Assembly (NCBI RefSeq): GCF_017641085.1
Contig: NZ_JAEPPI010000001.1
Coordinates: 1,364,001-1,428,000, forward strand
Origin: Gracilimonas sp.
Lineage (GTDB): Bacteria > Bacteroidota > Rhodothermia > Balneolales > Balneolaceae
Reading direction: 5' to 3'
Length of the DNA stretch: 64,000 nucleotides
Below, piece after piece: positions 1 through 64,000 of the stretch (the first letter of the stretch is position 1; each line of letters begins with the position of its first letter). The notes under the pieces are model-generated. The model had not been told where the DNA came from, ran no database searches, and saw only the letters and a program-made list of their open reading frames with translations. The position numbers were made by a program, and so were the translations under genes.

Positions 1-1709
1 TTTAACAGGTCAACCCGATCTTGTTGGTAAGCACTTGTACATGAACCATTACTTTCGGTACAGTTTTGAGTAAAGCCTTTGGTCAAATCCCATCGGAATC
101 CATCAATCTTATACTCATTGATCCAGTGCTCAATCATCCGTTTTGTGTAGTACTGAGTCGCAGAATACGAATGATCAAAATCGTTGAATACATTAGATGC
201 GTGTCGAGGCTGTGAGTTGAAATAATACTCATCATCATTGCCATAAAGCTGATAAAGCGGATTTGCACCGGTGGCATGATTCATTACCACATCCAGAATA
301 ACGGCCATGTCTCTTTTGTGGGCTTCATCCACAAACTTTTTAAAAGCAGTTGGTGTACCGTAAAATTTATCGAGGGCCAGGTGATGGTTGGGGTTATATC
401 CCCAGCTCAGGTTTCCGTCAAATTCACTGACGGGCATCAGCTCAATGGCGTTCACTCCCAGGTTTTCGAGGTAATCAAGCGTGTCAGTTAACGTCTGGAA
501 GTTTTTTGTTGAAAGAAAATCTCGGACCAACAATTCGTAAATCACCAGCTCGGTTTTCTTCGGCCGCTGATAATCGGTTGCCTCCCATTGGTATTCATCT
601 CTTCCCGGCTGAAGAACGGTTACCCATCCCTGGGTTTTATCTGACGGGTAAGCTAAAAGGTTGGGAAAGGTTGATTCCGGAATATACTGGTCATTAAACG
701 GGTCGAGCACCAATTCAGAATAGGGATCCGAAATCCGCAGTTCGCCATCAACAAGGTACTGCATACCGTATTCCTCACCGGGCGTTAATCCGGTAATTTC
801 AATCCAGTGCCATACGCTGTCGGGATTCAGTGAATCTTTTTTCATGAGGAAGTCCTCATTCACTTTCCACTCGTTGAAATTCCCAAGCACAAACACGTAA
901 TCTTTGCCTGGGGCAAATAAAGAAAGCGTAGCTGAGGTACCGTCCTGACTGTAAGAAATCCCATCCTGAAGTCCCTGAGGACGATCGGCTTTTTCCGGGC
1001 TCACATCCGGTAAATAGGCAAAAGTGACCGAATCAGTCCGTGTAGCACCCGATTCGGTAACGGCTACCAGTTTAATAGTGTTTTCCCCTACCGTTAGTGA
1101 AGCAGTGGATAGATCCGTAATTGAAAATAACTGCCGATCGGTATCATAATTTCCGGCAAAAGAACTTACTGAGTTTCCATTCACAATAAATTCCGAAGCA
1201 TTCAGGTCAATGGGATCGCTATCGGTTGAGGCAACGGTTGCCCAGATCTCATCCTCTTCGCCCACAATTTGGTTATTGGAAGGCTGAAGCTGAAAAATAA
1301 GCGGAGTTGTTACTTCGATGAATGAGTCATTGTTATTGCCGATAGCAATATCGTTTAGCGGATCGGTAAACCACTGCCATTCCGAGCCGCTGGCGTTGTA
1401 CTGCTCATGAAATTTATAAGCATATCCTGATTGGCCCTCATAAGTTGAGGTGCCACCGCCAACCGTCAGGCTAATGGTTTTATACCAAAACCCGTTGGCC
1501 TGATCTTCTTGCATTAAGGAACCGTCGGTTGTACTAATCCGGCCACTGCTGTTGTTCCCCCAGTTATTAAACTCACCGGGCACGAAAGCCCTCACGGCAT
1601 CATCGTTGGAATAATATCGGAAGGTGACGTCAATGGTATTTTGTGCTACAGATATACTTTGAGTTAACAAAAAGACGAGCAGTAGTGATATTGACTTCAA
1701 GTACTTCAT
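1..1709 (-). CDS. GH13 alpha-amylase, 3' end outside the window
   Basis: Secreted alpha-amylase-type glycoside hydrolase that would cleave alpha-1,4-glucans outside the cytoplasm. The ATG at 1709 opens a signal peptide (MKYLKSISLLLVFLL, ending near SVAQ). Early-set/CBM48-like beta modules follow: residues about 25-130 and again around 245-330, with an FAPG...VLGNFNEWK pattern. The catalytic barrel shows GH13 region I (DVVMNH, residues 473-478) and region II (DGFRWD, with the predicted nucleophile at D541). The acid/base Glu and the rest of the barrel lie beyond base 1, so activity cannot be fully judged. It starts 10 bp after the LacI-family gene and is the last visible gene of the operon. 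The family is certain; whether the substrate is starch, maltodextrin or pullulan is inference. Confidence 0.93.
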   Translation of the reverse strand, partial: MKYLKSISLLLVFLLTQSISVAQNTIDVTFRYYSNDDAVRAFVPGEFNNWGNNSSGRISTTDGSLMQEDQANGFWYKTISLTVGGGTSTYEGQSGYAYKFHEQYNASGSEWQWFTDPLNDIAIGNNNDSFIEVTTPLIFQLQPSNNQIVGEEDEIWATVASTDSDPIDLNASEFIVNGNSVSSFAGNYDTDRQLFSITDLSTASLTVGENTIKLVAVTESGATRTDSVTFAYLPDVSPEKADRPQGLQDGISYSQDGTSATLSLFAPGKDYVFVLGNFNEWKVNEDFLMKKDSLNPDSVWHWIEITGLTPGEEYGMQYLVDGELRISDPYSELVLDPFNDQYIPESTFPNLLAYPSDKTQGWVTVLQPGRDEYQWEATDYQRPKKTELVIYELLVRDFLSTKNFQTLTDTLDYLENLGVNAIELMPVSEFDGNLSWGYNPNHHLALDKFYGTPTAFKKFVDEAHKRDMAVILDVVMNHATGANPLYQLYGNDDEYYFNSQPRHASNVFNDFDHSYSATQYYTKRMIEHWINEYKIDGFRWDLTKGFTQNCTESNGSCTSAYQQDRVDLL

Positions 1710-1719
1710 GGAGCTTAGG

Positions 1720-2733
1720 TTAAGCGTCAATTTTCTTTCCGTTTACTTCGGTGGAAGTTCGGGTAATTAATTCCGGCGTATAAATGGTTTGGGAGATAGC
1801 CTTATCCGGTTTATTCATCCGTTCAATAAGGTTTTGAGTGGCAAAAAAGCCCATATCTCTCATAGGCTGACGAATGGTGGAAAGGCCCATATACTCAGCC
1901 AGTTCAATATCATCGTAGCCGATTATGGGAATTTGTTTGCCGGTATCCTGCATGGCTTTCAGTGCACCCACGGCCTGAATATCTGAGGCGCAAAAACAGG
2001 CTTCCGGCATCGGATCCATCGTCAGAATTTTAATCATGGCCTCATAGCCTGCCCGTTCGGTAAAACCGTCCCGATACATGGTATCTCCGGTAATCACCAG
2101 ATTTTTGTCAAAGGCAATTCCAAATTCGTCCAGGGCTTTTTTGTATCCAACGATACGATCCTTAATAGGCTGAGAAGTCTCCAGAGCCGAAAGCATGGCA
2201 ACTCTCTCATACCCCTTTTTAAACAAGCTTTTTGCAGCCCTGTAGGCACCCTGGGCATTATCAACACTCACAGAATCGAATCCCTCATAGTGTTCATCCA
2301 CGAGGGTGATGGGTACATTATACTTCTGGAGTTTGCTCCAGTCTTTATCGTTCAGGTGAATGGAAATAAAGAGATACCCTTCTGCCCATCTGCGTTTAAG
2401 AACGTGCTCTACCTGCTCCTGAATATCTTTATTCGGGGAAATGTTAAAGATGCTGAGTTCGTAGTTTTCTTCACTCAGCTTATCCTGAATCCCTCCCAGT
2501 ACTTCCATAAAGAAGTAGTTCGAGATAACCGGCACCACAATCATCACCGTATTATTCTTACGGCTGGCGAGTCCCTGTGCAAATGCCTGCGGGTGATACC
2601 CCATTTCGTCTGCAACAGCCAGAACTTTCTTCTTGGCTTTGTCAGATACGTTGGCGCTGTTATTGAATACACGGGAAACCGTGGCAATACTAACACCTGC
2701 TTTTTTTGCGATATCGTATATAGTTGCTGGCAA
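1720..2733 (-). CDS. LacI-family transcriptional regulator
   Basis: DNA-binding regulator of the LacI/GalR family, 337 residues from the start chosen here. The N-terminal helix-turn-helix reads PATIYDIAKKAGVS then IATVSRVFNNSANVSD, followed by the hinge (YHPQAFAQGLAS) and a periplasmic-binding-protein-like sensor domain. No ATG is available at the 5' end. The frame opens with a TTG at 2772, but the TTG at 2733 puts the HTH at the usual distance from the N-terminus, so I prefer it; no Shine-Dalgarno decides between them. It sits between a T9SS starch-binding-type protein and the alpha-amylase, so it probably senses a maltodextrin-like ligand. The perfect operator at 12423-12436 is its likely target (inference). 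Confidence 0.93.
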   Translation of the reverse strand: MPATIYDIAKKAGVSIATVSRVFNNSANVSDKAKKKVLAVADEMGYHPQAFAQGLASRKNNTVMIVVPVISNYFFMEVLGGIQDKLSEENYELSIFNISPNKDIQEQVEHVLKRRWAEGYLFISIHLNDKDWSKLQKYNVPITLVDEHYEGFDSVSVDNAQGAYRAAKSLFKKGYERVAMLSALETSQPIKDRIVGYKKALDEFGIAFDKNLVITGDTMYRDGFTERAGYEAMIKILTMDPMPEACFCASDIQAVGALKAMQDTGKQIPIIGYDDIELAEYMGLSTIRQPMRDMGFFATQNLIERMNKPDKAISQTIYTPELITRTSTEVNGKKIDA

Positions 2734-2811
2734 ATCGAGTGTGTTTTTGAGAAAAACGCAGGCACCGGTCAAAGTACCTGCGAATAAAAGACTTATTATC
2801 GAGTAATCAAT

Positions 2812-4947
2812 CTACTTGATTAACATCATTTTCTTGTTCTGGGTAAATGTACCTGCCTCAATTCGGTAGAGATACATTCCAGATGCAAGTTTAGACGCAT
2901 CGAACTGAACCGTATGCTGTCCGGCAGTCATGCGACCATTTACTAATTGAGCTACTTGCTGTCCAAGAATATTGTAAACCGTCAACGTAACCTGAGTTGC
3001 AGATGGCAACGTGAAGTTAATGTTCGTTGTCGGGTTGAATGGGTTTGGATAGTTCTGGCTCAGTGAGAATTCTTCCGGTGTAGTAGTGATATCTTCGTTT
3101 TCGTTAGAAACAACTACATCGTTATCACCTTTACCACCACGTCGTACTACAACGGGTCCTTCGGTAGTAGCAAGGATGTATTCGTCATACAAATCATCAT
3201 AAACTGAATCTCCGCGAACGAATCCACCAAACACTACTTCTACTTTAGAACCGCCGATACGAACATTGTGGTCAGCTCCGAAGCCAGCTTCGTTGTCATA
3301 TCCGTTGATACCTAATTTAAAGGCACCTACACGGGCATCTCCGGCTACAAAAGACTTGGTTAACGTCCACAGAGAGTCTCCGGCAACTGCGTCGTTACCT
3401 TCTCCGCTGTCATTAAACTTCAGGTCTTCAGCTCCACCAAGAACAGGTCCCCAGTCTTCCCATCCACCGGCTAACAGAGGTCCGTTACCGGAAAGGAAAT
3501 TAATGGTTGAATCCTGTCCACCACCGGCTTGAACATCAGCAGGAAGTGCTGAACTATCTGCAAGGTGGTAGTAAGCTGCACGAAGATCTACCTCAAATAC
3601 AACATCGGTATCTTCAGAGAATACATCGTTAGGTGTAATTCCATCGAAGTAAGGGATATTACCATCAGGAGCGTTCTGAGCCAGGTATCGGCCTTCAAAC
3701 AATCCTTCTTCAGTCACAGTGATCATTTTGTTATCACCACTTTCCCATGTCACAGATTCATCATCATTCACAATAGTGAATTTATATGCGTAGGTACTTG
3801 GGATCGGTTTATCAGTACTGAAAGTAACAGAACCTTCATAGATACCTTCTGTCTGTGACTCGGTTAGGTTATAAACTCCAGCACTCCAGTCAGCTTCGAA
3901 TGCACCAGTTACAGAAACGGATTCAGTTTGTGGGTCGAAGTTTCCGTTTAGCTCCTGAATTGACATATCTACCTGGAAGAATAACTCAACTTCACCAAAA
4001 GTAGCGTTGTTTAAGTCATCATAATCAAACTCAGGCTCTTCAGCTCCGAGGGTAGAATCCATACTTACCGTAAATGTGCGGTTGTCGCCTCGACTTTCAT
4101 AACCACCATTAATTCTACCAGAATTAGAGTAGATGTGGAATTTGTAGGCGTAATCGCCCGGTGACAGAATGAGAGCTTTGGTATAAATACCATCTTCATC
4201 ACTGTCTGTTAAAGTATCAGCAGCAGTATCCCAGGCGCTCATTGAACCAGGGATGGTAACAAAATCTTCGCCCGGAACGAATGCAGCGGAGTCGATGATA
4301 TCGTTCATATCAGCCTGGAATGTAATTTCATAGCCAAATGTGTGCATTCCAAGATCAGAAAAGTCGTTCTCATCTTTTACAATCCATTCTGAAGATGCAG
4401 CATCGGTGCCAAAAGATGCTAAAGCAGTAGTGTTACCACTAAATACGTTAGACTTTCGTACCAGGGTGTGATTTTGTGTACCGTTTGATACACCGGCAAC
4501 ATCCCAACCACTTCCGGGATCATTGTCAGGGTCACCAAACACATCTATAATTGTTGTGTCTGTTCCTGAAATATGGATGACAGCACGTGCATCGTCTCCA
4601 TTATGATGAACCACACTTGGAAAACTTAATACCTCGTTTGCCATGCTTGTGTCATATAGTGCAGAATCGATTGAGCTGTTTGCCAGAACATATGTTTGAT
4701 ATGGTGCAAGACTTGCTCCTGTTGGAAATGTATGATAATACTCCCAACCACCGCCGTTTACCGATTGTGCTATTTGATAGTCATCTAAGGTGAGTGTATC
4801 ACCACTCGCATTAAATAACTCGAGCGCCTTGTTATTACTTGAGCCTTCTACGTACTCAGAAATAATAAGGGCGTCCTGCGCCTGTACATTTACAAACCCT
4901 AAAAGGGCGAAAAGTACAGCACTGAATAAGGTTGTAACCTTTTTCAT
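2812..4947 (-). CDS. T9SS type A sorted protein with lamin-tail domain and starch-binding-type modules
   Basis: Secreted, probably cell-surface protein of 711 residues. A signal peptide (MKKVTTLFSAVLFALLGFVNVQAQ) precedes a lamin-tail domain (about residues 25-140, starting ALIISEYVEGSSNNKALELFN). Three beta-sandwich modules follow (about 205-300, 315-420, 440-580). Their pattern IPGSMSAWD...DEDGIYTKALILSPGDYAYKF resembles CBM20/CBM48 starch-binding modules. The C-terminus (LSQNYPNPFNPTTNI ... GMYLYRIEAG ... KKMMLIK) is a classic type A T9SS sorting domain. Between a PorV-like gene and the LacI regulator, it is a good candidate surface starch binder taking the role of SusE/SusF. The sorting signal is clear; the carbohydrate-binding call is from pattern only. 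Confidence 0.85.
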   Translation of the reverse strand: MKKVTTLFSAVLFALLGFVNVQAQDALIISEYVEGSSNNKALELFNASGDTLTLDDYQIAQSVNGGGWEYYHTFPTGASLAPYQTYVLANSSIDSALYDTSMANEVLSFPSVVHHNGDDARAVIHISGTDTTIIDVFGDPDNDPGSGWDVAGVSNGTQNHTLVRKSNVFSGNTTALASFGTDAASSEWIVKDENDFSDLGMHTFGYEITFQADMNDIIDSAAFVPGEDFVTIPGSMSAWDTAADTLTDSDEDGIYTKALILSPGDYAYKFHIYSNSGRINGGYESRGDNRTFTVSMDSTLGAEEPEFDYDDLNNATFGEVELFFQVDMSIQELNGNFDPQTESVSVTGAFEADWSAGVYNLTESQTEGIYEGSVTFSTDKPIPSTYAYKFTIVNDDESVTWESGDNKMITVTEEGLFEGRYLAQNAPDGNIPYFDGITPNDVFSEDTDVVFEVDLRAAYYHLADSSALPADVQAGGGQDSTINFLSGNGPLLAGGWEDWGPVLGGAEDLKFNDSGEGNDAVAGDSLWTLTKSFVAGDARVGAFKLGINGYDNEAGFGADHNVRIGGSKVEVVFGGFVRGDSVYDDLYDEYILATTEGPVVVRRGGKGDNDVVVSNENEDITTTPEEFSLSQNYPNPFNPTTNINFTLPSATQVTLTVYNILGQQVAQLVNGRMTAGQHTVQFDASKLASGMYLYRIEAGTFTQNKKMMLIK

Positions 4948-4995
4948 AGTTGCTCCTATGTTTATTGTTATTGTTTCTGCGTGTGCAGTTTCTTA

Positions 4996-6036
4996 TTAAA
5001 AATCTATTTGTAAGGTCCACAATATGGGATCTTCCAAATACTCATGGGTCATATAGGTCGCTCCAAAATTGGCGCCTATCCCGTTAAAATCATACTTCAG
5101 GCCAAATCCGGCGGTCAATCCCTGATCTTCTATCTGAGTGGAAAATAAACTTCGATATCCTCCCCTCAAAAACAGCAGGTCGTTGAACCCATATTCAACT
5201 CCCAGATCTATACTTTCAGAGTTGTCGCTGGGATGTTTGGCATCAATGGCTAACTCAACTTTATGGCTTTCAATATCAAGAGCATCCATGGCAACCCCTA
5301 CTTTAAACAGCAGAGGCATTGGCCAGGAATCGGTACCGAGATACCCTTCCAGCCGGTCATTATTCCCATTGATACTTTCATCAATGTCGATGGCTTGCCT
5401 TAAATCATCACCCGACATCTTCATTTCATTTCCGAAATTAGTCATCGACATCCCAATTCTCAGGTTCTTGAAATTCGTGCGATAAAATACGCCGAGATCA
5501 ACTGCAAAGCCGGTAGCCGACTCATTCCAGATTTTTTCCTGTACAAACTTGGTGTTGGCTCCGATGGAAAACTGATCAGTTATAAATCTTGAATAAGAAA
5601 CAGCAACAGCCAGGTTAGTCGGGGTAAATACCTCTCCGGTTCCTTCCGGGATCTCAATGGTTCTCACCTCAATTTCACCATGATCGATGGCACGTACGGA
5701 AAGAGCAAAATTACCAAGATTCCCTCCATTTATAACTACCGAAGCATCCTGGATTTGAGAGTCAAGGAACCAGTTCATATTTGAAAATGTCACCGTGTTG
5801 TTTTCCAGCTGTGCCATGCCTGCCGGGTTCCAAAACATGGAGCTTCCGTCATCAGCAATGGCAACATAAGCACCCCCCATGGCCGTAGCCTTGGCGCCTG
5901 ATGAAATACTTAAAAAAGCGGCGGCTGTAGTTCCAACTTTATCCTGTGCCTGCACATTCGCTGCTAAAACCACGCTGGTTACTAACAACAAACAGTACTT
6001 GACTGCCTTAACTATGTTCATTGTTTGACCTTTCAT
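4996..6036 (-). CDS. PorV/PorQ-family outer-membrane barrel protein
   Basis: Predicted outer-membrane beta-barrel of 346 residues with a cleavable signal peptide ending near VQAQ. The family-typical opening FLSISSGAKATAMGGAYVAIADDG...FWNPAGMA follows. PorV and PorQ act in type IX secretion, PorV as a shuttle for sorted substrates, but this family also contains many uncharacterised operon-borne paralogues. Its ATG overlaps the TAA of the upstream 1212-residue T9SS-type gene (TAATG), implying translational coupling; a second ATG at 6021 is an alternative start. Being sandwiched between two T9SS-type cargo genes suggests a dedicated export or anchoring partner rather than the housekeeping PorV (inference). 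Confidence 0.85.
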   Translation of the reverse strand: MKGQTMNIVKAVKYCLLLVTSVVLAANVQAQDKVGTTAAAFLSISSGAKATAMGGAYVAIADDGSSMFWNPAGMAQLENNTVTFSNMNWFLDSQIQDASVVINGGNLGNFALSVRAIDHGEIEVRTIEIPEGTGEVFTPTNLAVAVSYSRFITDQFSIGANTKFVQEKIWNESATGFAVDLGVFYRTNFKNLRIGMSMTNFGNEMKMSGDDLRQAIDIDESINGNNDRLEGYLGTDSWPMPLLFKVGVAMDALDIESHKVELAIDAKHPSDNSESIDLGVEYGFNDLLFLRGGYRSLFSTQIEDQGLTAGFGLKYDFNGIGANFGATYMTHEYLEDPILWTLQIDF

Positions 6037-9000
6037 TATTTAATGAGTGCAATTTTTCCTGTTTTAGTACCAACGCCGGGAGCCTTCAGGTGATAGTAGT
6101 AGACTCCATAGGCTACATCAAGATTTTCTCTTGTTCGCAAATCCCAGTCAACATATCCGCGATCGATGGAAGCATCGTGCTGAAGTTCACGTACCAGTTC
6201 CCCCCGAACCGTGAAGATTCGTATCGTTGAACCCTCGGGTACATTCTGGAACTGAATTTTGCGCTCTCCTCGTCCGCTCGTAATGGTTGGCGGTAATTTT
6301 CCTTCCCAGCTGGCTGCGCTTACATATGGATTCGGTACCACCCGTACCTGATCGAGCCTGTCTTTGGCTGATTCATTATCCACGTTAGATGATTTAGTGG
6401 TGTACGAATAGGTATCGCCGGAACCAAACGACTTATACGTCTTGATTTCATAAATATCGCCGGCTTCAGGCAACTCTCCTGTTGGCACGCGCCCTTGTCC
6501 CAGCACTGTTTCATATACAATTCGGAATTCAAAAACCGGGCTCAGAGAATCACCAAAACTGTCGTAGATATAGACGAATTCACGATCGCCCAATCTTCCG
6601 TCCTGGGTGCCCTGCGTTTCATCGAAAGCAAATGGTACTTCTTCTCCGGTAACAGTATTAGTTACGGTGAAGTTGACATCCACAGCCGGAGTATTTCTGG
6701 CACTTGGTCCCGTACCATTCACCGTATCAAGGGAGGTTGCAACATTCTGATCAAAAAATTCAATTTCATAATCATATGGAGCTTCCAAAGCCGAAAACTG
6801 CCAAAACGGACTGTTACTCAACGTTCCATCACGAACCAGTACGTCAATTTTAAGGGAATCACCGTCAACCCATCCTGATTCATCCTGATTTATACGGGTT
6901 TCATCATTCTGGAAAGCCAGTCTCATGCCATCAAAGATATTTGATTCGGCATCCGAAAGCGGCACATCGGAAAGTATGATATCGCCATTGTTAACCACAG
7001 AATAGGTGGTTGCCGGGTAGGTATTTCCCGGGAAGCGTACTTCGTATTCTGCATTTTCTTTCAGGAATACCGGGTCCAGAACTTCCACAAATACATCACC
7101 GGTTGCAGTTCCCTGTGGATGACCTACATCACCTACAACAGAACCGGCCTGGTATCCCAAAACAGGAGTATTTGGCTCTACTTCCACTACGTTAATATCT
7201 GTTACCGTAGAACCGTCATCCCGAATAGTTACCGAGAAGTTATTCTCAGCGGGATAAAAATCAATACTTCCCCTATCGTATGCAGCCAATGCATAATAAT
7301 AGGTTTGGCCGTTCACCACATTGGTATCAACAAAGGAATGCTTGAGGCCGGTATCATCCCCTAAATAGAAGGGTACACCACGTACACGATCGGCAAGATC
7401 AGGGTTGTACACATAGGTCGGGTCGTTCTGTCCGGTTGAGGTGTCTTCCGCTGCCTGCCACAATCCGTTAATACCATTATCCAGATCAAACTGTGCGATC
7501 GGCTCCAGCAGAGCATCATTTCCAAAGGCATCAGTAATTCTACCCGGATCCAGGAAGTTGGGGTCGGTACTTTTGAAGATTTTGTAGCCCTCAAAATCCT
7601 GTCCTAAAATCGGGTCAATACTTTCTTCTGCAATGCTATTCCAGTAGAGGGTAACTCGTTCATCGCCAACGGCCGCTTTAAGGGTTGGTTTTTCCGGCGG
7701 ACGGGCAAAGTTGTAATTCCGGTTATAGATTTCCTGAATAGTCTGCACGTTGTTGGTGATGTTGGCAAGGTCTTCTCCAAATACCAAAGCAAGTGAAAAA
7801 CGAATGGTTTCGCCCGGCTCGAGTCGGAAATACCCGGAGCTAAAGATAAAGTCACCATCTACACCACCAGCCTGTCTGTCTTCGTTAAGCTGGTTATTTG
7901 GAGTGAAGAAGCCCGGAGACATGGCATCCCAAACCTGGGAGTCTTCATTCAGACGTACAGCACCCGGAGGTGTGAAGTAATAGAAACTTGAAAGACCAAC
8001 CTGATCGGTTTCGTCCACATCAAGGTTTTCGAAATTAGGTTCACCAACAGTGGGTACGCCATCTCCTTCACCGGCATCTCCCGTTCCGGAAACCCCATCA
8101 GCTCCTACATCATCGGTAAGCGGGTTCCAGTCAGAGTCGTTATCAATTCCGTCCGAACCGGACTCATCAATCATAGGGTTTAACAGACCATGGTTGATAG
8201 AATCTTGGCGGGTTGGGGTGCCGTTACCCACATCTTCGGCAAAACCGAGGTAATTTTTGTAATACAAGGCAGGAAGGAAGCGAATGCCACCGGTAATTTC
8301 CTGCTGACGTCGCTCAAAGTGCAGCAGCTGATCTTCGTCAATCAACCCATCCAGGTCATCGTCAATCAGATTCTTCTCGGTTACTGTAATCGTCTCGTTT
8401 CGGTTCTGAACTTCTTTAGTTACTTCTTCAAGGGTCATTCCCGGAGAAAGCTGATACTCAATACCCTGAGATGTTACCGTGGTGGTCCCACTTCCGAGGA
8501 ATATAAATGAGCGTTCGCCTGTTTCTTGATCAATCAAAATAATAGGATCGCCTTCACTCAAAGTGCGGGGCTGAAAATCCTGGCTTTGAAATACGTTACC
8601 CTGCCCTGCAAGGGATGGATCTACATAAGGGAATCCGTCAATATTTAACTCATTGGGATCGCCATCACCATCGTTATCAATACCGTCTTCAGGGTCGCCG
8701 GGACTTTCCATAAAGGCGTACCCAACATATCCCACGTCGTTACCGTCATTGTTGGTTCCATCGGCATCCCATGAATAAACAATTCGGTTAGCCTGATCGA
8801 AGAAAGCCAGGTCATCCTGAGTATCCCCGGTACCGGAAACTGCACTTTCTCCGGCAGCTGTTCCCACTACCAGGCCAACAGAAACACGCGGATAGGTTGT
8901 GGTACTGGTGTTTGTCAATTCGTAGATATAAAACATGGCATCCTGAGCCAGGAACTGAGACCACTGGAGCCCACGCACGCTCATAGCAAGTCCCTGTCCA

Positions 9001-9674
9001 TCCCGGGAAGGATCGGTACTGTCCGGCTCAAAGGGTGAAATTTCCCCTTGGTCAGCCAGGTCATTCATATACTTGTCATTGTGATCGTCGGTCCAGAAAT
9101 ACGTCTCGAAATCAGCATTTTGAATACCGCGGCCAAAGAAACCATTCCACTCCGGGCTTCCATCGGGAGCTATCCAGGTAGGCTGATCAGGCCAGCGATT
9201 CGGCCAGGTTGATTCATCCACGCTGATGGCCGGACGGTCGTTTTCACCATCATCATTGGCAAAACCTCCCATAGGCTCAAAACCCCAGAAACGGGTTTGG
9301 CCGGGACGAATACCCTGTCCTGCCCGTGGACCAAAGTTTGTAACAGAGTGCTGAACCAATGAATCCGCTTCTCCATCGCCGTTGGTATCAACCGGAATTT
9401 CCAATGAGATTACCGGAGATACATCACCGATGTAATTCACATCCGAACCGCGCGGCCACTGTCCTCGAATTTCACCCACGCCGCCTAACAGACCGGTATT
9501 GTGGAAGGTAATCCACACGCGATTACCATCCGATTCAGCACTTTTTCGGTACTCCCGGCTTGAGCGGTATTGTGGATCTTTAAGGAAGTCGGGCACATTT
9601 TGAGCGGTTGCATAATCCTGCGCAAAAAACAGGACCGCAAATAAAAAAACTAAGCTGGATGTAAATTTTTTCAT
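6036..9674 (-). CDS. Large secreted T9SS-type protein of the starch operon, unknown function
   Basis: Predicted exported protein of 1212 residues. I chose the ATG at 9674 because it gives a clean signal peptide (MKKFTSSLVFLFAVLFFAQ); the frame extends to 9713. Asp-rich calcium-binding-type stretches occur (EDGIDNDGDGDPNE, DDDLDGLIDEDQ, DGIDNDSDWNPLTDD). A fibronectin type III-like segment starts near PEKPTLKAAVGDERVTLYWN. The C-terminus (RVVPNPYVSAA ... IRIFTVRGELVREL ... YGVYYYHLKAP ... KTGKIALIK) has the shape of a T9SS sorting tail. No catalytic motif was recognised. It begins 39 bp after the TonB receptor gene and is coupled to the PorV-like gene, so it may be the surface partner of the receptor in place of SusD (inference). 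Confidence 0.78.
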   Translation of the reverse strand: MKKFTSSLVFLFAVLFFAQDYATAQNVPDFLKDPQYRSSREYRKSAESDGNRVWITFHNTGLLGGVGEIRGQWPRGSDVNYIGDVSPVISLEIPVDTNGDGEADSLVQHSVTNFGPRAGQGIRPGQTRFWGFEPMGGFANDDGENDRPAISVDESTWPNRWPDQPTWIAPDGSPEWNGFFGRGIQNADFETYFWTDDHNDKYMNDLADQGEISPFEPDSTDPSRDGQGLAMSVRGLQWSQFLAQDAMFYIYELTNTSTTTYPRVSVGLVVGTAAGESAVSGTGDTQDDLAFFDQANRIVYSWDADGTNNDGNDVGYVGYAFMESPGDPEDGIDNDGDGDPNELNIDGFPYVDPSLAGQGNVFQSQDFQPRTLSEGDPIILIDQETGERSFIFLGSGTTTVTSQGIEYQLSPGMTLEEVTKEVQNRNETITVTEKNLIDDDLDGLIDEDQLLHFERRQQEITGGIRFLPALYYKNYLGFAEDVGNGTPTRQDSINHGLLNPMIDESGSDGIDNDSDWNPLTDDVGADGVSGTGDAGEGDGVPTVGEPNFENLDVDETDQVGLSSFYYFTPPGAVRLNEDSQVWDAMSPGFFTPNNQLNEDRQAGGVDGDFIFSSGYFRLEPGETIRFSLALVFGEDLANITNNVQTIQEIYNRNYNFARPPEKPTLKAAVGDERVTLYWNSIAEESIDPILGQDFEGYKIFKSTDPNFLDPGRITDAFGNDALLEPIAQFDLDNGINGLWQAAEDTSTGQNDPTYVYNPDLADRVRGVPFYLGDDTGLKHSFVDTNVVNGQTYYYALAAYDRGSIDFYPAENNFSVTIRDDGSTVTDINVVEVEPNTPVLGYQAGSVVGDVGHPQGTATGDVFVEVLDPVFLKENAEYEVRFPGNTYPATTYSVVNNGDIILSDVPLSDAESNIFDGMRLAFQNDETRINQDESGWVDGDSLKIDVLVRDGTLSNSPFWQFSALEAPYDYEIEFFDQNVATSLDTVNGTGPSARNTPAVDVNFTVTNTVTGEEVPFAFDETQGTQDGRLGDREFVYIYDSFGDSLSPVFEFRIVYETVLGQGRVPTGELPEAGDIYEIKTYKSFGSGDTYSYTTKSSNVDNESAKDRLDQVRVVPNPYVSAASWEGKLPPTITSGRGERKIQFQNVPEGSTIRIFTVRGELVRELQHDASIDRGYVDWDLRTRENLDVAYGVYYYHLKAPGVGTKTGKIALIK

Positions 9675-9713
9675 GCTTTTTTGAGTATCAAACGAATGCA
9701 TATTGGTATTCAA

Positions 9714-12380
9714 TTAAAAATTATATCGGACTCCGAAAACCACACGTCGCGGTTCGTTATAAAAATCAGGTCGGTCGTAATTCTCATTCAGATATCGGAT
9801 ATCTCCCCTGAACGTTTTCAGGTCTTCATTTCTGTAGAGCGAATATTCTGCAGTTCCTGTATCAGAAAAAACTCCCTGCTCGTTACCGGTGTCGAGCACG
9901 TTGTCAATCTTGGCATAAACCTGAAGCCTTTGATTGCCGCCCATTTCAAAATTCTTGGTAAGGTTTAAATCCAGGTTGTACTTAGGCGGGCGTCGCTGGC
10001 TGTTTAATGGATTGACCGATGGAGGTGTTGTTCCGCTGCGAAGGGTGTAATCCGGAGTGTACGGGAAACCGGAACCTGCATTAAAAATAGCACCAAATCC
10101 CCAACCCTTTCTGGAAGTATAGTTAGCTGTCAGGTTAACCGTGTGGAGCTGATCCCAGTCTAATGGTACAATCCTTTTTTCGAGTTCAGTTTTTGCGGCC
10201 GCTGCATTGTAGGCCTGAGATGGATCGGAGGCATTTCCTTTGGCAATCTGGAAGGTATAATCTGCGGTAAAAAAGAGTCCGCTTGAAAGCGCCTGTTCGA
10301 AGCTTAAAACCACCCCTTTGATAAAACCGAAGTCAGAGTTCTTAACAATGCCATATCGCACTGATGTACCATCAACAACGGTAGGATCGGTGGCCGTACC
10401 CGCGAGGTTTCTGATATCCCGGAAAAAAGCGGTTACCTCTACAGCCGAGCTACTGGTTAATTCCTGCTTATATCCCAATTCACCGTTAATGGTTTTTTGA
10501 GGCTTCAGGTTTGCGTTACCGAGCAGTCCAATCAGTCCCGATCCGCTTCCAAGGCGGAAGAAGGGATTTTGGTACAGCAGGTTAAAGTTTGGAATCTGGA
10601 AAAAGTGACCATAAGAAAAGTGCAGAGCTCCGGTCTCCGAAATCGGGAAAGCTATTCCCAAACGGGGACTGAATTGCCAGGTGGGTTCTGAAGATTCAAA
10701 TACCTGACTTTCGTCCTCAGGACGTTGCTCTTCAAACACAACATTAGGGTCGGTTGGGTCAGTAAATACCTTGAAATTTGAATCGAAGTAGTCGAAACGG
10801 ACTCCGGCATTAATAATCAGGTTCCCGATTTCTACCTTATCCTGTATGTAACCGGAAACCTCAATTGGGTTTACATCATATTTCGAGTTCACAAAAACGG
10901 TTGACACTCCGCCATTAGGATTGTTAACGATAGAGGTTTTGTCGCTGTACTTTAGGGAATGATACCTATACTCAATACCGGATTTAATTTGGTTGGCGCT
11001 GTTTACCTGACTTGTAATGTCAAACTTACCGATCAACGTGCTGGTTTCCCGGCTTGTGCGACCGTTATCGGTTCCCCCTACTATAAAGTTGGATGTGATG
11101 TTGCTTGCCCGGAATCCCGCATAATCATTCGGCAGATATCTTGAGTCATTGGGATCTTCAAACAAGTACGACTCATACATTTTATAGGTATTCGATACGC
11201 TAACATCATAATAGGTATTACTTGAAAGCGTATGGGTGCCTTTCAGGTAGGCGCTGTAATTCCTGGTAAACTCCTGTCGCGAAAACTGCGGCATGAACTG
11301 AGCGGAATGATTGTAATTCTGAAACTCTTCTCCACCAAAAATAGCATTAGCTGCAATCTTCACCCCTGAAGCAGGACGCCAGGTTAACTTCATCTGGGCA
11401 TTCAGTTTTTCATAGGGATTCATATTCACCAGCGAAGAATCACCGGAGCCCAAGGTATCCACCAGCCCAAGCTGACCGAGTGAATTAATCCCCACATCAT
11501 TATAATCGAACACTTCCCGGCCATAAAACCAGCCGTCATTTCCAAAATATCGGGCGCTGGCAAAGAAAAACAGTTTATCCTTTATAATGGGGCCGTCAAG
11601 ACTGGCTTCAACATTACGTACCGCGATGGGGTTAATCTGCCCAATACCTCTAAAAAGATCCGTCCTTGTGGATACATAATCACCTAAAAAGGTATTTACC
11701 GAGCCGGTAAAATTATTGCTTCCATCTTTGGTTACAATATTCACAATACCACTCATGGCTTGCCCGTATTCAGCATTAAAAGCACCGGTAACCACCTGTA
11801 CTTCCTTAACCGAGCTATTCTCAACACCTGCTGAAAGGCTGCCATCAAAAACATCTGTTACGGGAACTCCATCCACCCAATACCCTACCTCGCCGGTACG
11901 ACCTCCTCTAAAGTGACCATCAACAACACCGGCTTGTAGTTCAACAACTTCTGAGAAGTTTTCTACCGGAATAGCTTCAATCTGATCGCTTGTTACTGAA
12001 GAAAGGCTCGCCGTTACATCTTTTCTGATCAATTCTCGCCCTGCAGTAACCGTAACCTCTTCCCCTTCCAATACCTGAGCCCGAAGTTCAACATTAATTT
12101 CTGTGGTCAGATCAATGGAAACACGTACATCTTCTACAGTAGTCTGGCTGTACCCGATGTATGAAACCACCAAGTTATAGCTACCCGACTCAACTCCTGT
12201 AATAATGTACTCTCCATTTACATCGGTTGCATCTCCTTTGGTTGTCCCTTCAATAATTACACTGGCGCCGATAATTGTTTCCCCTGTTTCAAAATCGGTA
12301 ACTACTCCGCGAATTTTTCCATATTGAGCAAAGGCAGTCGCGGTGGTAAGGCTAAAAAAGAGTATGAAGAGATAGCGCAT
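9714..12380 (-). CDS. TonB-dependent outer-membrane receptor with carboxypeptidase-regulatory-like domain
   Basis: TonB-dependent receptor of 888 residues that would import an oligosaccharide or similar ligand through the outer membrane using TonB-coupled energy. A signal peptide (MRYLFILFFSLTTATAFAQ) is followed by a CarboxypepD_reg-like domain (IRGVVTDFETGETIIGASV, to about residue 100). A plug domain follows (about 105-225, including VDGVPVTDVFDG and ...YGQAMSGIVNIVTKDGS), then a 22-strand-type barrel ending in an aromatic C-terminus (FGVRYNF). It is the first gene of the LacI/amylase operon and the nearest gene to the operator palindrome at 12423-12436. It is not followed by a SusD homologue, unlike canonical SusC/SusD pairs. 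The ligand is probably a maltodextrin, judged from neighbours only. Confidence 0.93.
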   Translation of the reverse strand: MRYLFILFFSLTTATAFAQYGKIRGVVTDFETGETIIGASVIIEGTTKGDATDVNGEYIITGVESGSYNLVVSYIGYSQTTVEDVRVSIDLTTEINVELRAQVLEGEEVTVTAGRELIRKDVTASLSSVTSDQIEAIPVENFSEVVELQAGVVDGHFRGGRTGEVGYWVDGVPVTDVFDGSLSAGVENSSVKEVQVVTGAFNAEYGQAMSGIVNIVTKDGSNNFTGSVNTFLGDYVSTRTDLFRGIGQINPIAVRNVEASLDGPIIKDKLFFFASARYFGNDGWFYGREVFDYNDVGINSLGQLGLVDTLGSGDSSLVNMNPYEKLNAQMKLTWRPASGVKIAANAIFGGEEFQNYNHSAQFMPQFSRQEFTRNYSAYLKGTHTLSSNTYYDVSVSNTYKMYESYLFEDPNDSRYLPNDYAGFRASNITSNFIVGGTDNGRTSRETSTLIGKFDITSQVNSANQIKSGIEYRYHSLKYSDKTSIVNNPNGGVSTVFVNSKYDVNPIEVSGYIQDKVEIGNLIINAGVRFDYFDSNFKVFTDPTDPNVVFEEQRPEDESQVFESSEPTWQFSPRLGIAFPISETGALHFSYGHFFQIPNFNLLYQNPFFRLGSGSGLIGLLGNANLKPQKTINGELGYKQELTSSSAVEVTAFFRDIRNLAGTATDPTVVDGTSVRYGIVKNSDFGFIKGVVLSFEQALSSGLFFTADYTFQIAKGNASDPSQAYNAAAAKTELEKRIVPLDWDQLHTVNLTANYTSRKGWGFGAIFNAGSGFPYTPDYTLRSGTTPPSVNPLNSQRRPPKYNLDLNLTKNFEMGGNQRLQVYAKIDNVLDTGNEQGVFSDTGTAEYSLYRNEDLKTFRGDIRYLNENYDRPDFYNEPRRVVFGVRYNF

Positions 12381-12422
12381 TAATCCAACATTATTTGTTC
12401 CGGTTCTTGGAATATAATGTAA

Positions 12423-12436
12423 TGTAAGCGCTTACA
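12423..12436. promoter_or_regulatory. LacI-type operator, perfect palindrome upstream of the TonB receptor
   Basis: TGTAAGCGCTTACA is a perfect 14-bp inverted repeat with a central CG. It matches the LacI/GalR and catabolite-repressor consensus TGWAANCGNTNWCA at every position. It lies 42 bp upstream of the receptor ATG (12380), where bound repressor could block the promoter. The only LacI-family gene in the window is in the operon this site precedes, so autoregulation plus control of the whole starch operon is the simplest reading. Confidence 0.82.
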
Positions 12437-12639
12437 ATTTTTCAAGGATTATTTTCAAAAAACCGCTTTTCTAATGTAGGCTAATCGTCAAACTGTTTGG
12501 CACAATCCATCTCGGGATTAGTAATTAATTAACAGTTCTTTAACCTAAATATAATCTTTCAATTTTAGCCACTCTCGACAAATAATGAAATTAAAATATA
12601 AGGTTATTTAATTTCAGGGGTTAAAATTCTGAGAATGAA

Positions 12640-12653
12640 TGAAAGTGCTTACA
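12640..12653. promoter_or_regulatory. Second, imperfect LacI-type operator
   Basis: TGAAAGTGCTTACA fits the same operator consensus except T for C at the central CG. It lies 10 bp beyond the stop codon of ispG, 217 bp (centre to centre) from the perfect operator. Two spaced sites would permit DNA looping as in other LacI-family systems. Being weaker and single-mismatch, it could also be chance. Confidence 0.5.
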
Positions 12654-12663
12654 AGATTTTTAT

Positions 12664-13899
12664 CTATTCGGACTCAACTGCCTTTTTCTTCCCATAATTT
12701 TCCTGAATATAATTATCCAGAATATCCCGGAATTCCTGCCCGATATTATCCCCTCTCAGCGTGGTGAAATGGTCTCCATCTACATAAACAGGGGCTTTGG
12801 GTTCTTCGAAGGTTCCGGGCAGAGAAATCCCGATATTAGCATTCCTGGATTCACCCGGTCCGTTTACCACGCATCCCATCACGGCTACATCCATTTCTTC
12901 TACACCGGGATATACTTTCCTCCACACCGGCATTGATTCAACAATGTAATCCTGTATTTCTTCGGCCAGCTCCTGGAAATAGGTGCTTTTGGTTCTTCCG
13001 CATCCCGGGCAGGATGTTACTTGTGGAATAAAGCTTCTTATTTTAAGTGACTGAAGAATCTGCTGGGCTACCTGAACTTCCAATGCACGATCTGCTCCGG
13101 GTTGGGGAGTCAGTGAAACCCTTATGGTGTCTCCTATCCCTTGTTGTAAAATGACTGATAATGCTGCTGAACTGGCAACAATACCCTTCATCCCCATTCC
13201 GGCTTCGGTCAACCCAACATGAAGCGGATAATCCACTTCTTTAGCTATTCGTTCGTACACGGTAATAACATCCTGTACACCGGACATCTTACAACTTATT
13301 ATGATCTTATTGGAAGCAAGTCCTACTTCTTCGGCCAGTTTGGACGAACGTTTGGCGCTTTCCACCATGGTATCCAACATAACTTCCTTAGCCGATTTTG
13401 GTTTAGGTAATTCGTTGTTGGCATCCATTTTGTCTGCAAGCAGCTGCTGATCCAGTGAACCCCAGTTTACCCCGATACGAACTGATTTGTCATATCTGAT
13501 GGCCTGTTCTACAATGGTTGCAAAGTTCTCGTCCCGGGTTTTGGTGCCAGTGTTTCCCGGATTAATACGGAAGTTGGCCAACGCCTCAGCCATATCCGGA
13601 TATTGAGTCAGCAGCTTATGCCCGTTATAGTGGAAGTCACCGATAATGGGAACGGTAACTCCCCGGTTCATCAATTTCTCTTTTATATGTGGGACAGCTT
13701 TAGCAGCTTCGTCGTTATTTACGGTGATACGAACCAGCTCGGAACCGGCCCGGTGTAAATGCTCAATCTGGTCTGCCGTCTCATCGATATCTGCTGTATC
13801 GGTGTTTGTCATGGATTGAACCACAATGGGAGCATCTCCCCCAACGGGAACGTGCCCGACCATTACCTGTATTGATTTGCGTCTCTTAATTGCCGACAT
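12664..13899 (-). CDS. ispG: 4-hydroxy-3-methylbut-2-enyl diphosphate synthase
   Basis: IspG (GcpE) converts 2-C-methyl-D-erythritol 2,4-cyclodiphosphate to HMBPP in the MEP isoprenoid pathway, using a [4Fe-4S] cluster. The 411-residue protein has the N-terminal barrel ([20 protein letters not shown]) and the cluster ligands C297 and C300 (SCPGCGR) and C343, with E350 in GCVVNGPGE as the usual fourth ligand. It is the compact bacterial form without the large middle insertion common in many Bacteroidota and plants. Last gene of a minus-strand cluster behind two rhomboid genes (6 bp gap) and a carotenoid-type oxidoreductase, a setting that fits isoprenoid metabolism. Confidence 0.97.
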
Positions 13900-13905
13900 A
13901 GTGCC

Positions 13906-14814
13906 CTAATCTTTCTTACTTAATTCAAATAGTTTTCGTTTTTCTTCCTGAGAAAGTGAATCATATCCTTTCTTCGATATTTTCTCCAAAATGGCGTCCA
14001 GTTCCGACTGATCCATTTCTTCCACAATCTCAGCATCCTGAACAATATGCATGTTTTTATTGCGTGGACGTTTAGTACCGGAGCCGGAGGTACCGGCTGG
14101 TTTCACTTTCCCAAACATATATTCTACGTAACGGATAACCATACTTAAGTCCGTTCCGTTTTGATGCGCCTTCACTAATAAATATCCTCCCAGAGCTCCA
14201 CCCAAATGTACAAGCCTGGCTACTCCATCCGCACTTCCAAGAAACAAGATGTCGATGGCAATCCATCCGGCCACAAAGAAACGAGCCTGAATGGGCGGAA
14301 ATAAAAACAGCATGATAGGAGCTGTGGGAAACAGCATCGCAAAAGCAACCAGGATACCGGTTACCGCACCTGAGGCGCCAATTACCAGCGCAGTCCCGAA
14401 TATCTGGGCAATACCCGCATCAAGCAGGGCTCCCAATATTCCGGCTCCAAAATAAATTACGGTAAACGATCTCGGCCCCAACGTTTCTTCCACGGCTCTT
14501 CCCATCCACCAAAGCCATAGCATATTGAATAAAAAATGAAAGAAACCTCCATGGAGAAACATATAGGTAACCAATCGCCAGGGTTGAGTTAAGAAGGTCG
14601 GAAAAGATGGATCAAAGCCGAGGGTTGGCACCACCCAGTTATTCAATGTCTGCCCGCCCAGCATTTGGATCACAAACACCACGGCATTAATGGCAATAAT
14701 GGTCCGAATAGCCACCGGCATCCGCATAAAGCCACGCTTGAAAGCATTTCCAAACGAATCGTAGTTGCCGCTGTTCAAATTACCACCGGTAAAAAAAGAA
14801 GGTCCGTTAGCCAT
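13906..14814 (-). CDS. Rhomboid intramembrane serine protease with C-terminal tail
   Basis: Polytopic membrane protease, 302 residues, expected to cut transmembrane substrates within the bilayer. The catalytic serine is S148 in VIGASGAV and the catalytic histidine H203 in RLVHLGGALGG; the W-R and HxxxNM motifs (WRLVTYMFLHGGFFHFLFNM) precede them. After the last membrane segment a hydrophilic tail ends in a small helical motif (DAILEKISKKGYDSLSQEEKRKLFELSKKD), seen in Bacteroidota rhomboids as a DUF6576-like element. Its start overlaps the end of the next rhomboid gene by 8 bp. Substrates are unknown. Confidence 0.93.
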   Translation of the reverse strand: MANGPSFFTGGNLNSGNYDSFGNAFKRGFMRMPVAIRTIIAINAVVFVIQMLGGQTLNNWVVPTLGFDPSFPTFLTQPWRLVTYMFLHGGFFHFLFNMLWLWWMGRAVEETLGPRSFTVIYFGAGILGALLDAGIAQIFGTALVIGASGAVTGILVAFAMLFPTAPIMLFLFPPIQARFFVAGWIAIDILFLGSADGVARLVHLGGALGGYLLVKAHQNGTDLSMVIRYVEYMFGKVKPAGTSGSGTKRPRNKNMHIVQDAEIVEEMDQSELDAILEKISKKGYDSLSQEEKRKLFELSKKD

Positions 14815-15439
14815 AGTATTCCGGTTTTTTTAGTCCCCAGTATTTAATCAGGATAAAACCTACCACCAAGCCCCCTAAGTGAGCAAAGTGTGCAACTCCG
14901 CTGTTGGGCATCGCCAAGCCATTGAACAATTCAAACAGCCCATAAAACCCTACAAAGTATTTTGCCTTTATCGGTATAGGCGGAATCAAAAGCATGATAT
15001 ATCGGTCGGGGAACATCATTCCAAAGGCCAGCAAAATACCAAAAACCGCGCCGGAAGCACCTAAGGTATAGGCAAAATATCCACCTATAAACATGTGAAT
15101 GACAGCTGCTCCGATTCCGGTCAATAAATAATAAATGAGAAACCGCTTCGAGCCCCAAAGGTTTTCAATAGCCTGCCCGAATATCCACAGAGCAAAAAGG
15201 TTGAGAAAGATGTGGCTGAGGTCGGCATGCAAAAACATATAGGTTACCAACTGCCACGGCATAAAGCCTTCTCCCAACGGGTTCAGGACTAAGTACGGAG
15301 CAATAGCGGCACCGATTGGAGTCCAGCCGGAACCAAACAGCTGTTTGGTAAGCAGGAACGCCAGTGCGTTAATAATCAAAAGGTTTTTAATTACCGGTGG
15401 GAATACGGAAAATTGGGTATTGGGTGAAAAATTATCCAA
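14807..15439 (-). CDS. Rhomboid intramembrane serine protease, compact form
   Basis: Second rhomboid protease, 210 residues, with six-helix core only. Catalytic S129 lies in TLGASGAVFG and H187 in HFAHLGGLVVGF; HADLSHIFLNLFALW carries the conserved loop/TM2 region. It lacks the hydrophilic tail of the adjacent paralogue. The pair is translationally overlapped and follows the CrtI-like gene by 11 bp, so they are probably co-transcribed. Tandem rhomboids are common in Bacteroidota; paralogue specialisation is likely but not shown. Confidence 0.92.
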   Translation of the reverse strand: MDNFSPNTQFSVFPPVIKNLLIINALAFLLTKQLFGSGWTPIGAAIAPYLVLNPLGEGFMPWQLVTYMFLHADLSHIFLNLFALWIFGQAIENLWGSKRFLIYYLLTGIGAAVIHMFIGGYFAYTLGASGAVFGILLAFGMMFPDRYIMLLIPPIPIKAKYFVGFYGLFELFNGLAMPNSGVAHFAHLGGLVVGFILIKYWGLKKPEYYG

Positions 15440-15450
15440 AAAATTCTGCT

Positions 15451-16953
15451 TTATTGATGATTCTTGATGACACGTGAATATACGTTGATTCCACTCAAAG
15501 TTACGCCCGGAATTCCTTGTCCCGGGTACGTCGTATCTCCAACAAGATACAAACCTTTAAACGGAGTTTCGTGGGGAGTCCAATTGAGCAAGCTTCGTGC
15601 CATACTTTGTGGAATTCCACCTACCCTGCCTTTTTTACGGTACACCCAGTTTTCCCACGTTACCGGTGTTGCGGTATGTATAACATCTATTTCTGAGTCA
15701 GCAAATCCGGGCAACTTTTCAGCGAGTTTCTTAACGACAAACTCTTCCACCTGTTGCTTTGCCGATTCATATTCCCCGTTCAGTGAGTACCAAAATTCCG
15801 GAGAAGCATGGGTAGAAATATTCAACGTGCGACTCCCCTCCTTCGCCCGATCCGTATCCTCTCGTTTAGACATGGATACAAAGAAGGAGTCCGAGTTGGT
15901 AAACGGAACCGTTTTACCTTCTTCCAAATGGATTTGATGATGCAAGGGTAAATCATCCGGGTAGGTATCGGTGGTTGCGATCCCCAGCGTGATCGCACCC
16001 CAGGCATGGTTGAAATCTTTGGATTCCGATTCAAAGTACTCCTTCACAACACCGGAAGTAATCCCATTCATATTCCAAACCGGGATATTTGAGATCACAA
16101 TGGGTGCCCGATAAGTATACTTTTCCTTTCTTTTATTTTGGGTTTTAACCGTGAACTGCTCTCCTTCCCGATCAATCATTTCAACTCCTTCTTTGGTATG
16201 AAGAGCTCCACCCTTTTCATGAATAAAGGCACGGATGGTATTCACCATCTCCAGCAAACCGCCCGGCACGTAATAATTGGAATAATTGGTGTAGGTCAGT
16301 CCTGCCGCTCCAAACAAGAAAGGAGTTTGATGTGCTTTAGCTTGTGCGGTTATCATCAGTTGCTCATCCACGAATCGGCGAAATTTGGGGGTATCCACGC
16401 CGTACTTTTGCATGACATCTTCCACGGATTGAATCGCATATTTAAGCACCCAAACGTCCAAAGGATTATTATTGATAGCCAGCTTTACCCATTCCGATAT
16501 TTTTTGGGGAGGAAAGAATGGGTTCTTCAGTGAAACCTTCCACACTAAATCAGAAACGGCCAGTGCCTCTTTCCAAAAACCACGCTGTCCGTTTGCATTA
16601 CCAAAAACCCGGACGCATTCCTGAATCCATTGCTCGCGGTCTTTGTAACGTGTAAGCTGTTCCCCATCCAGCCACACCGACATGCTTGGCGTAATTTCTT
16701 CTCGTGGAATCTGAATACCGGTTTCTTTTTCCAGCTTCCAGAGCGGCTGATTTTCATCGAAACCAATCAGTGTAGTTGCCCCCGATTCAAACACATACCC
16801 TTTACGGAAATAAGAAGAAGAACAACCGCCCGGAGCATGCGCTTTCTCCAGGATAAGAACTTTATATCCGGCATTGGCCAGCATGGCGCCGGCACTCATT
16901 CCACCCATACCGGAGCCGGCAATAATTACATCGTAGTCTGTATTGATATTCAT
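15451..16953 (-). CDS. CrtI/CrtISO-like FAD-dependent oxidoreductase
   Basis: Flavoprotein of 500 residues in the phytoene desaturase / carotenoid isomerase / retinol saturase superfamily. The Rossmann motif VIIAGSGMGGMSAGAMLANAG and the ILEKAHAPGGCSSSYFRKGYVFESG segment are typical. The C-terminus carries the FAD-binding signature GLYLVGDTTYPGQGIPGV. It would desaturate, saturate or isomerise a carotenoid or related polyene at the membrane. No crtB or crtY is visible nearby, so the exact reaction is open. Head of the minus-strand cluster with the two rhomboids and ispG. Confidence 0.85.
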   Translation of the reverse strand: MNINTDYDVIIAGSGMGGMSAGAMLANAGYKVLILEKAHAPGGCSSSYFRKGYVFESGATTLIGFDENQPLWKLEKETGIQIPREEITPSMSVWLDGEQLTRYKDREQWIQECVRVFGNANGQRGFWKEALAVSDLVWKVSLKNPFFPPQKISEWVKLAINNNPLDVWVLKYAIQSVEDVMQKYGVDTPKFRRFVDEQLMITAQAKAHQTPFLFGAAGLTYTNYSNYYVPGGLLEMVNTIRAFIHEKGGALHTKEGVEMIDREGEQFTVKTQNKRKEKYTYRAPIVISNIPVWNMNGITSGVVKEYFESESKDFNHAWGAITLGIATTDTYPDDLPLHHQIHLEEGKTVPFTNSDSFFVSMSKREDTDRAKEGSRTLNISTHASPEFWYSLNGEYESAKQQVEEFVVKKLAEKLPGFADSEIDVIHTATPVTWENWVYRKKGRVGGIPQSMARSLLNWTPHETPFKGLYLVGDTTYPGQGIPGVTLSGINVYSRVIKNHQ

Positions 16954-17021
16954 GCCGACCTAACATGATTTATCAGCCAAAATGTTCCGTACTTTTTCGG
17001 TATTACGATGTGGGCATTTTT

Positions 17022-17084
17022 AACCTTTCCAGAGTTAAACCGGGAAGGTTAATCAAAATTCGAGCCTTAATAACTCTGGAAAGG
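17022..17084. repeat. Inverted repeat with two mutually exclusive hairpins
   Basis: Arms CCTTTCCAGAGTTA (17024-17037) and TAACTCTGGAAAGG (17071-17084) are a perfect 14-bp inverted repeat with a 33-base loop. The left arm can alternatively pair with GGGAAGGTT at 17042-17050. It lies in the polA / crtI-like intergenic region. No T-run follows on either strand, so an ordinary intrinsic terminator is not supported. Confidence 0.6.
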
Positions 17085-17127
17085 ATAGCTAAAGGAAGAA
17101 TGATGATTAACCATCCAACAACTATTC

Positions 17128-17151
17128 GCTCCGACGCAGAGCGTCCGGAGC
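17128..17151. repeat. Palindromic hairpin repeat, GACGC core, copy 1
   Basis: GCTCC-GACGC-AGA-GCGTC-C-GGAGC forms a 10-bp stem with one bulged C. A sequence-related hairpin occurs at 31402-31426, so this is a small dispersed palindromic element. It lies 27 bp beyond the polA stop codon and might also act as a transcription stop, but no T-tract is present. Confidence 0.65.
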
Positions 17152-17178
17152 GAGTGTCACCTCATCACCTCATCACTC

Positions 17179-19932
17179 TTAATGCGCTTCCAACCAATTA
17201 CCAGCTACTCCTGAATCAACATCCAGCGGCACTTCCAGCTCAAAAGCGGTTTCCATCAGTTCGTTGATTTTGGCAGGCACTTCATCCAGTTCGCTTTCAT
17301 GAATTTCGAAGATCAGCTCATCATGCACCTGCAGCAGCATGCGACTTTTCTTGTTGTTGTTCTTCAGCCAGTGATGAATGTTAATCATGGCCAGCTTAAT
17401 GATGTCGGCAGCTGTTCCCTGAATCGGCATATTGATAGCCGTTCGTTCGGCAAAGCCCCGTACGTTCCAGTTCCCAGATTTGATGTCAGGAATATACCGG
17501 CGACGGCCCAGCAGGGTTTTCACATAACCATGCTCCCGGGCAAACTCCTTTGTATCATTGATGTAATTCAGAATATTCGGGAACCGCTCGAAATATTGAT
17601 CTATCATCTCCTTGCCTTCGTTATTCTCAATTCCCAAACGTGAAGCAAGCCCATAGGCACTTACCCCGTAAGGAATTCCGAAGTTTACTTCTTTGGCTTT
17701 ACGCCGATGGTCGGCCGTCACTTCATCCAGCGAATCCAGATCAAATATTTCCTTTGCTGTTCTGGAGTGAATGTCTTCTTTGTTTTTGAAGGCTTCCATC
17801 ATCGCCTCATCCTGGGCAATATGTGCAATAACCCTAAGTTCAACTTGTGAGTAATCGGCAGACATGATCTTATACCCTTCCTCCGCAATAAATGCCTTTC
17901 GTATCTCTCGCCCCCTTTTGGTTCGAATTGGGATATTCTGAAGGTTTGGATTGGAGGAACTCAACCGTCCTGTCGCAGCCACGCTTTGATTGAACTCGGT
18001 ATGAATACGACCGGTATCTTCATTGATCAACTCCGGCAGTGCATCCACATAGGTTGATTTTAGTTTTGTCAGCTGGCGGTAATCCAGAATCAGACTTGGC
18101 ATTTCATATTTGGCAGCCAGCTTTGTTAAAACTGATTCGGCCGTAGAATACTGCCCCGTTTTGGTTTTCTTGCCGGCCGGCAGGTCCATTTTCTCGAACA
18201 AAATGGTGCCCAGCTGCTGTGGAGAATTGATGTTAAACTCCTCTCCCGCCTTGTCATAAATCTGTTTTTCCAGTTCTTTCAGGTCTTTGTCCAGTTCCCT
18301 GGAAAAGGCCGCCAGCATATCGGTGTCCAGCTTTACGCCTTTATACTCCATATCAGCCAGCACTTCCATCAGCGGATAATCTACGGTGTAGGCTATCTCC
18401 TCCAGCTCGTCTTCCTTCAGCTTGTCGCTTAGAATTTCATACAAACGCAGGGTGATATCGGAATCTTCACAGGCATACAGATATACGTCTTCCGGCTTCA
18501 GCTCTGCCATTGAAATCTGCTTCTTCCCTTTTCCAATGAGTTCTTCGATGGGAACAGGCTTGTAGTTCAGCAAACTCTTGGCAAGCTCATCCATTTTCAG
18601 GCGCTGATTTGCATCAATCAGGTAAGCGGCGACCATGGTATCAAAGGCCTTGCCCTTAATTTCGATTCCGGATCGCTTCAGCATCAGGTAGTCAAATTTA
18701 TAGTTATGTGCCACCTTGGTTGACTCCTCATTCTCGAACAACGGACGAAGAATTTCTATTACTTCCTTTTCATCCAAACCTCCTTCTACGTTCACCGGGA
18801 TATAATAGCCGGTTCCGGGAGTGGCAGTAAGTGAAATTCCTACCAGTCCGGCTGAAACAGGATCAGGGCTGTCCGTTTCCGTGTCAAAGCAGAATTCCTT
18901 TTTATCTTTGAACTGTTCAGCAAGCTTCTTCACTTCATCCAGAGAGTTCACCAACTCATAGTTTACCTTATCCTCATCCAGCTCCTGCTTGGGAGCTTCC
19001 TCTTTAAATGAACCAAAAAGGTCAACCTGATCTCCATCTTTTGAGGCAACCGGACCTTCCTCTCCCAGATACTTCTTGGTAAGGGTTCGAAATTCCATTC
19101 GCTTGAAGAACAAACCCAGTTCTTTCTTGTCGGGCCCTTTCCACTCCAGTTCTTCCCAATCCTCAGTTTCGGGTACATCGGTTTTTATAGTGACCATAAA
19201 CTTGGCATGAAGGGCCTGCTCACCATATTCCATCAAGCCTTCGCGGGCTCGTTTTCCACTGATATTCGGAGCATCTTCGATGGCTTTTTCCAGCGATCCG
19301 TACTTCTTAATCAGCTTAGGTGCTCCCTTCTTTCCAATACCCGGCACCCCCGGAATATTATCCGAGGTATCACCGATCATAGCCAGCACATCAATCACCT
19401 GCTCCGGATACACTCCGAAATAATCTTTCACACCTTCCCGATCGATAATATTGAAGCCACCGTTATTGTTGTCCGGCTTCATCATGCGAATGTGATCGTG
19501 CACCAGCTGCATAAAATCTTTGTCGGGTGTCACCAGCATCACATCTACATCATCAGCGTTTGCGCCGCTGGCGATGGTTCCGATAATGTCATCCGCTTCG
19601 TAGCCATCCTGTTCTATATTCGTGATTCCCCACGCCTTCACCATTTCTTTGATAAGCGGGATACCAATGGTTAATTCCTCTGGCTGGGGCGGGCGATTGG
19701 CTTTATAGTCCTCATCTTCTTCATGCCTGAACGTGGGTTCGTGCGTATCCCAGGCAACAGCAATGTGAGTCGGTTTCTCTTCGTCCAGCATTTTCTCCAG
19801 GGTATTGGCAAAACCGAGAACGGGTCCGGTTGGAATGCCCTCCGAGTTTTTAAGCCTGCTGTTTATAAACGCAAAGTGTGCACGGTAGGCCAGCGCCATT
19901 CCGTCCAGTAAAAAGAGAAGTTTTTTAGACAT
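17179..19932 (-). CDS. polA: DNA polymerase I
   Basis: 917-residue DNA polymerase I for Okazaki fragment maturation and excision-repair synthesis. The N-terminal 5'-3' exonuclease domain runs from LFLLDGMALAYRAHFAF to about residue 290. The middle 3'-5' proofreading domain keeps its metal-binding motifs: DTETDS, the N...D of HNYKFDYLML, and YACEDSD. The C-terminal family A polymerase domain has DYSQVELRVIAHI (motif A), KEVNFGIPYG (motif B) and QVHDELIFEI (motif C). All three activities therefore look intact. It is transcribed divergently from the adenosine deaminase gene across a 148-bp AT-rich gap. Confidence 0.98.
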   Translation of the reverse strand: MSKKLLFLLDGMALAYRAHFAFINSRLKNSEGIPTGPVLGFANTLEKMLDEEKPTHIAVAWDTHEPTFRHEEDEDYKANRPPQPEELTIGIPLIKEMVKAWGITNIEQDGYEADDIIGTIASGANADDVDVMLVTPDKDFMQLVHDHIRMMKPDNNNGGFNIIDREGVKDYFGVYPEQVIDVLAMIGDTSDNIPGVPGIGKKGAPKLIKKYGSLEKAIEDAPNISGKRAREGLMEYGEQALHAKFMVTIKTDVPETEDWEELEWKGPDKKELGLFFKRMEFRTLTKKYLGEEGPVASKDGDQVDLFGSFKEEAPKQELDEDKVNYELVNSLDEVKKLAEQFKDKKEFCFDTETDSPDPVSAGLVGISLTATPGTGYYIPVNVEGGLDEKEVIEILRPLFENEESTKVAHNYKFDYLMLKRSGIEIKGKAFDTMVAAYLIDANQRLKMDELAKSLLNYKPVPIEELIGKGKKQISMAELKPEDVYLYACEDSDITLRLYEILSDKLKEDELEEIAYTVDYPLMEVLADMEYKGVKLDTDMLAAFSRELDKDLKELEKQIYDKAGEEFNINSPQQLGTILFEKMDLPAGKKTKTGQYSTAESVLTKLAAKYEMPSLILDYRQLTKLKSTYVDALPELINEDTGRIHTEFNQSVAATGRLSSSNPNLQNIPIRTKRGREIRKAFIAEEGYKIMSADYSQVELRVIAHIAQDEAMMEAFKNKEDIHSRTAKEIFDLDSLDEVTADHRRKAKEVNFGIPYGVSAYGLASRLGIENNEGKEMIDQYFERFPNILNYINDTKEFAREHGYVKTLLGRRRYIPDIKSGNWNVRGFAERTAINMPIQGTAADIIKLAMINIHHWLKNNNKKSRMLLQVHDELIFEIHESELDEVPAKINELMETAFELEVPLDVDSGVAGNWLEAH

Positions 19933-20080
19933 TGAATCTGATTATTTTGAACGTGTACAATGAACATGGAAACTAATTTTTTTTGATTCTAATTACGAAT
20001 ATAGATTACATATCATCCACCCCGGTAAAATGCCATTTCCATGCAATTTCTTTTTGATACTTAGAATATCAACTCATTAA

Positions 20081-21070
20081 ATGAATTTAAACTCGCTGCC
20101 AAAAATTGAATTACATCTACACCTGGATTGCTCTTTAAGCTTTGATGTGGTTAAACATTTACGTCCCGGAATAACCCAGGAGCAATATAAATCAGATTTT
20201 ATTGCTCCGGCCAACTGCTCCAGTCTGGATGAATACCTGAAGTGTGCGCAGGAACCCATAGCCCTCATGCAATCCAAAGAGCAGCTGGAGATGGTAACTC
20301 TCGATCTGTTCCAACAGCTGAAAAAAGATCATGTGATTTACGCTGAAATCCGTTTCGCCCCGCTTCAGCATTGCAACAAGGGTTTGACCGCAGAAGAGGT
20401 TGTGCAAGCTGTAGATGAAGCTACTGCCAAAGGGATAAATGAAACGGGTATTGAAGCGAGAATCATCTTGTGCACGCTTCGCCATTTTACAGAAGAACAA
20501 AGCATGCAAACCGTGCGGCTCGTGGAAAAATTTAAAGGCAGCCGTGTTACCGGTTTTGATATAGCCGCTGATGAAACCCTGCCGGTTGATAACCACATCA
20601 AAGCTTTTGAATACGCCAATCGAAACAACATTCCCTGCACGGCCCATGCCGGGGAAGCGTGCGGAGCGGAAAGCGTACGTGAAGTTTTACAGAATTTCTA
20701 CCCTTCCCGAATTGGTCATGGCGTTCGAAGCCTGGAAGACGATGCACTCATGGGTCACCTCAAAGAACAAAACATTCACCTGGAGGTGTGCCCAACCAGT
20801 AACGTGCAAACCGGGATTTACGATTCAGTGGCCAATCACCGGGTCAATGAAATCTACGAGCGGGGAAATTCACTGAGTATCAATACAGACGGACGTACAA
20901 TTTCCAATGTTTCTTTGAACGAAGAGTATTCTTCTTTGAATAAGCACTTTAACTGGAAACCCGAACACTTTTTTCGTGTTAACCATCACGCTATAGATGC
21001 TGCTTTTTGTAATGAGGAGACGAAAGAGACATTGCGCCGTAAACTAAAAGATGGGTCTAAGAACGATTGA
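20081..21070 (+). CDS. add: Adenosine deaminase
   Basis: Zinc-dependent deaminase converting (deoxy)adenosine to (deoxy)inosine in purine salvage, 329 residues. The HxH pair is H12/H14 in LHLHLDCS, the HAGE motif gives H189 and catalytic E192, H213 lies in RIGHGVR, and the metal Asp is D270 in SINTDG. Two details differ from the textbook enzyme: LDG is LDC, and the Asp after the metal Asp (NTDD) is Gly (NTDG). Similar variation occurs in bacterial adenosine deaminase subfamilies, so I keep the name but treat the exact substrate as likely rather than certain. Confidence 0.88.
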   Translation: MNLNSLPKIELHLHLDCSLSFDVVKHLRPGITQEQYKSDFIAPANCSSLDEYLKCAQEPIALMQSKEQLEMVTLDLFQQLKKDHVIYAEIRFAPLQHCNKGLTAEEVVQAVDEATAKGINETGIEARIILCTLRHFTEEQSMQTVRLVEKFKGSRVTGFDIAADETLPVDNHIKAFEYANRNNIPCTAHAGEACGAESVREVLQNFYPSRIGHGVRSLEDDALMGHLKEQNIHLEVCPTSNVQTGIYDSVANHRVNEIYERGNSLSINTDGRTISNVSLNEEYSSLNKHFNWKPEHFFRVNHHAIDAAFCNEETKETLRRKLKDGSKND

Positions 21071-21123
21071 AAGTAAAATAGGGAGATATTTGCAGAGCAA
21101 GTGTCTGTCCCCTGAATCAACTT

Positions 21124-22656
21124 TCAATTCTCATCCCTCAAAACTATTCCGGTTCTCTGTTTACTTATTTCGCTTCCGGATTTTGCTACCCGGCCGTTAA
21201 CAATCACCCACTCAAATCCGGTGGCCGGTTTGTGGGGAGATGAGAAAGTGGCGTTATCCTGCACCTGTTCCGGATCAAAAATCACGATGTCTGCTTTTTT
21301 ACCGGTTTGAAGTACACCCCGATCAGTTATTCCAAGTGTTTGTACAGACAGTCCCGACATCTTATAAACGGCCTCTTCTATGGAAAGGGATTGCTCTTCT
21401 ACCACATATTTTCGAATGATTTTGGCAAAGCTGCCGTAGCCTCTTGGGTGACGCATACCCGGACTCCCATCCGAACTGATCATTACTCCATCCGCTATGG
21501 CAATGCGATCCTGTAACTCTTCATTCATTACAAAATGAGCGGCTGATCCTGCATTTGGACCCATTTGAAGCAGAAAATCAATGGGAGTTACACCTTCGGC
21601 TTTTGCTGCTTCAGCCAGTGTTTGCCCGGCATATGTACCTGACCCGAACAGAATTGCATCCGGGCCGTTTCGCTGTTCCACTTTCGATTCCAGAAACTCC
21701 CGCAGCAGCGTTGGATTCTCCTTCATGATGGCCTTCCATTCTTTCTCTGTTTTGGCCCAGGTTGGGAACACAATCCCAATCCCGGTGTAGCTGGCTGCGT
21801 ACGGATAGGTATCTGCAGTGAAAGTAATTCCTTCTTCATTGTAAGACTCTATCTGATTCAGTACTTCTTCAGCCCGCTCTTCTCCTTTTCCATATACAAC
21901 TTTAAAGTGAGATGCATGAACGCGAGCATATTGCCCCAACTCAGCCAATTCTTCTAAAGATTCAGCTATCCGAGAGTCGTCTTCGCTGCGCATATGGCTC
22001 ATTACGATCCCGTCAAATTCTCCTACAACTTTGGCAAGAGCAGTTAGTTCATCGGGCTTGGCATACAGCCCCGGCACATATTCAAGTCCAAGGCTCATCC
22101 CAAAGGTACCGGCTGTCAGGTCAGCTCGTAGCTTGGCTTGCATTCGCTCGATATCACGGTCAAATACTTCTTTGTCTTCGTTCAAACCTACCGATCTTCT
22201 AAGAGTGGCATGCCCCACTAAAGCAGCTACATTAACCGCCGGCTTTGCAGCTTCCACCTCTTCAAACCAATCAGCAAGAGAACCGCTTGCAGGTGAGGAA
22301 CCATCCTGACCAAGCAGAATAGTAGTAACACCCATCGACAGGTAGCTCTCAAATTCCGGTGTTCGAATCGGATTTCCGTGAGCATGCATATCAATAAATC
22401 CGGGAGCTACCACTTTCCCTGATGCATCTATCATTCGTATTCCATGAAGGGTATCCGGGCTGATCTCACCAATGGTATGAATGGAATCTCCACGAACCAG
22501 TAGATCTGCCTGATAAGCATCTTCCCCGGTTCCATCTACGATGGTTCCATTCAGAATCAGCAGATCTGCATTGTTTTGAGCCTGAAGTTCTCCTGCGCCC
22601 GCAAAAAAGTTAATTAAGCTAAAAGCCAGGATGAGTGTGGAAATAGTTTTTTTCAT
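21124..22656 (-). CDS. Secreted D-aminoacylase-type amidohydrolase
   Basis: Amidohydrolase of the N-acyl-D-amino-acid deacylase family, 510 residues from the ATG at 22656. That start gives a signal peptide (MKKTISTLILAFSLINFFAGAGELQAQ); the frame extends to 22716. Metal-binding motif FIDMHAHGN, the SHMRSED loop and the late ISSDGSPGMRHPRGYG segment are family hallmarks. It would hydrolyse N-acyl-D-amino acids, or related cyclic or dipeptide amides, in the periplasm. It lies 101 bp downstream of ychF on the same strand. The substrate within the family is uncertain. Confidence 0.88.
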   Translation of the reverse strand: MKKTISTLILAFSLINFFAGAGELQAQNNADLLILNGTIVDGTGEDAYQADLLVRGDSIHTIGEISPDTLHGIRMIDASGKVVAPGFIDMHAHGNPIRTPEFESYLSMGVTTILLGQDGSSPASGSLADWFEEVEAAKPAVNVAALVGHATLRRSVGLNEDKEVFDRDIERMQAKLRADLTAGTFGMSLGLEYVPGLYAKPDELTALAKVVGEFDGIVMSHMRSEDDSRIAESLEELAELGQYARVHASHFKVVYGKGEERAEEVLNQIESYNEEGITFTADTYPYAASYTGIGIVFPTWAKTEKEWKAIMKENPTLLREFLESKVEQRNGPDAILFGSGTYAGQTLAEAAKAEGVTPIDFLLQMGPNAGSAAHFVMNEELQDRIAIADGVMISSDGSPGMRHPRGYGSFAKIIRKYVVEEQSLSIEEAVYKMSGLSVQTLGITDRGVLQTGKKADIVIFDPEQVQDNATFSSPHKPATGFEWVIVNGRVAKSGSEISKQRTGIVLRDEN

Positions 22657-22757
22657 TGGATGCCTTCTCTGTGGTATGAAATAAAATTCATCACAAAGAA
22701 AGCCAAACCCGGCCACACTTAAAAGGATGTCTATGAAATTATGTGGAGCTTAAACCC

Positions 22758-23852
22758 TTAAACATTAAAACGGAAAAGCAGTACATCACCGTCTTGCACA
22801 ACATATTCCTTTCCTTCCTGACGCATTTTTCCGGCTTCGCGAGCGGCTTTTTCTGAGCCGAGTTCTTCATAGTCCTTGAAAGCAATAGTCTCGGCACGGA
22901 TGAATCCTTTTTCAAAGTCAGTGTGTATGACCCCGGCTGCCTGTGGGGCTTTAGTCCCTTTTTTGATGGTCCAGGCACGCGCTTCTTTAGGTCCGGCTGT
23001 GAAATACGTAATCAACCCAAGCTCTTTGAAGGCTCCTTTAATCAGTCGGTCTAAGCCTGCACTTGGTACGCCCAATTCTTCCAGGAACATTTCTTTTTCA
23101 TCTTCGTCAAGCTCGGCGATTTCAGCTTCAATCTTAGCACAAAACATTACGGTTTCATCATCGTGCTCAGAAGCAATCTCTTTGACGGTATCCACGTATT
23201 CGTTCCCGTCTTCCAGGTCAGATTCTCCAACGTTACAGGCATAAAGCACCTGTTTATCGGATAGCAGGAACAGGTCTTTGTAGGCTTCCCTCTCTTCTTT
23301 GGAGACTTCGAAAGTCCGGGCTGAATTGCCTTCTCCCAAATGATCAGCCAGCCTTTGAACGATCTCTAACTGGGCTACTTTGGCTTTATCGCCGCCTTTA
23401 GCTTCTTTCTTCAGCTTCTCCACCCGCTTTTCAACCGATTCCAGGTCCTTCAGAATTAATTCTTCCTCAATGATGCGAATGTCCCGCTCGGGATCAACAC
23501 TTCCTTCCACGTGAATTATATCGTTATCATCAAAGCAACGAACCACATGCAGGATCAGGTCAACTTCCCGAATATGAGATAAAAAGGCATTCCCTTTCCC
23601 CTTTCCTTCAGAAGCACCCTTTACCAAACCGGCAATATCCACAAACTCGATGGTAGCCGGCAGTACGTTTTTGGATTCAGCCAGCTCTGCCAGTATATGC
23701 AGTCTGTCATCGGGAACAGGAACCATGCCCACATTCGGGTCGATGGTACAAAAAGGGAAGTTAGCTGATTCGGCTCCGGCGTTACTCAGGGCATTAAATA
23801 AGGTTGATTTACCTACGTTGGGTAGCCCAACAATTCCACATCTTAAGCTCAT
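22758..23852 (-). CDS. ychF: Redox-regulated ATPase YchF
   Basis: Obg-family P-loop NTPase of 364 residues that prefers ATP and binds ribosomes, with roles in stress adaptation. G1 is GLPNVGKSTLFNAL, G3 is VDIAGLVKGASEGKGKGNAFL, and the NxxE replacement of the GTP-specificity motif is consistent with ATP use. The C-terminal TGS-like domain ends with the invariant-type tail YVVQDGDVLLFRFNV. It follows the phosphatase gene by 18 bp in a nusB-phosphatase-ychF group. Confidence 0.97.
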   Translation of the reverse strand: MSLRCGIVGLPNVGKSTLFNALSNAGAESANFPFCTIDPNVGMVPVPDDRLHILAELAESKNVLPATIEFVDIAGLVKGASEGKGKGNAFLSHIREVDLILHVVRCFDDNDIIHVEGSVDPERDIRIIEEELILKDLESVEKRVEKLKKEAKGGDKAKVAQLEIVQRLADHLGEGNSARTFEVSKEEREAYKDLFLLSDKQVLYACNVGESDLEDGNEYVDTVKEIASEHDDETVMFCAKIEAEIAELDEDEKEMFLEELGVPSAGLDRLIKGAFKELGLITYFTAGPKEARAWTIKKGTKAPQAAGVIHTDFEKGFIRAETIAFKDYEELGSEKAAREAGKMRQEGKEYVVQDGDVLLFRFNV

Positions 23853-23870
23853 GTACGGATTATTTGAATT

Positions 23871-24548
23871 TTAAAAGTCTAAACTATCTTGTTGAATAAA
23901 TTTGGTTTCGGGGAGAGCCACAGCCGTTAAAACGCCATAGCCTCTTTCTTTATACACACAGCCGGTGTCTATGCCCAGCATGTTTGGTTCTACAATGGGT
24001 TCCTTTACCGGGGTATGACCAAAAACCACCGTTTTCTCCCACACGTTCTTGCGCGCATACACATGATCGCGCTGCCAGATAAACTGATCACGCTCGTATT
24101 TACTTTCCAGGTTTTCCTGAATGGTCAAATCGGGAGATATGCCACCGTGCACAAAAAAATAATCTTCGGTCTCCCAGTACAACACGGTGTTTTTGAAAAA
24201 CTCGTAATGATCTTCCGGCAGGTCAAAGTCGCCCGGGGATGAATCGTAATCACTCAAAGTGGTATTCCCGCCATTGCTCAGCCACAAATTCCATTCCCCT
24301 TTTTCGTAGGCGTCCAGCAGCATTTGGTCATGATTGCCGGTCAGAAAAACACACTCATGATTCTGGTCAAATTCAATAAGCTGTTCTACCACCCGCCGGG
24401 AATCCGGACCACGATCCGTATAATCTCCAAGGAATACGTAAGTCGGTTTATTGTTGAAAGTATCATCAAGTGTGTTAAGCAGTGCTTCATTAGATTCTGC
24501 ACACCCGTGAATGTCGCCAATTGCTATAATTTCAGGATGTGATGCCAT
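23871..24548 (-). CDS. Calcineurin-like Ser/Thr-type phosphatase
   Basis: Metallophosphoesterase of 225 residues in the PPP-like group (PrpE / bacteriophage lambda phosphatase type). Motifs GDIHGC, GDYTDRGPDS, GNHD, VHGG and FGHTP supply the two-metal active site. It could dephosphorylate proteins or cleave diadenosine tetraphosphate; the sequence does not separate these. It sits 5 bp downstream of nusB and directly upstream of ychF. Confidence 0.9.
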   Translation of the reverse strand: MASHPEIIAIGDIHGCAESNEALLNTLDDTFNNKPTYVFLGDYTDRGPDSRRVVEQLIEFDQNHECVFLTGNHDQMLLDAYEKGEWNLWLSNGGNTTLSDYDSSPGDFDLPEDHYEFFKNTVLYWETEDYFFVHGGISPDLTIQENLESKYERDQFIWQRDHVYARKNVWEKTVVFGHTPVKEPIVEPNMLGIDTGCVYKERGYGVLTAVALPETKFIQQDSLDF

Positions 24549-24553
24549 GTTCT

Positions 24554-25024
24554 TTAATTATTTCCCAACGATTTTTGAATGAGTCCTCGCCCTTTTTTAT
24601 TAATGCGTCCTTTTTCATTCAAATCGCTCAAAGCAGCATCTAAAATTCCATTTATAAATCGTCCCGATTTAGCCGTGGAGTATCGTTTAGCTAGTTCGAT
24701 GGCCTCGTTAATGCTTACTTTGGTGGGAATTTCTTCGAAATAGATAAACTCGCAAATGGCCATTTTCAGGATCATGCGGTCAATTAAAGCCAGCCGGTTT
24801 ATGTCCCAGTTTTTAATATGATCGACAATTACTTCATCCAGCTCTTCTTCATGATCAATGGTTTCGAAAAATAATTTCTCTGCGAAACGGCGAAGGTCTT
24901 TCTCTTTGGTGAATTCTGCTTTCTTGATAATGGTGTCGGCGACGTGCTGGGTAGAATCTTTGCCGAGTTGGAGTGCGTAAATTGCTTTGAGAACCGTTTC
25001 TCGTACTTGTCTTCGATTGATCAT
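24554..25024 (-). CDS. nusB: Transcription antitermination factor NusB
   Basis: 156-residue all-helical NusB, which binds boxA RNA with NusE (S10) for rRNA antitermination. The [16 protein letters not shown] start and the C-terminal [23 protein letters not shown] are the family signature. The extra tail ([19 protein letters not shown]) is basic. First gene of the minus-strand nusB-phosphatase-ychF group. Confidence 0.96.
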
Positions 25025-25088
25025 GCCAAATAACTATTGTAGTGAGCGCCAAAGATACGGGTTTGTTGATACAATTGTGCATCATAAA

Positions 25089-25184
25089 AATCACAAATCG
25101 ACCTTTCGGTCAATCCCCGAATTCTCGGGGCAAATCTGCCTCGTTGATTTTCGAGCGATCGAACGACCGATTATAGATGGACGA
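25089..25184. repeat. Left direct repeat bracketing the four-helix-bundle gene
   Basis: About 96 bp beginning AATCACAAATCGACCTTTCG and ending GATGGACGA. It matches the block at 25624-25705 in the same orientation, with two near-identical segments: the first 26 bases, and about 36 bases containing TCGAGCGATCGAACGACCGA. The left copy carries an extra internal hairpin, CCCCGA-ATTC-TCGGGG, missing from the right copy. Confidence 0.85.
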
Positions 25185-25206
25185 ATTTGTCCTGTAAGGA
25201 ATTCGT
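25181..25206. repeat. Hairpin upstream of the four-helix-bundle gene
   Basis: ACGAATT (25181-25187) pairs with AATTCGT (25200-25206), with TCC/GGA pairing inside. It sits 41 bp before the four-helix-bundle start codon, immediately after the left repeat, and could be part of its leader or of the mobile unit's end. Confidence 0.5.
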
Positions 25207-25246
25207 ATCTGGTCGCTCTTACATAGAAAGAATAAATCAGAAAAAA

Positions 25247-25615
25247 ATGACCAAAGCACAACTTGAAGAACGGTTGATTCAATTTGCTGTTCTTATCATC
25301 AAAATTACTAATGAACTGCCTTCTAACAGAGCTTCAAACCAACTCGGGGGACAATTGCTTAGAAGCGGAACCTCCCCTGCACTTAACTATGGTGAGGCAA
25401 GAAGTGCAGAGTCGCTTAAAGATTTTATTCACAAAATGCAGCTGGTACTCAAAGAACTGCGGGAATCTTATGTTTGCCTTAAAATCATTCACTTATCAAA
25501 CTTATATAAAAATGAAAGTAGTATTGTTGAGGCTAAATCAGAATGCAATGAACTGATTTCTATCTTCGTAAAAAGCGTACAGACTGCGACCAAAAGAAAA
25601 ATGGGTAGCTCCTGA
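25247..25615 (+). CDS. Four-helix-bundle protein, S23/23S rRNA intervening-sequence family
   Basis: Small helical protein of 122 residues from the ATG at 25247 (AAAAAA immediately upstream; the frame extends to 25187 inside repeat sequence). The pattern LIQFAVLIIKITNELPSNRASNQLGGQLLRSGTS, then YGEARSAES and FIHKMQLVLKELRESYVCLKII, is typical of the S23/TIGR02436 four-helix-bundle family. That family was first found inside 23S rRNA intervening sequences and is related to the Avd protein of diversity-generating retroelements. Function is unknown. Here it is not in an rRNA gene. It lies between nusB and tRNA-Val, bracketed by direct repeats of 96 and 82 bp that are not otherwise seen in full in the window, suggesting a mobile cassette (inference). 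Confidence 0.88.
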   Translation: MTKAQLEERLIQFAVLIIKITNELPSNRASNQLGGQLLRSGTSPALNYGEARSAESLKDFIHKMQLVLKELRESYVCLKIIHLSNLYKNESSIVEAKSECNELISIFVKSVQTATKRKMGSS

Positions 25616-25623
25616 CTCAACCA

Positions 25624-25705
25624 AATCACAAATCGATCTTTCGGTCCATCGCAATTCTGTCTGGTTGATTATCGAGCGATCGAACGACCGATTATCGATG
25701 GACGA
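25624..25705. repeat. Right direct repeat bracketing the four-helix-bundle gene
   Basis: About 82 bp, same orientation as 25089-25184. It has an internal inverted repeat, GGTCCATCG near its left end against CGATGGAC near its right end, so each copy is a palindromic unit. The two copies plus the gene span 617 bp. Confidence 0.85.
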
Positions 25706-25788
25706 TTTTCATCTATATAAAACCCCAAACTAGCATTGTGTTACTCCCCGAAAGCTCCCTATATTTGAAGCCGTTATTTACTGATCTT

Positions 25789-25863
25789 GCGTCCTTAGCT
25801 CAGTTGGTTCAGAGCGCCGCCTTGACAGGGCGGAGGTCACTGGTTCGAGTCCAGTAGGACGCA
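25789..25863 (+). tRNA. tRNA-Val (anticodon GAC)
   Basis: The cloverleaf is complete. Acceptor arms GCGTCCT and AGGACGC pair fully, the D-arm is GCTC/GAGC, the anticodon stem is CCGCC/GGCGG with loop TTGACAG (GAC at 25824-25826), and the T-arm is ACTGG-TTCGAGT-CCAGT. Discriminator base is A and CCA is not encoded. It reads Val codons GUC/GUU. Confidence 0.97.
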
Positions 25864-25896
25864 CATTTATTTTTAGGATATCACTTCGCTGCTTTT

Positions 25897-28014
25897 CTAC
25901 TCCTCTTCTTCGCTGCTCTTCTCGAACCTGAATTCGAAAATGGCTCCATCCTCGCTACGATAATCAAATGAAGCATTTAGCTGTTTGGAAAGTGTTTTGA
26001 TGAGTGTCATACCCAAGGAAGTATGGATACTGGCCTGAGGTTGCTCAGGAAGGCCAATTCCATCGTCTTGAATTTGAAGCAGCAGCTTGTCGCACGGACG
26101 GGAAAGGCTCACCGTTATGTTTCCAGTCTTTCTGCCGGCAAAAGCATGTTTGTAACTGTTGGTGATGATTTCATTCAGCAGTAAACCACAGGGAATAGCC
26201 TGAATGATCGGGAGTTTAACCGGAATGATATCCAGCTCAATGTTTACTTTAACATCCGACCGCTTCATGGTTTTATGTATCACTTCGGTCAGCTCTTCAA
26301 AATACTGGTTGATGTCCACCTCCGAAAAATCATCACTCTGGTAGAGCTTCTCATGCACCATCGCGATGGAATTAACCCGCATCTGGCTGTCTTTAAGGAT
26401 TCGTTTGGCGTTTTCATCTTTGGCAGAATAGGATTGTAACTCCAGCAAGCCGGTGATTACGGCAAGGTTGTTCTTCACGCGGTGGTGGACTTCCGCCAGC
26501 AGCATTTCTTTTTCCCGAAGTGATTTACGAACCTGCTCCTCGGCCTTTTTCCGGTCGGTGATGTCCACATAAATACCATAAATACCCACCACGCTTTTTT
26601 CTACCACTACCGGAACGGCGTAAATGATCACATCCAGGATAGTGCCGTCTTTACGGATTCGTTTCTCTGTTACTTCGGTTACCTTTGCACTCTCAGTGAG
26701 CCGAACGGCATCATCATGTCGTTTTTCCGGGACGATTAACTTATCCAGCTCCAGCCCCTGCAGTTCATTTTCGCGATACCCAAACAGTTGCTCAAAGCCA
26801 TCATTAACCATTTCAACTTCACGATGCTCGTTCAGCAAGGCAATACCGATAGGCGATGAGTTAAACAGCTTGCTGAATAAACCTTCACGCTGCTTAAGCG
26901 CTTCTTCTGATTCTTTCCGGTCAGAAATATCCCGCTCAATCACTATAATGACTTTTTCGCCAAAATAATTACCGGTATTTACCAACACCTCGGTGGGGAA
27001 TATTTCGCCGTTTTTCCGTTTGCCCCATCCCTCATATTTGCCGGGATGTCCGTCATAAGCCCGCTCACGGATTTCCTTAATTTGTTCTTCATCATACTTA
27101 CCCGGGGCCGAAAGCATTCGATTGTGCTTGCCTACTACTTCGGTTCTTTTGTAGCCAAAGGTGCTTTCGAGTCCCTCGTTGGCCTCAATAATCACTCCCT
27201 CTTTATCCAGCAGATAGATGGCATCACTGATGGAATTAAACAAATCCTGGTAGCTCATCATGCTGCGCTTGGCATCATCCAGGGCTTCTTCGCGGTCGGT
27301 AACATCGTGCACAAGAGAATACATGGCCACCACATCCCCATCTGAATTGTACAGCAGCGAATTATACCATTCGCAGTAAATCACTTCTCCGTTTTTGGTA
27401 ATGTTTCTGTTGATTACCGAAACGTCTTTTTGGCCATTCTTATATGTCTCCTTGATAGTGTCTCGCACATAATCCAGGTCATCCTCGTGGATGAACTTTT
27501 CCAGCAACCTCTTCTCGTTGATAGCTTCTTCCTCGGTGTATCCAAAAAGATCCTCGGCTTTTTCTGACCAGCGAATGATATTCAGAGATGCATCCCATTC
27601 AATTTCAGCCAGCGGGAAATTGTTAAGGTCGAGCTGACTGGACAGTAATTTCTTTTCATCTCTCTTTCCTTCCACAATTTCAGAGAAGTTATGAGCTATT
27701 ACCAGTTTAGCGGGCCGGCCTTTATAGTTGATGAGGTGAGCAGAAAGCTGAAAGTACAGATCCTTCCCGTCTTTTGTTTTAAACACCCAAATTTTATCTG
27801 CAGACTTTTTTGCAGGTATAGGTATTTCATCCTTTATCTTTTTACCTGATTTCTGCTCTCCGAAGTCGATTACTCTTTTCTTTAAGAACTTCTTTTTTTT
27901 ATACCCTAAAATCTCAGTGGCCGCACTGTTTACATCTAAAATCTTGAGGGTAGCCTGCTCGCAAACGAACATAGGCTGAGCATCGAAGAAGCTTTCTTCG
28001 GGATTAAAATTCAT
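25897..28014 (-). CDS. Multi-PAS sensor histidine kinase (HisKA_2 type)
   Basis: Cytoplasmic sensor kinase of 705 residues without membrane segments. Four PAS domains lie at about 10-115, 130-245, 252-370 and 377-495, each ending in a DITDRK-like PAC motif. The dimerisation/phosphoacceptor region is HisKA_2-type (LLAEVHHRVKNNLAVI, histidines 510/511). The ATPase domain shows the N box (LLLNEIITNSYKHAF) and G1 (QDDGIGLP). Such kinases answer light, redox or small-molecule cues through PAS ligands. No response regulator is adjacent, so its partner is elsewhere; it is divergent from thrS. Confidence 0.92.
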   Translation of the reverse strand: MNFNPEESFFDAQPMFVCEQATLKILDVNSAATEILGYKKKKFLKKRVIDFGEQKSGKKIKDEIPIPAKKSADKIWVFKTKDGKDLYFQLSAHLINYKGRPAKLVIAHNFSEIVEGKRDEKKLLSSQLDLNNFPLAEIEWDASLNIIRWSEKAEDLFGYTEEEAINEKRLLEKFIHEDDLDYVRDTIKETYKNGQKDVSVINRNITKNGEVIYCEWYNSLLYNSDGDVVAMYSLVHDVTDREEALDDAKRSMMSYQDLFNSISDAIYLLDKEGVIIEANEGLESTFGYKRTEVVGKHNRMLSAPGKYDEEQIKEIRERAYDGHPGKYEGWGKRKNGEIFPTEVLVNTGNYFGEKVIIVIERDISDRKESEEALKQREGLFSKLFNSSPIGIALLNEHREVEMVNDGFEQLFGYRENELQGLELDKLIVPEKRHDDAVRLTESAKVTEVTEKRIRKDGTILDVIIYAVPVVVEKSVVGIYGIYVDITDRKKAEEQVRKSLREKEMLLAEVHHRVKNNLAVITGLLELQSYSAKDENAKRILKDSQMRVNSIAMVHEKLYQSDDFSEVDINQYFEELTEVIHKTMKRSDVKVNIELDIIPVKLPIIQAIPCGLLLNEIITNSYKHAFAGRKTGNITVSLSRPCDKLLLQIQDDGIGLPEQPQASIHTSLGMTLIKTLSKQLNASFDYRSEDGAIFEFRFEKSSEEEE

Positions 28015-28174
28015 GTACTACTGTAGATTTAATTTCATTGCCGAACGAATATCACATTTCTGAGCCATCAAATCCAATCCTTTTAATGTAAATAAATCAC
28101 CAGAATAAGCCTGTGTGTACATACTATTTTTTTTATCTTCCACTGTTAAAGAAATTCTGAGAATAAAACACTGA

Positions 28175-30118
28175 ATGGCAGACCAAAAAATTACGCTTAC
28201 ATTACCCGACGGAAGTCAACGAGAATATTCATCAGGAACCACAGGATTAGAAGTAGCAAAGTCTATTGCATCCGGATTAGCGCGTGCCGCACTTAGCATT
28301 ACTGTGGATGGTGAAATTATTGATCTGGATCGTCCCATTACCAAAGATGCTGAGATAGCTATCAATACCTGGGACAGTGAGGACGGCAAATACACCTTCT
28401 GGCACTCCTCTGCTCACCTGCTCGCAGAAGCCGTTCAGGAACTGTACCCCAAAGCCAAATTCGGAATTGGCCCGCCCATCGAAAGCGGGTTCTATTACGA
28501 CATCGATTTCGGCGATAAGCAGATTTCCCAGGAAGACTTGTCAAAGATTGAAGACAAGTTCATCAAGATGGCCCGTAAAAAAAATGAGTTTGACCGAAAG
28601 GAAGTAACGAAGCAGGAAGCCCTCGATTTCTATAAAGAAAAAGGTAATGAGTATAAAGTGGACCTGATTGAAGATCTGGATGACGGCACTATTACTTTTT
28701 ACACACAGGGTGATTTCACCGATCTCTGCCGTGGCCCGCACATCCCCAATACCGGAGATGTGAAAGCGGTTAAGCTCACCAGCCTGGCCGGAGCGTATTG
28801 GAGAGGAGATAATGAAAGTAAACAGCTGACTCGTATTTATGGTATCAGCTTTCCCAAGCAGAAAATGCTGGAAGAGCATCTCACCCGTTTGGAAGAAGCC
28901 AAAAAAAGGGATCACCGAAAGCTCGGTAAAGAGCTTGGCATTTATATGATCGACAATATGGTAGGCAGTGGCTTACCGATGTGGCTCCCCAATGGAACGG
29001 TACTTCGCCGAACGCTGGAGGCATTTCTCCGTGATGAGCAAAAAAAGCGCGGCTATAAAGAGGTTATCACTCCGCATATTGCTAATATAGAATTGTATAA
29101 AACATCCGGTCACTATCCGTATTACCAGGATTCGCAGTACAACCCAATGCAGGTAGATGATGAAGAGTACATGCTGAAGCCGATGAACTGCCCGCACCAT
29201 CACCGGATTTATTCCAATGATTTGCGCAGTTACCGCGACCTTCCTCTGAGATTGGCTGAATTTGGCTCGGTTTATCGCTACGAGCAGTCCGGGGAGTTAA
29301 GCGGACTTTCAAGAGTTCGGGGATTTACCCAGGATGATGCTCACATTTATTGCACGCACGACCAGCTGAAACAGGAAATTAAGCATACTATAGAACTCAC
29401 TCAGTTTGTATTTAACACATTTGGCATGCCGGTCGATATCCGTCTCTCCTATCGTGATGACAACGAGAAGAAATACGGAGGCAACACCGAGTACTGGGAT
29501 CGCGCACAAAAAGAGATTCGGGAAGTAGCCGACGAAATGGAGCTCGACTATCATGTAGCTCCCGGCGAGGCCAGCTTTTACGGACCAAAAATCGATTTTA
29601 TAATCCGTGATGCCATTGGACGCAAGTGGCAGCTTGGTACTGTTCAGGTTGATTATGTAATGCCTGAACGATTTGACCTGACCTATGTAGGTTCAGACAA
29701 TGAGAAGCACCGTCCGGTTATTATTCACCGCGCGCCCTTTGGATCGATGGAACGGTTCACCAGTATTCTGATTGAACATTTTGCCGGAAACTTTCCGCTG
29801 TGGCTGGCTCCTGAACAAGTACGCATTCTTCCCATATCTGATGAACAAAATGCGTATGCTGAATATTGCTATGAGAAATTGAATGAACTTGGGGTTCGGG
29901 TTGAACTGGATTCCCGAAGCGAGCAGATCGGAGGAAAAATCCGGGATGCTGAAACGAGTAAGATCCCATATATGTTAATAGTGGGAAGTAAGGAAGTAGA
30001 AGATGAAACTGTTTCCGTTCGCCGCCATAAAAAAGGCGATATTGGAACTTTCAATTTTTCTGATTTTCTTACAGACATAAATGAAGAAATTCAAACAAAA
30101 GCTTTACCTAAAGACTAA
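28175..30118 (+). CDS. thrS: Threonyl-tRNA synthetase
   Basis: Class II synthetase of 647 residues. It has an N-terminal TGS domain (ITLTLPDGSQREY), an editing domain (WHSSAHLLAEAVQELYP), a catalytic core with the zinc Cys in LKPMNCPHHHRIY and motif 2 around FGSVYRYEQSGELSGLSRVRGF, and a C-terminal anticodon-binding domain. It heads a thrS-infC-rpmI-rplT block. Its stop codon is followed 18 bp later by the infC start in the same reading frame. Confidence 0.98.
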   Translation: MADQKITLTLPDGSQREYSSGTTGLEVAKSIASGLARAALSITVDGEIIDLDRPITKDAEIAINTWDSEDGKYTFWHSSAHLLAEAVQELYPKAKFGIGPPIESGFYYDIDFGDKQISQEDLSKIEDKFIKMARKKNEFDRKEVTKQEALDFYKEKGNEYKVDLIEDLDDGTITFYTQGDFTDLCRGPHIPNTGDVKAVKLTSLAGAYWRGDNESKQLTRIYGISFPKQKMLEEHLTRLEEAKKRDHRKLGKELGIYMIDNMVGSGLPMWLPNGTVLRRTLEAFLRDEQKKRGYKEVITPHIANIELYKTSGHYPYYQDSQYNPMQVDDEEYMLKPMNCPHHHRIYSNDLRSYRDLPLRLAEFGSVYRYEQSGELSGLSRVRGFTQDDAHIYCTHDQLKQEIKHTIELTQFVFNTFGMPVDIRLSYRDDNEKKYGGNTEYWDRAQKEIREVADEMELDYHVAPGEASFYGPKIDFIIRDAIGRKWQLGTVQVDYVMPERFDLTYVGSDNEKHRPVIIHRAPFGSMERFTSILIEHFAGNFPLWLAPEQVRILPISDEQNAYAEYCYEKLNELGVRVELDSRSEQIGGKIRDAETSKIPYMLIVGSKEVEDETVSVRRHKKGDIGTFNFSDFLTDINEEIQTKALPKD

Positions 30119-30136
30119 CTAAACAACGAGGTTACT

Positions 30137-30679
30137 ATCGCAAGAAGAAGTTATCAGAGACGACCACAAAACGAGGATCGTCCTCGAATTAATGAAGAAA
30201 TCAATGCTGCTAAGGTTCGGGTTATCAAACCTGACGAAGAGCATGAAATTACGACAGCTGAACGCGCCCTGCAGATAGCTGCATCGTATGATTTGGATCT
30301 CGTAGAGGTCGCCCCAAAAGCCAAGCCCCCGGTTTGCAAGGTGATTGACTATGGGAAATTTATGTACGAGAAAAAGAAAAAAGAGAAAGAAGCGAAGAAA
30401 AAACAGCACACCATATCTGTTAAAGAATTGCGCTTCCGTCCGAACACGGACGATCATGATCTTGAATTCAAAACCCGCCACGCACGAGAATTTTTGGAAG
30501 GTGGCGACAAGGTGAAAGCAACTGTACAGTTCCGTGGACGAGATATGCTTTACACGGAAAAAGGCGAATTATTGCTTCTGCAGCTTGCTAAGGACCTTTC
30601 TGATGTAGGCAAAATTGAAAGCAAGCCTAATATGGAAGGCCGCAGAATGATCATGATGCTCGCCCCATCTAAAAGTTAA
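30137..30679 (+). CDS. infC: Translation initiation factor IF-3, AUC start codon
   Basis: IF-3 (180 residues) binds the 30S subunit and discriminates against non-canonical start codons. The only ATG/GTG/TTG start in the frame is a TTG at 30293, which would delete most of the N-terminal domain. Conserved IF-3 sequence (RINEEINAAKVRVIKPDEEHE) continues upstream to an ATC at 30137, preceded by GAGG five bases away. A rare AUC start matches the known AUU-type autoregulation of infC. C-terminal domain motifs KELRFRPNTDDHD and FRGRDM are intact. The frame is the same as thrS. Confidence 0.92.
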   Translation: MARRSYQRRPQNEDRPRINEEINAAKVRVIKPDEEHEITTAERALQIAASYDLDLVEVAPKAKPPVCKVIDYGKFMYEKKKKEKEAKKKQHTISVKELRFRPNTDDHDLEFKTRHAREFLEGGDKVKATVQFRGRDMLYTEKGELLLLQLAKDLSDVGKIESKPNMEGRRMIMMLAPSKS

Positions 30680-30754
30680 TTCCTTCGTTGCACAGGGATA
30701 CAAATCTCCCTATTTTATAAGTCTTTAAATTTTCACAAAAGTTGGTGGATTTCC

Positions 30755-30955
30755 ATGCCAAAAATGAAAAGTAATAGTGGTGCTAAAAAGCGGTTTAAAG
30801 TTACCGGTTCCGGTAAAATTAAGCGTAAAAAAGCTTTTAAGCGTCACATTCTGACAAAGAAAAGTAGTAAAACTAAAAGACAGCTTGGAAAAGACACATT
30901 GGTTGACAAAGCCGATGAAAAGTCTATCAAAAGACAGCTGCCTTATCAATCTTAA
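30755..30955 (+). CDS. rpmI: Ribosomal protein bL35
   Basis: 66-residue basic large-subunit protein, beginning [20 protein letters not shown] with the characteristic KKAFKRHIL. It lies between infC and rplT in the conserved infC-rpmI-rplT order, 75 bp after infC and 19 bp before rplT. Confidence 0.97.
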
Positions 30956-30974
30956 TTTTTAAACTAACGACAAA

Positions 30975-31322
30975 ATGCCACGTTCATTAAATTTGGTGGC
31001 TTCCCGTCGCCGTCGCAAAAAGATCATTGATCAAGCGAAAGGTTACTGGGGTAAGCGTAAGAACGTTTACACCATTGCGAAGAATGCTGTAGAGAAAGGA
31101 CTTCTCTACCAATACAGAGATCGCAAGAATCGTAAACGTAATTTCCGTCGATTATGGATCACCCGCATCAATGCGGCAGCAAGGCTCAACGGTACAACCT
31201 ATTCTAAACTCATCCACGGGATGAAGACCAAGAATATGGAGATCAACCGTAAGGTACTTGCAGATCTTGCCGTACGCGATGCAGATACGTTTGCTGCTAT
31301 TGTTAAGGAAGCCACTGCTTAA
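30975..31322 (+). CDS. rplT: Ribosomal protein bL20
   Basis: 115-residue early-assembly 23S rRNA-binding protein. The motif [21 protein letters not shown] and the C-terminal [17 protein letters not shown] are typical. In other bacteria bL20 represses rpmI-rplT translation. A strong intrinsic terminator follows. Confidence 0.97.
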
Positions 31323-31342
31323 TTGCATATATTAAACGGTAT

Positions 31343-31388
31343 AAACCGGCAGATCTTTTTTATAAGGTTTGCCGGTTTTTTTATTTTT
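31343..31388 (+). terminator. Intrinsic terminator after rplT
   Basis: AAACCGGCA (31343-31351) pairs with TGCCGGTTT (31370-31378), followed by a T-rich run. It ends the thrS-infC-rpmI-rplT unit. Confidence 0.85.
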
Positions 31389-31401
31389 GGGAATTAATTT
31401 C

Positions 31402-31426
31402 GGTTCCGACGCAAAGCGTCAGAACC
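31402..31426. repeat. Palindromic hairpin repeat, GACGC core, copy 2
   Basis: GGTTC-C-GACGC-AAA-GCGTC-A-GAACC makes a 10-bp stem with one C/A mismatch. Its core CCGACGCARAGCGTC is shared with 17128-17151. It lies between the rplT terminator and pheS. Confidence 0.65.
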
Positions 31427-31559
31427 AGTCAAAGAAAAAGTATTTAAATTCCCCTATGCTATAACACTCGGTGTCGTGGCAATTACCGGAATACATTTTA
31501 TTAAGCCTTCGCTTATGGCGGTTGGCGTCAAAGCGATTTCATTTAAAAAATCACATTTC

Positions 31560-32567
31560 ATGCTTAATGATATAAAAGCATTACAGGAAGAAATTAACAG
31601 CTTCTCCATCACTGATGAGGAGCAGCTTGAAGCTTTCCGTCTTGAATTCCTATCCCGAAACGGGAAAGTGCAATCCATGTTCAAGAATATGGGGAAAGTT
31701 CCCAAGGAAGAACGGGCTGAAGTTGGAAAGGCCATGAACCAGGTGAAAGTGCTGGCTGAATCGAAATTTGAAGAAGCCAAAGCCGCACTCGAGCAAGATG
31801 AAAGCAAAGACCTGAGTGCCAAAGACGACATTACCCTCACTCCTCCTTCCTATCCGTTAGGTTCACTGCACCCGCTTACGCAGACTTTGGAGGAAATGAA
31901 ATCCATTTTCTACCGACTTGGATTTACCATTGCAGACGGACCGGAAATCGAGGATGACTTTCACAACTTTACCGCCCTGAACTTTCCTCCGAATCACCCG
32001 GCACGGGACGAACAGGATACCTTTTTCATTAAGAAGAGTGATGATCCCGATGTTCAGGATTTGGTTCTGCGAACGCATACTTCCCCGGTTCAAATTCGGC
32101 TGATGGAAAACACGGAACCTCCAATCCGGGCTATTATGCCTGGACGTGTGTACAGGAATGAAGCCGTTTCGCCAAAGTCTTATTTCTTATTTCACCAGGT
32201 AGAGGCTTTATATATAGATGAAAACGTAAGCGTCGCTGACCTGAAGGAAACACTTATCACCTTTGCCAAGCTGATGTTTGGCACCGATGTGAAATACCGG
32301 CTTCGTCCCGGATTCTTCCCCTTCACCGAACCCAGCCTTGAGATGGATATCTGGTGGGGATCGGAACAAGACGGCAAGTGGCTGGAAATTTTAGGTTCCG
32401 GCATGGTTGATCCCAATGTATTCAAACATGCAGGTGTTGACCCGGAGAAATATACCGGCTTTGCCTGGGGAATGGGTGTTGAACGTATCGCCATTCTCAG
32501 ACACGGGATTGACGACATCCGTACCTTCTACGAAAATGACATTCGCTTCCTCGAACAGTTTAACTAA
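31560..32567 (+). CDS. pheS: Phenylalanyl-tRNA synthetase alpha subunit
   Basis: Catalytic alpha subunit of 335 residues from the ATG at 31560, whose MLNDIKALQEEINSF start is the normal coiled-coil N-terminus; the frame extends upstream without support. Class II motifs include MPGRVYRNEAVSPKSYFLFHQ, FPFTEPSLEMDI and GFAWGMGVERIAILRHGI. It forms a heterotetramer with PheT, whose gene begins 17 bp downstream. Confidence 0.97.
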   Translation: MLNDIKALQEEINSFSITDEEQLEAFRLEFLSRNGKVQSMFKNMGKVPKEERAEVGKAMNQVKVLAESKFEEAKAALEQDESKDLSAKDDITLTPPSYPLGSLHPLTQTLEEMKSIFYRLGFTIADGPEIEDDFHNFTALNFPPNHPARDEQDTFFIKKSDDPDVQDLVLRTHTSPVQIRLMENTEPPIRAIMPGRVYRNEAVSPKSYFLFHQVEALYIDENVSVADLKETLITFAKLMFGTDVKYRLRPGFFPFTEPSLEMDIWWGSEQDGKWLEILGSGMVDPNVFKHAGVDPEKYTGFAWGMGVERIAILRHGIDDIRTFYENDIRFLEQFN

Positions 32568-32584
32568 ATACCTCCCCCGCTTTA

Positions 32585-34993
32585 ATGAAAGTATCGTACA
32601 ACTGGCTTAAAGAATTTATTGATCTTCCCCTCTCACCGGAAGAAACCGCAGAAAAACTAACGCTTATCGGACTGGAAGTAGAAGAAGTTGAGTCTTTTGG
32701 CAGTTCTCTGGAAGGAGTTATTGTCGGAGAAATACTGGAAGTTCGAGAACATCCAAATGCCGACCGGCTTCAGATTTGTGATGTAAAACTCGGCGACTCC
32801 CAAACCCAGATTGTTTGCGGAGCCAAAAATGTGGCAGCCGGGCAAAAAGTACCCGTTGCTACCGTCGGCTCCACCCTACCCATTAAACTGGATGACGGTT
32901 CATTCCTGAAAATCAAAAAGGCGAAGCTTCGGGGTGAAGTTTCTGAAGGGATGATTTGTGCCGAAGACGAACTTGGGCTTGGAACCGATCATGAAGGCAT
33001 AATGGTGCTGGATGAAGACCTGAAAGTGGGAATGCCCATTTCTGAGATCTTTGATCTTTATGAAGATACCATCATCGATATTGCCATTACCCCAAACCGG
33101 CCGGATGCCACCTGCCATTTAGGAGTTGCACGCGATTTGGCTGCCGCGCTTAATATTGATCTTAAGAAACCGGAAATACCATCCGGTAAAACTGTTCAGA
33201 ATTCCGAAGACATCACCATTAAAATTGAGAATGCCGAGAAGTGCCATCGGTATGTCGGAAAGAAGGTAAAAGGTATTGAGATAAAAGAATCACCAAGCTG
33301 GCTGCGAAATAAGCTGAAAGCCATTGGTGTGCGTTCGGTTAATAATGTGGTGGATGTAACCAATTATGTGATGTATGAATTGGGGCAGCCTTTGCATGCG
33401 TTTGATTACAAAACCATTCGCGGGAAAGAGATTGTTGTTAAAGATTTCAGCAAAGAAATTGAGTTTGAAACGCTTGATCACGTAAAACGAAAATGCACAC
33501 CCGGAACTTTGTTTATTTGTGACGGTGAAGGTCCGGTAGCCATAGCCGGCGTAATGGGCGGTGTGGATTCTGAAGTTGGAGATGACACTACCGACATCCT
33601 CATTGAAAGTGCTTATTTCGATCCCGGCTCTATCCGCAGAACGGCCAAAGAACAAACTTTGCAAACCGATGCCTCCTATCGATTTGAGCGGGGTATTGAC
33701 CCTAATCTTCAAGCCATTGCGGCAGAACGCGCTGCTCAACTCATTGCTGAAGTTGCAGGTGGGGAGATTTCTGAGGAAACAGTGGATGTTCACCCTACCA
33801 AAACAGAAACGCACCAGCTTACTCTCAGAAAAAGCTACACCAACCGTCTGTTGGGAACCGACTTCGACATTCAAACCATTGCAACAATTCTGGACGGCCT
33901 TGAACTTAAGGAAGTGAATCGGGATGATGATACCATTACATTGGAGATTCCAACCTTCCGCCCGGATTTAGAACGCGAAGTGGATCTGATCGAGGAAGTT
34001 GGACGACTCTTTGATTACAATAAAATTCCCGCTCCGAAGCACGGTATTTATGTTTCTTCAGAGCCGATTAACGAATGGGAAAAGCTTAATCAAAAAATCA
34101 GGAATACCTGCCTGCAATTGGGCTTCCGCGAAATCTATTCCAATTCATTGATCTCTGAGAAAGAAGCTTCTCACTTTGGTGAACTCGATGATATGATTTC
34201 TGCACTGAATCCTTTAAACAAGGATATGAGCACCCTGCGCCCTTCCCTGCTCCACGGATTTCTGAAATCAGCCTCTTACAACTTCAACCGCAAAAGAGCC
34301 GGTGTTCGGTTCTTTGAACTGGGCCATGTGTTCAATGCGGATAAAGAAGGAACGTATTACGAAGGGATTAAAGAGGAAGTACATGTACTGCTTGGGCTTG
34401 CAGGTCTTAAGAATCAGGACAGCTGGTTGGAAGAGGCAGAATCCTATTCCATTTTTGATCTGAAGGCTTTGGTTCATGCCTTCTTCAGTAAGCTGAATTT
34501 AATGCAGCATCTTTCATCCAAGGCAAAAGATGAAACCATCCTCGAATACTTTTGGGGAGAAAAGAAAATCGGAACCCTGTTTCTGCCTTCCGATGACTTA
34601 AAAGAAGCCTATGACTTTGAACAGGAAGCTTTTGTAGCAGAGATTTCAGTGTCGGCAATTTCAGAAGCCCTTGCTGTTATTCCTGAAAATACCTTTAAAG
34701 CCGTACCTAAATTTCCCGCTTTTGAATTCGACTTTGCGGTCATTGTTTCACAGTCGGTTACAGCCGGAGAACTGATGGAAGTGATCGAAGATAAAGCAGG
34801 TGAACAGCTGGAAAGCATTGATATTTTTGACGTTTTTGAGGGGGAGTCTATTGGAAAAGGAAACAAAAGTCTGGCCTTCCGGTTAAACTTCCTGGATCCG
34901 AACAAGACCTTGAATATCAAAGAAGTAGAACCTATTATTCAGCGAATTGTTAAATCATTGGAAAAAGATTTTTCAGCTAAACTGAGAGGGTAA
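32585..34993 (+). CDS. pheT: Phenylalanyl-tRNA synthetase beta subunit
   Basis: 802-residue beta subunit with the N-terminal tRNA-binding (EMAP-like) domain (VGEILEVREHPNADRLQICDV), the B3/4 editing domain (VVDVTNYVMYELGQPLHAFDY), the B5 domain and a C-terminal ferredoxin-fold anticodon-binding domain. It follows pheS and precedes the ZapB-like gene by 12 bp, an order (pheST then zapA) common in bacteria. Confidence 0.97.
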   Translation: MKVSYNWLKEFIDLPLSPEETAEKLTLIGLEVEEVESFGSSLEGVIVGEILEVREHPNADRLQICDVKLGDSQTQIVCGAKNVAAGQKVPVATVGSTLPIKLDDGSFLKIKKAKLRGEVSEGMICAEDELGLGTDHEGIMVLDEDLKVGMPISEIFDLYEDTIIDIAITPNRPDATCHLGVARDLAAALNIDLKKPEIPSGKTVQNSEDITIKIENAEKCHRYVGKKVKGIEIKESPSWLRNKLKAIGVRSVNNVVDVTNYVMYELGQPLHAFDYKTIRGKEIVVKDFSKEIEFETLDHVKRKCTPGTLFICDGEGPVAIAGVMGGVDSEVGDDTTDILIESAYFDPGSIRRTAKEQTLQTDASYRFERGIDPNLQAIAAERAAQLIAEVAGGEISEETVDVHPTKTETHQLTLRKSYTNRLLGTDFDIQTIATILDGLELKEVNRDDDTITLEIPTFRPDLEREVDLIEEVGRLFDYNKIPAPKHGIYVSSEPINEWEKLNQKIRNTCLQLGFREIYSNSLISEKEASHFGELDDMISALNPLNKDMSTLRPSLLHGFLKSASYNFNRKRAGVRFFELGHVFNADKEGTYYEGIKEEVHVLLGLAGLKNQDSWLEEAESYSIFDLKALVHAFFSKLNLMQHLSSKAKDETILEYFWGEKKIGTLFLPSDDLKEAYDFEQEAFVAEISVSAISEALAVIPENTFKAVPKFPAFEFDFAVIVSQSVTAGELMEVIEDKAGEQLESIDIFDVFEGESIGKGNKSLAFRLNFLDPNKTLNIKEVEPIIQRIVKSLEKDFSAKLRG

Positions 34994-35005
34994 TCAAACC
35001 TGCAT

Positions 35006-35260
35006 ATGAATAAACTTTCACAACAAAGCGATAAATTCAGACAGCTGCTGGATGAAGTGGGTTCCGAGGTGGAAGGCCTGAAACAGGAAATACGTGAGCT
35101 CAAAAAAGATAACGCAAAGCTAAAAGCCAAGCTCGAGGAAGAGCACGAGAAACAAACCGATATCTTTTCTGCCATTACTGAATCAGAGCGGCTGGCGCTA
35201 AGGCAACATGTGCAGGGACTTATCTCAAAAATTGACCATCACCTTGGAGTTGATTCATGA
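35006..35260 (+). CDS. Small coiled-coil protein, ZapB-like
   Basis: 84-residue protein whose first 60 residues are a continuous heptad coiled coil (FRQLLDEVGSEVEGLKQEIRE ...), followed by a short basic/hydrophobic tail. Its stop overlaps the zapA start (ATGA). Size, coiled-coil character and fusion-like coupling to zapA suggest a Z-ring-associated cell-division partner analogous to ZapB. No specific family motif was recognised. Confidence 0.75.
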   Translation: MNKLSQQSDKFRQLLDEVGSEVEGLKQEIRELKKDNAKLKAKLEEEHEKQTDIFSAITESERLALRQHVQGLISKIDHHLGVDS

Positions 35261-35550
35261 AATCGATAAAAGTTACCATCCTCGGCAAGCAGTACCCTCT
35301 TAAAGTTGAGGATCATGAAGAAGAATCCATGATCCGGATTTGCAAATTCGTGGATGAACGTTTCAAAACCTATCGGCAGCAACTGGTAAAACAGCCGGAA
35401 TCTACCGTTATGGTTCTGGCTGCCCTCAGCATAGCCGAAGAGCTTTTTGAGGCCCGTAATGCCAATACGGAATTAGAGAATAACGAAGAAGTTCTGATGG
35501 AACGTGTGAATCACAGCCTTGAGCGTTTACTTACCGAAATCAGAGAATAA
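35257..35550 (+). CDS. zapA: Cell division protein ZapA
   Basis: 97-residue ZapA that would crosslink FtsZ filaments. KSIKVTILGKQYPLKVEDHEE is the N-terminal globular part, LAALSIAEELFEARN begins the C-terminal coiled coil. It is translationally coupled to the upstream coiled-coil gene. Confidence 0.92.
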   Translation: MKSIKVTILGKQYPLKVEDHEEESMIRICKFVDERFKTYRQQLVKQPESTVMVLAALSIAEELFEARNANTELENNEEVLMERVNHSLERLLTEIRE

Positions 35551-35578
35551 TAATCCCCATAAATAGCAGGAGTTCATT

Positions 35579-36394
35579 TTGGCTGATACAATCAGCATTT
35601 TTTTTGTTGGCGATATTGTTGGAGACCCCGGCATTGAAATGACCAACACCTTCCTCCCCAGTCTCATTAAAAAGTACGACGCCGATTTTGTGATTGCCAA
35701 TGCCGAAAATTCGCATGAAGGATTCGGCACAAATCGAAAAATCATCAAAAACCTGCTGAACCTTGGGGTGAATGTGGTTACCGGCGGAGATCATTCCTTC
35801 GACAAGTGGAAAGTGTTTGATTACATGCGCGAACATGATCATATCCTCCGCCCTCTTAACTACCCTAAGGGTAATGCAGGGCTTGGTTTCAGTATTCACG
35901 AAGTGCCTAAAAAGAATGTTAAAGTAGGTGTACTGAATTTGCAGGGTCGTACTTTTATGAAAGCCATTGACGATCCTTTTTCCACAGCCGAATGGGCTCT
36001 GGAGAAAATGCGGGAAGAAACCCATATCATTTTTGTGGATTTCCACGCCGAAGCCACCGCCGAAAAAATATCCATGGGATGGCATCTTGATGGGAAAGCC
36101 TCGGTGATGGTAGGCACCCATACTCATGTTCAAACCAATGATGCCCGAATTTACCCGCAGGGACTTGGTTACCTGACCGATGCCGGCATGACCGGATCCA
36201 CCAATGGAGTAATTGGTATGGATAAGAAAGTAGCTATCAAGCGATTTATGACGGGTGTCCATCAAAAATATCAGCCCGCATCAGGCGATAATCAGCTTTG
36301 CGGGGCTTTTGCAAAAGTAGATATCGAAACCGGAAAATGTGTACACATCGAACCCGTTACCTATCCTGGACTTAACAACTCAGCTACTGATTGA
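35579..36394 (+). CDS. ymdB: YmdB-family metallophosphoesterase, TTG start
   Basis: 271-residue TIGR00282/YmdB-type phosphodiesterase; the Bacillus homologue hydrolyses cyclic nucleotides. Active-site motifs are FVGDIVGDPG, NAENSHEGFG, GGDHSFD, VDFHAEATAEK and GTHTHVQTND. The start is a TTG at 35579 supported by AGGAG at 35568-35572. In many bacteria ymdB follows rny (RNase Y), but here it directly follows zapA. Its TGA overlaps the lolD ATG. Confidence 0.92.
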   Translation: MADTISIFFVGDIVGDPGIEMTNTFLPSLIKKYDADFVIANAENSHEGFGTNRKIIKNLLNLGVNVVTGGDHSFDKWKVFDYMREHDHILRPLNYPKGNAGLGFSIHEVPKKNVKVGVLNLQGRTFMKAIDDPFSTAEWALEKMREETHIIFVDFHAEATAEKISMGWHLDGKASVMVGTHTHVQTNDARIYPQGLGYLTDAGMTGSTNGVIGMDKKVAIKRFMTGVHQKYQPASGDNQLCGAFAKVDIETGKCVHIEPVTYPGLNNSATD

Positions 36395-37086
36395 TGGATA
36401 CAAAGAAAACCGTGCTTGAGGCACAAAACCTGTATAAAAGTTTTCCGGGCGGACCTGATAAAGGCGAGCTTAAAGTGTTACAGGGAATGAACCTGAAGAT
36501 TGAAGAAGCCAGCATCACCTCCATCGTGGGCTCCAGCGGAAGTGGTAAAAGTACGCTCCTGCATATACTTGGTGGTTTAGACCGTGCCGACTCCGGCGAT
36601 GTTTACTGGAATGGGAAAAACATATCCACCTACAAAGCGGATGACCTGGCTGATTTCCGGAATAAGTATATAGGGTTTGTGTTTCAGTTCCATCACTTGC
36701 TCCCTGAATTTACAGCACTTGAGAATGTAGCTATGCCCGCGCTTATTGCCGGCACACAATCCGGAGAAGCTAATGAACGCGCACATGAACTGCTCGGGTT
36801 ATTTGGTATTGATGAACGATCGGAGCACCGTCCTACCCAACTTTCGGGTGGTGAGCAGCAACGTGTTTCTATGGCTCGGGCGCTCATGAATAACCCTCGT
36901 GTTGTGCTTGCGGACGAGCCCACGGGAAATCTCGACCAGGAGAATACAGACATCATACTGGACCTGCTTTTCGAACTCCGGGAAGCCATGGGAGTATCTG
37001 TATTATTGATTACCCACGAAAAAGAAATTGCCAGCCGATCTGATACCATCCTTGAATTAAAAAATGGTGTTTTAGAATCACTTTAG
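36394..37086 (+). CDS. lolD: LolD-type ABC transporter ATPase
   Basis: 230-residue ATP-binding subunit of a LolCDE/MacB-type ABC system that releases lipoproteins from the inner membrane. Walker A is GSSGSGKST, the signature LSGGEQQRVSMARAL, and Walker B VVLADEPTGNLD. The ATG at 36394 overlaps the ymdB stop by one base (TGATG). An FtsX-type permease that could pair with it lies far away at 59343-60569. Confidence 0.88.
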   Translation: MDTKKTVLEAQNLYKSFPGGPDKGELKVLQGMNLKIEEASITSIVGSSGSGKSTLLHILGGLDRADSGDVYWNGKNISTYKADDLADFRNKYIGFVFQFHHLLPEFTALENVAMPALIAGTQSGEANERAHELLGLFGIDERSEHRPTQLSGGEQQRVSMARALMNNPRVVLADEPTGNLDQENTDIILDLLFELREAMGVSVLLITHEKEIASRSDTILELKNGVLESL

Positions 37087-37156
37087 GGTTTTGGGAAGTC
37101 CAAAAACAGTCCTATTTTTACATCCTTCAAATCACAGCTATTTTAAATAAATAAAC

Positions 37157-37843
37157 ATGTCGAAAAGACTTTCAAAAGAAGAATTAGAATCCGATCCGCT
37201 GATTGAGAATTATAATCGTGCGGCGGCTTATGTAACGGAAAACAAAAGCTTTATCACCACTGTGGCCATTGCAGTAGTGCTGGTTGTAGGCGGTATTATA
37301 GGATATAATTACTATTCCTCAGCGCAGGAACAGGAAGCGCAGCAATTGCTTTCAGTAGCCGAGAACTATTACAACCGGGCTGAATATGAGAATGCTCTCT
37401 ATGGAGATGAATTCGAGCTGACCTATGGATTCGATCAAATTGCTGAGGAATTCCCGCGAACCAACGCCGGCAACATTGCCAATTTCTATGCCGCTGTTTC
37501 CAGTTACGAACTCGGTGATATTGAAAATGCCCTGATGTTCATGGAAGAGTTTGATGTGCCCAAAGGCATTCTTGGTGTAGGCCCGCTTAGTTTCCACGGC
37601 AAACTGCTGATGGCTAACGAAAGCTTTGATGCAGCAGCCGAGAAATTCGTTCAGGCCGCCAACTGGAACGAGAACAGTGTCACCACTCCCTCCAACCTTC
37701 TTGAAGCCGCACAAGCCTATTATCAGGCCGGTAACTACGACAAAGCGGATGAAGTAGCTACCCAGATTATTGAAGAGTATCCACAAAGCGGTCAAATTGC
37801 AGAATCAGAAAGACTGAAAGGAATGATCGCTGCAACCAGCTAA
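37157..37843 (+). CDS. Membrane-anchored TPR protein (YfgM/BamD-like)
   Basis: 228 residues: a short cytoplasmic N-terminus, one transmembrane helix (about 34-53, FITTVAIAVVLVVGGIIGY) and periplasmic TPR helices (AENYYNRAEYENAL, NFYAAVSSYELGDIENAL, AQAYYQAGNYDKADEVATQIIEEYP). The layout resembles YfgM, a SecYEG/PpiD-associated chaperone, but assignment is by architecture only. A terminator follows. Confidence 0.82.
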   Translation: MSKRLSKEELESDPLIENYNRAAAYVTENKSFITTVAIAVVLVVGGIIGYNYYSSAQEQEAQQLLSVAENYYNRAEYENALYGDEFELTYGFDQIAEEFPRTNAGNIANFYAAVSSYELGDIENALMFMEEFDVPKGILGVGPLSFHGKLLMANESFDAAAEKFVQAANWNENSVTTPSNLLEAAQAYYQAGNYDKADEVATQIIEEYPQSGQIAESERLKGMIAATS

Positions 37844-37870
37844 TCTTTCTTTTCTTTAGATAGAGATTTT

Positions 37871-37901
37871 AAAAAGGCTGCCTTCAGGGTGGCCTTTTTT
37901 T
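37871..37901 (+). terminator. Intrinsic terminator after the TPR gene
   Basis: AAAAAGGCTGCC and GGTGGCCTTTTTT form a stem flanked by an A-run and a T-run. It can work in both directions between convergent genes. Confidence 0.8.
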
Positions 37902-37914
37902 ATGCGCTGTACTT

Positions 37915-39240
37915 TTATATGGAATTCAGATAACTGTGCAGATCTTCATCCGTGTCAATGTTCAGCTTCTTCCGCAGCCTCGACCTGCTTATATAAACAC
38001 TGGAGGGTTTGATGTTCAGCATATTAGAAATTTCCTTGGAGTTAAATCCAATCTTGATGTAGGCGCAAAGTCGAAGATCGTAGCGGGTAAGGTCGGGGAA
38101 TTCATCCCTCAGGGTATCAAAAAATTCCTGGTGAAGCTCATCAATCTGTATTTCAAAGGTATTGTCTTCCGGCTCAATGTGAGAGTCAATAATCTGAAGG
38201 ATCTCTGCACTTCTTACTTTTATGGATTCCGGATGTTCTCCGATCTGTTCTAATTTATTTTTCAGCTTTTGAAGAATCCTGTTCTTCTCATCGTTCTCTT
38301 TAGATTTGGTCGCAAGCTCAATGGTTTTGGTTTTCAGTTGAGCCTTCAGCTGTTCAAACTCAGCCTGAGACTTTTGCCGTTCGGCAATTTTCAGCGTCTT
38401 TTTATGCTTCTCCTGCTGTTGCTGTAACGATTTACGCTGATTAATAAGCAGGTCTTTTTTCTGCTTACCGAGCGATGCTTCCTTAATGAAATCGGCTTGT
38501 TCATTGGCCGACATATACATGCTGGGGTTATTTCCATCATGAAGAGGCTCATTCTGAACGGTTATAGCATCGATGGTAATCCCCTCCTCTGCCATTCCCT
38601 GTATATATTTCACAAAATAGAGTGCGTAAGCATCATAATAGCGGGGTAGTAATCTTCCTCCCACGGTGTTGTTGTTTGATTTCATCCAAATGGGAGCTGA
38701 CCAGGGTGAGCCCATAATTTTGAGTTCGGAATTAATAGCCAGAATCTCTTTCAACACCGGAATTAAATGCTCACGATCTGGGTCAAGACTGAATTCCGAC
38801 ATATCCTCGTCTGTCTCTCCGGCCTGTAAATCATTATAAGAGAATGTATGAGGGTCTAAATCCGAGGAACCAATACTCACACGCAGGTAGCTTACTCCAA
38901 TATCCCCTTCACCACGTCCGAAAAGCTCTTGCAGCAATTCCTGACGAGCTGAAGCACTCATGTTACTAATATGAAGGGCACTCCCACCGGTAAGCGAATA
39001 CCCAAAGCCGTCAATAGTTTGATAAGTTTTGTTTGAAGTAACTTCTATTGTTGGCAGTTCTGAATCAGCTTTGGCTTGTGTTACCCTGCCATCAATCTCC
39101 TCAAAGAGTGCAATTTGATCAGCGGTTGTAAGCCATAAATCTGAACCTTTATTACCATTGTCGCCCGCAGTTTTACATGATTGGTTAAACAGGAAAATTG
39201 AAATGACAAGACAAACAAAGCAAAGAATTCTGGTATTCAT
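37915..39240 (-). CDS. Chimeric ORF: truncated GH30 glycosidase lipoprotein fused to a LuxR-type regulator tail
   Basis: 441 residues from two unrelated genes. Residues 1-253 are a GH30 (glucosylceramidase/endo-glucanase-like) lipoprotein. They have a signal peptide with lipobox Cys22 (LFNQSCK), the YQTIDGFGYSLTGGSA start, GSPWSAPIWMKSNN, and acid/base E231 in ITVQNEP. The barrel stops right after SANEQADFIK, so the nucleophile Glu and last strands are missing. Residues about 254-441 are a cytoplasmic-type coiled coil (KKDLLINQRKSLQQQQEKHK ...) and a LuxR/GerE helix-turn-helix (GFNSKEISNMLNIKPSSVYI), as at the end of Bacteroidota Y_Y_Y/TPR regulators. The junction is near 38465-38485. An exported HTH cannot regulate, so this is probably a deletion fusion without function, or an assembly join. 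Confidence 0.85.
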   Translation of the reverse strand: MNTRILCFVCLVISIFLFNQSCKTAGDNGNKGSDLWLTTADQIALFEEIDGRVTQAKADSELPTIEVTSNKTYQTIDGFGYSLTGGSALHISNMSASARQELLQELFGRGEGDIGVSYLRVSIGSSDLDPHTFSYNDLQAGETDEDMSEFSLDPDREHLIPVLKEILAINSELKIMGSPWSAPIWMKSNNNTVGGRLLPRYYDAYALYFVKYIQGMAEEGITIDAITVQNEPLHDGNNPSMYMSANEQADFIKEASLGKQKKDLLINQRKSLQQQQEKHKKTLKIAERQKSQAEFEQLKAQLKTKTIELATKSKENDEKNRILQKLKNKLEQIGEHPESIKVRSAEILQIIDSHIEPEDNTFEIQIDELHQEFFDTLRDEFPDLTRYDLRLCAYIKIGFNSKEISNMLNIKPSSVYISRSRLRKKLNIDTDEDLHSYLNSI

Positions 39241-39267
39241 ATGATCCTATTAATCAATAACTATCCA

Positions 39268-40125
39268 TCAATTGTTTTGAAACAGGGCTACAACTTCCGA
39301 GGGACTCATGTTTTCGATCATATCCCTGCGGCCAAGTTCGCGGATGAAATCTTCAGTAACTCCGTTTGCGTGAAGGGCTATAATCCCTGAATAATCTAAT
39401 TCTTCCAGGTAATCATATCTGTTCAGCGTTTGCATATAATCCAGTGGAACCCCATTGGCATATAGCCCAACAATACCAGGATAGTTCAAATCCTCCAGCA
39501 AGTCCAACCGATTCAGCCCGCGGAGATACTCTTCTGAAACACCGTTTGAATGCAACCCGATTACACCTGTGTAATCCAGCTCATCCAGGTAATCAATTCG
39601 TTCTAAATTTCGGATATAATCGGCCGGTACTCCGTTGGCATGTAAACCAATCAAAGCGGTATAGTCTAATTCCTCCAGAAAATCGGCACGTTCCAGCTCG
39701 CGCATGTAATCCAGTGGCACCTCGTTTTGATACAACGCCATGATCTGATTACGGTCTGGCGTTTCACCGAAATCAAGCTTTTTAACGTCATCGATATACT
39801 CCAGTATTCCACCCGAAAGACCTGCCGGATTCTGAACCACTTCCGTCACCTGTCCGCTGTTTCCTCCGATTCCCAATGCATCAAGTGGTCGCCAGTCATT
39901 AAACCAGATAAAGAAAATTACCAGAAATACCCCTAAAACAATGGCATCCCGTTTCAGAGTCCCCTTCTTTTCCTCGTTGAATTCCGGGCGGACGTAATCC
40001 AGAAAACCCTCATCCTCCTTAGGGTCTTCTCCGCCGTCAAAATCTATTTCCGGCTCCTGTTCTGCATCATTGTTATGCAGATGATTCTTGATACGATTGC
40101 TATGTTTGTCTTTTTGGCCAGCCAT
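39268..40125 (-). CDS. Single-pass membrane protein with exact 30-residue tandem repeats
   Basis: 285 residues: an acidic N-terminal region, one transmembrane helix (about 61-77, AIVLGVFLVIFFIWF) and five consecutive 30-residue repeats (131-160, 161-190, 191-220, 221-250, 251-280) plus a terminal LFQNN. Each repeat follows L-x-x-N-G-V-x-x-x-Y-(I/L/M)-x-x-L-x-R-x-D-x-L-x-x-L-x-Y-x-x-(I/V)-(I/V)-(G/A). The pattern resembles the helical GV..YI..L repeats found after M56/BlaR1-type and similar Bacteroidota membrane proteins. The repeats would form an alpha-solenoid outside the membrane for protein binding. No enzyme motif is present; the role is unknown. Only 27 bp separates it from the chimeric ORF. 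Confidence 0.8.
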   Translation of the reverse strand: MAGQKDKHSNRIKNHLHNNDAEQEPEIDFDGGEDPKEDEGFLDYVRPEFNEEKKGTLKRDAIVLGVFLVIFFIWFNDWRPLDALGIGGNSGQVTEVVQNPAGLSGGILEYIDDVKKLDFGETPDRNQIMALYQNEVPLDYMRELERADFLEELDYTALIGLHANGVPADYIRNLERIDYLDELDYTGVIGLHSNGVSEEYLRGLNRLDLLEDLNYPGIVGLYANGVPLDYMQTLNRYDYLEELDYSGIIALHANGVTEDFIRELGRRDMIENMSPSEVVALFQNN

Positions 40126-40481
40126 ATCCCGAATGTATGAATTGCGGAGCTAAGATTGTACAGGGAAGACCTATTTCTTTATGAAGCCCTGAAGGACTTC
40201 GCTTGTTTACCGGAATAGATGAGTGGCAATAGATAGAATGCTGACTGAGTTTGACATTTTGGGTAACCCGATCGTCCATCGCAAATCGCGAACCGATCTC
40301 TCGCAAATCAAACAGCGCAGTGATGAACCAAATTCCGAATATCTATTAACGAATTTCCACTTCCGGTAACCCAAATGGTAAAGGAGATCCCGGATCAGAT
40401 CCGGGATGACGACTTTGCTTTACCGGTAAAGATTAACGAAAATACTAATCTGCGAAATCCAACAAACCCACAAATCTGCGA
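40126..40481. other. Intergenic region (356 bp) with a REP-like palindrome
   Basis: No credible ORF. It contains the palindrome at 40387-40407 and, around 40270-40315, a stretch with CGTCCATCGCAAATCGC and CTCTCGCAAATC that looks like decayed intergenic repeat. Confidence 0.6.
40387..40407. repeat. REP-like perfect palindrome
   Basis: ATCCCGGATC, a single A, then GATCCGGGAT: 10-bp arms around one base. GC-rich palindromes of this type recur in bacterial intergenic DNA. It lies 75 bp beyond the icmF stop codon and might stabilise or end that transcript. Confidence 0.7.
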
Positions 40482-43400
40482 TCACATGTTTCGCCGATAC
40501 TGCCCACCTACTTCATATAAAGCATGTGAAATCTGTCCCAGCGAAGCTACTTTAACCGTTTCCATGAGTTCTTCGAAGAGGTTGCCGTTGTTTCGGGCTA
40601 CTTCTTTGAGTCGTTCGATAGCTATATCAGCGTCTTTTTCGTTTCGTTTCCAGAACTGCTCCAGGTTTTCAATCTGCTGGCGTTTTTCTTCTTCAGTTGA
40701 ACGGATGAGGTCGATTTCTTTATCGCCTTCTTCTCCTTCGCCTTCCTTCTGAAAGGTATTCACACCAATAATCGGAAGCTCTCCGGAGTGTTTTTTGGAT
40801 TCGTAATAAAGCGATTCATCCTGAATCTTGCCCCGCTGATACATATTCTCCATAGCGCCGAGTACGCCACCACGTTCAGTGATGCGATCAAACTCGGTAA
40901 GAATGGCTTCTTCCACCAGATCGGTCAGTTCATCAATAAAATACGATCCCTGGTTAATGTTCTCATTCTTAGCCGTTCCCAGTTCTTTATTAATGATCAT
41001 TTGGATAGCCAGAGCACGACGAACAGACTCCTCGGTCGGAGTGGTAATTGCCTCGTCATAAGCATTGGTGTGCAAAGAGTTACAATTATCGTATATCGCT
41101 AATAATGCCTGAAGTGTGGTTCGGATATCATTAAACTGAATCTCCTGAGCGTGCAGAGAGCGACCACTGGTTTGAATGTGATATTTCAGCTTCTGTGAAC
41201 GGTCGTTGGCTTCGTATTTATTCTTCATGGCTACGGCCCATATACGTCGCGCCACGCGACCGATAACCGCGTATTCAGGGTCAAGTCCGTTACTGAAAAA
41301 GAACGACAGGTTATGGGCAAAATCATCCACATCCAATCCGCGTGCCAGGTAATATTCCACAAAGGTAAACCCATTGGCCAGCGTAAAGGCTGCCTGTGTA
41401 ATTGGATTCGCCCCCGCCTCTGCAATGTGATAACCGGAGATTGAAACCGAGTAGTAATTACGGACATTATGTTCGGTGAAATAGGTTTGAATGTCCCCCA
41501 TCATCTTCAGGGCGAATTCAGTGGAAAAGATACAGGTATTTTGTGCCTGGTCTTCCTTCAGTATGTCAGCCTGAACCGTTCCGCGAACCACGCTCAGGGT
41601 GTTTTCCTTAATCTCGTTATAAGTGCTTTCCGGCAATAAATGATCTCCTGAAATACCAAGGGTAGCCAGGCCAAATTCATCATTGCCTTCCGGAATTTCA
41701 TTGCTGTACTGCGGTTGTTCCACTCCCCGTTCTTTGAAGTAAGATTTAATTTTCTTCTTCGCTTCTTCCCACTTGCCGTTTTCTTTCAGATACCGTTCTA
41801 CTTCCTGGTCAATAGCGGTATTCATAAACATCGCCAGAATCATAGGGGCCGGGCCGTTTATGGTCATCGATACCGATGTTTTTGGGGAAGTCAGTTCAAA
41901 GCCGGAATACAGCTTCTTCATGTCATCCACGGTACAAATACTGACACCGGAGTTACCGATTTTACCGTAAATATCCGGTCGATATCCTGGGTCTTCACCA
42001 TACAGTGTTACCGAATCAAAAGCCGTGGAAAGTCGTGCAGCCGGCATGCCTTCACTCACGTAGTGAAAACGTTTGTTGGTTCGCTCCGGGGTTCCTTCGC
42101 CTGCAAACATGCGGGTGGGGTCTTCACCCTCCCTCTTGAACGGGAATACACCTGCGGTGTATGGGAAATATCCCGGCAGATTTTCTTTCAGGGCAAATTT
42201 CAGCTGCTCCCCTTTGTTCTTTGTTTTGGGAAGAGCCACACGTGGAATCTGTAATCCACTCAGCGATTCACGATATAATTCATTCTTGAAGGTCTTGTCG
42301 CGGATTTGAACCTCAAAATGTTCTTGCTGGTATTGCTCAAATAATTCATTCCAGCCATCCAGGATTTTCTTAGGCAGCACGTCCAGCTTAGTAAGCCAGT
42401 GCTCTCGCATTTTATCCAGGTTATCCTGCATCACCTGCTTTTCATCCGGATTCCAGCTTTCCAGCTGATCCATGGTTCCTGAAACCTGATCCAGTTTGGA
42501 AGCGGCATCCACCTGCTCTTCCACCCACTCGTGGTAATCACGAACTGTTTCTGAAATTTCGGATAAATACCGAACCCGTTTTCCGGGAATAATGGCCTGC
42601 GCCTGAATATCCTCAGCCGGCTTGGGATTCGTATAAATTTTGGTTTCCCAGCCAATTTCATAATGGCCGTTGATCTTATCCACCAGGGCCTTGAACAAAC
42701 GGTTCACGCCTTCATCATTAAACTGTGCGGCTATAGTTGGGTACACCGGCATATCTTCCTGCTTGGCATGCCATGAGCCCGTGTTTCGAATCATTTGCTT
42801 GCGTACATCCCGCAGAGCATCCAATGACCCTTTCTTCTCAAACTTATTAAGCACCACCAAATCAGCGAGATCAAGCATGTTAATCTTCTCAAGCTGTGTG
42901 GCTGCCCCGTATTCACTCGTCATTACATACATCGGGATATCGGTGATATCCACAATCTCAGTGCCGCTCTGCCCGATTCCGGAGGTTTCCACTATAATGA
43001 GGTCAAATCCGGCTGCTTTGTACAATTCAATGGCACCGAGCAGTCCTTTACTGGTAGATCGATTGGATGCCCGGGTAGCCATACTGCGCATAAATACCCG
43101 GTCGGTGTCGATGCTGTTCATGCGGATGCGGTCGCCCAACAAGGCTCCGCCTGTTTTCACTTTGGACGGATCTACGGAAATGATCCCGATGGTCAGGTCT
43201 TCAAACTCAGTTAAAAATCGCCGAACCAGTTCATCGGTCAGAGAACTTTTACCGGCTCCACCGGTTCCTGTAATCCCGACCAGGGGTATGGTTTTATCGG
43301 ATAATTCAATCTCCTTGCCTTTCCCATTAAGGATCTTACCATCTTTCAGCGCTAAAATGTCTTCATGTTCATTCTCAATAGCCGTTAGCGAACGGGAAAG

Positions 43401-43955
43401 GGCAATCGTATCATGTTTTTTGAGTTTCTTGAAGTCGGGCTTGGCAACAGAAATGGGATCGAAATCACATTCCTCCAGCATGAAGTTGATCATACCCTGC
43501 AGACCCATTTTACTGCCATCTTCAACAGAAAAAATGCGGGTTACGCCGGCTTCATGAAGTTCTTCGATTTCATCCCCAACAATAACTCCGCCGCCACCGC
43601 CAAATACTTTGATGTGTCCGGCTCCGTGCTCTTCAAGCAGTTCAATCATATACTTGAAGTACTCTACGTGTCCGCCCTGGTACGAGCTGATTGCAATACC
43701 CTGAGCATCTTCCTGAATAGCACAATTCACGATTTCATGCACCGAGCGATTGTGCCCGAGATGAATAACTTCGGCCCCGCTGCTTTGCAAAATTCTGCGC
43801 ATGATATTGATACTGGCATCATGACCGTCAAACAAACTGGCAGCCGTTACAAAACGTATTTTATGCTCAGCCTGGTACGGCTCTTGCACGTGGTTATTCT
43901 TATCTGATTTTGCTGCAGCTTTCTTAGCTGGTGATGTTTTCGTTTTTACCGACAT
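40482..43955 (-). CDS. icmF: Fused isobutyryl-CoA mutase with G-protein chaperone
   Basis: 1157-residue coenzyme-B12 enzyme that interconverts isobutyryl-CoA and n-butyryl-CoA and carries its own MeaI-type GTPase. From the ATG at 43955 (the frame extends to 43988), the B12 domain has DGHDAS with lower-ligand H45. The GTPase Walker A ([13 protein letters not shown]) lies at about 227-239. The C-terminal mutase barrel contains [22 protein letters not shown], where the Phe marks isobutyryl- rather than methylmalonyl-CoA mutases. Domain order B12-GTPase-mutase is diagnostic of IcmF. It would serve branched-chain or fatty-acid carbon metabolism. No partner mutase gene is adjacent. Confidence 0.95.
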
Positions 43956-44044
43956 AATCTTTTTTCTTGATAGTGGAAGCGGTTCCATAAGATATGGATT
44001 TGAACAAGAAGTATTAAATACCTTAATGGAATATTATATCTTGC

Positions 44045-44944
44045 TCAGGATCTGGCGTTTTCGCCACTTTCAATGCTTTTTGGAGGATCGTTTTTATAAA
44101 CCAACGTTCGATAAGGGAATGGTATTTCAATTCCTTCGGCGTCAAATCTTTTTTTGATGCTTTCCAGCAGGTCACACCCCATTACAAATGCATCCTGTGG
44201 GTTACTTGCCCAGCTCCAGGCTCTTAAGTTCACCGACGATTCTCCCATCATCACAACCCTAACCGGTACGATATCATCACCGGCCTCAATTTGCTCTTCC
44301 GTCCGCACATCCACAAAATGTGGATGTTTGAGTACCTCTTCTTTCATGATTTTTTTAGCAAGATCGATGTCAGAATCATAACTGATGCCCATATCAATCC
44401 ACTTACAGATTTTATTATCCTCGTAGTTTGAATTTATGACCACCTCATTGCTGATCACGGAATTGGGAATAATAATGCGTTTGTTTTCAAAATTACGGAT
44501 TACGGTGTGGCGGAGATTTATGTCTTCAACAACACCGGTCAAGTCAGTTCTTACCTGAATTCGGTCTGAAATCTTGTAAGGTTTAAACAGAACGATGAAC
44601 AAACCACTGATCACATTGGAAAGAGCAGCCTGTGATGCAAAACCAACCGCTACGGCTAATAAACCTGCACCGGCCAGCAGGGAAGCTGCAATAACCCGAA
44701 GCTGTGGAATCATGTAAATAGCAAAGCTGATACCGGCCAGGTAAATCAACACGATGATTGAGCGCTTGAAAAACACCAGGCTGGTGACATCATCATTGTC
44801 TTCCGCCTCACGATTTCGTTTGATAATGGCGTTCAAAATCCTCGACGTGACCCCTGCAATCACAATGGTGATGAGAATAATCACACCAATTAGGATGGGC
44901 AGGTGCCAGATTTCATCAATGTAAGTCGAAAGCAGTTCTTTCAT
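44045..44944 (-). CDS. Small mechanosensitive channel (MscS family)
   Basis: 299 residues with three N-terminal transmembrane helices, the pore helix (LLAGAGLLAVAVGFASQAALSNVISGLFIV) and the cytoplasmic beta domain (FKPYKISDRIQV...GVVEDINLRHTVIRN). It releases osmolytes under hypo-osmotic stress. It ends about 90 bp before icmF on the same strand and starts 4 bp after the Ig-like lipoprotein gene. Confidence 0.92.
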   Translation of the reverse strand: MKELLSTYIDEIWHLPILIGVIILITIVIAGVTSRILNAIIKRNREAEDNDDVTSLVFFKRSIIVLIYLAGISFAIYMIPQLRVIAASLLAGAGLLAVAVGFASQAALSNVISGLFIVLFKPYKISDRIQVRTDLTGVVEDINLRHTVIRNFENKRIIIPNSVISNEVVINSNYEDNKICKWIDMGISYDSDIDLAKKIMKEEVLKHPHFVDVRTEEQIEAGDDIVPVRVVMMGESSVNLRAWSWASNPQDAFVMGCDLLESIKKRFDAEGIEIPFPYRTLVYKNDPPKSIESGENARS

Positions 44945-44948
44945 GGTT

Positions 44949-46571
44949 TTAGTCGAATGTGATATTTACTTCGGAAGTAAATCCTTCCTGAACTTTTAAA
45001 TTACGTTGTACATAATAGTGCTCGGGGGCGTTAAAGGGAATTGCCGTGCCGCGATCCCATTTTTCATTGCCATTCTCGTCTCTGAACAGGATAAGGGTAT
45101 AAGAAAGCGGGGGCAAACCCGTAAGTACGGTTGACTGACGAAATGAGGTAAATACCCATTCCTCTCCTCCCGGCGATAGCAGTTGTACAAAATGAATATC
45201 GGTTGAATCTACATTTTGGAGGTTGATTTCAATATCCCCGTATTCGGTAGAGTCCCATACTTCCGGTTCAAATAGCTTTCTTCTGAGCGTTTTAGGATTC
45301 CAAACCAGGAATTGGTAATCGACTCCTTCAATCCACTCCCCCTGCGGTGCCACCCATAATTCGTTTCGGTTTGTTTGAACCTCGGGCCAGTCCTCAAAAT
45401 CCACCTGTCCCTCTATAACCACCAGTGAGTCTGTTATCTCCGGCTCCGATATCGGGGCGGCGTAAGTCACTTTAAAGACTTCATCCTGAAGTAATCCATT
45501 GGTTCCGTTAGCAGAAATGATACGCTGACTCGTAGTGTCTTCCTGGGCGGTTCCCGTAAACGGCATCTCTTCCGTTTCAAGTGGATTACCCGCACCATCT
45601 GTAAAACCGGATAACCGAAGCGTGTATTCTGTATTTTCCAGTAAAGGCTGTTCGCTTTGGGCAAAAACCACAAAAAGCTCTTTTTCAGGAATATACAGTG
45701 GGTAAGCCGATGTATAGTTTTCGCCTGCTGAATCCTGAACCACTAACTCCGCATCTTCTTCTATATTGATATTTTCACTAAAGCGTAAGCGCAAACGGTT
45801 AGTCGAGAATAATCCCACTCCTTGCAGTGAGGGTGCAACGGAGTCCACCTGGGTTACATAAATTACATCCAGGGTATCGCTGCCTTCCTTTTCCAGGGTT
45901 ATGAATTCATCAAAGAACGGATAGGCTGACTCACTGCCTCTATCCCATGTTTTATTGCGGTTGCGGTCATCCACAAGCAAAGCTTTATACCGTCCGTCGG
46001 CGAGGTAGGAGAACCGGAATACTCCGCCAGTATCGGTCTGGGCTTCATAACTCGCTTTACTGCTTAAATCGAAAGGCTGCCTGTATAACAACACTCTTCG
46101 GTCTCCCGCCCCTGTTCCATCGTCAGCAATCCGGATTCTGCCCATGATTTTCCCCTCATCAATTTCATTTCCGGTTGAAATGGCAAGGGTAACCGGGCGC
46201 TCCATTTTATTTCCACGGGTATCGGCAAGGTCGGTGCCGAGTTTTATAATGACCGTGGTGGAATCCGGAAAGCGTTTATCAAACTCTATGGTCATCGTTT
46301 TTCTTCGCCATGAAACGTCATACTCGATACCAAGATCCGGCTCCACGGTGATGGCTCCTTGCACCGAAGAACGGCCGATAAACTCATCAAACTGAAATAC
46401 AAACGTCCTGCCTGTAAAATTGGTAGTTCCTGTTTCAGGGGAAGTATATTCGACTTTGGGGCCATCTTTGTCTGCCGGTCCGCCGGTTGGGGCTATAGGA
46501 GTGGCACAGGCTGCTATGCCGGCAATGATCAATGCAAATAAGAAAAAAAGAAGCTTTTGTCGGGTCTTCAA
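44949..46571 (-). CDS. Ig-like (Big_5) domain lipoprotein
   Basis: 540 residues with a lipoprotein signal (FALIIAGIAAC, lipobox Cys22) and an immediate SbsA-type Ig-like domain (KVEYTSPETGTTNFTGRTFVFQFDEFIG). Carboxypeptidase-regulatory-like and further Ig-like segments follow, with a last GLPPLSYTLILFRDENGNEKWD. This architecture is widespread in Bacteroidota as surface or periplasmic lipoproteins of unknown function. The gene runs 4 bp into mscS. Confidence 0.82.
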   Translation of the reverse strand: MKTRQKLLFFLFALIIAGIAACATPIAPTGGPADKDGPKVEYTSPETGTTNFTGRTFVFQFDEFIGRSSVQGAITVEPDLGIEYDVSWRRKTMTIEFDKRFPDSTTVIIKLGTDLADTRGNKMERPVTLAISTGNEIDEGKIMGRIRIADDGTGAGDRRVLLYRQPFDLSSKASYEAQTDTGGVFRFSYLADGRYKALLVDDRNRNKTWDRGSESAYPFFDEFITLEKEGSDTLDVIYVTQVDSVAPSLQGVGLFSTNRLRLRFSENINIEEDAELVVQDSAGENYTSAYPLYIPEKELFVVFAQSEQPLLENTEYTLRLSGFTDGAGNPLETEEMPFTGTAQEDTTSQRIISANGTNGLLQDEVFKVTYAAPISEPEITDSLVVIEGQVDFEDWPEVQTNRNELWVAPQGEWIEGVDYQFLVWNPKTLRRKLFEPEVWDSTEYGDIEINLQNVDSTDIHFVQLLSPGGEEWVFTSFRQSTVLTGLPPLSYTLILFRDENGNEKWDRGTAIPFNAPEHYYVQRNLKVQEGFTSEVNITFD

Positions 46572-46817
46572 CAGGAGGTATATCTATTTGTTAAAACCCA
46601 AATATAGGCATTTTGCGCTCTCTGTCGAATGAGAACTTTAATGAATTCAAGGGAAACCGATCAACTCTTGCCCCGCAGCCTTGCTGAAAAACATTGTAGT
46701 AAGGCTCCGTCTCAGAATTGATTGGGAAAGAGCTTAAAAATTCCATATCTATTCTTTATTATATGTAGGTAAATCTATTGGTTGACAAGCAAAGCAAATA
46801 GTATAAGTTTTTAGCTT

Positions 46818-48122
46818 ATGAAACGGTTAACGGGGTTCATTGCTTTAATTTTTTTAATGGGTGGCTGTGCTGCCTACAAGCTGGATACAGCTCAGAATGA
46901 GTTGCGTACTTCATTCGCTTCCGGAGACTACGCTACCACTGTTCAGCTTATAGAAAAGCTCGAGAAAAACGAAGTTTATCAAAATAAAGAAAAGGTACTT
47001 CTTCACCTCGAACACGGATTGGTAAACCATTTTGCCAGCAACTATGAGCAAAGCAGTTACCATTTCACCCAGGCTGAAAACGAAATGGATGTCCTTTTTT
47101 CAAAAAGCATGAGCCGGGCGGTAAAATCCTTTGTGGTAAATGATAATACCCTGGCCTATGATGGAGAAGATTATGAGGACATCTACCTTAACATTTTCAA
47201 ATGCCTCAACTATATTCACCAGGATGAACTGGAAAGTGCCCTGGTTGAAGTCCGCCGTGTGACCTACAAGCTCGAGCGCCTGGATCAAAAGTATAACGGA
47301 CTGGTGGAGTCGTTATCCAAAGCAGATACCACCAGCACCGATGATGACAAATGGAAAACCGGTGATACAAACATCCAAAACAGTGCCCTGGGGCGCTACC
47401 TTTCTACCATTCTGTATGCAAAAACCAATAAGCCGGATGATGCCCGCATCGAGTACGAAAACCTATTGAAGGCTTACAGAGAGCAACCTTCAGTTTATGG
47501 TAACAAGCCTGATGAGAGTAAGCTGCGCCAAATCACTGAGCCCGAACGATACAATGTGCTGGTGCAAGCCTTTGCCGGCAGAGCTCCAATCAAAGAACAG
47601 AACGACATCCGGCTCTATCTGGACGAATCGGATACTTACCTCAAGTTTTCACTCCCGAGTCTCAAAACATTCAACTCTCAGGTAAGTGCCGTTAAAGTGA
47701 ATTTTGAAAATGGGAATCCGGTACAGCTCGACTTGATAGAAGAAATGGATCAGGTCGCCAAGGAAGTGTATAAGGTGAAAGAACCCATCATTTATGCCCG
47801 AACCTTTGTGCGAACCTTCCTGAAAGCCGCCGCGGCGGCCAAAATGAAAAAGGAGGCCAAGAAAGAAGACGAAACGCTCGGTAGTATTGTGAATATTTTG
47901 GGTAAAATTGCTCAGGAAACGACTGAAAAAGCTGATTTAAGAAGCTGGCAGACCATGCCCGGTAAAGCCTACGCCACCGTTTTGAATCTTCCGCCTGGTG
48001 ACCATAACGTTGAAGTGCAATATTACGGACATACAGGGCAACTAATTCACGCTCAGCCCCGAATCATTACCGTACGGGAAAACGAAACTTTGAAACTGGT
48101 TGAATCCATTTACTGGAATTAA
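46818..48122 (+). CDS. COG3014-family lipoprotein
   Basis: 434-residue lipoprotein (lipobox Cys18, LIFLMGGCAAY) with TPR-like helices (LRTSFASGDYATTVQLIEKL; YIHQDELESALVEVRRVTYKLE) and a C-terminal beta region (PPGDHNVEVQYYG). It matches the COG3014 pattern, usually encoded beside LPP20 and LpoB-like lipoproteins, as here. Function is unproven; the cluster suggests an envelope or peptidoglycan-synthesis role. Confidence 0.82.
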   Translation: MKRLTGFIALIFLMGGCAAYKLDTAQNELRTSFASGDYATTVQLIEKLEKNEVYQNKEKVLLHLEHGLVNHFASNYEQSSYHFTQAENEMDVLFSKSMSRAVKSFVVNDNTLAYDGEDYEDIYLNIFKCLNYIHQDELESALVEVRRVTYKLERLDQKYNGLVESLSKADTTSTDDDKWKTGDTNIQNSALGRYLSTILYAKTNKPDDARIEYENLLKAYREQPSVYGNKPDESKLRQITEPERYNVLVQAFAGRAPIKEQNDIRLYLDESDTYLKFSLPSLKTFNSQVSAVKVNFENGNPVQLDLIEEMDQVAKEVYKVKEPIIYARTFVRTFLKAAAAAKMKKEAKKEDETLGSIVNILGKIAQETTEKADLRSWQTMPGKAYATVLNLPPGDHNVEVQYYGHTGQLIHAQPRIITVRENETLKLVESIYWN

Positions 48123-48145
48123 TACCGAATCTATAACTGATTATC

Positions 48146-49186
48146 ATGAACAAGACCTTAATCCTGCTTTCAGTCCTGTCTCCTCTTCTTTTATGGGGAT
48201 GTGGATCAAGTAAAAGTGCTTCTTCGGGAAGCAACGGCATTCCAAACTGGGTGAATAATCCGTCAAGTGAATTTAACGAACAGAAATACCTGATGGCCGT
48301 GGGAAGCGGAAGCACGTTAAACGAAGCCCGGGGCGATGCCTTTGCCAGCCTTTCTCAGATTTTTCAGATGGATATTGATGCAACCGAGCAGCTTAACTCT
48401 GAGTTTATAGATCGGAACATTAACAATCAGCTTTATTCGGAGAGTACCTCCCAACTCTTGAATAACATCAAAATCGGGACAAACCAGGAATTGATGAACA
48501 CAACCATCCTGACCTCCGAAGTGGATAAATTCGGCACCTACCACGCCCTGGCCGGCATGGATCGGGCAGAATCATCCCGCATCTACAACCAGGAAATTTC
48601 AAACAACCGGATTAAGATAAATGAGCTGGAACAAAATGCGGACAGCGAAAACAACATCCTTCAAAAATTAGTGCTTCTGAAAAAAGCTCAGTCATTGGCA
48701 ACTGCCAACGAAATCCTAACCCGTCAGCTGAATGTAATCCGGGGCGGAACGGGAACCGGTGGTGAAGCAACGGAAACGCTGGTCAGGCTCCAAGAAAAAT
48801 TCAGAACGGCTCAACAAAAGGCCATTGTGAAGTTGGCCTCGGGTAATGCCACTTCTACCGTAAAATCAGCGGTAGCCAGCGTACTGCAAAATGCCGGGTT
48901 TACTATTGCCGAAAGCACCGATAACGCCATCCTTGCCGTGAATGTAAACTACCTGACCCAGAAAGCCGACTTAAACCGTGATGACGCCGAGTTTGTGAAA
49001 TGGGAACTCGTAATTGAAGTTAACGATCTTCAGACAAACCGGTCTTTTAAAACCTATATGACCGAAGGCCGCGATGGAGCTCCCTCCTATGCCGATGCCC
49101 TCAAACGAGCTGATTTTACTGCGCGTTCAAAAATCGAAAAAGAATTTAATACCTTCCTGAACAATGAACTTTTGCAAATTAACTAA
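48146..49186 (+). CDS. LPP20-family lipoprotein
   Basis: 346 residues, lipobox Cys19 (LLLWGCGSS), with the LPP20 domain early (IPNWVNNPSSEFNEQKYLMAVGSGSTLNEARGDAFASLSQIF). A coiled segment follows (KINELEQNADSENNILQKL), then a C-terminal domain (NATSTVKSAVASVLQNAGF). Second gene of the COG3014-LPP20-LpoB cluster, 23 bp after the first. Confidence 0.85.
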   Translation: MNKTLILLSVLSPLLLWGCGSSKSASSGSNGIPNWVNNPSSEFNEQKYLMAVGSGSTLNEARGDAFASLSQIFQMDIDATEQLNSEFIDRNINNQLYSESTSQLLNNIKIGTNQELMNTTILTSEVDKFGTYHALAGMDRAESSRIYNQEISNNRIKINELEQNADSENNILQKLVLLKKAQSLATANEILTRQLNVIRGGTGTGGEATETLVRLQEKFRTAQQKAIVKLASGNATSTVKSAVASVLQNAGFTIAESTDNAILAVNVNYLTQKADLNRDDAEFVKWELVIEVNDLQTNRSFKTYMTEGRDGAPSYADALKRADFTARSKIEKEFNTFLNNELLQIN

Positions 49187-49197
49187 CACCGACCATT

Positions 49198-49803
49198 ATG
49201 AAATACCTCGCTCTATCCCTTTTTATATGTACACTCATTGTAACCGGATGCGGTCCATCGCAGCAGGTAAGCCGCGTAGCTGCCGATACCCAAACCGACC
49301 TCTCCGGACGCTGGAATGATACCGATGCCCGGCTGGTAGCTGAAGAAATGATCAGTGATGCCGTTTCCATGCCCTGGTTGTCTAATTTCAACCAAAATCA
49401 CAGTGATCCTCCGGTAACCATCGTAGGTAATGTCCGCAACGAAACCATGGAACACATCGACACCGATGTGATAACCAAAGAAATGGAGCGTGCTTTCGTA
49501 AACAGCGGCAGAGTGCAAGTGGTAGCCAGCCAGGAAGAGCGCCAACAGATTCGACAAGAGCGACAGGAGCAGCAAAGTTTTGCCTCCTACGAATCTACCA
49601 AGGCACTCGCTCAGGAATTAGGTGCTGATTTTATGCTGATTGGTAATATCAGTTCTATTGTAGATGAATCACTGAGCGGTAAAGATGCAGCTATTTTCTA
49701 TTCTGTTAATCTGGAGCTCATTGATGTAGAAACCAATCGTAAAGTTTGGATTGGCAATAAAAAGATTAAGAAACTCATCGAACGCCGGAAGCTTCGCGGT
49801 TAA
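49198..49803 (+). CDS. LpoB-like penicillin-binding-protein activator
   Basis: 201-residue lipoprotein (lipobox Cys18, TLIVTGCGPS). The LpoB/YcfM-type domain shows MISDAVSMPWLSNF, PPVTIVGNVRNETMEHIDTDVI, ALAQELGADFMLIGNISS and LELIDVETNRKVWIG. In Enterobacteria LpoB spans the periplasm to stimulate PBP1b; whether the same holds here is inference. A terminator follows. Confidence 0.88.
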   Translation: MKYLALSLFICTLIVTGCGPSQQVSRVAADTQTDLSGRWNDTDARLVAEEMISDAVSMPWLSNFNQNHSDPPVTIVGNVRNETMEHIDTDVITKEMERAFVNSGRVQVVASQEERQQIRQERQEQQSFASYESTKALAQELGADFMLIGNISSIVDESLSGKDAAIFYSVNLELIDVETNRKVWIGNKKIKKLIERRKLRG

Positions 49804-49824
49804 GATCGAACGTTTTCAATTTTT

Positions 49825-49857
49825 AAGGCTTTCTGTTGTGCAGAAGGCCTTTTTATT
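49825..49857 (+). terminator. Intrinsic terminator after the LpoB-like gene
   Basis: AAGGCTTTCTG and CAGAAGGCCTT pair around TTGTG, followed by TTTTATTTT. It ends the lipoprotein cluster 12 bp before the pncB start codon. Confidence 0.8.
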
Positions 49858-49868
49858 TTCACAAAGAC

Positions 49869-51266
49869 ATGCTCTTACAAAAACCAACGCTGTACACCGA
49901 CTTCTATGAACTCACGATGGCTCAGGGATACTTCCTATCCGGTCGTCATCAGCAACCCGCTAATTTTGATTATTTCTTCCGAAGCCTCCCCTTCAATGGC
50001 GGTTATGTGGTTTTTGCCGGACTATCTGACCTTCTGGAAATCATCGAAAATTTCACCTTTCACGAGGATGAATTAGCCTACCTGAAAGAACAGGGTTTTA
50101 AGAGTGATTTCCTGAGCTATTTAAAAGATTTTCAGTTTCAGGGTGATTTTTATTCGGTGAAGGAAGGCGAAGTCATTTTTGCCAATGAACCGGTACTTCG
50201 TGTTGAGGGAAACATCCTGGAAACGCAGATACTGGAAACCGTGATACTGAACACGCTGAATTTTGAGTCTTTGATTGCCACCAAGGCTTCCCGTATTAAA
50301 CTGGCAGCCGGTGATAAATCTGTTTTGGATTTTGGGCTGAGAAGATCACAGGGGTTGGGTGGCTTGCAGGCTTCCAAAGCTTCGGTTATTGGTGGCATAG
50401 GTGGATCTTCCAATGTATTGTCCGGTAAGATGTATGACATTGACGTGAGCGGAACCATGGCTCACTCCTGGGTGCAATCATTCGGGGATGAACTCACGGC
50501 TTTCAGAACCTATGCCCGGCATTATCCTGATGCCTCCATCCTGCTGGTGGATACCTACGACACCCTGAAAAGCGGAGTTCCCAACGCCATTAAAGTTGCC
50601 AAAGAACTGGAGGAAAAGGGACATAAACTCATTGCTATTCGACTTGACAGCGGCGACCTGGCTTACCTTGCCCGCCAAAGCCGAAACATGCTGGACAATG
50701 CCGGTTTAGACTACGTTCAGATCGCTGCATCTAATCAGCTTGATGAGTATGTAATAAAAAGCCTGCTCGATCAGGATGCCCCAATCGACTTATTTGGAGT
50801 GGGCACAAAACTGGTAACCGCTTATGACGATCCCGCCCTGGACGGCGTGTATAAACTGAGCTCCATCAATGGAAACCCAACGTTGAAGATCTCGGAAAAC
50901 ATTGAGAAAATAACCCTTCCTGATACCAAAAAGATTGTGCGATATCTCAATGAAGATGGCAGTTTTTATTGTGATGGGGTTTTACTGGACGATGAAGGTG
51001 AACAAGACGTAGTTTATCATCCCCACGTAACTCATAAATCTTCTAAGGTAGCTGAGTTGAAATCAGAAACTTTACTGAGTAAGATCGTGGATCAGGGTCG
51101 GGTTACTATCACCCCGCCAAAACCAAAGCAAAGTGCAGCATATGCCCGTGAACGGTTAGCGAAACTAAATCAGGAGCATAAACGCTTTGATAATCCCCAT
51201 GTGTACAAAGTGGGTGTAAGTAAGAAACTACGAGACTTAAAAGATCAATTAGTCCAAAAAGGTTAG
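49869..51266 (+). CDS. pncB: Nicotinate phosphoribosyltransferase
   Basis: 465 residues from the ATG at 49869. It converts nicotinate and PRPP to nicotinate mononucleotide (Preiss-Handler NAD salvage). LYTDFYELTMAQGYF, the FEYFFR-like NFDYFFRSLPF, DFGLRRSQG (substrate loop), SGTMAHSW with the catalytic His, and RLDSGDLAYL are diagnostic. Directly followed by pncA (4 bp), which supplies its substrate. Confidence 0.96.
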   Translation: MLLQKPTLYTDFYELTMAQGYFLSGRHQQPANFDYFFRSLPFNGGYVVFAGLSDLLEIIENFTFHEDELAYLKEQGFKSDFLSYLKDFQFQGDFYSVKEGEVIFANEPVLRVEGNILETQILETVILNTLNFESLIATKASRIKLAAGDKSVLDFGLRRSQGLGGLQASKASVIGGIGGSSNVLSGKMYDIDVSGTMAHSWVQSFGDELTAFRTYARHYPDASILLVDTYDTLKSGVPNAIKVAKELEEKGHKLIAIRLDSGDLAYLARQSRNMLDNAGLDYVQIAASNQLDEYVIKSLLDQDAPIDLFGVGTKLVTAYDDPALDGVYKLSSINGNPTLKISENIEKITLPDTKKIVRYLNEDGSFYCDGVLLDDEGEQDVVYHPHVTHKSSKVAELKSETLLSKIVDQGRVTITPPKPKQSAAYARERLAKLNQEHKRFDNPHVYKVGVSKKLRDLKDQLVQKG

Positions 51267-51270
51267 TACA

Positions 51271-51879
51271 ATGAGAGCTTTAGTGATTGTTGATATTCAG
51301 AACGACTTTTGTCCGGGCGGAGCACTGGCCGTACCCGGCGGCGATGAAATCATTGAGCCGGTTAACAAACTGACCACCGGATTTGATTGCATCGTTCAAA
51401 CGCAGGATTGGCATCCTCAGGACCATCTCTCCTTTGCTTCCAATCATGATGGCAAAGAGCCCTATGAAACCATTGAAATGGATTATGGGGAGCAGGTGCT
51501 TTGGCCTGATCACTGCGTACAGGGAACCAAAGGGGCTGACTTTCATCCCAATTTAAAAACTGATCCTTCTCAGCTCATCGTCCGAAAAGGATTTCGAAAA
51601 CACATCGATTCCTACTCTGCTTTTTTTGAAAATGACAATGAAACCGTTACCGGCTTACACGGCTACCTGCAGGAGCGGGGAGTCAGTGAATTGTTTGTAG
51701 TTGGGTTAGCCACCGACTTCTGCGTAAAATGGACGGTTCTGGATGGACTGAAACTTGGTTATGATGTACACCTGGTTGAAGATGCCGTTCGAGGTATCGA
51801 TATTGATGGATCGGTGGATACTGCCATGCGGGAAATGAAAGATGCCGGTGTAGTTCTAACACATTCAAAAAAACTTTGA
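51271..51879 (+). CDS. pncA: Nicotinamidase/pyrazinamidase
   Basis: 202-residue amidase making nicotinate from nicotinamide. The catalytic triad is D8 (VDIQNDF), K106 (IVRKG) and C151 (GLATDFCV); metal ligands are D46/H48 in TQDWHP and H81. It works in sequence with PncB encoded just upstream. Confidence 0.96.
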   Translation: MRALVIVDIQNDFCPGGALAVPGGDEIIEPVNKLTTGFDCIVQTQDWHPQDHLSFASNHDGKEPYETIEMDYGEQVLWPDHCVQGTKGADFHPNLKTDPSQLIVRKGFRKHIDSYSAFFENDNETVTGLHGYLQERGVSELFVVGLATDFCVKWTVLDGLKLGYDVHLVEDAVRGIDIDGSVDTAMREMKDAGVVLTHSKKL

Positions 51880-51886
51880 TAGTATT

Positions 51887-52972
51887 GTGAGTAGTTCATT
51901 TGATTTTTGTGTACTCGGAGCCGGGTTAGCCGGTTTGTCCATCTCGAAGCATTTAATAGATAACGGAGCTTCTGTTTGCCTGATCGATACCGGTGAAGTT
52001 GCTTCAGGAGCATCAGGAACTCCACTTGGGTTAGTGAATCCCGCTACAGGTCGTTGGGGTACCAAGAGCTGGAGAGCTGAAGATTGCCACCAGGCTGTGT
52101 ATGATGATTTGAAGGAGATTCAGGAACAAACTCCGGTTCGTCTGTTCGATAAGACAGGCATTTTACGCCCGGCTCAGGACGAAGAAATGGCTGAACGGAT
52201 GTTTGGTAATTTCGAAAAGAACGACTGGCCGGAAGACTGGTGTCATTGGCTGGATAAGAAAGAAGTAGCATCCATAAACCCCGAATTGAATTGCGTGGAA
52301 GGTGGAATGTGGCTTCCGCATGGACTCACTGTAAACGTTCCCACTTATCTCAAATCGAAAGCGGGTTATTTGTCCGACAAAGGGCTGCACATCATTACAA
52401 ATGCGGATTACAGCCTTGATCAAAGTGGCGACCATTTTGAGCTTTCATTTAATGATGGCAAAATTCTCGAAGCCAATTCGGTGATCTTTACGGCCGGACA
52501 TCAAACCAAAGAATCCGAATATTGGGATTTTCTCCCCCTCCATGCCATAAAAGGACAGGTAGCTGTATTTGAATCTCCCCAAACCCGAAAATTCGATTAT
52601 TCAATTTCTGCCCTCGGATATATCGCTTCCATTTCTGATACCCGTTTTGTAGCCGGAAGTACCTACGAACATCACTTTGAAGACGTAGAACCTGATATTG
52701 AAGGACTAGACTATCTAACCGAAAGACTTGGAGGCGTTTATCCTTCCCTGTTCAAAGAAGCCAAACTGGTCGATCAGTGGGCTGGTGTCAGAGCATCCAC
52801 ACCGAATAAAAAGCCCATTGTTGGTGCCCACCCGGATATTGAGAATATGTTCGTTTTTGCCGGACTTGGATCAAAGGGGCTGTTGTATAGCGTCTATTTT
52901 GGTAAAGCTCTTTCTGAATATATACTGCAAGGATCAGCTATCCCCAAAGAGGTTTCGGTGAACAGGGTCTGA
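51887..52972 (+). CDS. FAD-dependent oxidoreductase resembling the MnmC C-terminal domain
   Basis: 361-residue DAO-fold flavoprotein with a GTG start at 51887. The Rossmann motif is FCVLGAGLAGLSISKHL. ASGASGTPLGLVNPATGR, ALGYIASISDTRFVAGSTYE and GVRASTPNKKPIVG resemble the FAD domain of MnmC. That domain oxidatively removes the carboxymethyl group of cmnm5s2U34 in tRNA. No methyltransferase half is attached or adjacent. A glycine or other amine oxidase remains possible. It starts 7 bp after pncA and its 3' end overlaps the convergent gene by 39 bp. Confidence 0.75.
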   Translation: MSSSFDFCVLGAGLAGLSISKHLIDNGASVCLIDTGEVASGASGTPLGLVNPATGRWGTKSWRAEDCHQAVYDDLKEIQEQTPVRLFDKTGILRPAQDEEMAERMFGNFEKNDWPEDWCHWLDKKEVASINPELNCVEGGMWLPHGLTVNVPTYLKSKAGYLSDKGLHIITNADYSLDQSGDHFELSFNDGKILEANSVIFTAGHQTKESEYWDFLPLHAIKGQVAVFESPQTRKFDYSISALGYIASISDTRFVAGSTYEHHFEDVEPDIEGLDYLTERLGGVYPSLFKEAKLVDQWAGVRASTPNKKPIVGAHPDIENMFVFAGLGSKGLLYSVYFGKALSEYILQGSAIPKEVSVNRV

Positions 52973-53287
52973 ATCTTTTTGTTTCCTGATTCGGCCTTTT
53001 TTATCAACCGTAATTGAACCATACATATTATGCTTGTTAAGCTGATCAATTTTCTTACGGATATACTTCATTTTCTTTGGTGCATTCTTGTCCATAAAAA
53101 TTTGCTTTACCTGAAGCCAAGCCGTCAGCTCATCTTCTTCTCTCCCGTTCCACATTGCTGAAAACAACCGTTCCAGTTCGTCTTTATAGGTGTCTTTTGA
53201 ATATTTTCGGGCAAACCACGCCATCGCATAGCTTAGCGGCAGGGCCAGTATAAAACCAATAATCTCATAAATAGCAAAGCTCGTCAT
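52934..53287 (-). CDS. Small single-pass membrane protein, unknown
   Basis: 117 residues: an N-terminal hydrophobic helix (YEIIGFILALPLSYAMAWF) followed by a basic cytoplasmic domain (DELERLFSAMWNGREEDE ... KKMKYIRKKIDQLNKH). No family recognised. Its 3' end overlaps the convergent FAD-enzyme gene by 39 bp on the opposite strand. Confidence 0.68.
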   Translation of the reverse strand: MTSFAIYEIIGFILALPLSYAMAWFARKYSKDTYKDELERLFSAMWNGREEDELTAWLQVKQIFMDKNAPKKMKYIRKKIDQLNKHNMYGSITVDKKGRIRKQKDSDPVHRNLFGDS

Positions 53288-53349
53288 AGTGCTGATTTTA
53301 TTCAGCGACCAGAACGAGCTTTGAAAGAAATTAATTCAGCAATAAAATA

Positions 53350-54882
53350 TTAGAATCGGAGCAGGAGTCCACTCCAAGCTACACCGGCAGATGAACCTGA
53401 GTTCTCAGAGTTTGCCACATTTGATACTCCTACAGTAAATTCAAGGAAGTTGAAATCAAGTCCAATTCCGGCTGAATACGCTGCTGATGAATATCCACCT
53501 ACACGAGAGCCAACCCGAATCGGAATAAAACCTAATAATCGGTATTGAGCACCCAGACTCAGTGCGCTTCGTTCAGAGTTAAGTCCATTACCGTTAAACC
53601 CAACGCCATAATCGAGAGCAAGCATCAGCTTACCCATCTCAAGCGAAGCTCCGAAGTTATACATCGAAGGCAGGTTATAAGTAATACCGGCCGTTTGTTC
53701 TGAATTAAACTGCCCGTAAACATCATTTTGCAGACTATCAGACAGGTTATCAAAGAAGTTGGAAAACTCATCGTCATCACCGGCTCCCTGGTAACTGAAG
53801 TTACCGTCTGCATATACGCTGGAAGGGTCCTGATCGTACGTTAGTTTTCCCATATCCGTGATGGACATAGATACACGAAGAGTTTTCTTCTTACGGACGA
53901 AAAGAGGAATCGGAACAGATGAAATATCCATTTCCACCGTAGCCCCAAGGTCAAGACCAAAGCCGGTTGCCTGGGGTGAGCTCAGGTCATCGGCAACATC
54001 TCCAAATTCTACATAGTCATCAAACTTGGCGTTGTTATCCTGGTTGTAAGCTGTTTCATAAGCCTGAAGCTGTCGGGAAAGCTCTCCAATAGTTTGCAAG
54101 CTGTAATTGAATTCGTGGTTAATGGTGAAGTTTGAACCATTGGAACCGTCATCAATCTGAAGACTTGAATTGAAATCAAGATCGGCTGTGTAAACACCAT
54201 ACAGGTATTTGGGAGCCGCTCCAACATATAATTTTATATCTTTGGCAAAAAACAGATCCGGGATATTAATGAAGTTCAGCTCCCGGGCATAGCCTACTGA
54301 AATCTCAGCGAAGGCTACCGTATTTGAACTAAAATTAACCGGAGTCGGACTAGAAAATTTATCCGAATCCAATCCATAGGTCATCAGCTCGGCCATCCCT
54401 TTGTTGATGGCAAAATCTTCCGTGATACGCACTCTAGAAGCCACACTGAATGCCTGATTGGCACCGCGGTAGGAAACCCCCAACGGAGCCATGCTGAAAG
54501 TAGCAGAAAGCTCGCGCTCATTGGATGAACTGGAACCAAACCACTCATTGAGCATGTTAGTGCGGGTTTCACCGGCAATTAGCCGTCCTGTAGTAAGGTA
54601 TTTGTTATAAACAGCCAGGTTGGCAAGGCTTCCACCTGCCTTTACACCGAAATTCATCAACCCAATTTGAGTTTTTGGGCGGTGAATATCCAGCATAAGG
54701 TTAGCCGGGTTTATGAAGTTGGCGTGAAAGCCATCCACATAGGCCGTACCTCCACTTCCCATTGCAAGTGACTGAGAGTTATAGTGCCTTGACTGTGCAA
54801 ACAACGAAGTAGATGCTACCCCGATAATTAGTGCTAAGAATAAACTTTTCTTCATGATGTTCTTATATAGCCTGTTATTCAT
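53350..54882 (-). CDS. DUF5723-family outer-membrane protein
   Basis: 510 residues, predicted beta-barrel with signal peptide ending VASTSLFAQ and the family opening LAMGSGGTAYVDGFHANFINPANLML. The start at 54882 is chosen because GGAGGT lies nine bases upstream inside the end of the preceding gene; an inner ATG at 54855 is possible. It is coupled to the large lipoprotein gene (stop and start one base apart) and probably works with it at the outer membrane. Confidence 0.82.
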   Translation of the reverse strand: MNNRLYKNIMKKSLFLALIIGVASTSLFAQSRHYNSQSLAMGSGGTAYVDGFHANFINPANLMLDIHRPKTQIGLMNFGVKAGGSLANLAVYNKYLTTGRLIAGETRTNMLNEWFGSSSSNERELSATFSMAPLGVSYRGANQAFSVASRVRITEDFAINKGMAELMTYGLDSDKFSSPTPVNFSSNTVAFAEISVGYARELNFINIPDLFFAKDIKLYVGAAPKYLYGVYTADLDFNSSLQIDDGSNGSNFTINHEFNYSLQTIGELSRQLQAYETAYNQDNNAKFDDYVEFGDVADDLSSPQATGFGLDLGATVEMDISSVPIPLFVRKKKTLRVSMSITDMGKLTYDQDPSSVYADGNFSYQGAGDDDEFSNFFDNLSDSLQNDVYGQFNSEQTAGITYNLPSMYNFGASLEMGKLMLALDYGVGFNGNGLNSERSALSLGAQYRLLGFIPIRVGSRVGGYSSAAYSAGIGLDFNFLEFTVGVSNVANSENSGSSAGVAWSGLLLRF

Positions 54883-54883
54883 C

Positions 54884-57199
54884 TTACTTCACCTCCGATT
54901 CGATGGTCAATTCTGCCCGAACCGATAAAGTGATATAGTCGGAAGTCCGTATTTTAACGTCTTGGTTATTTGTTGTTTGTAATGAAGCTGAAACCTCCAG
55001 GAACCGAGTTTGATAAAGTTGATCGAGCTGATCCTGCGATAGGGCAAGCTCAATGGTGCCGCTGGTTGGGTTCTCATGATCAGAGAATCGGTCAACACCA
55101 ATTTGTGCAGCTTGCAAAGTTATTTCATCCAGAACTACAGAAACCGGAGAAAGTTCATTCTGAAGGGAATCCAGGAAGGTCACCACAAGCTCAACACCCA
55201 TCGGGAACCCGTTCTCATAATCGATGGCGATAATCCCTTCCGTAATTGACTGATCGTCTCCATTTTCAGGAGAAGGCACACCACTCATATCTTGCTCTAC
55301 AGTATCTGTGTAAGTAATAGGCTGGGTAGTTGATAGCCTCAGAGGAATATCGACACTGATTTTAGGATCGAAGTTAAGCGGGTCGATTATAGTGGCCACA
55401 TCTTCATCTTCATTTACAACAGCTTTACCAATAAAGCGAATTTCAGAAGGCAGGTTATTCAGGAAATCGTCCACATTGGTGTTGGTACGATCGAACTGAA
55501 TAGAAGCATTGATGTTATCACCATTTAAATTCTCAGCCAGTGAAAACTTAATCATTTCATCGGCATCAAGGGGATCTCCTGCATCTTTAAGCAGACCGGA
55601 TATAGGGTCGGTTGGATCCACATCATATTCTGCTCCAGTTCCTCTCAGGTACACCTGCTCTCCATCTCCGTTAATTCCTACAAAAGCACCGTAAATCGTA
55701 GTCGGTACACTGATGTTGGTTTCGTAGTTGATGGATAGAATTGGGTTGGTGAAATTCAGGTTATTCAGCTGGGATGAAAGGTCATTCAAGCCGTCAATCT
55801 CTGTAATTTCAGCTTCGTTATCGTTGAATAAAGCTAAATCGTCATCCAGGTCAGCCGGATCGTCATCATTCAAAAGAACCGTTTGCTGCTTGATTACACC
55901 GGTAGCTCGTTCAATCTCCAGTCCTGAAATTGTAACCGAAGAAGCCACTGACTGATTTTCGTTAATCACTCGAATCTGATCACCCTGAGGAGCATTTTTG
56001 GTGTTCTCAGTAGCTGCACTGATCGTAAAAGTAATTTCGTTGTTGGTGGCATAAACTTCACACTCGGTCAACGGAATAGTAACCCGGTTAGAACTACCTG
56101 CTCTTGATATCTCCGTGCCATTGGCTTCGGTATATGCAATCTGCAGAGGGTTCACACTGGTAATCTCTGAAATATTGTTAGCTACAGAAGCCGGACAGTT
56201 TCTGATATCCGGGAAGTCGATGGTCACATCAATGGAAAACTCCAGATCATTTTGAATGGGATCAATGTCAATCTCACCGGCCTTCATTCGGATAAAGTGG
56301 TTAGACTGTGTGAACTCAAACTCATCGGCGCTAAAGGTAGCAGTGCTTGAGGTTGAAAAATCCTGTGCATCAAGAGCAGCTTGTACCTGTGATGCTACCA
56401 GGTTATTACCATTCACAGAATTAACCACCAACTCCTGTGGGTTATTCGGGAAATTGAAATTATCCCAGGATACCACAATCTCAACCCCGAGGTTGCGAAG
56501 CTGGTCACCATCAGAAAATGTAATGGAAGCCGTTTGCGTGCTACCGTCTGTTAACTGATTTCCGTTGGCTGCACTGAAAGTAGCAGCATTGCCAATAGGT
56601 GCATTATTTGTGGTGTCGATAACCTGAATATTGGCGGTCTGAAAATCAAATCCCAGGTTATTGGTCAGTTGTACATCTAAAGCCCCGCTTTTAATTGTAG
56701 CGCTGCTAAAGAAATCGGTGTTGGCACCAATACCGATACGCACCGGTGAAGCCGCATTACTGCCCGCGGGTATTGGCGTTCCAGCCGGTACAAAATTAGG
56801 GTTTTGCCCTGTCACTTCTTCTATATTAGCAGAACCCAGGTCGCCGGAACCGGAAGAGAAATCCGTAATCTCAATCTCCCCTACGGCCGCATCAAAAGAG
56901 GTGGGGTCCACATCAATTACCGGGATGGCATCATTCAACTCACCAAAATTGAAATCCTGCTCCTTGGAGATAGTGATGAAGTCGTCGCCGTCTACCGTAA
57001 ACAACGAATCGAAGTCTGAGCCTGTCGTGTCAATCATGACTGACATGGTAGAGTCTCCCATGAATTGAAACGTCTTGTTGTACATCACGGGGGCTTCTAC
57101 TTTGTGTGAAGTTCTGAAATCGGGTGATTTCGGAAGTTCACACCCTGTAAAAGCCACACCAAGTGCTATACACGCTATAAAGTGTTTTTTGATCTGCAT
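54884..57199 (-). CDS. Large beta-rich lipoprotein, unknown function
   Basis: 771-residue lipoprotein (lipobox Cys19, ALGVAFTGCELP). The sequence is rich in Thr/Asn/Asp beta-strand patterns with no recognised enzyme motif. It ends exactly before the DUF5723 barrel gene, and the pair recurs as a stop/start-coupled operon, suggesting an outer-membrane lipoprotein-barrel complex (inference). Confidence 0.75.
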   Translation of the reverse strand: MQIKKHFIACIALGVAFTGCELPKSPDFRTSHKVEAPVMYNKTFQFMGDSTMSVMIDTTGSDFDSLFTVDGDDFITISKEQDFNFGELNDAIPVIDVDPTSFDAAVGEIEITDFSSGSGDLGSANIEEVTGQNPNFVPAGTPIPAGSNAASPVRIGIGANTDFFSSATIKSGALDVQLTNNLGFDFQTANIQVIDTTNNAPIGNAATFSAANGNQLTDGSTQTASITFSDGDQLRNLGVEIVVSWDNFNFPNNPQELVVNSVNGNNLVASQVQAALDAQDFSTSSTATFSADEFEFTQSNHFIRMKAGEIDIDPIQNDLEFSIDVTIDFPDIRNCPASVANNISEITSVNPLQIAYTEANGTEISRAGSSNRVTIPLTECEVYATNNEITFTISAATENTKNAPQGDQIRVINENQSVASSVTISGLEIERATGVIKQQTVLLNDDDPADLDDDLALFNDNEAEITEIDGLNDLSSQLNNLNFTNPILSINYETNISVPTTIYGAFVGINGDGEQVYLRGTGAEYDVDPTDPISGLLKDAGDPLDADEMIKFSLAENLNGDNINASIQFDRTNTNVDDFLNNLPSEIRFIGKAVVNEDEDVATIIDPLNFDPKISVDIPLRLSTTQPITYTDTVEQDMSGVPSPENGDDQSITEGIIAIDYENGFPMGVELVVTFLDSLQNELSPVSVVLDEITLQAAQIGVDRFSDHENPTSGTIELALSQDQLDQLYQTRFLEVSASLQTTNNQDVKIRTSDYITLSVRAELTIESEVK

Positions 57200-57540
57200 T
57201 ACCGAGTAATTTGATTTTGAATATTATATTGGACCCGAAGAAAATACCTGAAGGTAGGTTCAACAGTATTTTAGTATTCTATTTACCTAAAGCTATCAAA
57301 GCCTTGTAAGTATAGAAAGTTAAAATTGATTTAGCTAAAAAAAACGCCTGAATATGTAGTGTACAGTTGCCTCTACAGAACGCTTATCCAAGTTTCGGTG
57401 GTATTATCGGTACTATTTAATTTTTATTAACCGGATTAATTTCCCGTTAAACTAATTTCTGATGATCCTCACAATTCTCACTACAATTCGGTATTTTTGA
57501 TGCTTCGTTTGAACGCAATTAATTAATCCAATTTTTATAG
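57200..57540. other. Divergent intergenic region (341 bp)
   Basis: AT-rich gap between the divergent lipoprotein operon and lysS. No ORF or tRNA seen. TATTTTTG at 57492-57499 matches a Bacteroidota -7 element (TAnnTTTG), but no -33 TTTG is found at the normal spacing. Confidence 0.5.
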
Positions 57541-59088
57541 ATGTCTGACCAGGAATTATCCCTCTCCGAACAAGAAGAAATTCGCAGGGAAAAACTTCAG
57601 CAACTCCAGGATTTAGGAGTTAACCCCTACCCTCACTCTTTTGACGTTACCCACAATTCAAAACAGATTTTAGATGATGAAGAGCATTATCTCCGGGATG
57701 AGGAAACCAATCCTGATTCTGAAATCGTGACCGTTGCCGGACGTGTAATGACGCGCCGCATTATGGGGAAAGCTTCTTTCTTTAACCTGCAGGATTCCGA
57801 AGGCACTATTCAGGTATATATCCGCCGGGATGACGTAGCCACCGAAGAGCTGGGCAACGACAACTACAATAAGGTGTTCAAGAAGCTTGTGGACATCGGC
57901 GACATTGTCGGCATCAAAGGCTTTGTGTTTAAGACCGGAACCGGCGAGACTACCATTCATGCCGAAGAATTCCACTTTTTGACTAAAACCATCCGCCCTA
58001 TCCCTACTCCCAAAGAGGAGGAAACAGAAGATGGGGAGACGATTGTCCACGATGCTTTTACTGATAAAGAGCAGCGCTACCGCATGCGCTATGTGGATTT
58101 GATTGTGAATCCTGAAGTGCGTGAAACCTTCAAGCAACGTACCCAAATGGTTCAGATCATGCGTAATGTGATGAACGAGAAAGGATACCTGGAAGTGGAA
58201 ACACCCATCCTTCAGCCTGTTTACGGTGGCGCAGCGGCCAAGCCTTTTGTGACGCATCACAATGCACTGGATATGGATTTATATCTTCGTATCGCTAATG
58301 AACTCTATCTGAAGCGACTTATCGTTGGCGGTTATGATGGCGTTTATGAATTTTCGAAGGATTTCAGGAATGAAGGTCTTTCCCGCTTCCACAATCCGGA
58401 GTTTACCCAGGTTGAGCTGTACGTTGCCTATAAAGACTACAACTGGATGATGGAGTTCACCGAGAAGATGCTGGAGAAGGTAGCTATCGAACTCCACGGT
58501 TCTACCAAAGTACAGGTTGGCGAACATGAAATTGATTTCAAAGCCCCATGGCCCCGTGTTCCTCTTTTTGAAGCTATTGAAAAAGAAACCGGGCATGACC
58601 TTTATGGCAAAGACCTGGATGAACTGAAGGCGGTTGCCAAAGAACTGCACATTGAAATGGACGAGTCTTTCGGTGCCGGTAAAATCATCGATGAGATTTT
58701 CGGGGAATACGTGGAAGGCAAACTCATTCAGCCAACATTTATCACCGACTACCCGTTGGAGATGAGTCCGCTTACCAAAAAGCACCGATCCAAGGAAGGA
58801 TTGGTCGAGCGGTTTGAAGCCATCTGTAACGGAAAAGAAATTGCCAATGCTTACACCGAGCTTAATGATCCGATTGACCAGCGGGAACGACTGGAAGAGC
58901 AGGCCAAGCTAAGAGCCGGCGGAGATGATGAAGCCATGACCATCGACGACGACTTTATCCGAGCCCTCGAATATGGCATGCCTCCTACTGCAGGAATAGG
59001 AATTGGAATCGACCGTCTGGCGATGATAATGACTAACTCAGAATCCATCCGCGACGTCCTTTTCTTCCCTCAGATGAAACCGGAATAG
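57541..59088 (+). CDS. lysS: Lysyl-tRNA synthetase, class II
   Basis: 515 residues with an N-terminal OB-fold anticodon-binding domain ([23 protein letters not shown]) and a class II core: motif 2 [22 protein letters not shown] and motif 3 [13 protein letters not shown]. Standard length, nothing missing. Confidence 0.98.
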
Positions 59089-59092
59089 TTGT

Positions 59093-59340
59093 TTAAGCAC
59101 CAAATACCAAGTCACAAGCTCCAAATTCCAATGACCAGAATAAAAACTTATAGATCATTATTTACCGTCATTGCGAGGAGACGAACAGGTAAAACTGTGA
59201 TTGGGATTTATAACGACGAAGCAATCTTCATGAACCACACAACAAGTCCTGAAAAGGAGATTGCCACGTCGCATTCGCTCCTCGCAATGACGGTATTTTC
59301 TGGTTTTTGGAATTTGATACTTGAAACTTGGAGTTTAAAC
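59093..59340. repeat. Long imperfect inverted repeat around a CATTGCGAGGAG palindrome
   Basis: Core arms ACCGTCATTGCGAGGAG (59164-59180) and CTCCTCGCAATGACGGT (59278-59294) are a perfect 17-bp inverted repeat. Pairing continues outward: CCAAATTCCAATGACCAGAA on the left corresponds to the reverse complement of TTTTCTGGTTTTTGGAATTTG on the right. The whole lysS-permease gap can therefore fold into one long hairpin ending just before the permease ATG. A partial copy lies at 60629-60760. Confidence 0.8.
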
Positions 59341-59342
59341 AA

Positions 59343-60569
59343 ATGAAATTTGAGTGGTACCTGGCACTTCGGTATTTCAAAGGCTCGCGCAAAAGCTCGG
59401 GCTTTTTGTCGTTCATCAAGTACATGTCGATTACCGGCATTGCGGTGGGCTCGGCCGGGCTCCTCATCGCCCTTTCCATTGTCCACGGATTTAAATCCAC
59501 GATTAACGGGAAGATTATGGATTTTGCCCCGCATATCACCGTCACCACTTTTACGGACCGACCCATCGAACGGGTAGACACCGTTTTTGCCCATCTCGAC
59601 CGATATCCCGAAATCAAGAGTAAGCAGATTGTGATTCAGGGTCAGGTTATGATTCAAACCCGGGATGCCGTAACCGGAACAACGCTCAAAGGTGTTGATT
59701 TAGACAGACCCTCGTTCGGAGTTGGAAAGTATATTTCTGAAGGAACATATAGCCTGGGGCGGGATTCCACCGGTATGCCCGGCGTTGTGATGGGCGCCCA
59801 GCTGGCCCAGGAACTTCAGGCCGAAATTGGATCTGTGATTACTGTTTATACTATTGAAGGCATTCCCTCCTTAATCAACTCCCCCGAAATCAAGCAATTC
59901 AGGCTGACCGGTATTTACGAAACGGGAATCGACCGGTTTGATGACGTGTTTGCCATGGTGAGCCGACCCCACGCCCAACAGCTGTTCAAGTATCCACCCA
60001 ATGTAGCCGATGGTATTGAATTAAGGTTGCAGGATGATGTGGACATTTTCCCCTTCAAAGAAAAGCTGAGTGAAAGCCTCACCTTCCCCTACTACAATGA
60101 AACCATTTACACCGTTTTCGGGAATATTTTTGCCTGGGTGGAACTGCAGGAAAATATGATTCCCCTGGTAATCAGCGGAATGATTATTGTAGCTGCGTTT
60201 AACCTGATTGGAGCTATCCTGATGATGGTGCTGGAGCGTACCCGAGATATTGGCGTACTGAAAACCATTGGCAGTAAGTCGAAGATCATACGCCGGATTT
60301 TTCTGATGGAGGGACTGATGGTCGCCGGGGTCGGGCTTATTATCGGAATTGGTATATCTTTACTTTTTTGGTTCCTGCAGGCTAACTACCAGATTATCCC
60401 TCTTTCACAGGAAAACTACTACATGAGTTATGCCCCGGTGGAACCGCACCTGATGGATTTCCTGATTACAGCCGTAGTCACCCTTCTCCTCTCCGCCATC
60501 GCCTCCTGGTTCCCCGCCCGTGTAGCTGCCAATACCGATCCGGTTAAGGTTATTTCGTTCGGTCGATAA
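59343..60569 (+). CDS. FtsX-type ABC transporter permease (LolC/E-like)
   Basis: 408 residues from the ATG at 59343. The family start FEWYLALRYFKGSRKSSGFLSFIKYMSITGIAVGSAGL, a large periplasmic domain and three C-terminal helices including ILMMVLERTRDIGVLKTIGS mark a LolC/LolE/MacB-type permease for lipoprotein release. No ATPase gene is adjacent; the LolD-type ATPase at 36394-37086 is a candidate partner. Confidence 0.92.
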   Translation: MKFEWYLALRYFKGSRKSSGFLSFIKYMSITGIAVGSAGLLIALSIVHGFKSTINGKIMDFAPHITVTTFTDRPIERVDTVFAHLDRYPEIKSKQIVIQGQVMIQTRDAVTGTTLKGVDLDRPSFGVGKYISEGTYSLGRDSTGMPGVVMGAQLAQELQAEIGSVITVYTIEGIPSLINSPEIKQFRLTGIYETGIDRFDDVFAMVSRPHAQQLFKYPPNVADGIELRLQDDVDIFPFKEKLSESLTFPYYNETIYTVFGNIFAWVELQENMIPLVISGMIIVAAFNLIGAILMMVLERTRDIGVLKTIGSKSKIIRRIFLMEGLMVAGVGLIIGIGISLLFWFLQANYQIIPLSQENYYMSYAPVEPHLMDFLITAVVTLLLSAIASWFPARVAANTDPVKVISFGR

Positions 60570-60628
60570 GGACTGGCGGTAACGTTCATTCTGATACAGA
60601 TTGTCGGTATGAGGTTAAATTCCAAGCT

Positions 60629-60760
60629 TCAAGCTCCAAATTCCAATGACCAATTCTATGAAAACGAAACACCACCAAAGACCAGTCATTGCGAGGAGCC
60701 TCCGAATCCAAATGCCGGGCTAGGTGCATAACGACGCGGCAATCTCTCTGAATCTGGCAA
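60629..60760. repeat. Partial copy of the CATTGCGAGGAG element
   Basis: TTCAAGCTCCAAATTCCAAT and TGACCA are followed by GTCATTGCGAGGAG (60685-60698) and ACGACGCGGCAATCTCTCTG, repeating the left half of the element at 59093-59340. Confidence 0.7.
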
Positions 60761-60845
60761 CCAAACCATTTAACAATTTCATCCCTGCTAAGCAGGGAGC
60801 TGATTGGCTCGGTAAGCTCTACAACTGGTGCCTTTATACTAACTG

Positions 60846-60985
60846 TTCCGACCTCTTTTGTTTTCTCCTTGTCAAGGAGAAAGACGCGTTGAAATGTTTG
60901 GTAGTTTGATTCATTCTCTTCCCTTTTTTAAGCTCCGAAAAAGCCTCCTCCTTACGAAGGAGAAGATTTAGAGGAGGTCGAGGGT
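60846..60985 (+). repeat. Dispersed direct repeat, copy A
   Basis: A 51-bp block (60846-60896, TTCCGACCTCTTTTGTTTTC...) is followed by a block with CTCCTTACGAAGGAG. The first block matches 63843-63893 at all but two positions, and the second is a diverged match. Both parts fold as short hairpins (TCTCCTT-GTC-AAGGAGA and TCCTT-ACG-AAGGA). Confidence 0.8.
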
Positions 60986-61070
60986 TTAGGGCAGTGAGTT
61001 ATAATGTTTGGGTGAAATCTATACCTGAGGAGCAATCTTCGTGAATTAGACTTAAAGATTTTTTGGAGTT

Positions 61071-61634
61071 TCATCCACAAGCATCACTACCATAAACCTC
61101 AGCTTGTTTCATGAAAATCCAACCCTCTCTATTCTTTGAATCAATAACTCTAACCCACCATTCTGTTTTTGATTTCTTGACTTGTTTAGCAAATTCTGTT
61201 TCCTCTGGTTCATCAGCCCGTCGATTAAACCAGTAATGGTCCGAAACACTAGAATATTTACCTTGGTAAAAAACTTTATAATATCCTTCTCCTTCATAAT
61301 TCAAAACATATAAAGTGTCATTTGCTTCTATTCTCCACCAAGCCATAGCAAATGATTTTTTCGCAATGATCTCACCGGGCTCAATGATGTAAACATTTCC
61401 TGTTTCTGCTTTAAATTCTTCACCTTCTGGAATCATGAAAAGTAAAGTAGTATCTCGTGGATTCTCATACACCTTGATGTCGTTTTCGGCAGACCATTCT
61501 GTATAAACACAACATTCGAACGGACAAACTCCTTCCATGACCACCGGAACAACCATTTTATCCTGAGCTGTAGTTGCAGCTGAAAAGACAAAATGAAGAA
61601 GAAGACTTAGAATAAGGTTACGGAAAGTATTCAT
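61071..61634 (-). CDS. Secreted SH3-like-domain protein, unknown
   Basis: 187 residues with a signal peptide (MNTFRNLILSLLLHFVFSAATTAQ). A Cys-rich entry (CPFECCVYTEWSA) precedes beta-strand patterns of a bacterial SH3-type fold (IKVYENPRDTTLLFMIPEGEEF, WWVRVIDSKNREGWI). Unknown role. Noticeably AT-rich compared with its neighbours, and adjacent to the AT-rich HNH gene. Confidence 0.7.
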   Translation of the reverse strand: MNTFRNLILSLLLHFVFSAATTAQDKMVVPVVMEGVCPFECCVYTEWSAENDIKVYENPRDTTLLFMIPEGEEFKAETGNVYIIEPGEIIAKKSFAMAWWRIEANDTLYVLNYEGEGYYKVFYQGKYSSVSDHYWFNRRADEPEETEFAKQVKKSKTEWWVRVIDSKNREGWIFMKQAEVYGSDACG

Positions 61635-61798
61635 ATGAAAGAGTATTTAGTGAGCTCTTGAAACTAATATCATTCAGGTTAATAAGGCTAAGCCTCTATT
61701 AGGCATTCAACAGCAGAGCAGCGGAACAAGAATAAGCAATTTCCATGACTACGGAATTAAGTCTTACAGGGAGCTTAAATTTATTATCTGTCCACTCA

Positions 61799-62596
61799 TT
61801 ATTTGAGTTCTAAGCTAATTTCATATTCCTTCCCGTTCATTGAGAATACAATTCTTTTGGATGTATGTTTTAAAATTTTTCGATCGCTTACATCGAATTC
61901 TTTGTGATGGTTAGGACAAAGAATTAAAATATTGCGAGGAGATTCAGGCCCTTTCTGGTTTTTGGGTATAATATGAGCCGCTTCAATGTAAAAGGTATTG
62001 TCTCTTTTTTGAATAGAATGACCACAAATCTGACACTTGTAATCTCTTAGGTATTTTAGCTGAGCAATAGTTTTGTTATCTCTCTTATAACTTGTGCTTT
62101 TAATAGTTATGGTTTGTGGATCTGAAGATGAGATTGAGTTTAATTCTTCGATTATTAAATCTCTATCTACATTGTTTGAAGTTAAGTAGTCATGAATTTC
62201 ATCTTGTTCAGCATTGTCAATTGATAGAAGACTATATCCTGAAAATTGATCATATATTTTTCTAACTGTTCTTAAAGTTGTATTCCGGAGTGACTCGTAA
62301 TATTCAATATGGAGCTTTAATGAAGTAAGGGCATCAATCAGTGATTCAATACCGAAATCTTGCTTAATATTCTCTAAAAAATAGTTTGTTGAATAGGCAT
62401 TGAGAGTCCTCGTGAACCTTTTACCTTCCATCATGCATTTGAAAATATTAATGAAGTCTGAGGCTGTATTAGGATTCATTTCATGCTTTTCTTTAAGAAG
62501 AGAGCGGCCGTCTTGAAATGATATTTCTTCTAAGTACACAGCTTTAGAAACTTCATATGCTTTCTGAGAATGTTGTTCAGTAACTTTCATTATCAA
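61799..62596 (-). CDS. HNH endonuclease
   Basis: 265 residues. The C-terminal HNH domain has paired zinc-type Cys C188/C191 (CQICGH), the active-site H208 in IEAAHIIP, and CPNHHKEFD (227-234). The N-terminal 180 residues are helical and unassigned. HNH proteins of this kind act in restriction or other DNA cleavage; the target is unknown. Strongly AT-rich relative to the window, with AT-rich flanks and repeats on either side, consistent with acquired DNA. Confidence 0.82.
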   Translation of the reverse strand: MIMKVTEQHSQKAYEVSKAVYLEEISFQDGRSLLKEKHEMNPNTASDFINIFKCMMEGKRFTRTLNAYSTNYFLENIKQDFGIESLIDALTSLKLHIEYYESLRNTTLRTVRKIYDQFSGYSLLSIDNAEQDEIHDYLTSNNVDRDLIIEELNSISSSDPQTITIKSTSYKRDNKTIAQLKYLRDYKCQICGHSIQKRDNTFYIEAAHIIPKNQKGPESPRNILILCPNHHKEFDVSDRKILKHTSKRIVFSMNGKEYEISLELK

Positions 62597-62824
62597 ATAT
62601 CATCTAATTTTTATAATCATTGAATGCCCATAATTAATAATATTACAGATATGCTTATCCGTACTATTACAGTGTATAATATTCCAAATCCACCTTAAGT
62701 CCAAGTAAACCCCTGTATTTCAACATTATGCAGATTTATTAATATTCAAAATTTTGCTACCATTTCTTTACTCTCAAACTCCTACTTTTAGCCACTCAGT
62801 AGTAAAACATTCAATACGAATTTC

Positions 62825-63814
62825 ATGGACCCCGTCACTCACGGACTTATCGGTGCCACCGCTTCACAGTCGTTTGCGGATAAACGAAGCTTTCGGGCGG
62901 CGGCTTTTACCGGGCTGGCATCGGCCATGCTCGCCGACCTTGATGTGTTTCTTGGCAGTGCCTCCGATCCGCTGCTCAACCTGGAGCTGCACCGGCAGTT
63001 TACCCATTCCATCGTGTTTATTCCGGTTGGTGCGCTGTTCGCTACCCTCCTGCTTTGGTGGTTTGTGAAGAATCATCTTACCGTCAAAGAAACGTACCTG
63101 TTCAGTTTAGCCGGTTACGCAACTGCCGGCATTACCGATGTCTTCACCAGCTACGGCGTGCTCCTCTTCTGGCCCTTCAGCGACACCCGTGTTTCCCTGG
63201 ATATCATCTCCGTCTTTGATCCACTATTTACATTTGGAGTTATCCTTTTGACCGGCATGGCTTTCTACAAATGGAAGCAACTCTTCGCCTGGCTTGCCCT
63301 CGGATGGATGGCCTTCTACCTCTTCTTTGGATTTACCCAACAGCTTAAAGCAACGGAGGTTGCCCGACAAAAAGCCGGACATACAAACCACGAGATTCAT
63401 CAGCTGATCGTAAAACCCACCATTGCCAACAACTGGCTGTGGAGCATTCGTTATACAGCTAACGATAGCCTACATACAGCCGGCGTAAAACTCATTCCCT
63501 TTTCTGATCCCGTAATTTACAACGGCGAAAGCACTCCGCTAATGGATTGGGAATCAGCATTCAGATCGTACCGGGGAACCACACTCTATAACGATATCGC
63601 CCGCTTTTCAAAACTCTCGGATGGCATACTGATACGTCACGCCAATCACGAACAAGTTATAGGCGATGGACGTTATTCCATGCTCCCGACCACCCTTTCT
63701 CCGCTCTGGGGTATTGAGGTTGATACGACCAAACCCAATCAGCATGTGCAGTTTGGGACGTATCGAGATGCGGGTGAAGAGGTAAGAAAACCGTTTCTGG
63801 AGATGTTGTTTTAG
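62825..63814 (+). CDS. YdjM-like membrane-bound metal-dependent hydrolase
   Basis: 329-residue inner-membrane protein of the YdjM/DUF457 family. Conserved polar residues H6 (VTHGLIGAT), D38/D40 (LADLDVF), H56 and H61 (LHRQFTHS) and several membrane helices are visible, with a C-terminal soluble part. Enzymatic activity is a family prediction. Confidence 0.88.
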   Translation: MDPVTHGLIGATASQSFADKRSFRAAAFTGLASAMLADLDVFLGSASDPLLNLELHRQFTHSIVFIPVGALFATLLLWWFVKNHLTVKETYLFSLAGYATAGITDVFTSYGVLLFWPFSDTRVSLDIISVFDPLFTFGVILLTGMAFYKWKQLFAWLALGWMAFYLFFGFTQQLKATEVARQKAGHTNHEIHQLIVKPTIANNWLWSIRYTANDSLHTAGVKLIPFSDPVIYNGESTPLMDWESAFRSYRGTTLYNDIARFSKLSDGILIRHANHEQVIGDGRYSMLPTTLSPLWGIEVDTTKPNQHVQFGTYRDAGEEVRKPFLEMLF

Positions 63815-63842
63815 GAATGAGTTTCTGGCCCTTAGCTGCCCT

Positions 63843-63983
63843 TTCCGACCTCTTTTGTTTTCTCCTTATTAAGGAGAAAGACGCGTTGAAATGCTTCTTT
63901 GCTTAAATCTAATATCGTAATCTTTTATGAAGCATGGAAAAGTCTCCTCCTTGCGAAGGAGGAGATTTAGTGGAGGACGGAGG
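63843..63983 (+). repeat. Dispersed direct repeat, copy B
   Basis: Second copy of the element at 60846-60985, same orientation. It contains TCTCCTT-ATT-AAGGAGA (63861-63877) and a perfect 10-bp stem TCTCCTCCTT-GCG-AAGGAGGAGA (63943-63965). Confidence 0.8.
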
Positions 63984-64000
63984 TTGCAATCATCCATCAA

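Follow-up and report, generated by a model that had tools for sequence, protein, structure and literature searches.

An open reading frame of 441 codons in the 64,000-nucleotide stretch of Gracilimonas DNA analysed here (the window) is best explained as what remains of a glucan locus after a recent illegitimate deletion of about 43.7 kb, which left part of a GH30 glycosidase gene fused in frame to part of a regulator gene; the remnant is likely a young pseudogene. We put the probability of this reading at about 92%. The frame lies at 37915..39240 on the minus strand and is open throughout, and both of its parents were found in the nearest sister genome (G001).

The first 252 or so codons (38482..39240, minus strand) correspond to the N-terminal half of a BT3312-like GH30 protein of the endo-beta-1,6-glucanase family, as seen with Pfam, with NCBIfam and in the alignment to G001. 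Glyco_hydro_30 (PF02055) covers residues 76-254 (E 2.8e-26) with positions 1-184 of its 348-position profile, and the best NCBIfam match of this half is the BT3312 endo-1,6-beta-glucanase model NF053856 (residues 28-262, E 1e-61), which falls under its full-length cut-off, as expected since only half a protein is present. Compared with BT3312-type endo-beta-1,6-glucanases (GH30; PDB 5NGK/5NGL), the chimera has the TIM-barrel similarity, residues 59-262 matching 5NGK (E 3.8e-40), but it amounts to the first half of such an enzyme. The acid/base Glu231 is kept in an NEP motif, its codon being placed at 38548..38550 (minus strand) both from the sequence and by alignment to 5NGK; the second catalytic glutamate, the nucleophile (residue 326, in FTEQW, of the intact G001 protein of 471 aa), falls past the junction and is absent from the chimera, as are the complete barrel and the C-terminal beta-sandwich domain. 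Residues 1-22 (39175..39240, minus strand; ending in FNQSC) form a GH30-derived lipoprotein-type signal, read from the sequence and from a hydrophobic peak at residues 5-23, and the same signal is present in the intact G001 GH30.

The rest of the frame (37915..38483, minus strand) is, by comparison with G001, the C-terminal part of a regulator, with a coiled coil followed by a GerE/LuxR-type HTH (PF00196, E 1.7e-5) at residues 393-434 (37939..38064, minus strand); in NCBIfam, the BT3442 family matches this tail weakly, and with its C-terminal part. The tail has the same coiled coil and C-terminal LuxR-type HTH as the membrane-spanning propeller-type HTH regulators of Bacteroidota and relatives but, unlike them, has neither exported sensor nor transmembrane helix and sits behind a lipoprotein signal, a position in which, as the earlier note on this DNA had argued, an HTH is unlikely to regulate. 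A hairpin with an A-run and a T-run (AAAAAAGGCcaccctgaaggcaGCCTTTTT on the minus strand) was read from the sequence at 37871..37900; it is likely a terminator shared with the convergent TPR gene.

The GH30 half is 89% identical to the intact 471-aa protein of G001 (C3:588657-590072, minus strand), and the tail is 97% identical to an intact 897-aa protein of the same genome (C3:545037-547730, minus strand), of which it covers residues 709-897. With halves this close to two different intact genes, the chimera is not a product of chance. The tail is also 72% identical to the regulator of another relative, G006. In the intact 897-aa regulator, a signal peptide and a propeller-like sensor, the latter weakly recognised, precede a hydrophobic segment (about residues 687-705), after which come the coiled coil and the HTH; from hydropathy we infer that the sensor is exported and that the segment is a transmembrane helix. 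The junction falls at regulator residue 709-710, directly after the hydrophobic segment, so that sensor and helix are lost in the chimera. The earlier note, made from the letters alone, had described an in-frame GH30/LuxR-type chimera whose GH30 part ends near residue 253, just after Glu231, with nucleophile and sensor both missing, and had proposed a search for separate genes in sister genomes; the open frame, the Pfam matches, the position of the junction and the two separate, intact G001 parents all agree with it. It had also assigned the tail to an unrelated cytoplasmic regulator: the coiled-coil/HTH tail stands, but the regulator appears to be membrane-spanning, with a signal peptide, and belongs to the same beta-glucan locus as the GH30.

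When the window is compared with positions 530001-610000 of G001, it aligns to 530001-545605 and then to 589314-610000, with both flanks collinear (mostly 93-97% identity) and the break exactly within the chimera. At the level of single bases, the window matches the regulator gene as far as 38483 and the GH30 gene thereafter, only the letters CT being common to both; the deletion junction at 38482..38483 (codons 252-254) thus joins C3 545605 of G001 to 589314 over a microhomology of 2 bp. The parents have the same orientation in G001 and lie 43.7 kb apart, and together with the collinear flanks these separate, intact genes are what identifies a deletion scar. The single deletion between tandem minus-strand genes proposed earlier is therefore retained as regards the deletion and the strand of both genes, but the two are not neighbours, as the whole island lies between them.

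The longest word shared within 300 bp of both deletion ends is 10 bp long and off register. Homologous recombination between repeats was rejected on this ground in favour of the 2-bp microhomology; with nothing beyond these 2 bp repeated in register at the ends, illegitimate joining is the likely route. Excision of a mobile element was rejected as well, since those G001 island genes that Pfam recognises include no transposase or integrase.

Both neighbours of the chimera are conserved. On the left, a TPR protein gene (37157..37843, plus strand) adjoins the island regulator in G001 and G006; on the right, the gene of a 285-aa repeat protein (39268..40125, minus strand) borders the island in the same two genomes. 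The 285-aa protein consists of repeats of about 26 residues (LYANGVPLDYMQTLNRYDYLEELDYSGI-like) with one hydrophobic segment, has no Pfam or NCBIfam match, and has relatives in 10/10 genomes of the genus, often in several copies. Two other differences were seen along the window. At 40340-40490, a 402-aa gene of G001, G005, G006 and G009 is absent, a second and smaller loss; in G001 this gene is flanked on both sides by a direct repeat of about 130 bp (the two copies are 87% alike), and the window retains one copy, so that a repeat-mediated loss is likely. At 52000-54500, identity to G001 drops to 81-90%, against 93-97% for most of the rest, which suggests replaced or fast-changing DNA.

The missing DNA was also sought elsewhere in the window's own genome, the only one representing its species, whose assembly consists of 7 contigs and is 98.4% complete. 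There is no second GH30 in it and, distant paralogues apart, residues 709-897 are all that is present of the regulator. Of the 43.7 kb, about 39 kb were used as four DNA queries, none of which matched its contigs specifically; at most there was a short generic similarity near 70% around a TonB receptor gene. Most of the remaining stretch consists of the regulator and GH17 genes, which were searched as proteins. A Pfam search for GH17 returned nothing in the genome, but its controls were empty too, and a protein search with a GH17 query was used instead: it found no relative here, whereas the same query matches in G001, G006 and G009. These results bear directly on the assembly join that had been raised as the mundane alternative, in which either two real loci were misjoined or the island was collapsed out of the assembly. 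We consider such an artefact very unlikely, because the join keeps both flanks collinear with G001 in order and orientation and the island sequence is on 0/7 contigs; moreover, the ends carry no long repeat that could cause a false join. Collinear flanks, a junction that switches from one gene to the other over 2 bp, and missing DNA that is nowhere in the 7 contigs argue for a single illegitimate deletion.

What was lost can be read from G001, where the interval between the two parents contains another 21 ORFs with a length of 100 aa or more. By Pfam, the carbohydrate-active proteins among them include three GH17, two GH16, a second GH30 with a C-terminal domain, a GH5 with a CBM and a GH2-like protein; they are accompanied by a TonB-dependent receptor, a LacI regulator, an MFS transporter, an MFS-GH17 protein, GDSL esterases, PorV-like and PPIase proteins, and a protein that carries a CBM and a type IX secretion tail. 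A 1136-aa protein of the island closely resembles 6HQ6, a beta-1,3-oligosaccharide phosphorylase of solved structure, which we take to be a GH149 enzyme, so that the island protein is presumably GH149-like. Laminarin utilisation loci of Muricauda are organised as GH17-GH30-MFS-GH17 with GH16 and GH149, and those of Formosa and Polaribacter have the same core (PMC13188888). The G001 island holds the same set as these polysaccharide utilisation loci, GH2-like protein and TonB receptor included, which points to a beta-1,3/1,6-glucan (laminarin-type) substrate for the lost island; in the window genome, by contrast, the locus is deleted and only its two ends remain, fused. The 789-aa MFS-GH17 protein of G001 (C3:549769-552138) combines a sugar transporter of the MFS/GPH type with a GH17 domain. 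The same long frame apparently occurs in G009 (784 aa), whereas in G006 and G004 the transporter, of 476 aa, stands by itself; the long protein is possibly a real transporter-hydrolase fusion.

A related, smaller island occupies the same place in G006, where an 899-aa regulator adjoins the conserved TPR gene, and another lies beside the TPR gene in G004; G005 has mostly other genes at the site. This variation in length and content among species is a point in favour of G001 having instead gained its island by insertion into an ancestral fused gene, a scenario to which we give next to no weight. Both breakpoints lie inside genes that are full-length and separate in many relatives (GH30s of 476-497 aa, regulators of about 900 aa), and the inserted DNA would have needed to bring exactly the two absent halves with it. 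Among 57 relatives, none has a match to the whole chimera, every match being to one half only, which also speaks against a conserved fusion as a real domain architecture. As separate full-length GH30s and regulators are widespread in the family and the order, the fused state is the derived one.

As to the age of the deletion, the window branch has accumulated 21 synonymous and 8 nonsynonymous changes in the GH30 half after diverging from G001. This departs strongly from neutrality (p about 1e-8) and resembles the ratio in an intact neighbouring gene on the same branch (22 and 8); the regulator tail has only 7 changes (4 synonymous, 3 nonsynonymous), too few to say much. The GH30 part has thus not decayed yet, and the deletion is probably recent. 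A ratio as in an intact gene implies that most of the divergence predates the deletion or, less likely, that the chimera is under selection. A low nonsynonymous share is also the pattern expected of a functional chimera and, with 441 codons open, one could think of an exported glucan-binding protein or of a soluble, constitutively active HTH fragment started internally, for instance a cytoplasmic piece with coiled coil and HTH that would regulate remaining targets independently of any signal. The internal start near 38480 suggested earlier has something in its favour, namely in-frame ATGs shortly before the junction (residues 241 and 243), but no clear ribosome-binding site precedes them. The barrel is moreover cut at about half, the regulator has lost the locus presumably under its control, and recency accounts for the substitution pattern; we therefore hold a functional product, the internally started fragment included, to be very improbable.

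The deletion reading then runs as follows. About 43.7 kb (about 44,000 bases) was lost in one step, probably via the 2-bp microhomology; one break lay within the gene of the BT3312-like GH30 lipoprotein, the second in the sensor-regulator gene directly after the part encoding the transmembrane helix, and this single event removed 21 ORFs and truncated two. The remnants share a frame by chance (1 in 3), giving the 441-aa ORF. Its product would be exported as a truncated GH30 barrel devoid of the nucleophile, with the attached coiled coil and HTH ending up on the wrong side of the membrane, and is most likely inert. In the literature covered, no paper on a regulator fusion created by a deletion came to light.

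The fused gene itself is biologically ordinary, a probably non-functional scar of locus loss. It clearly illustrates that the one-step loss of a large carbohydrate locus can leave a chimeric frame, which annotation would call a new multidomain protein. The scar also records that one species has recently lost beta-glucan use whereas its sister retains the locus, which makes the pair suited to a comparison of niches.
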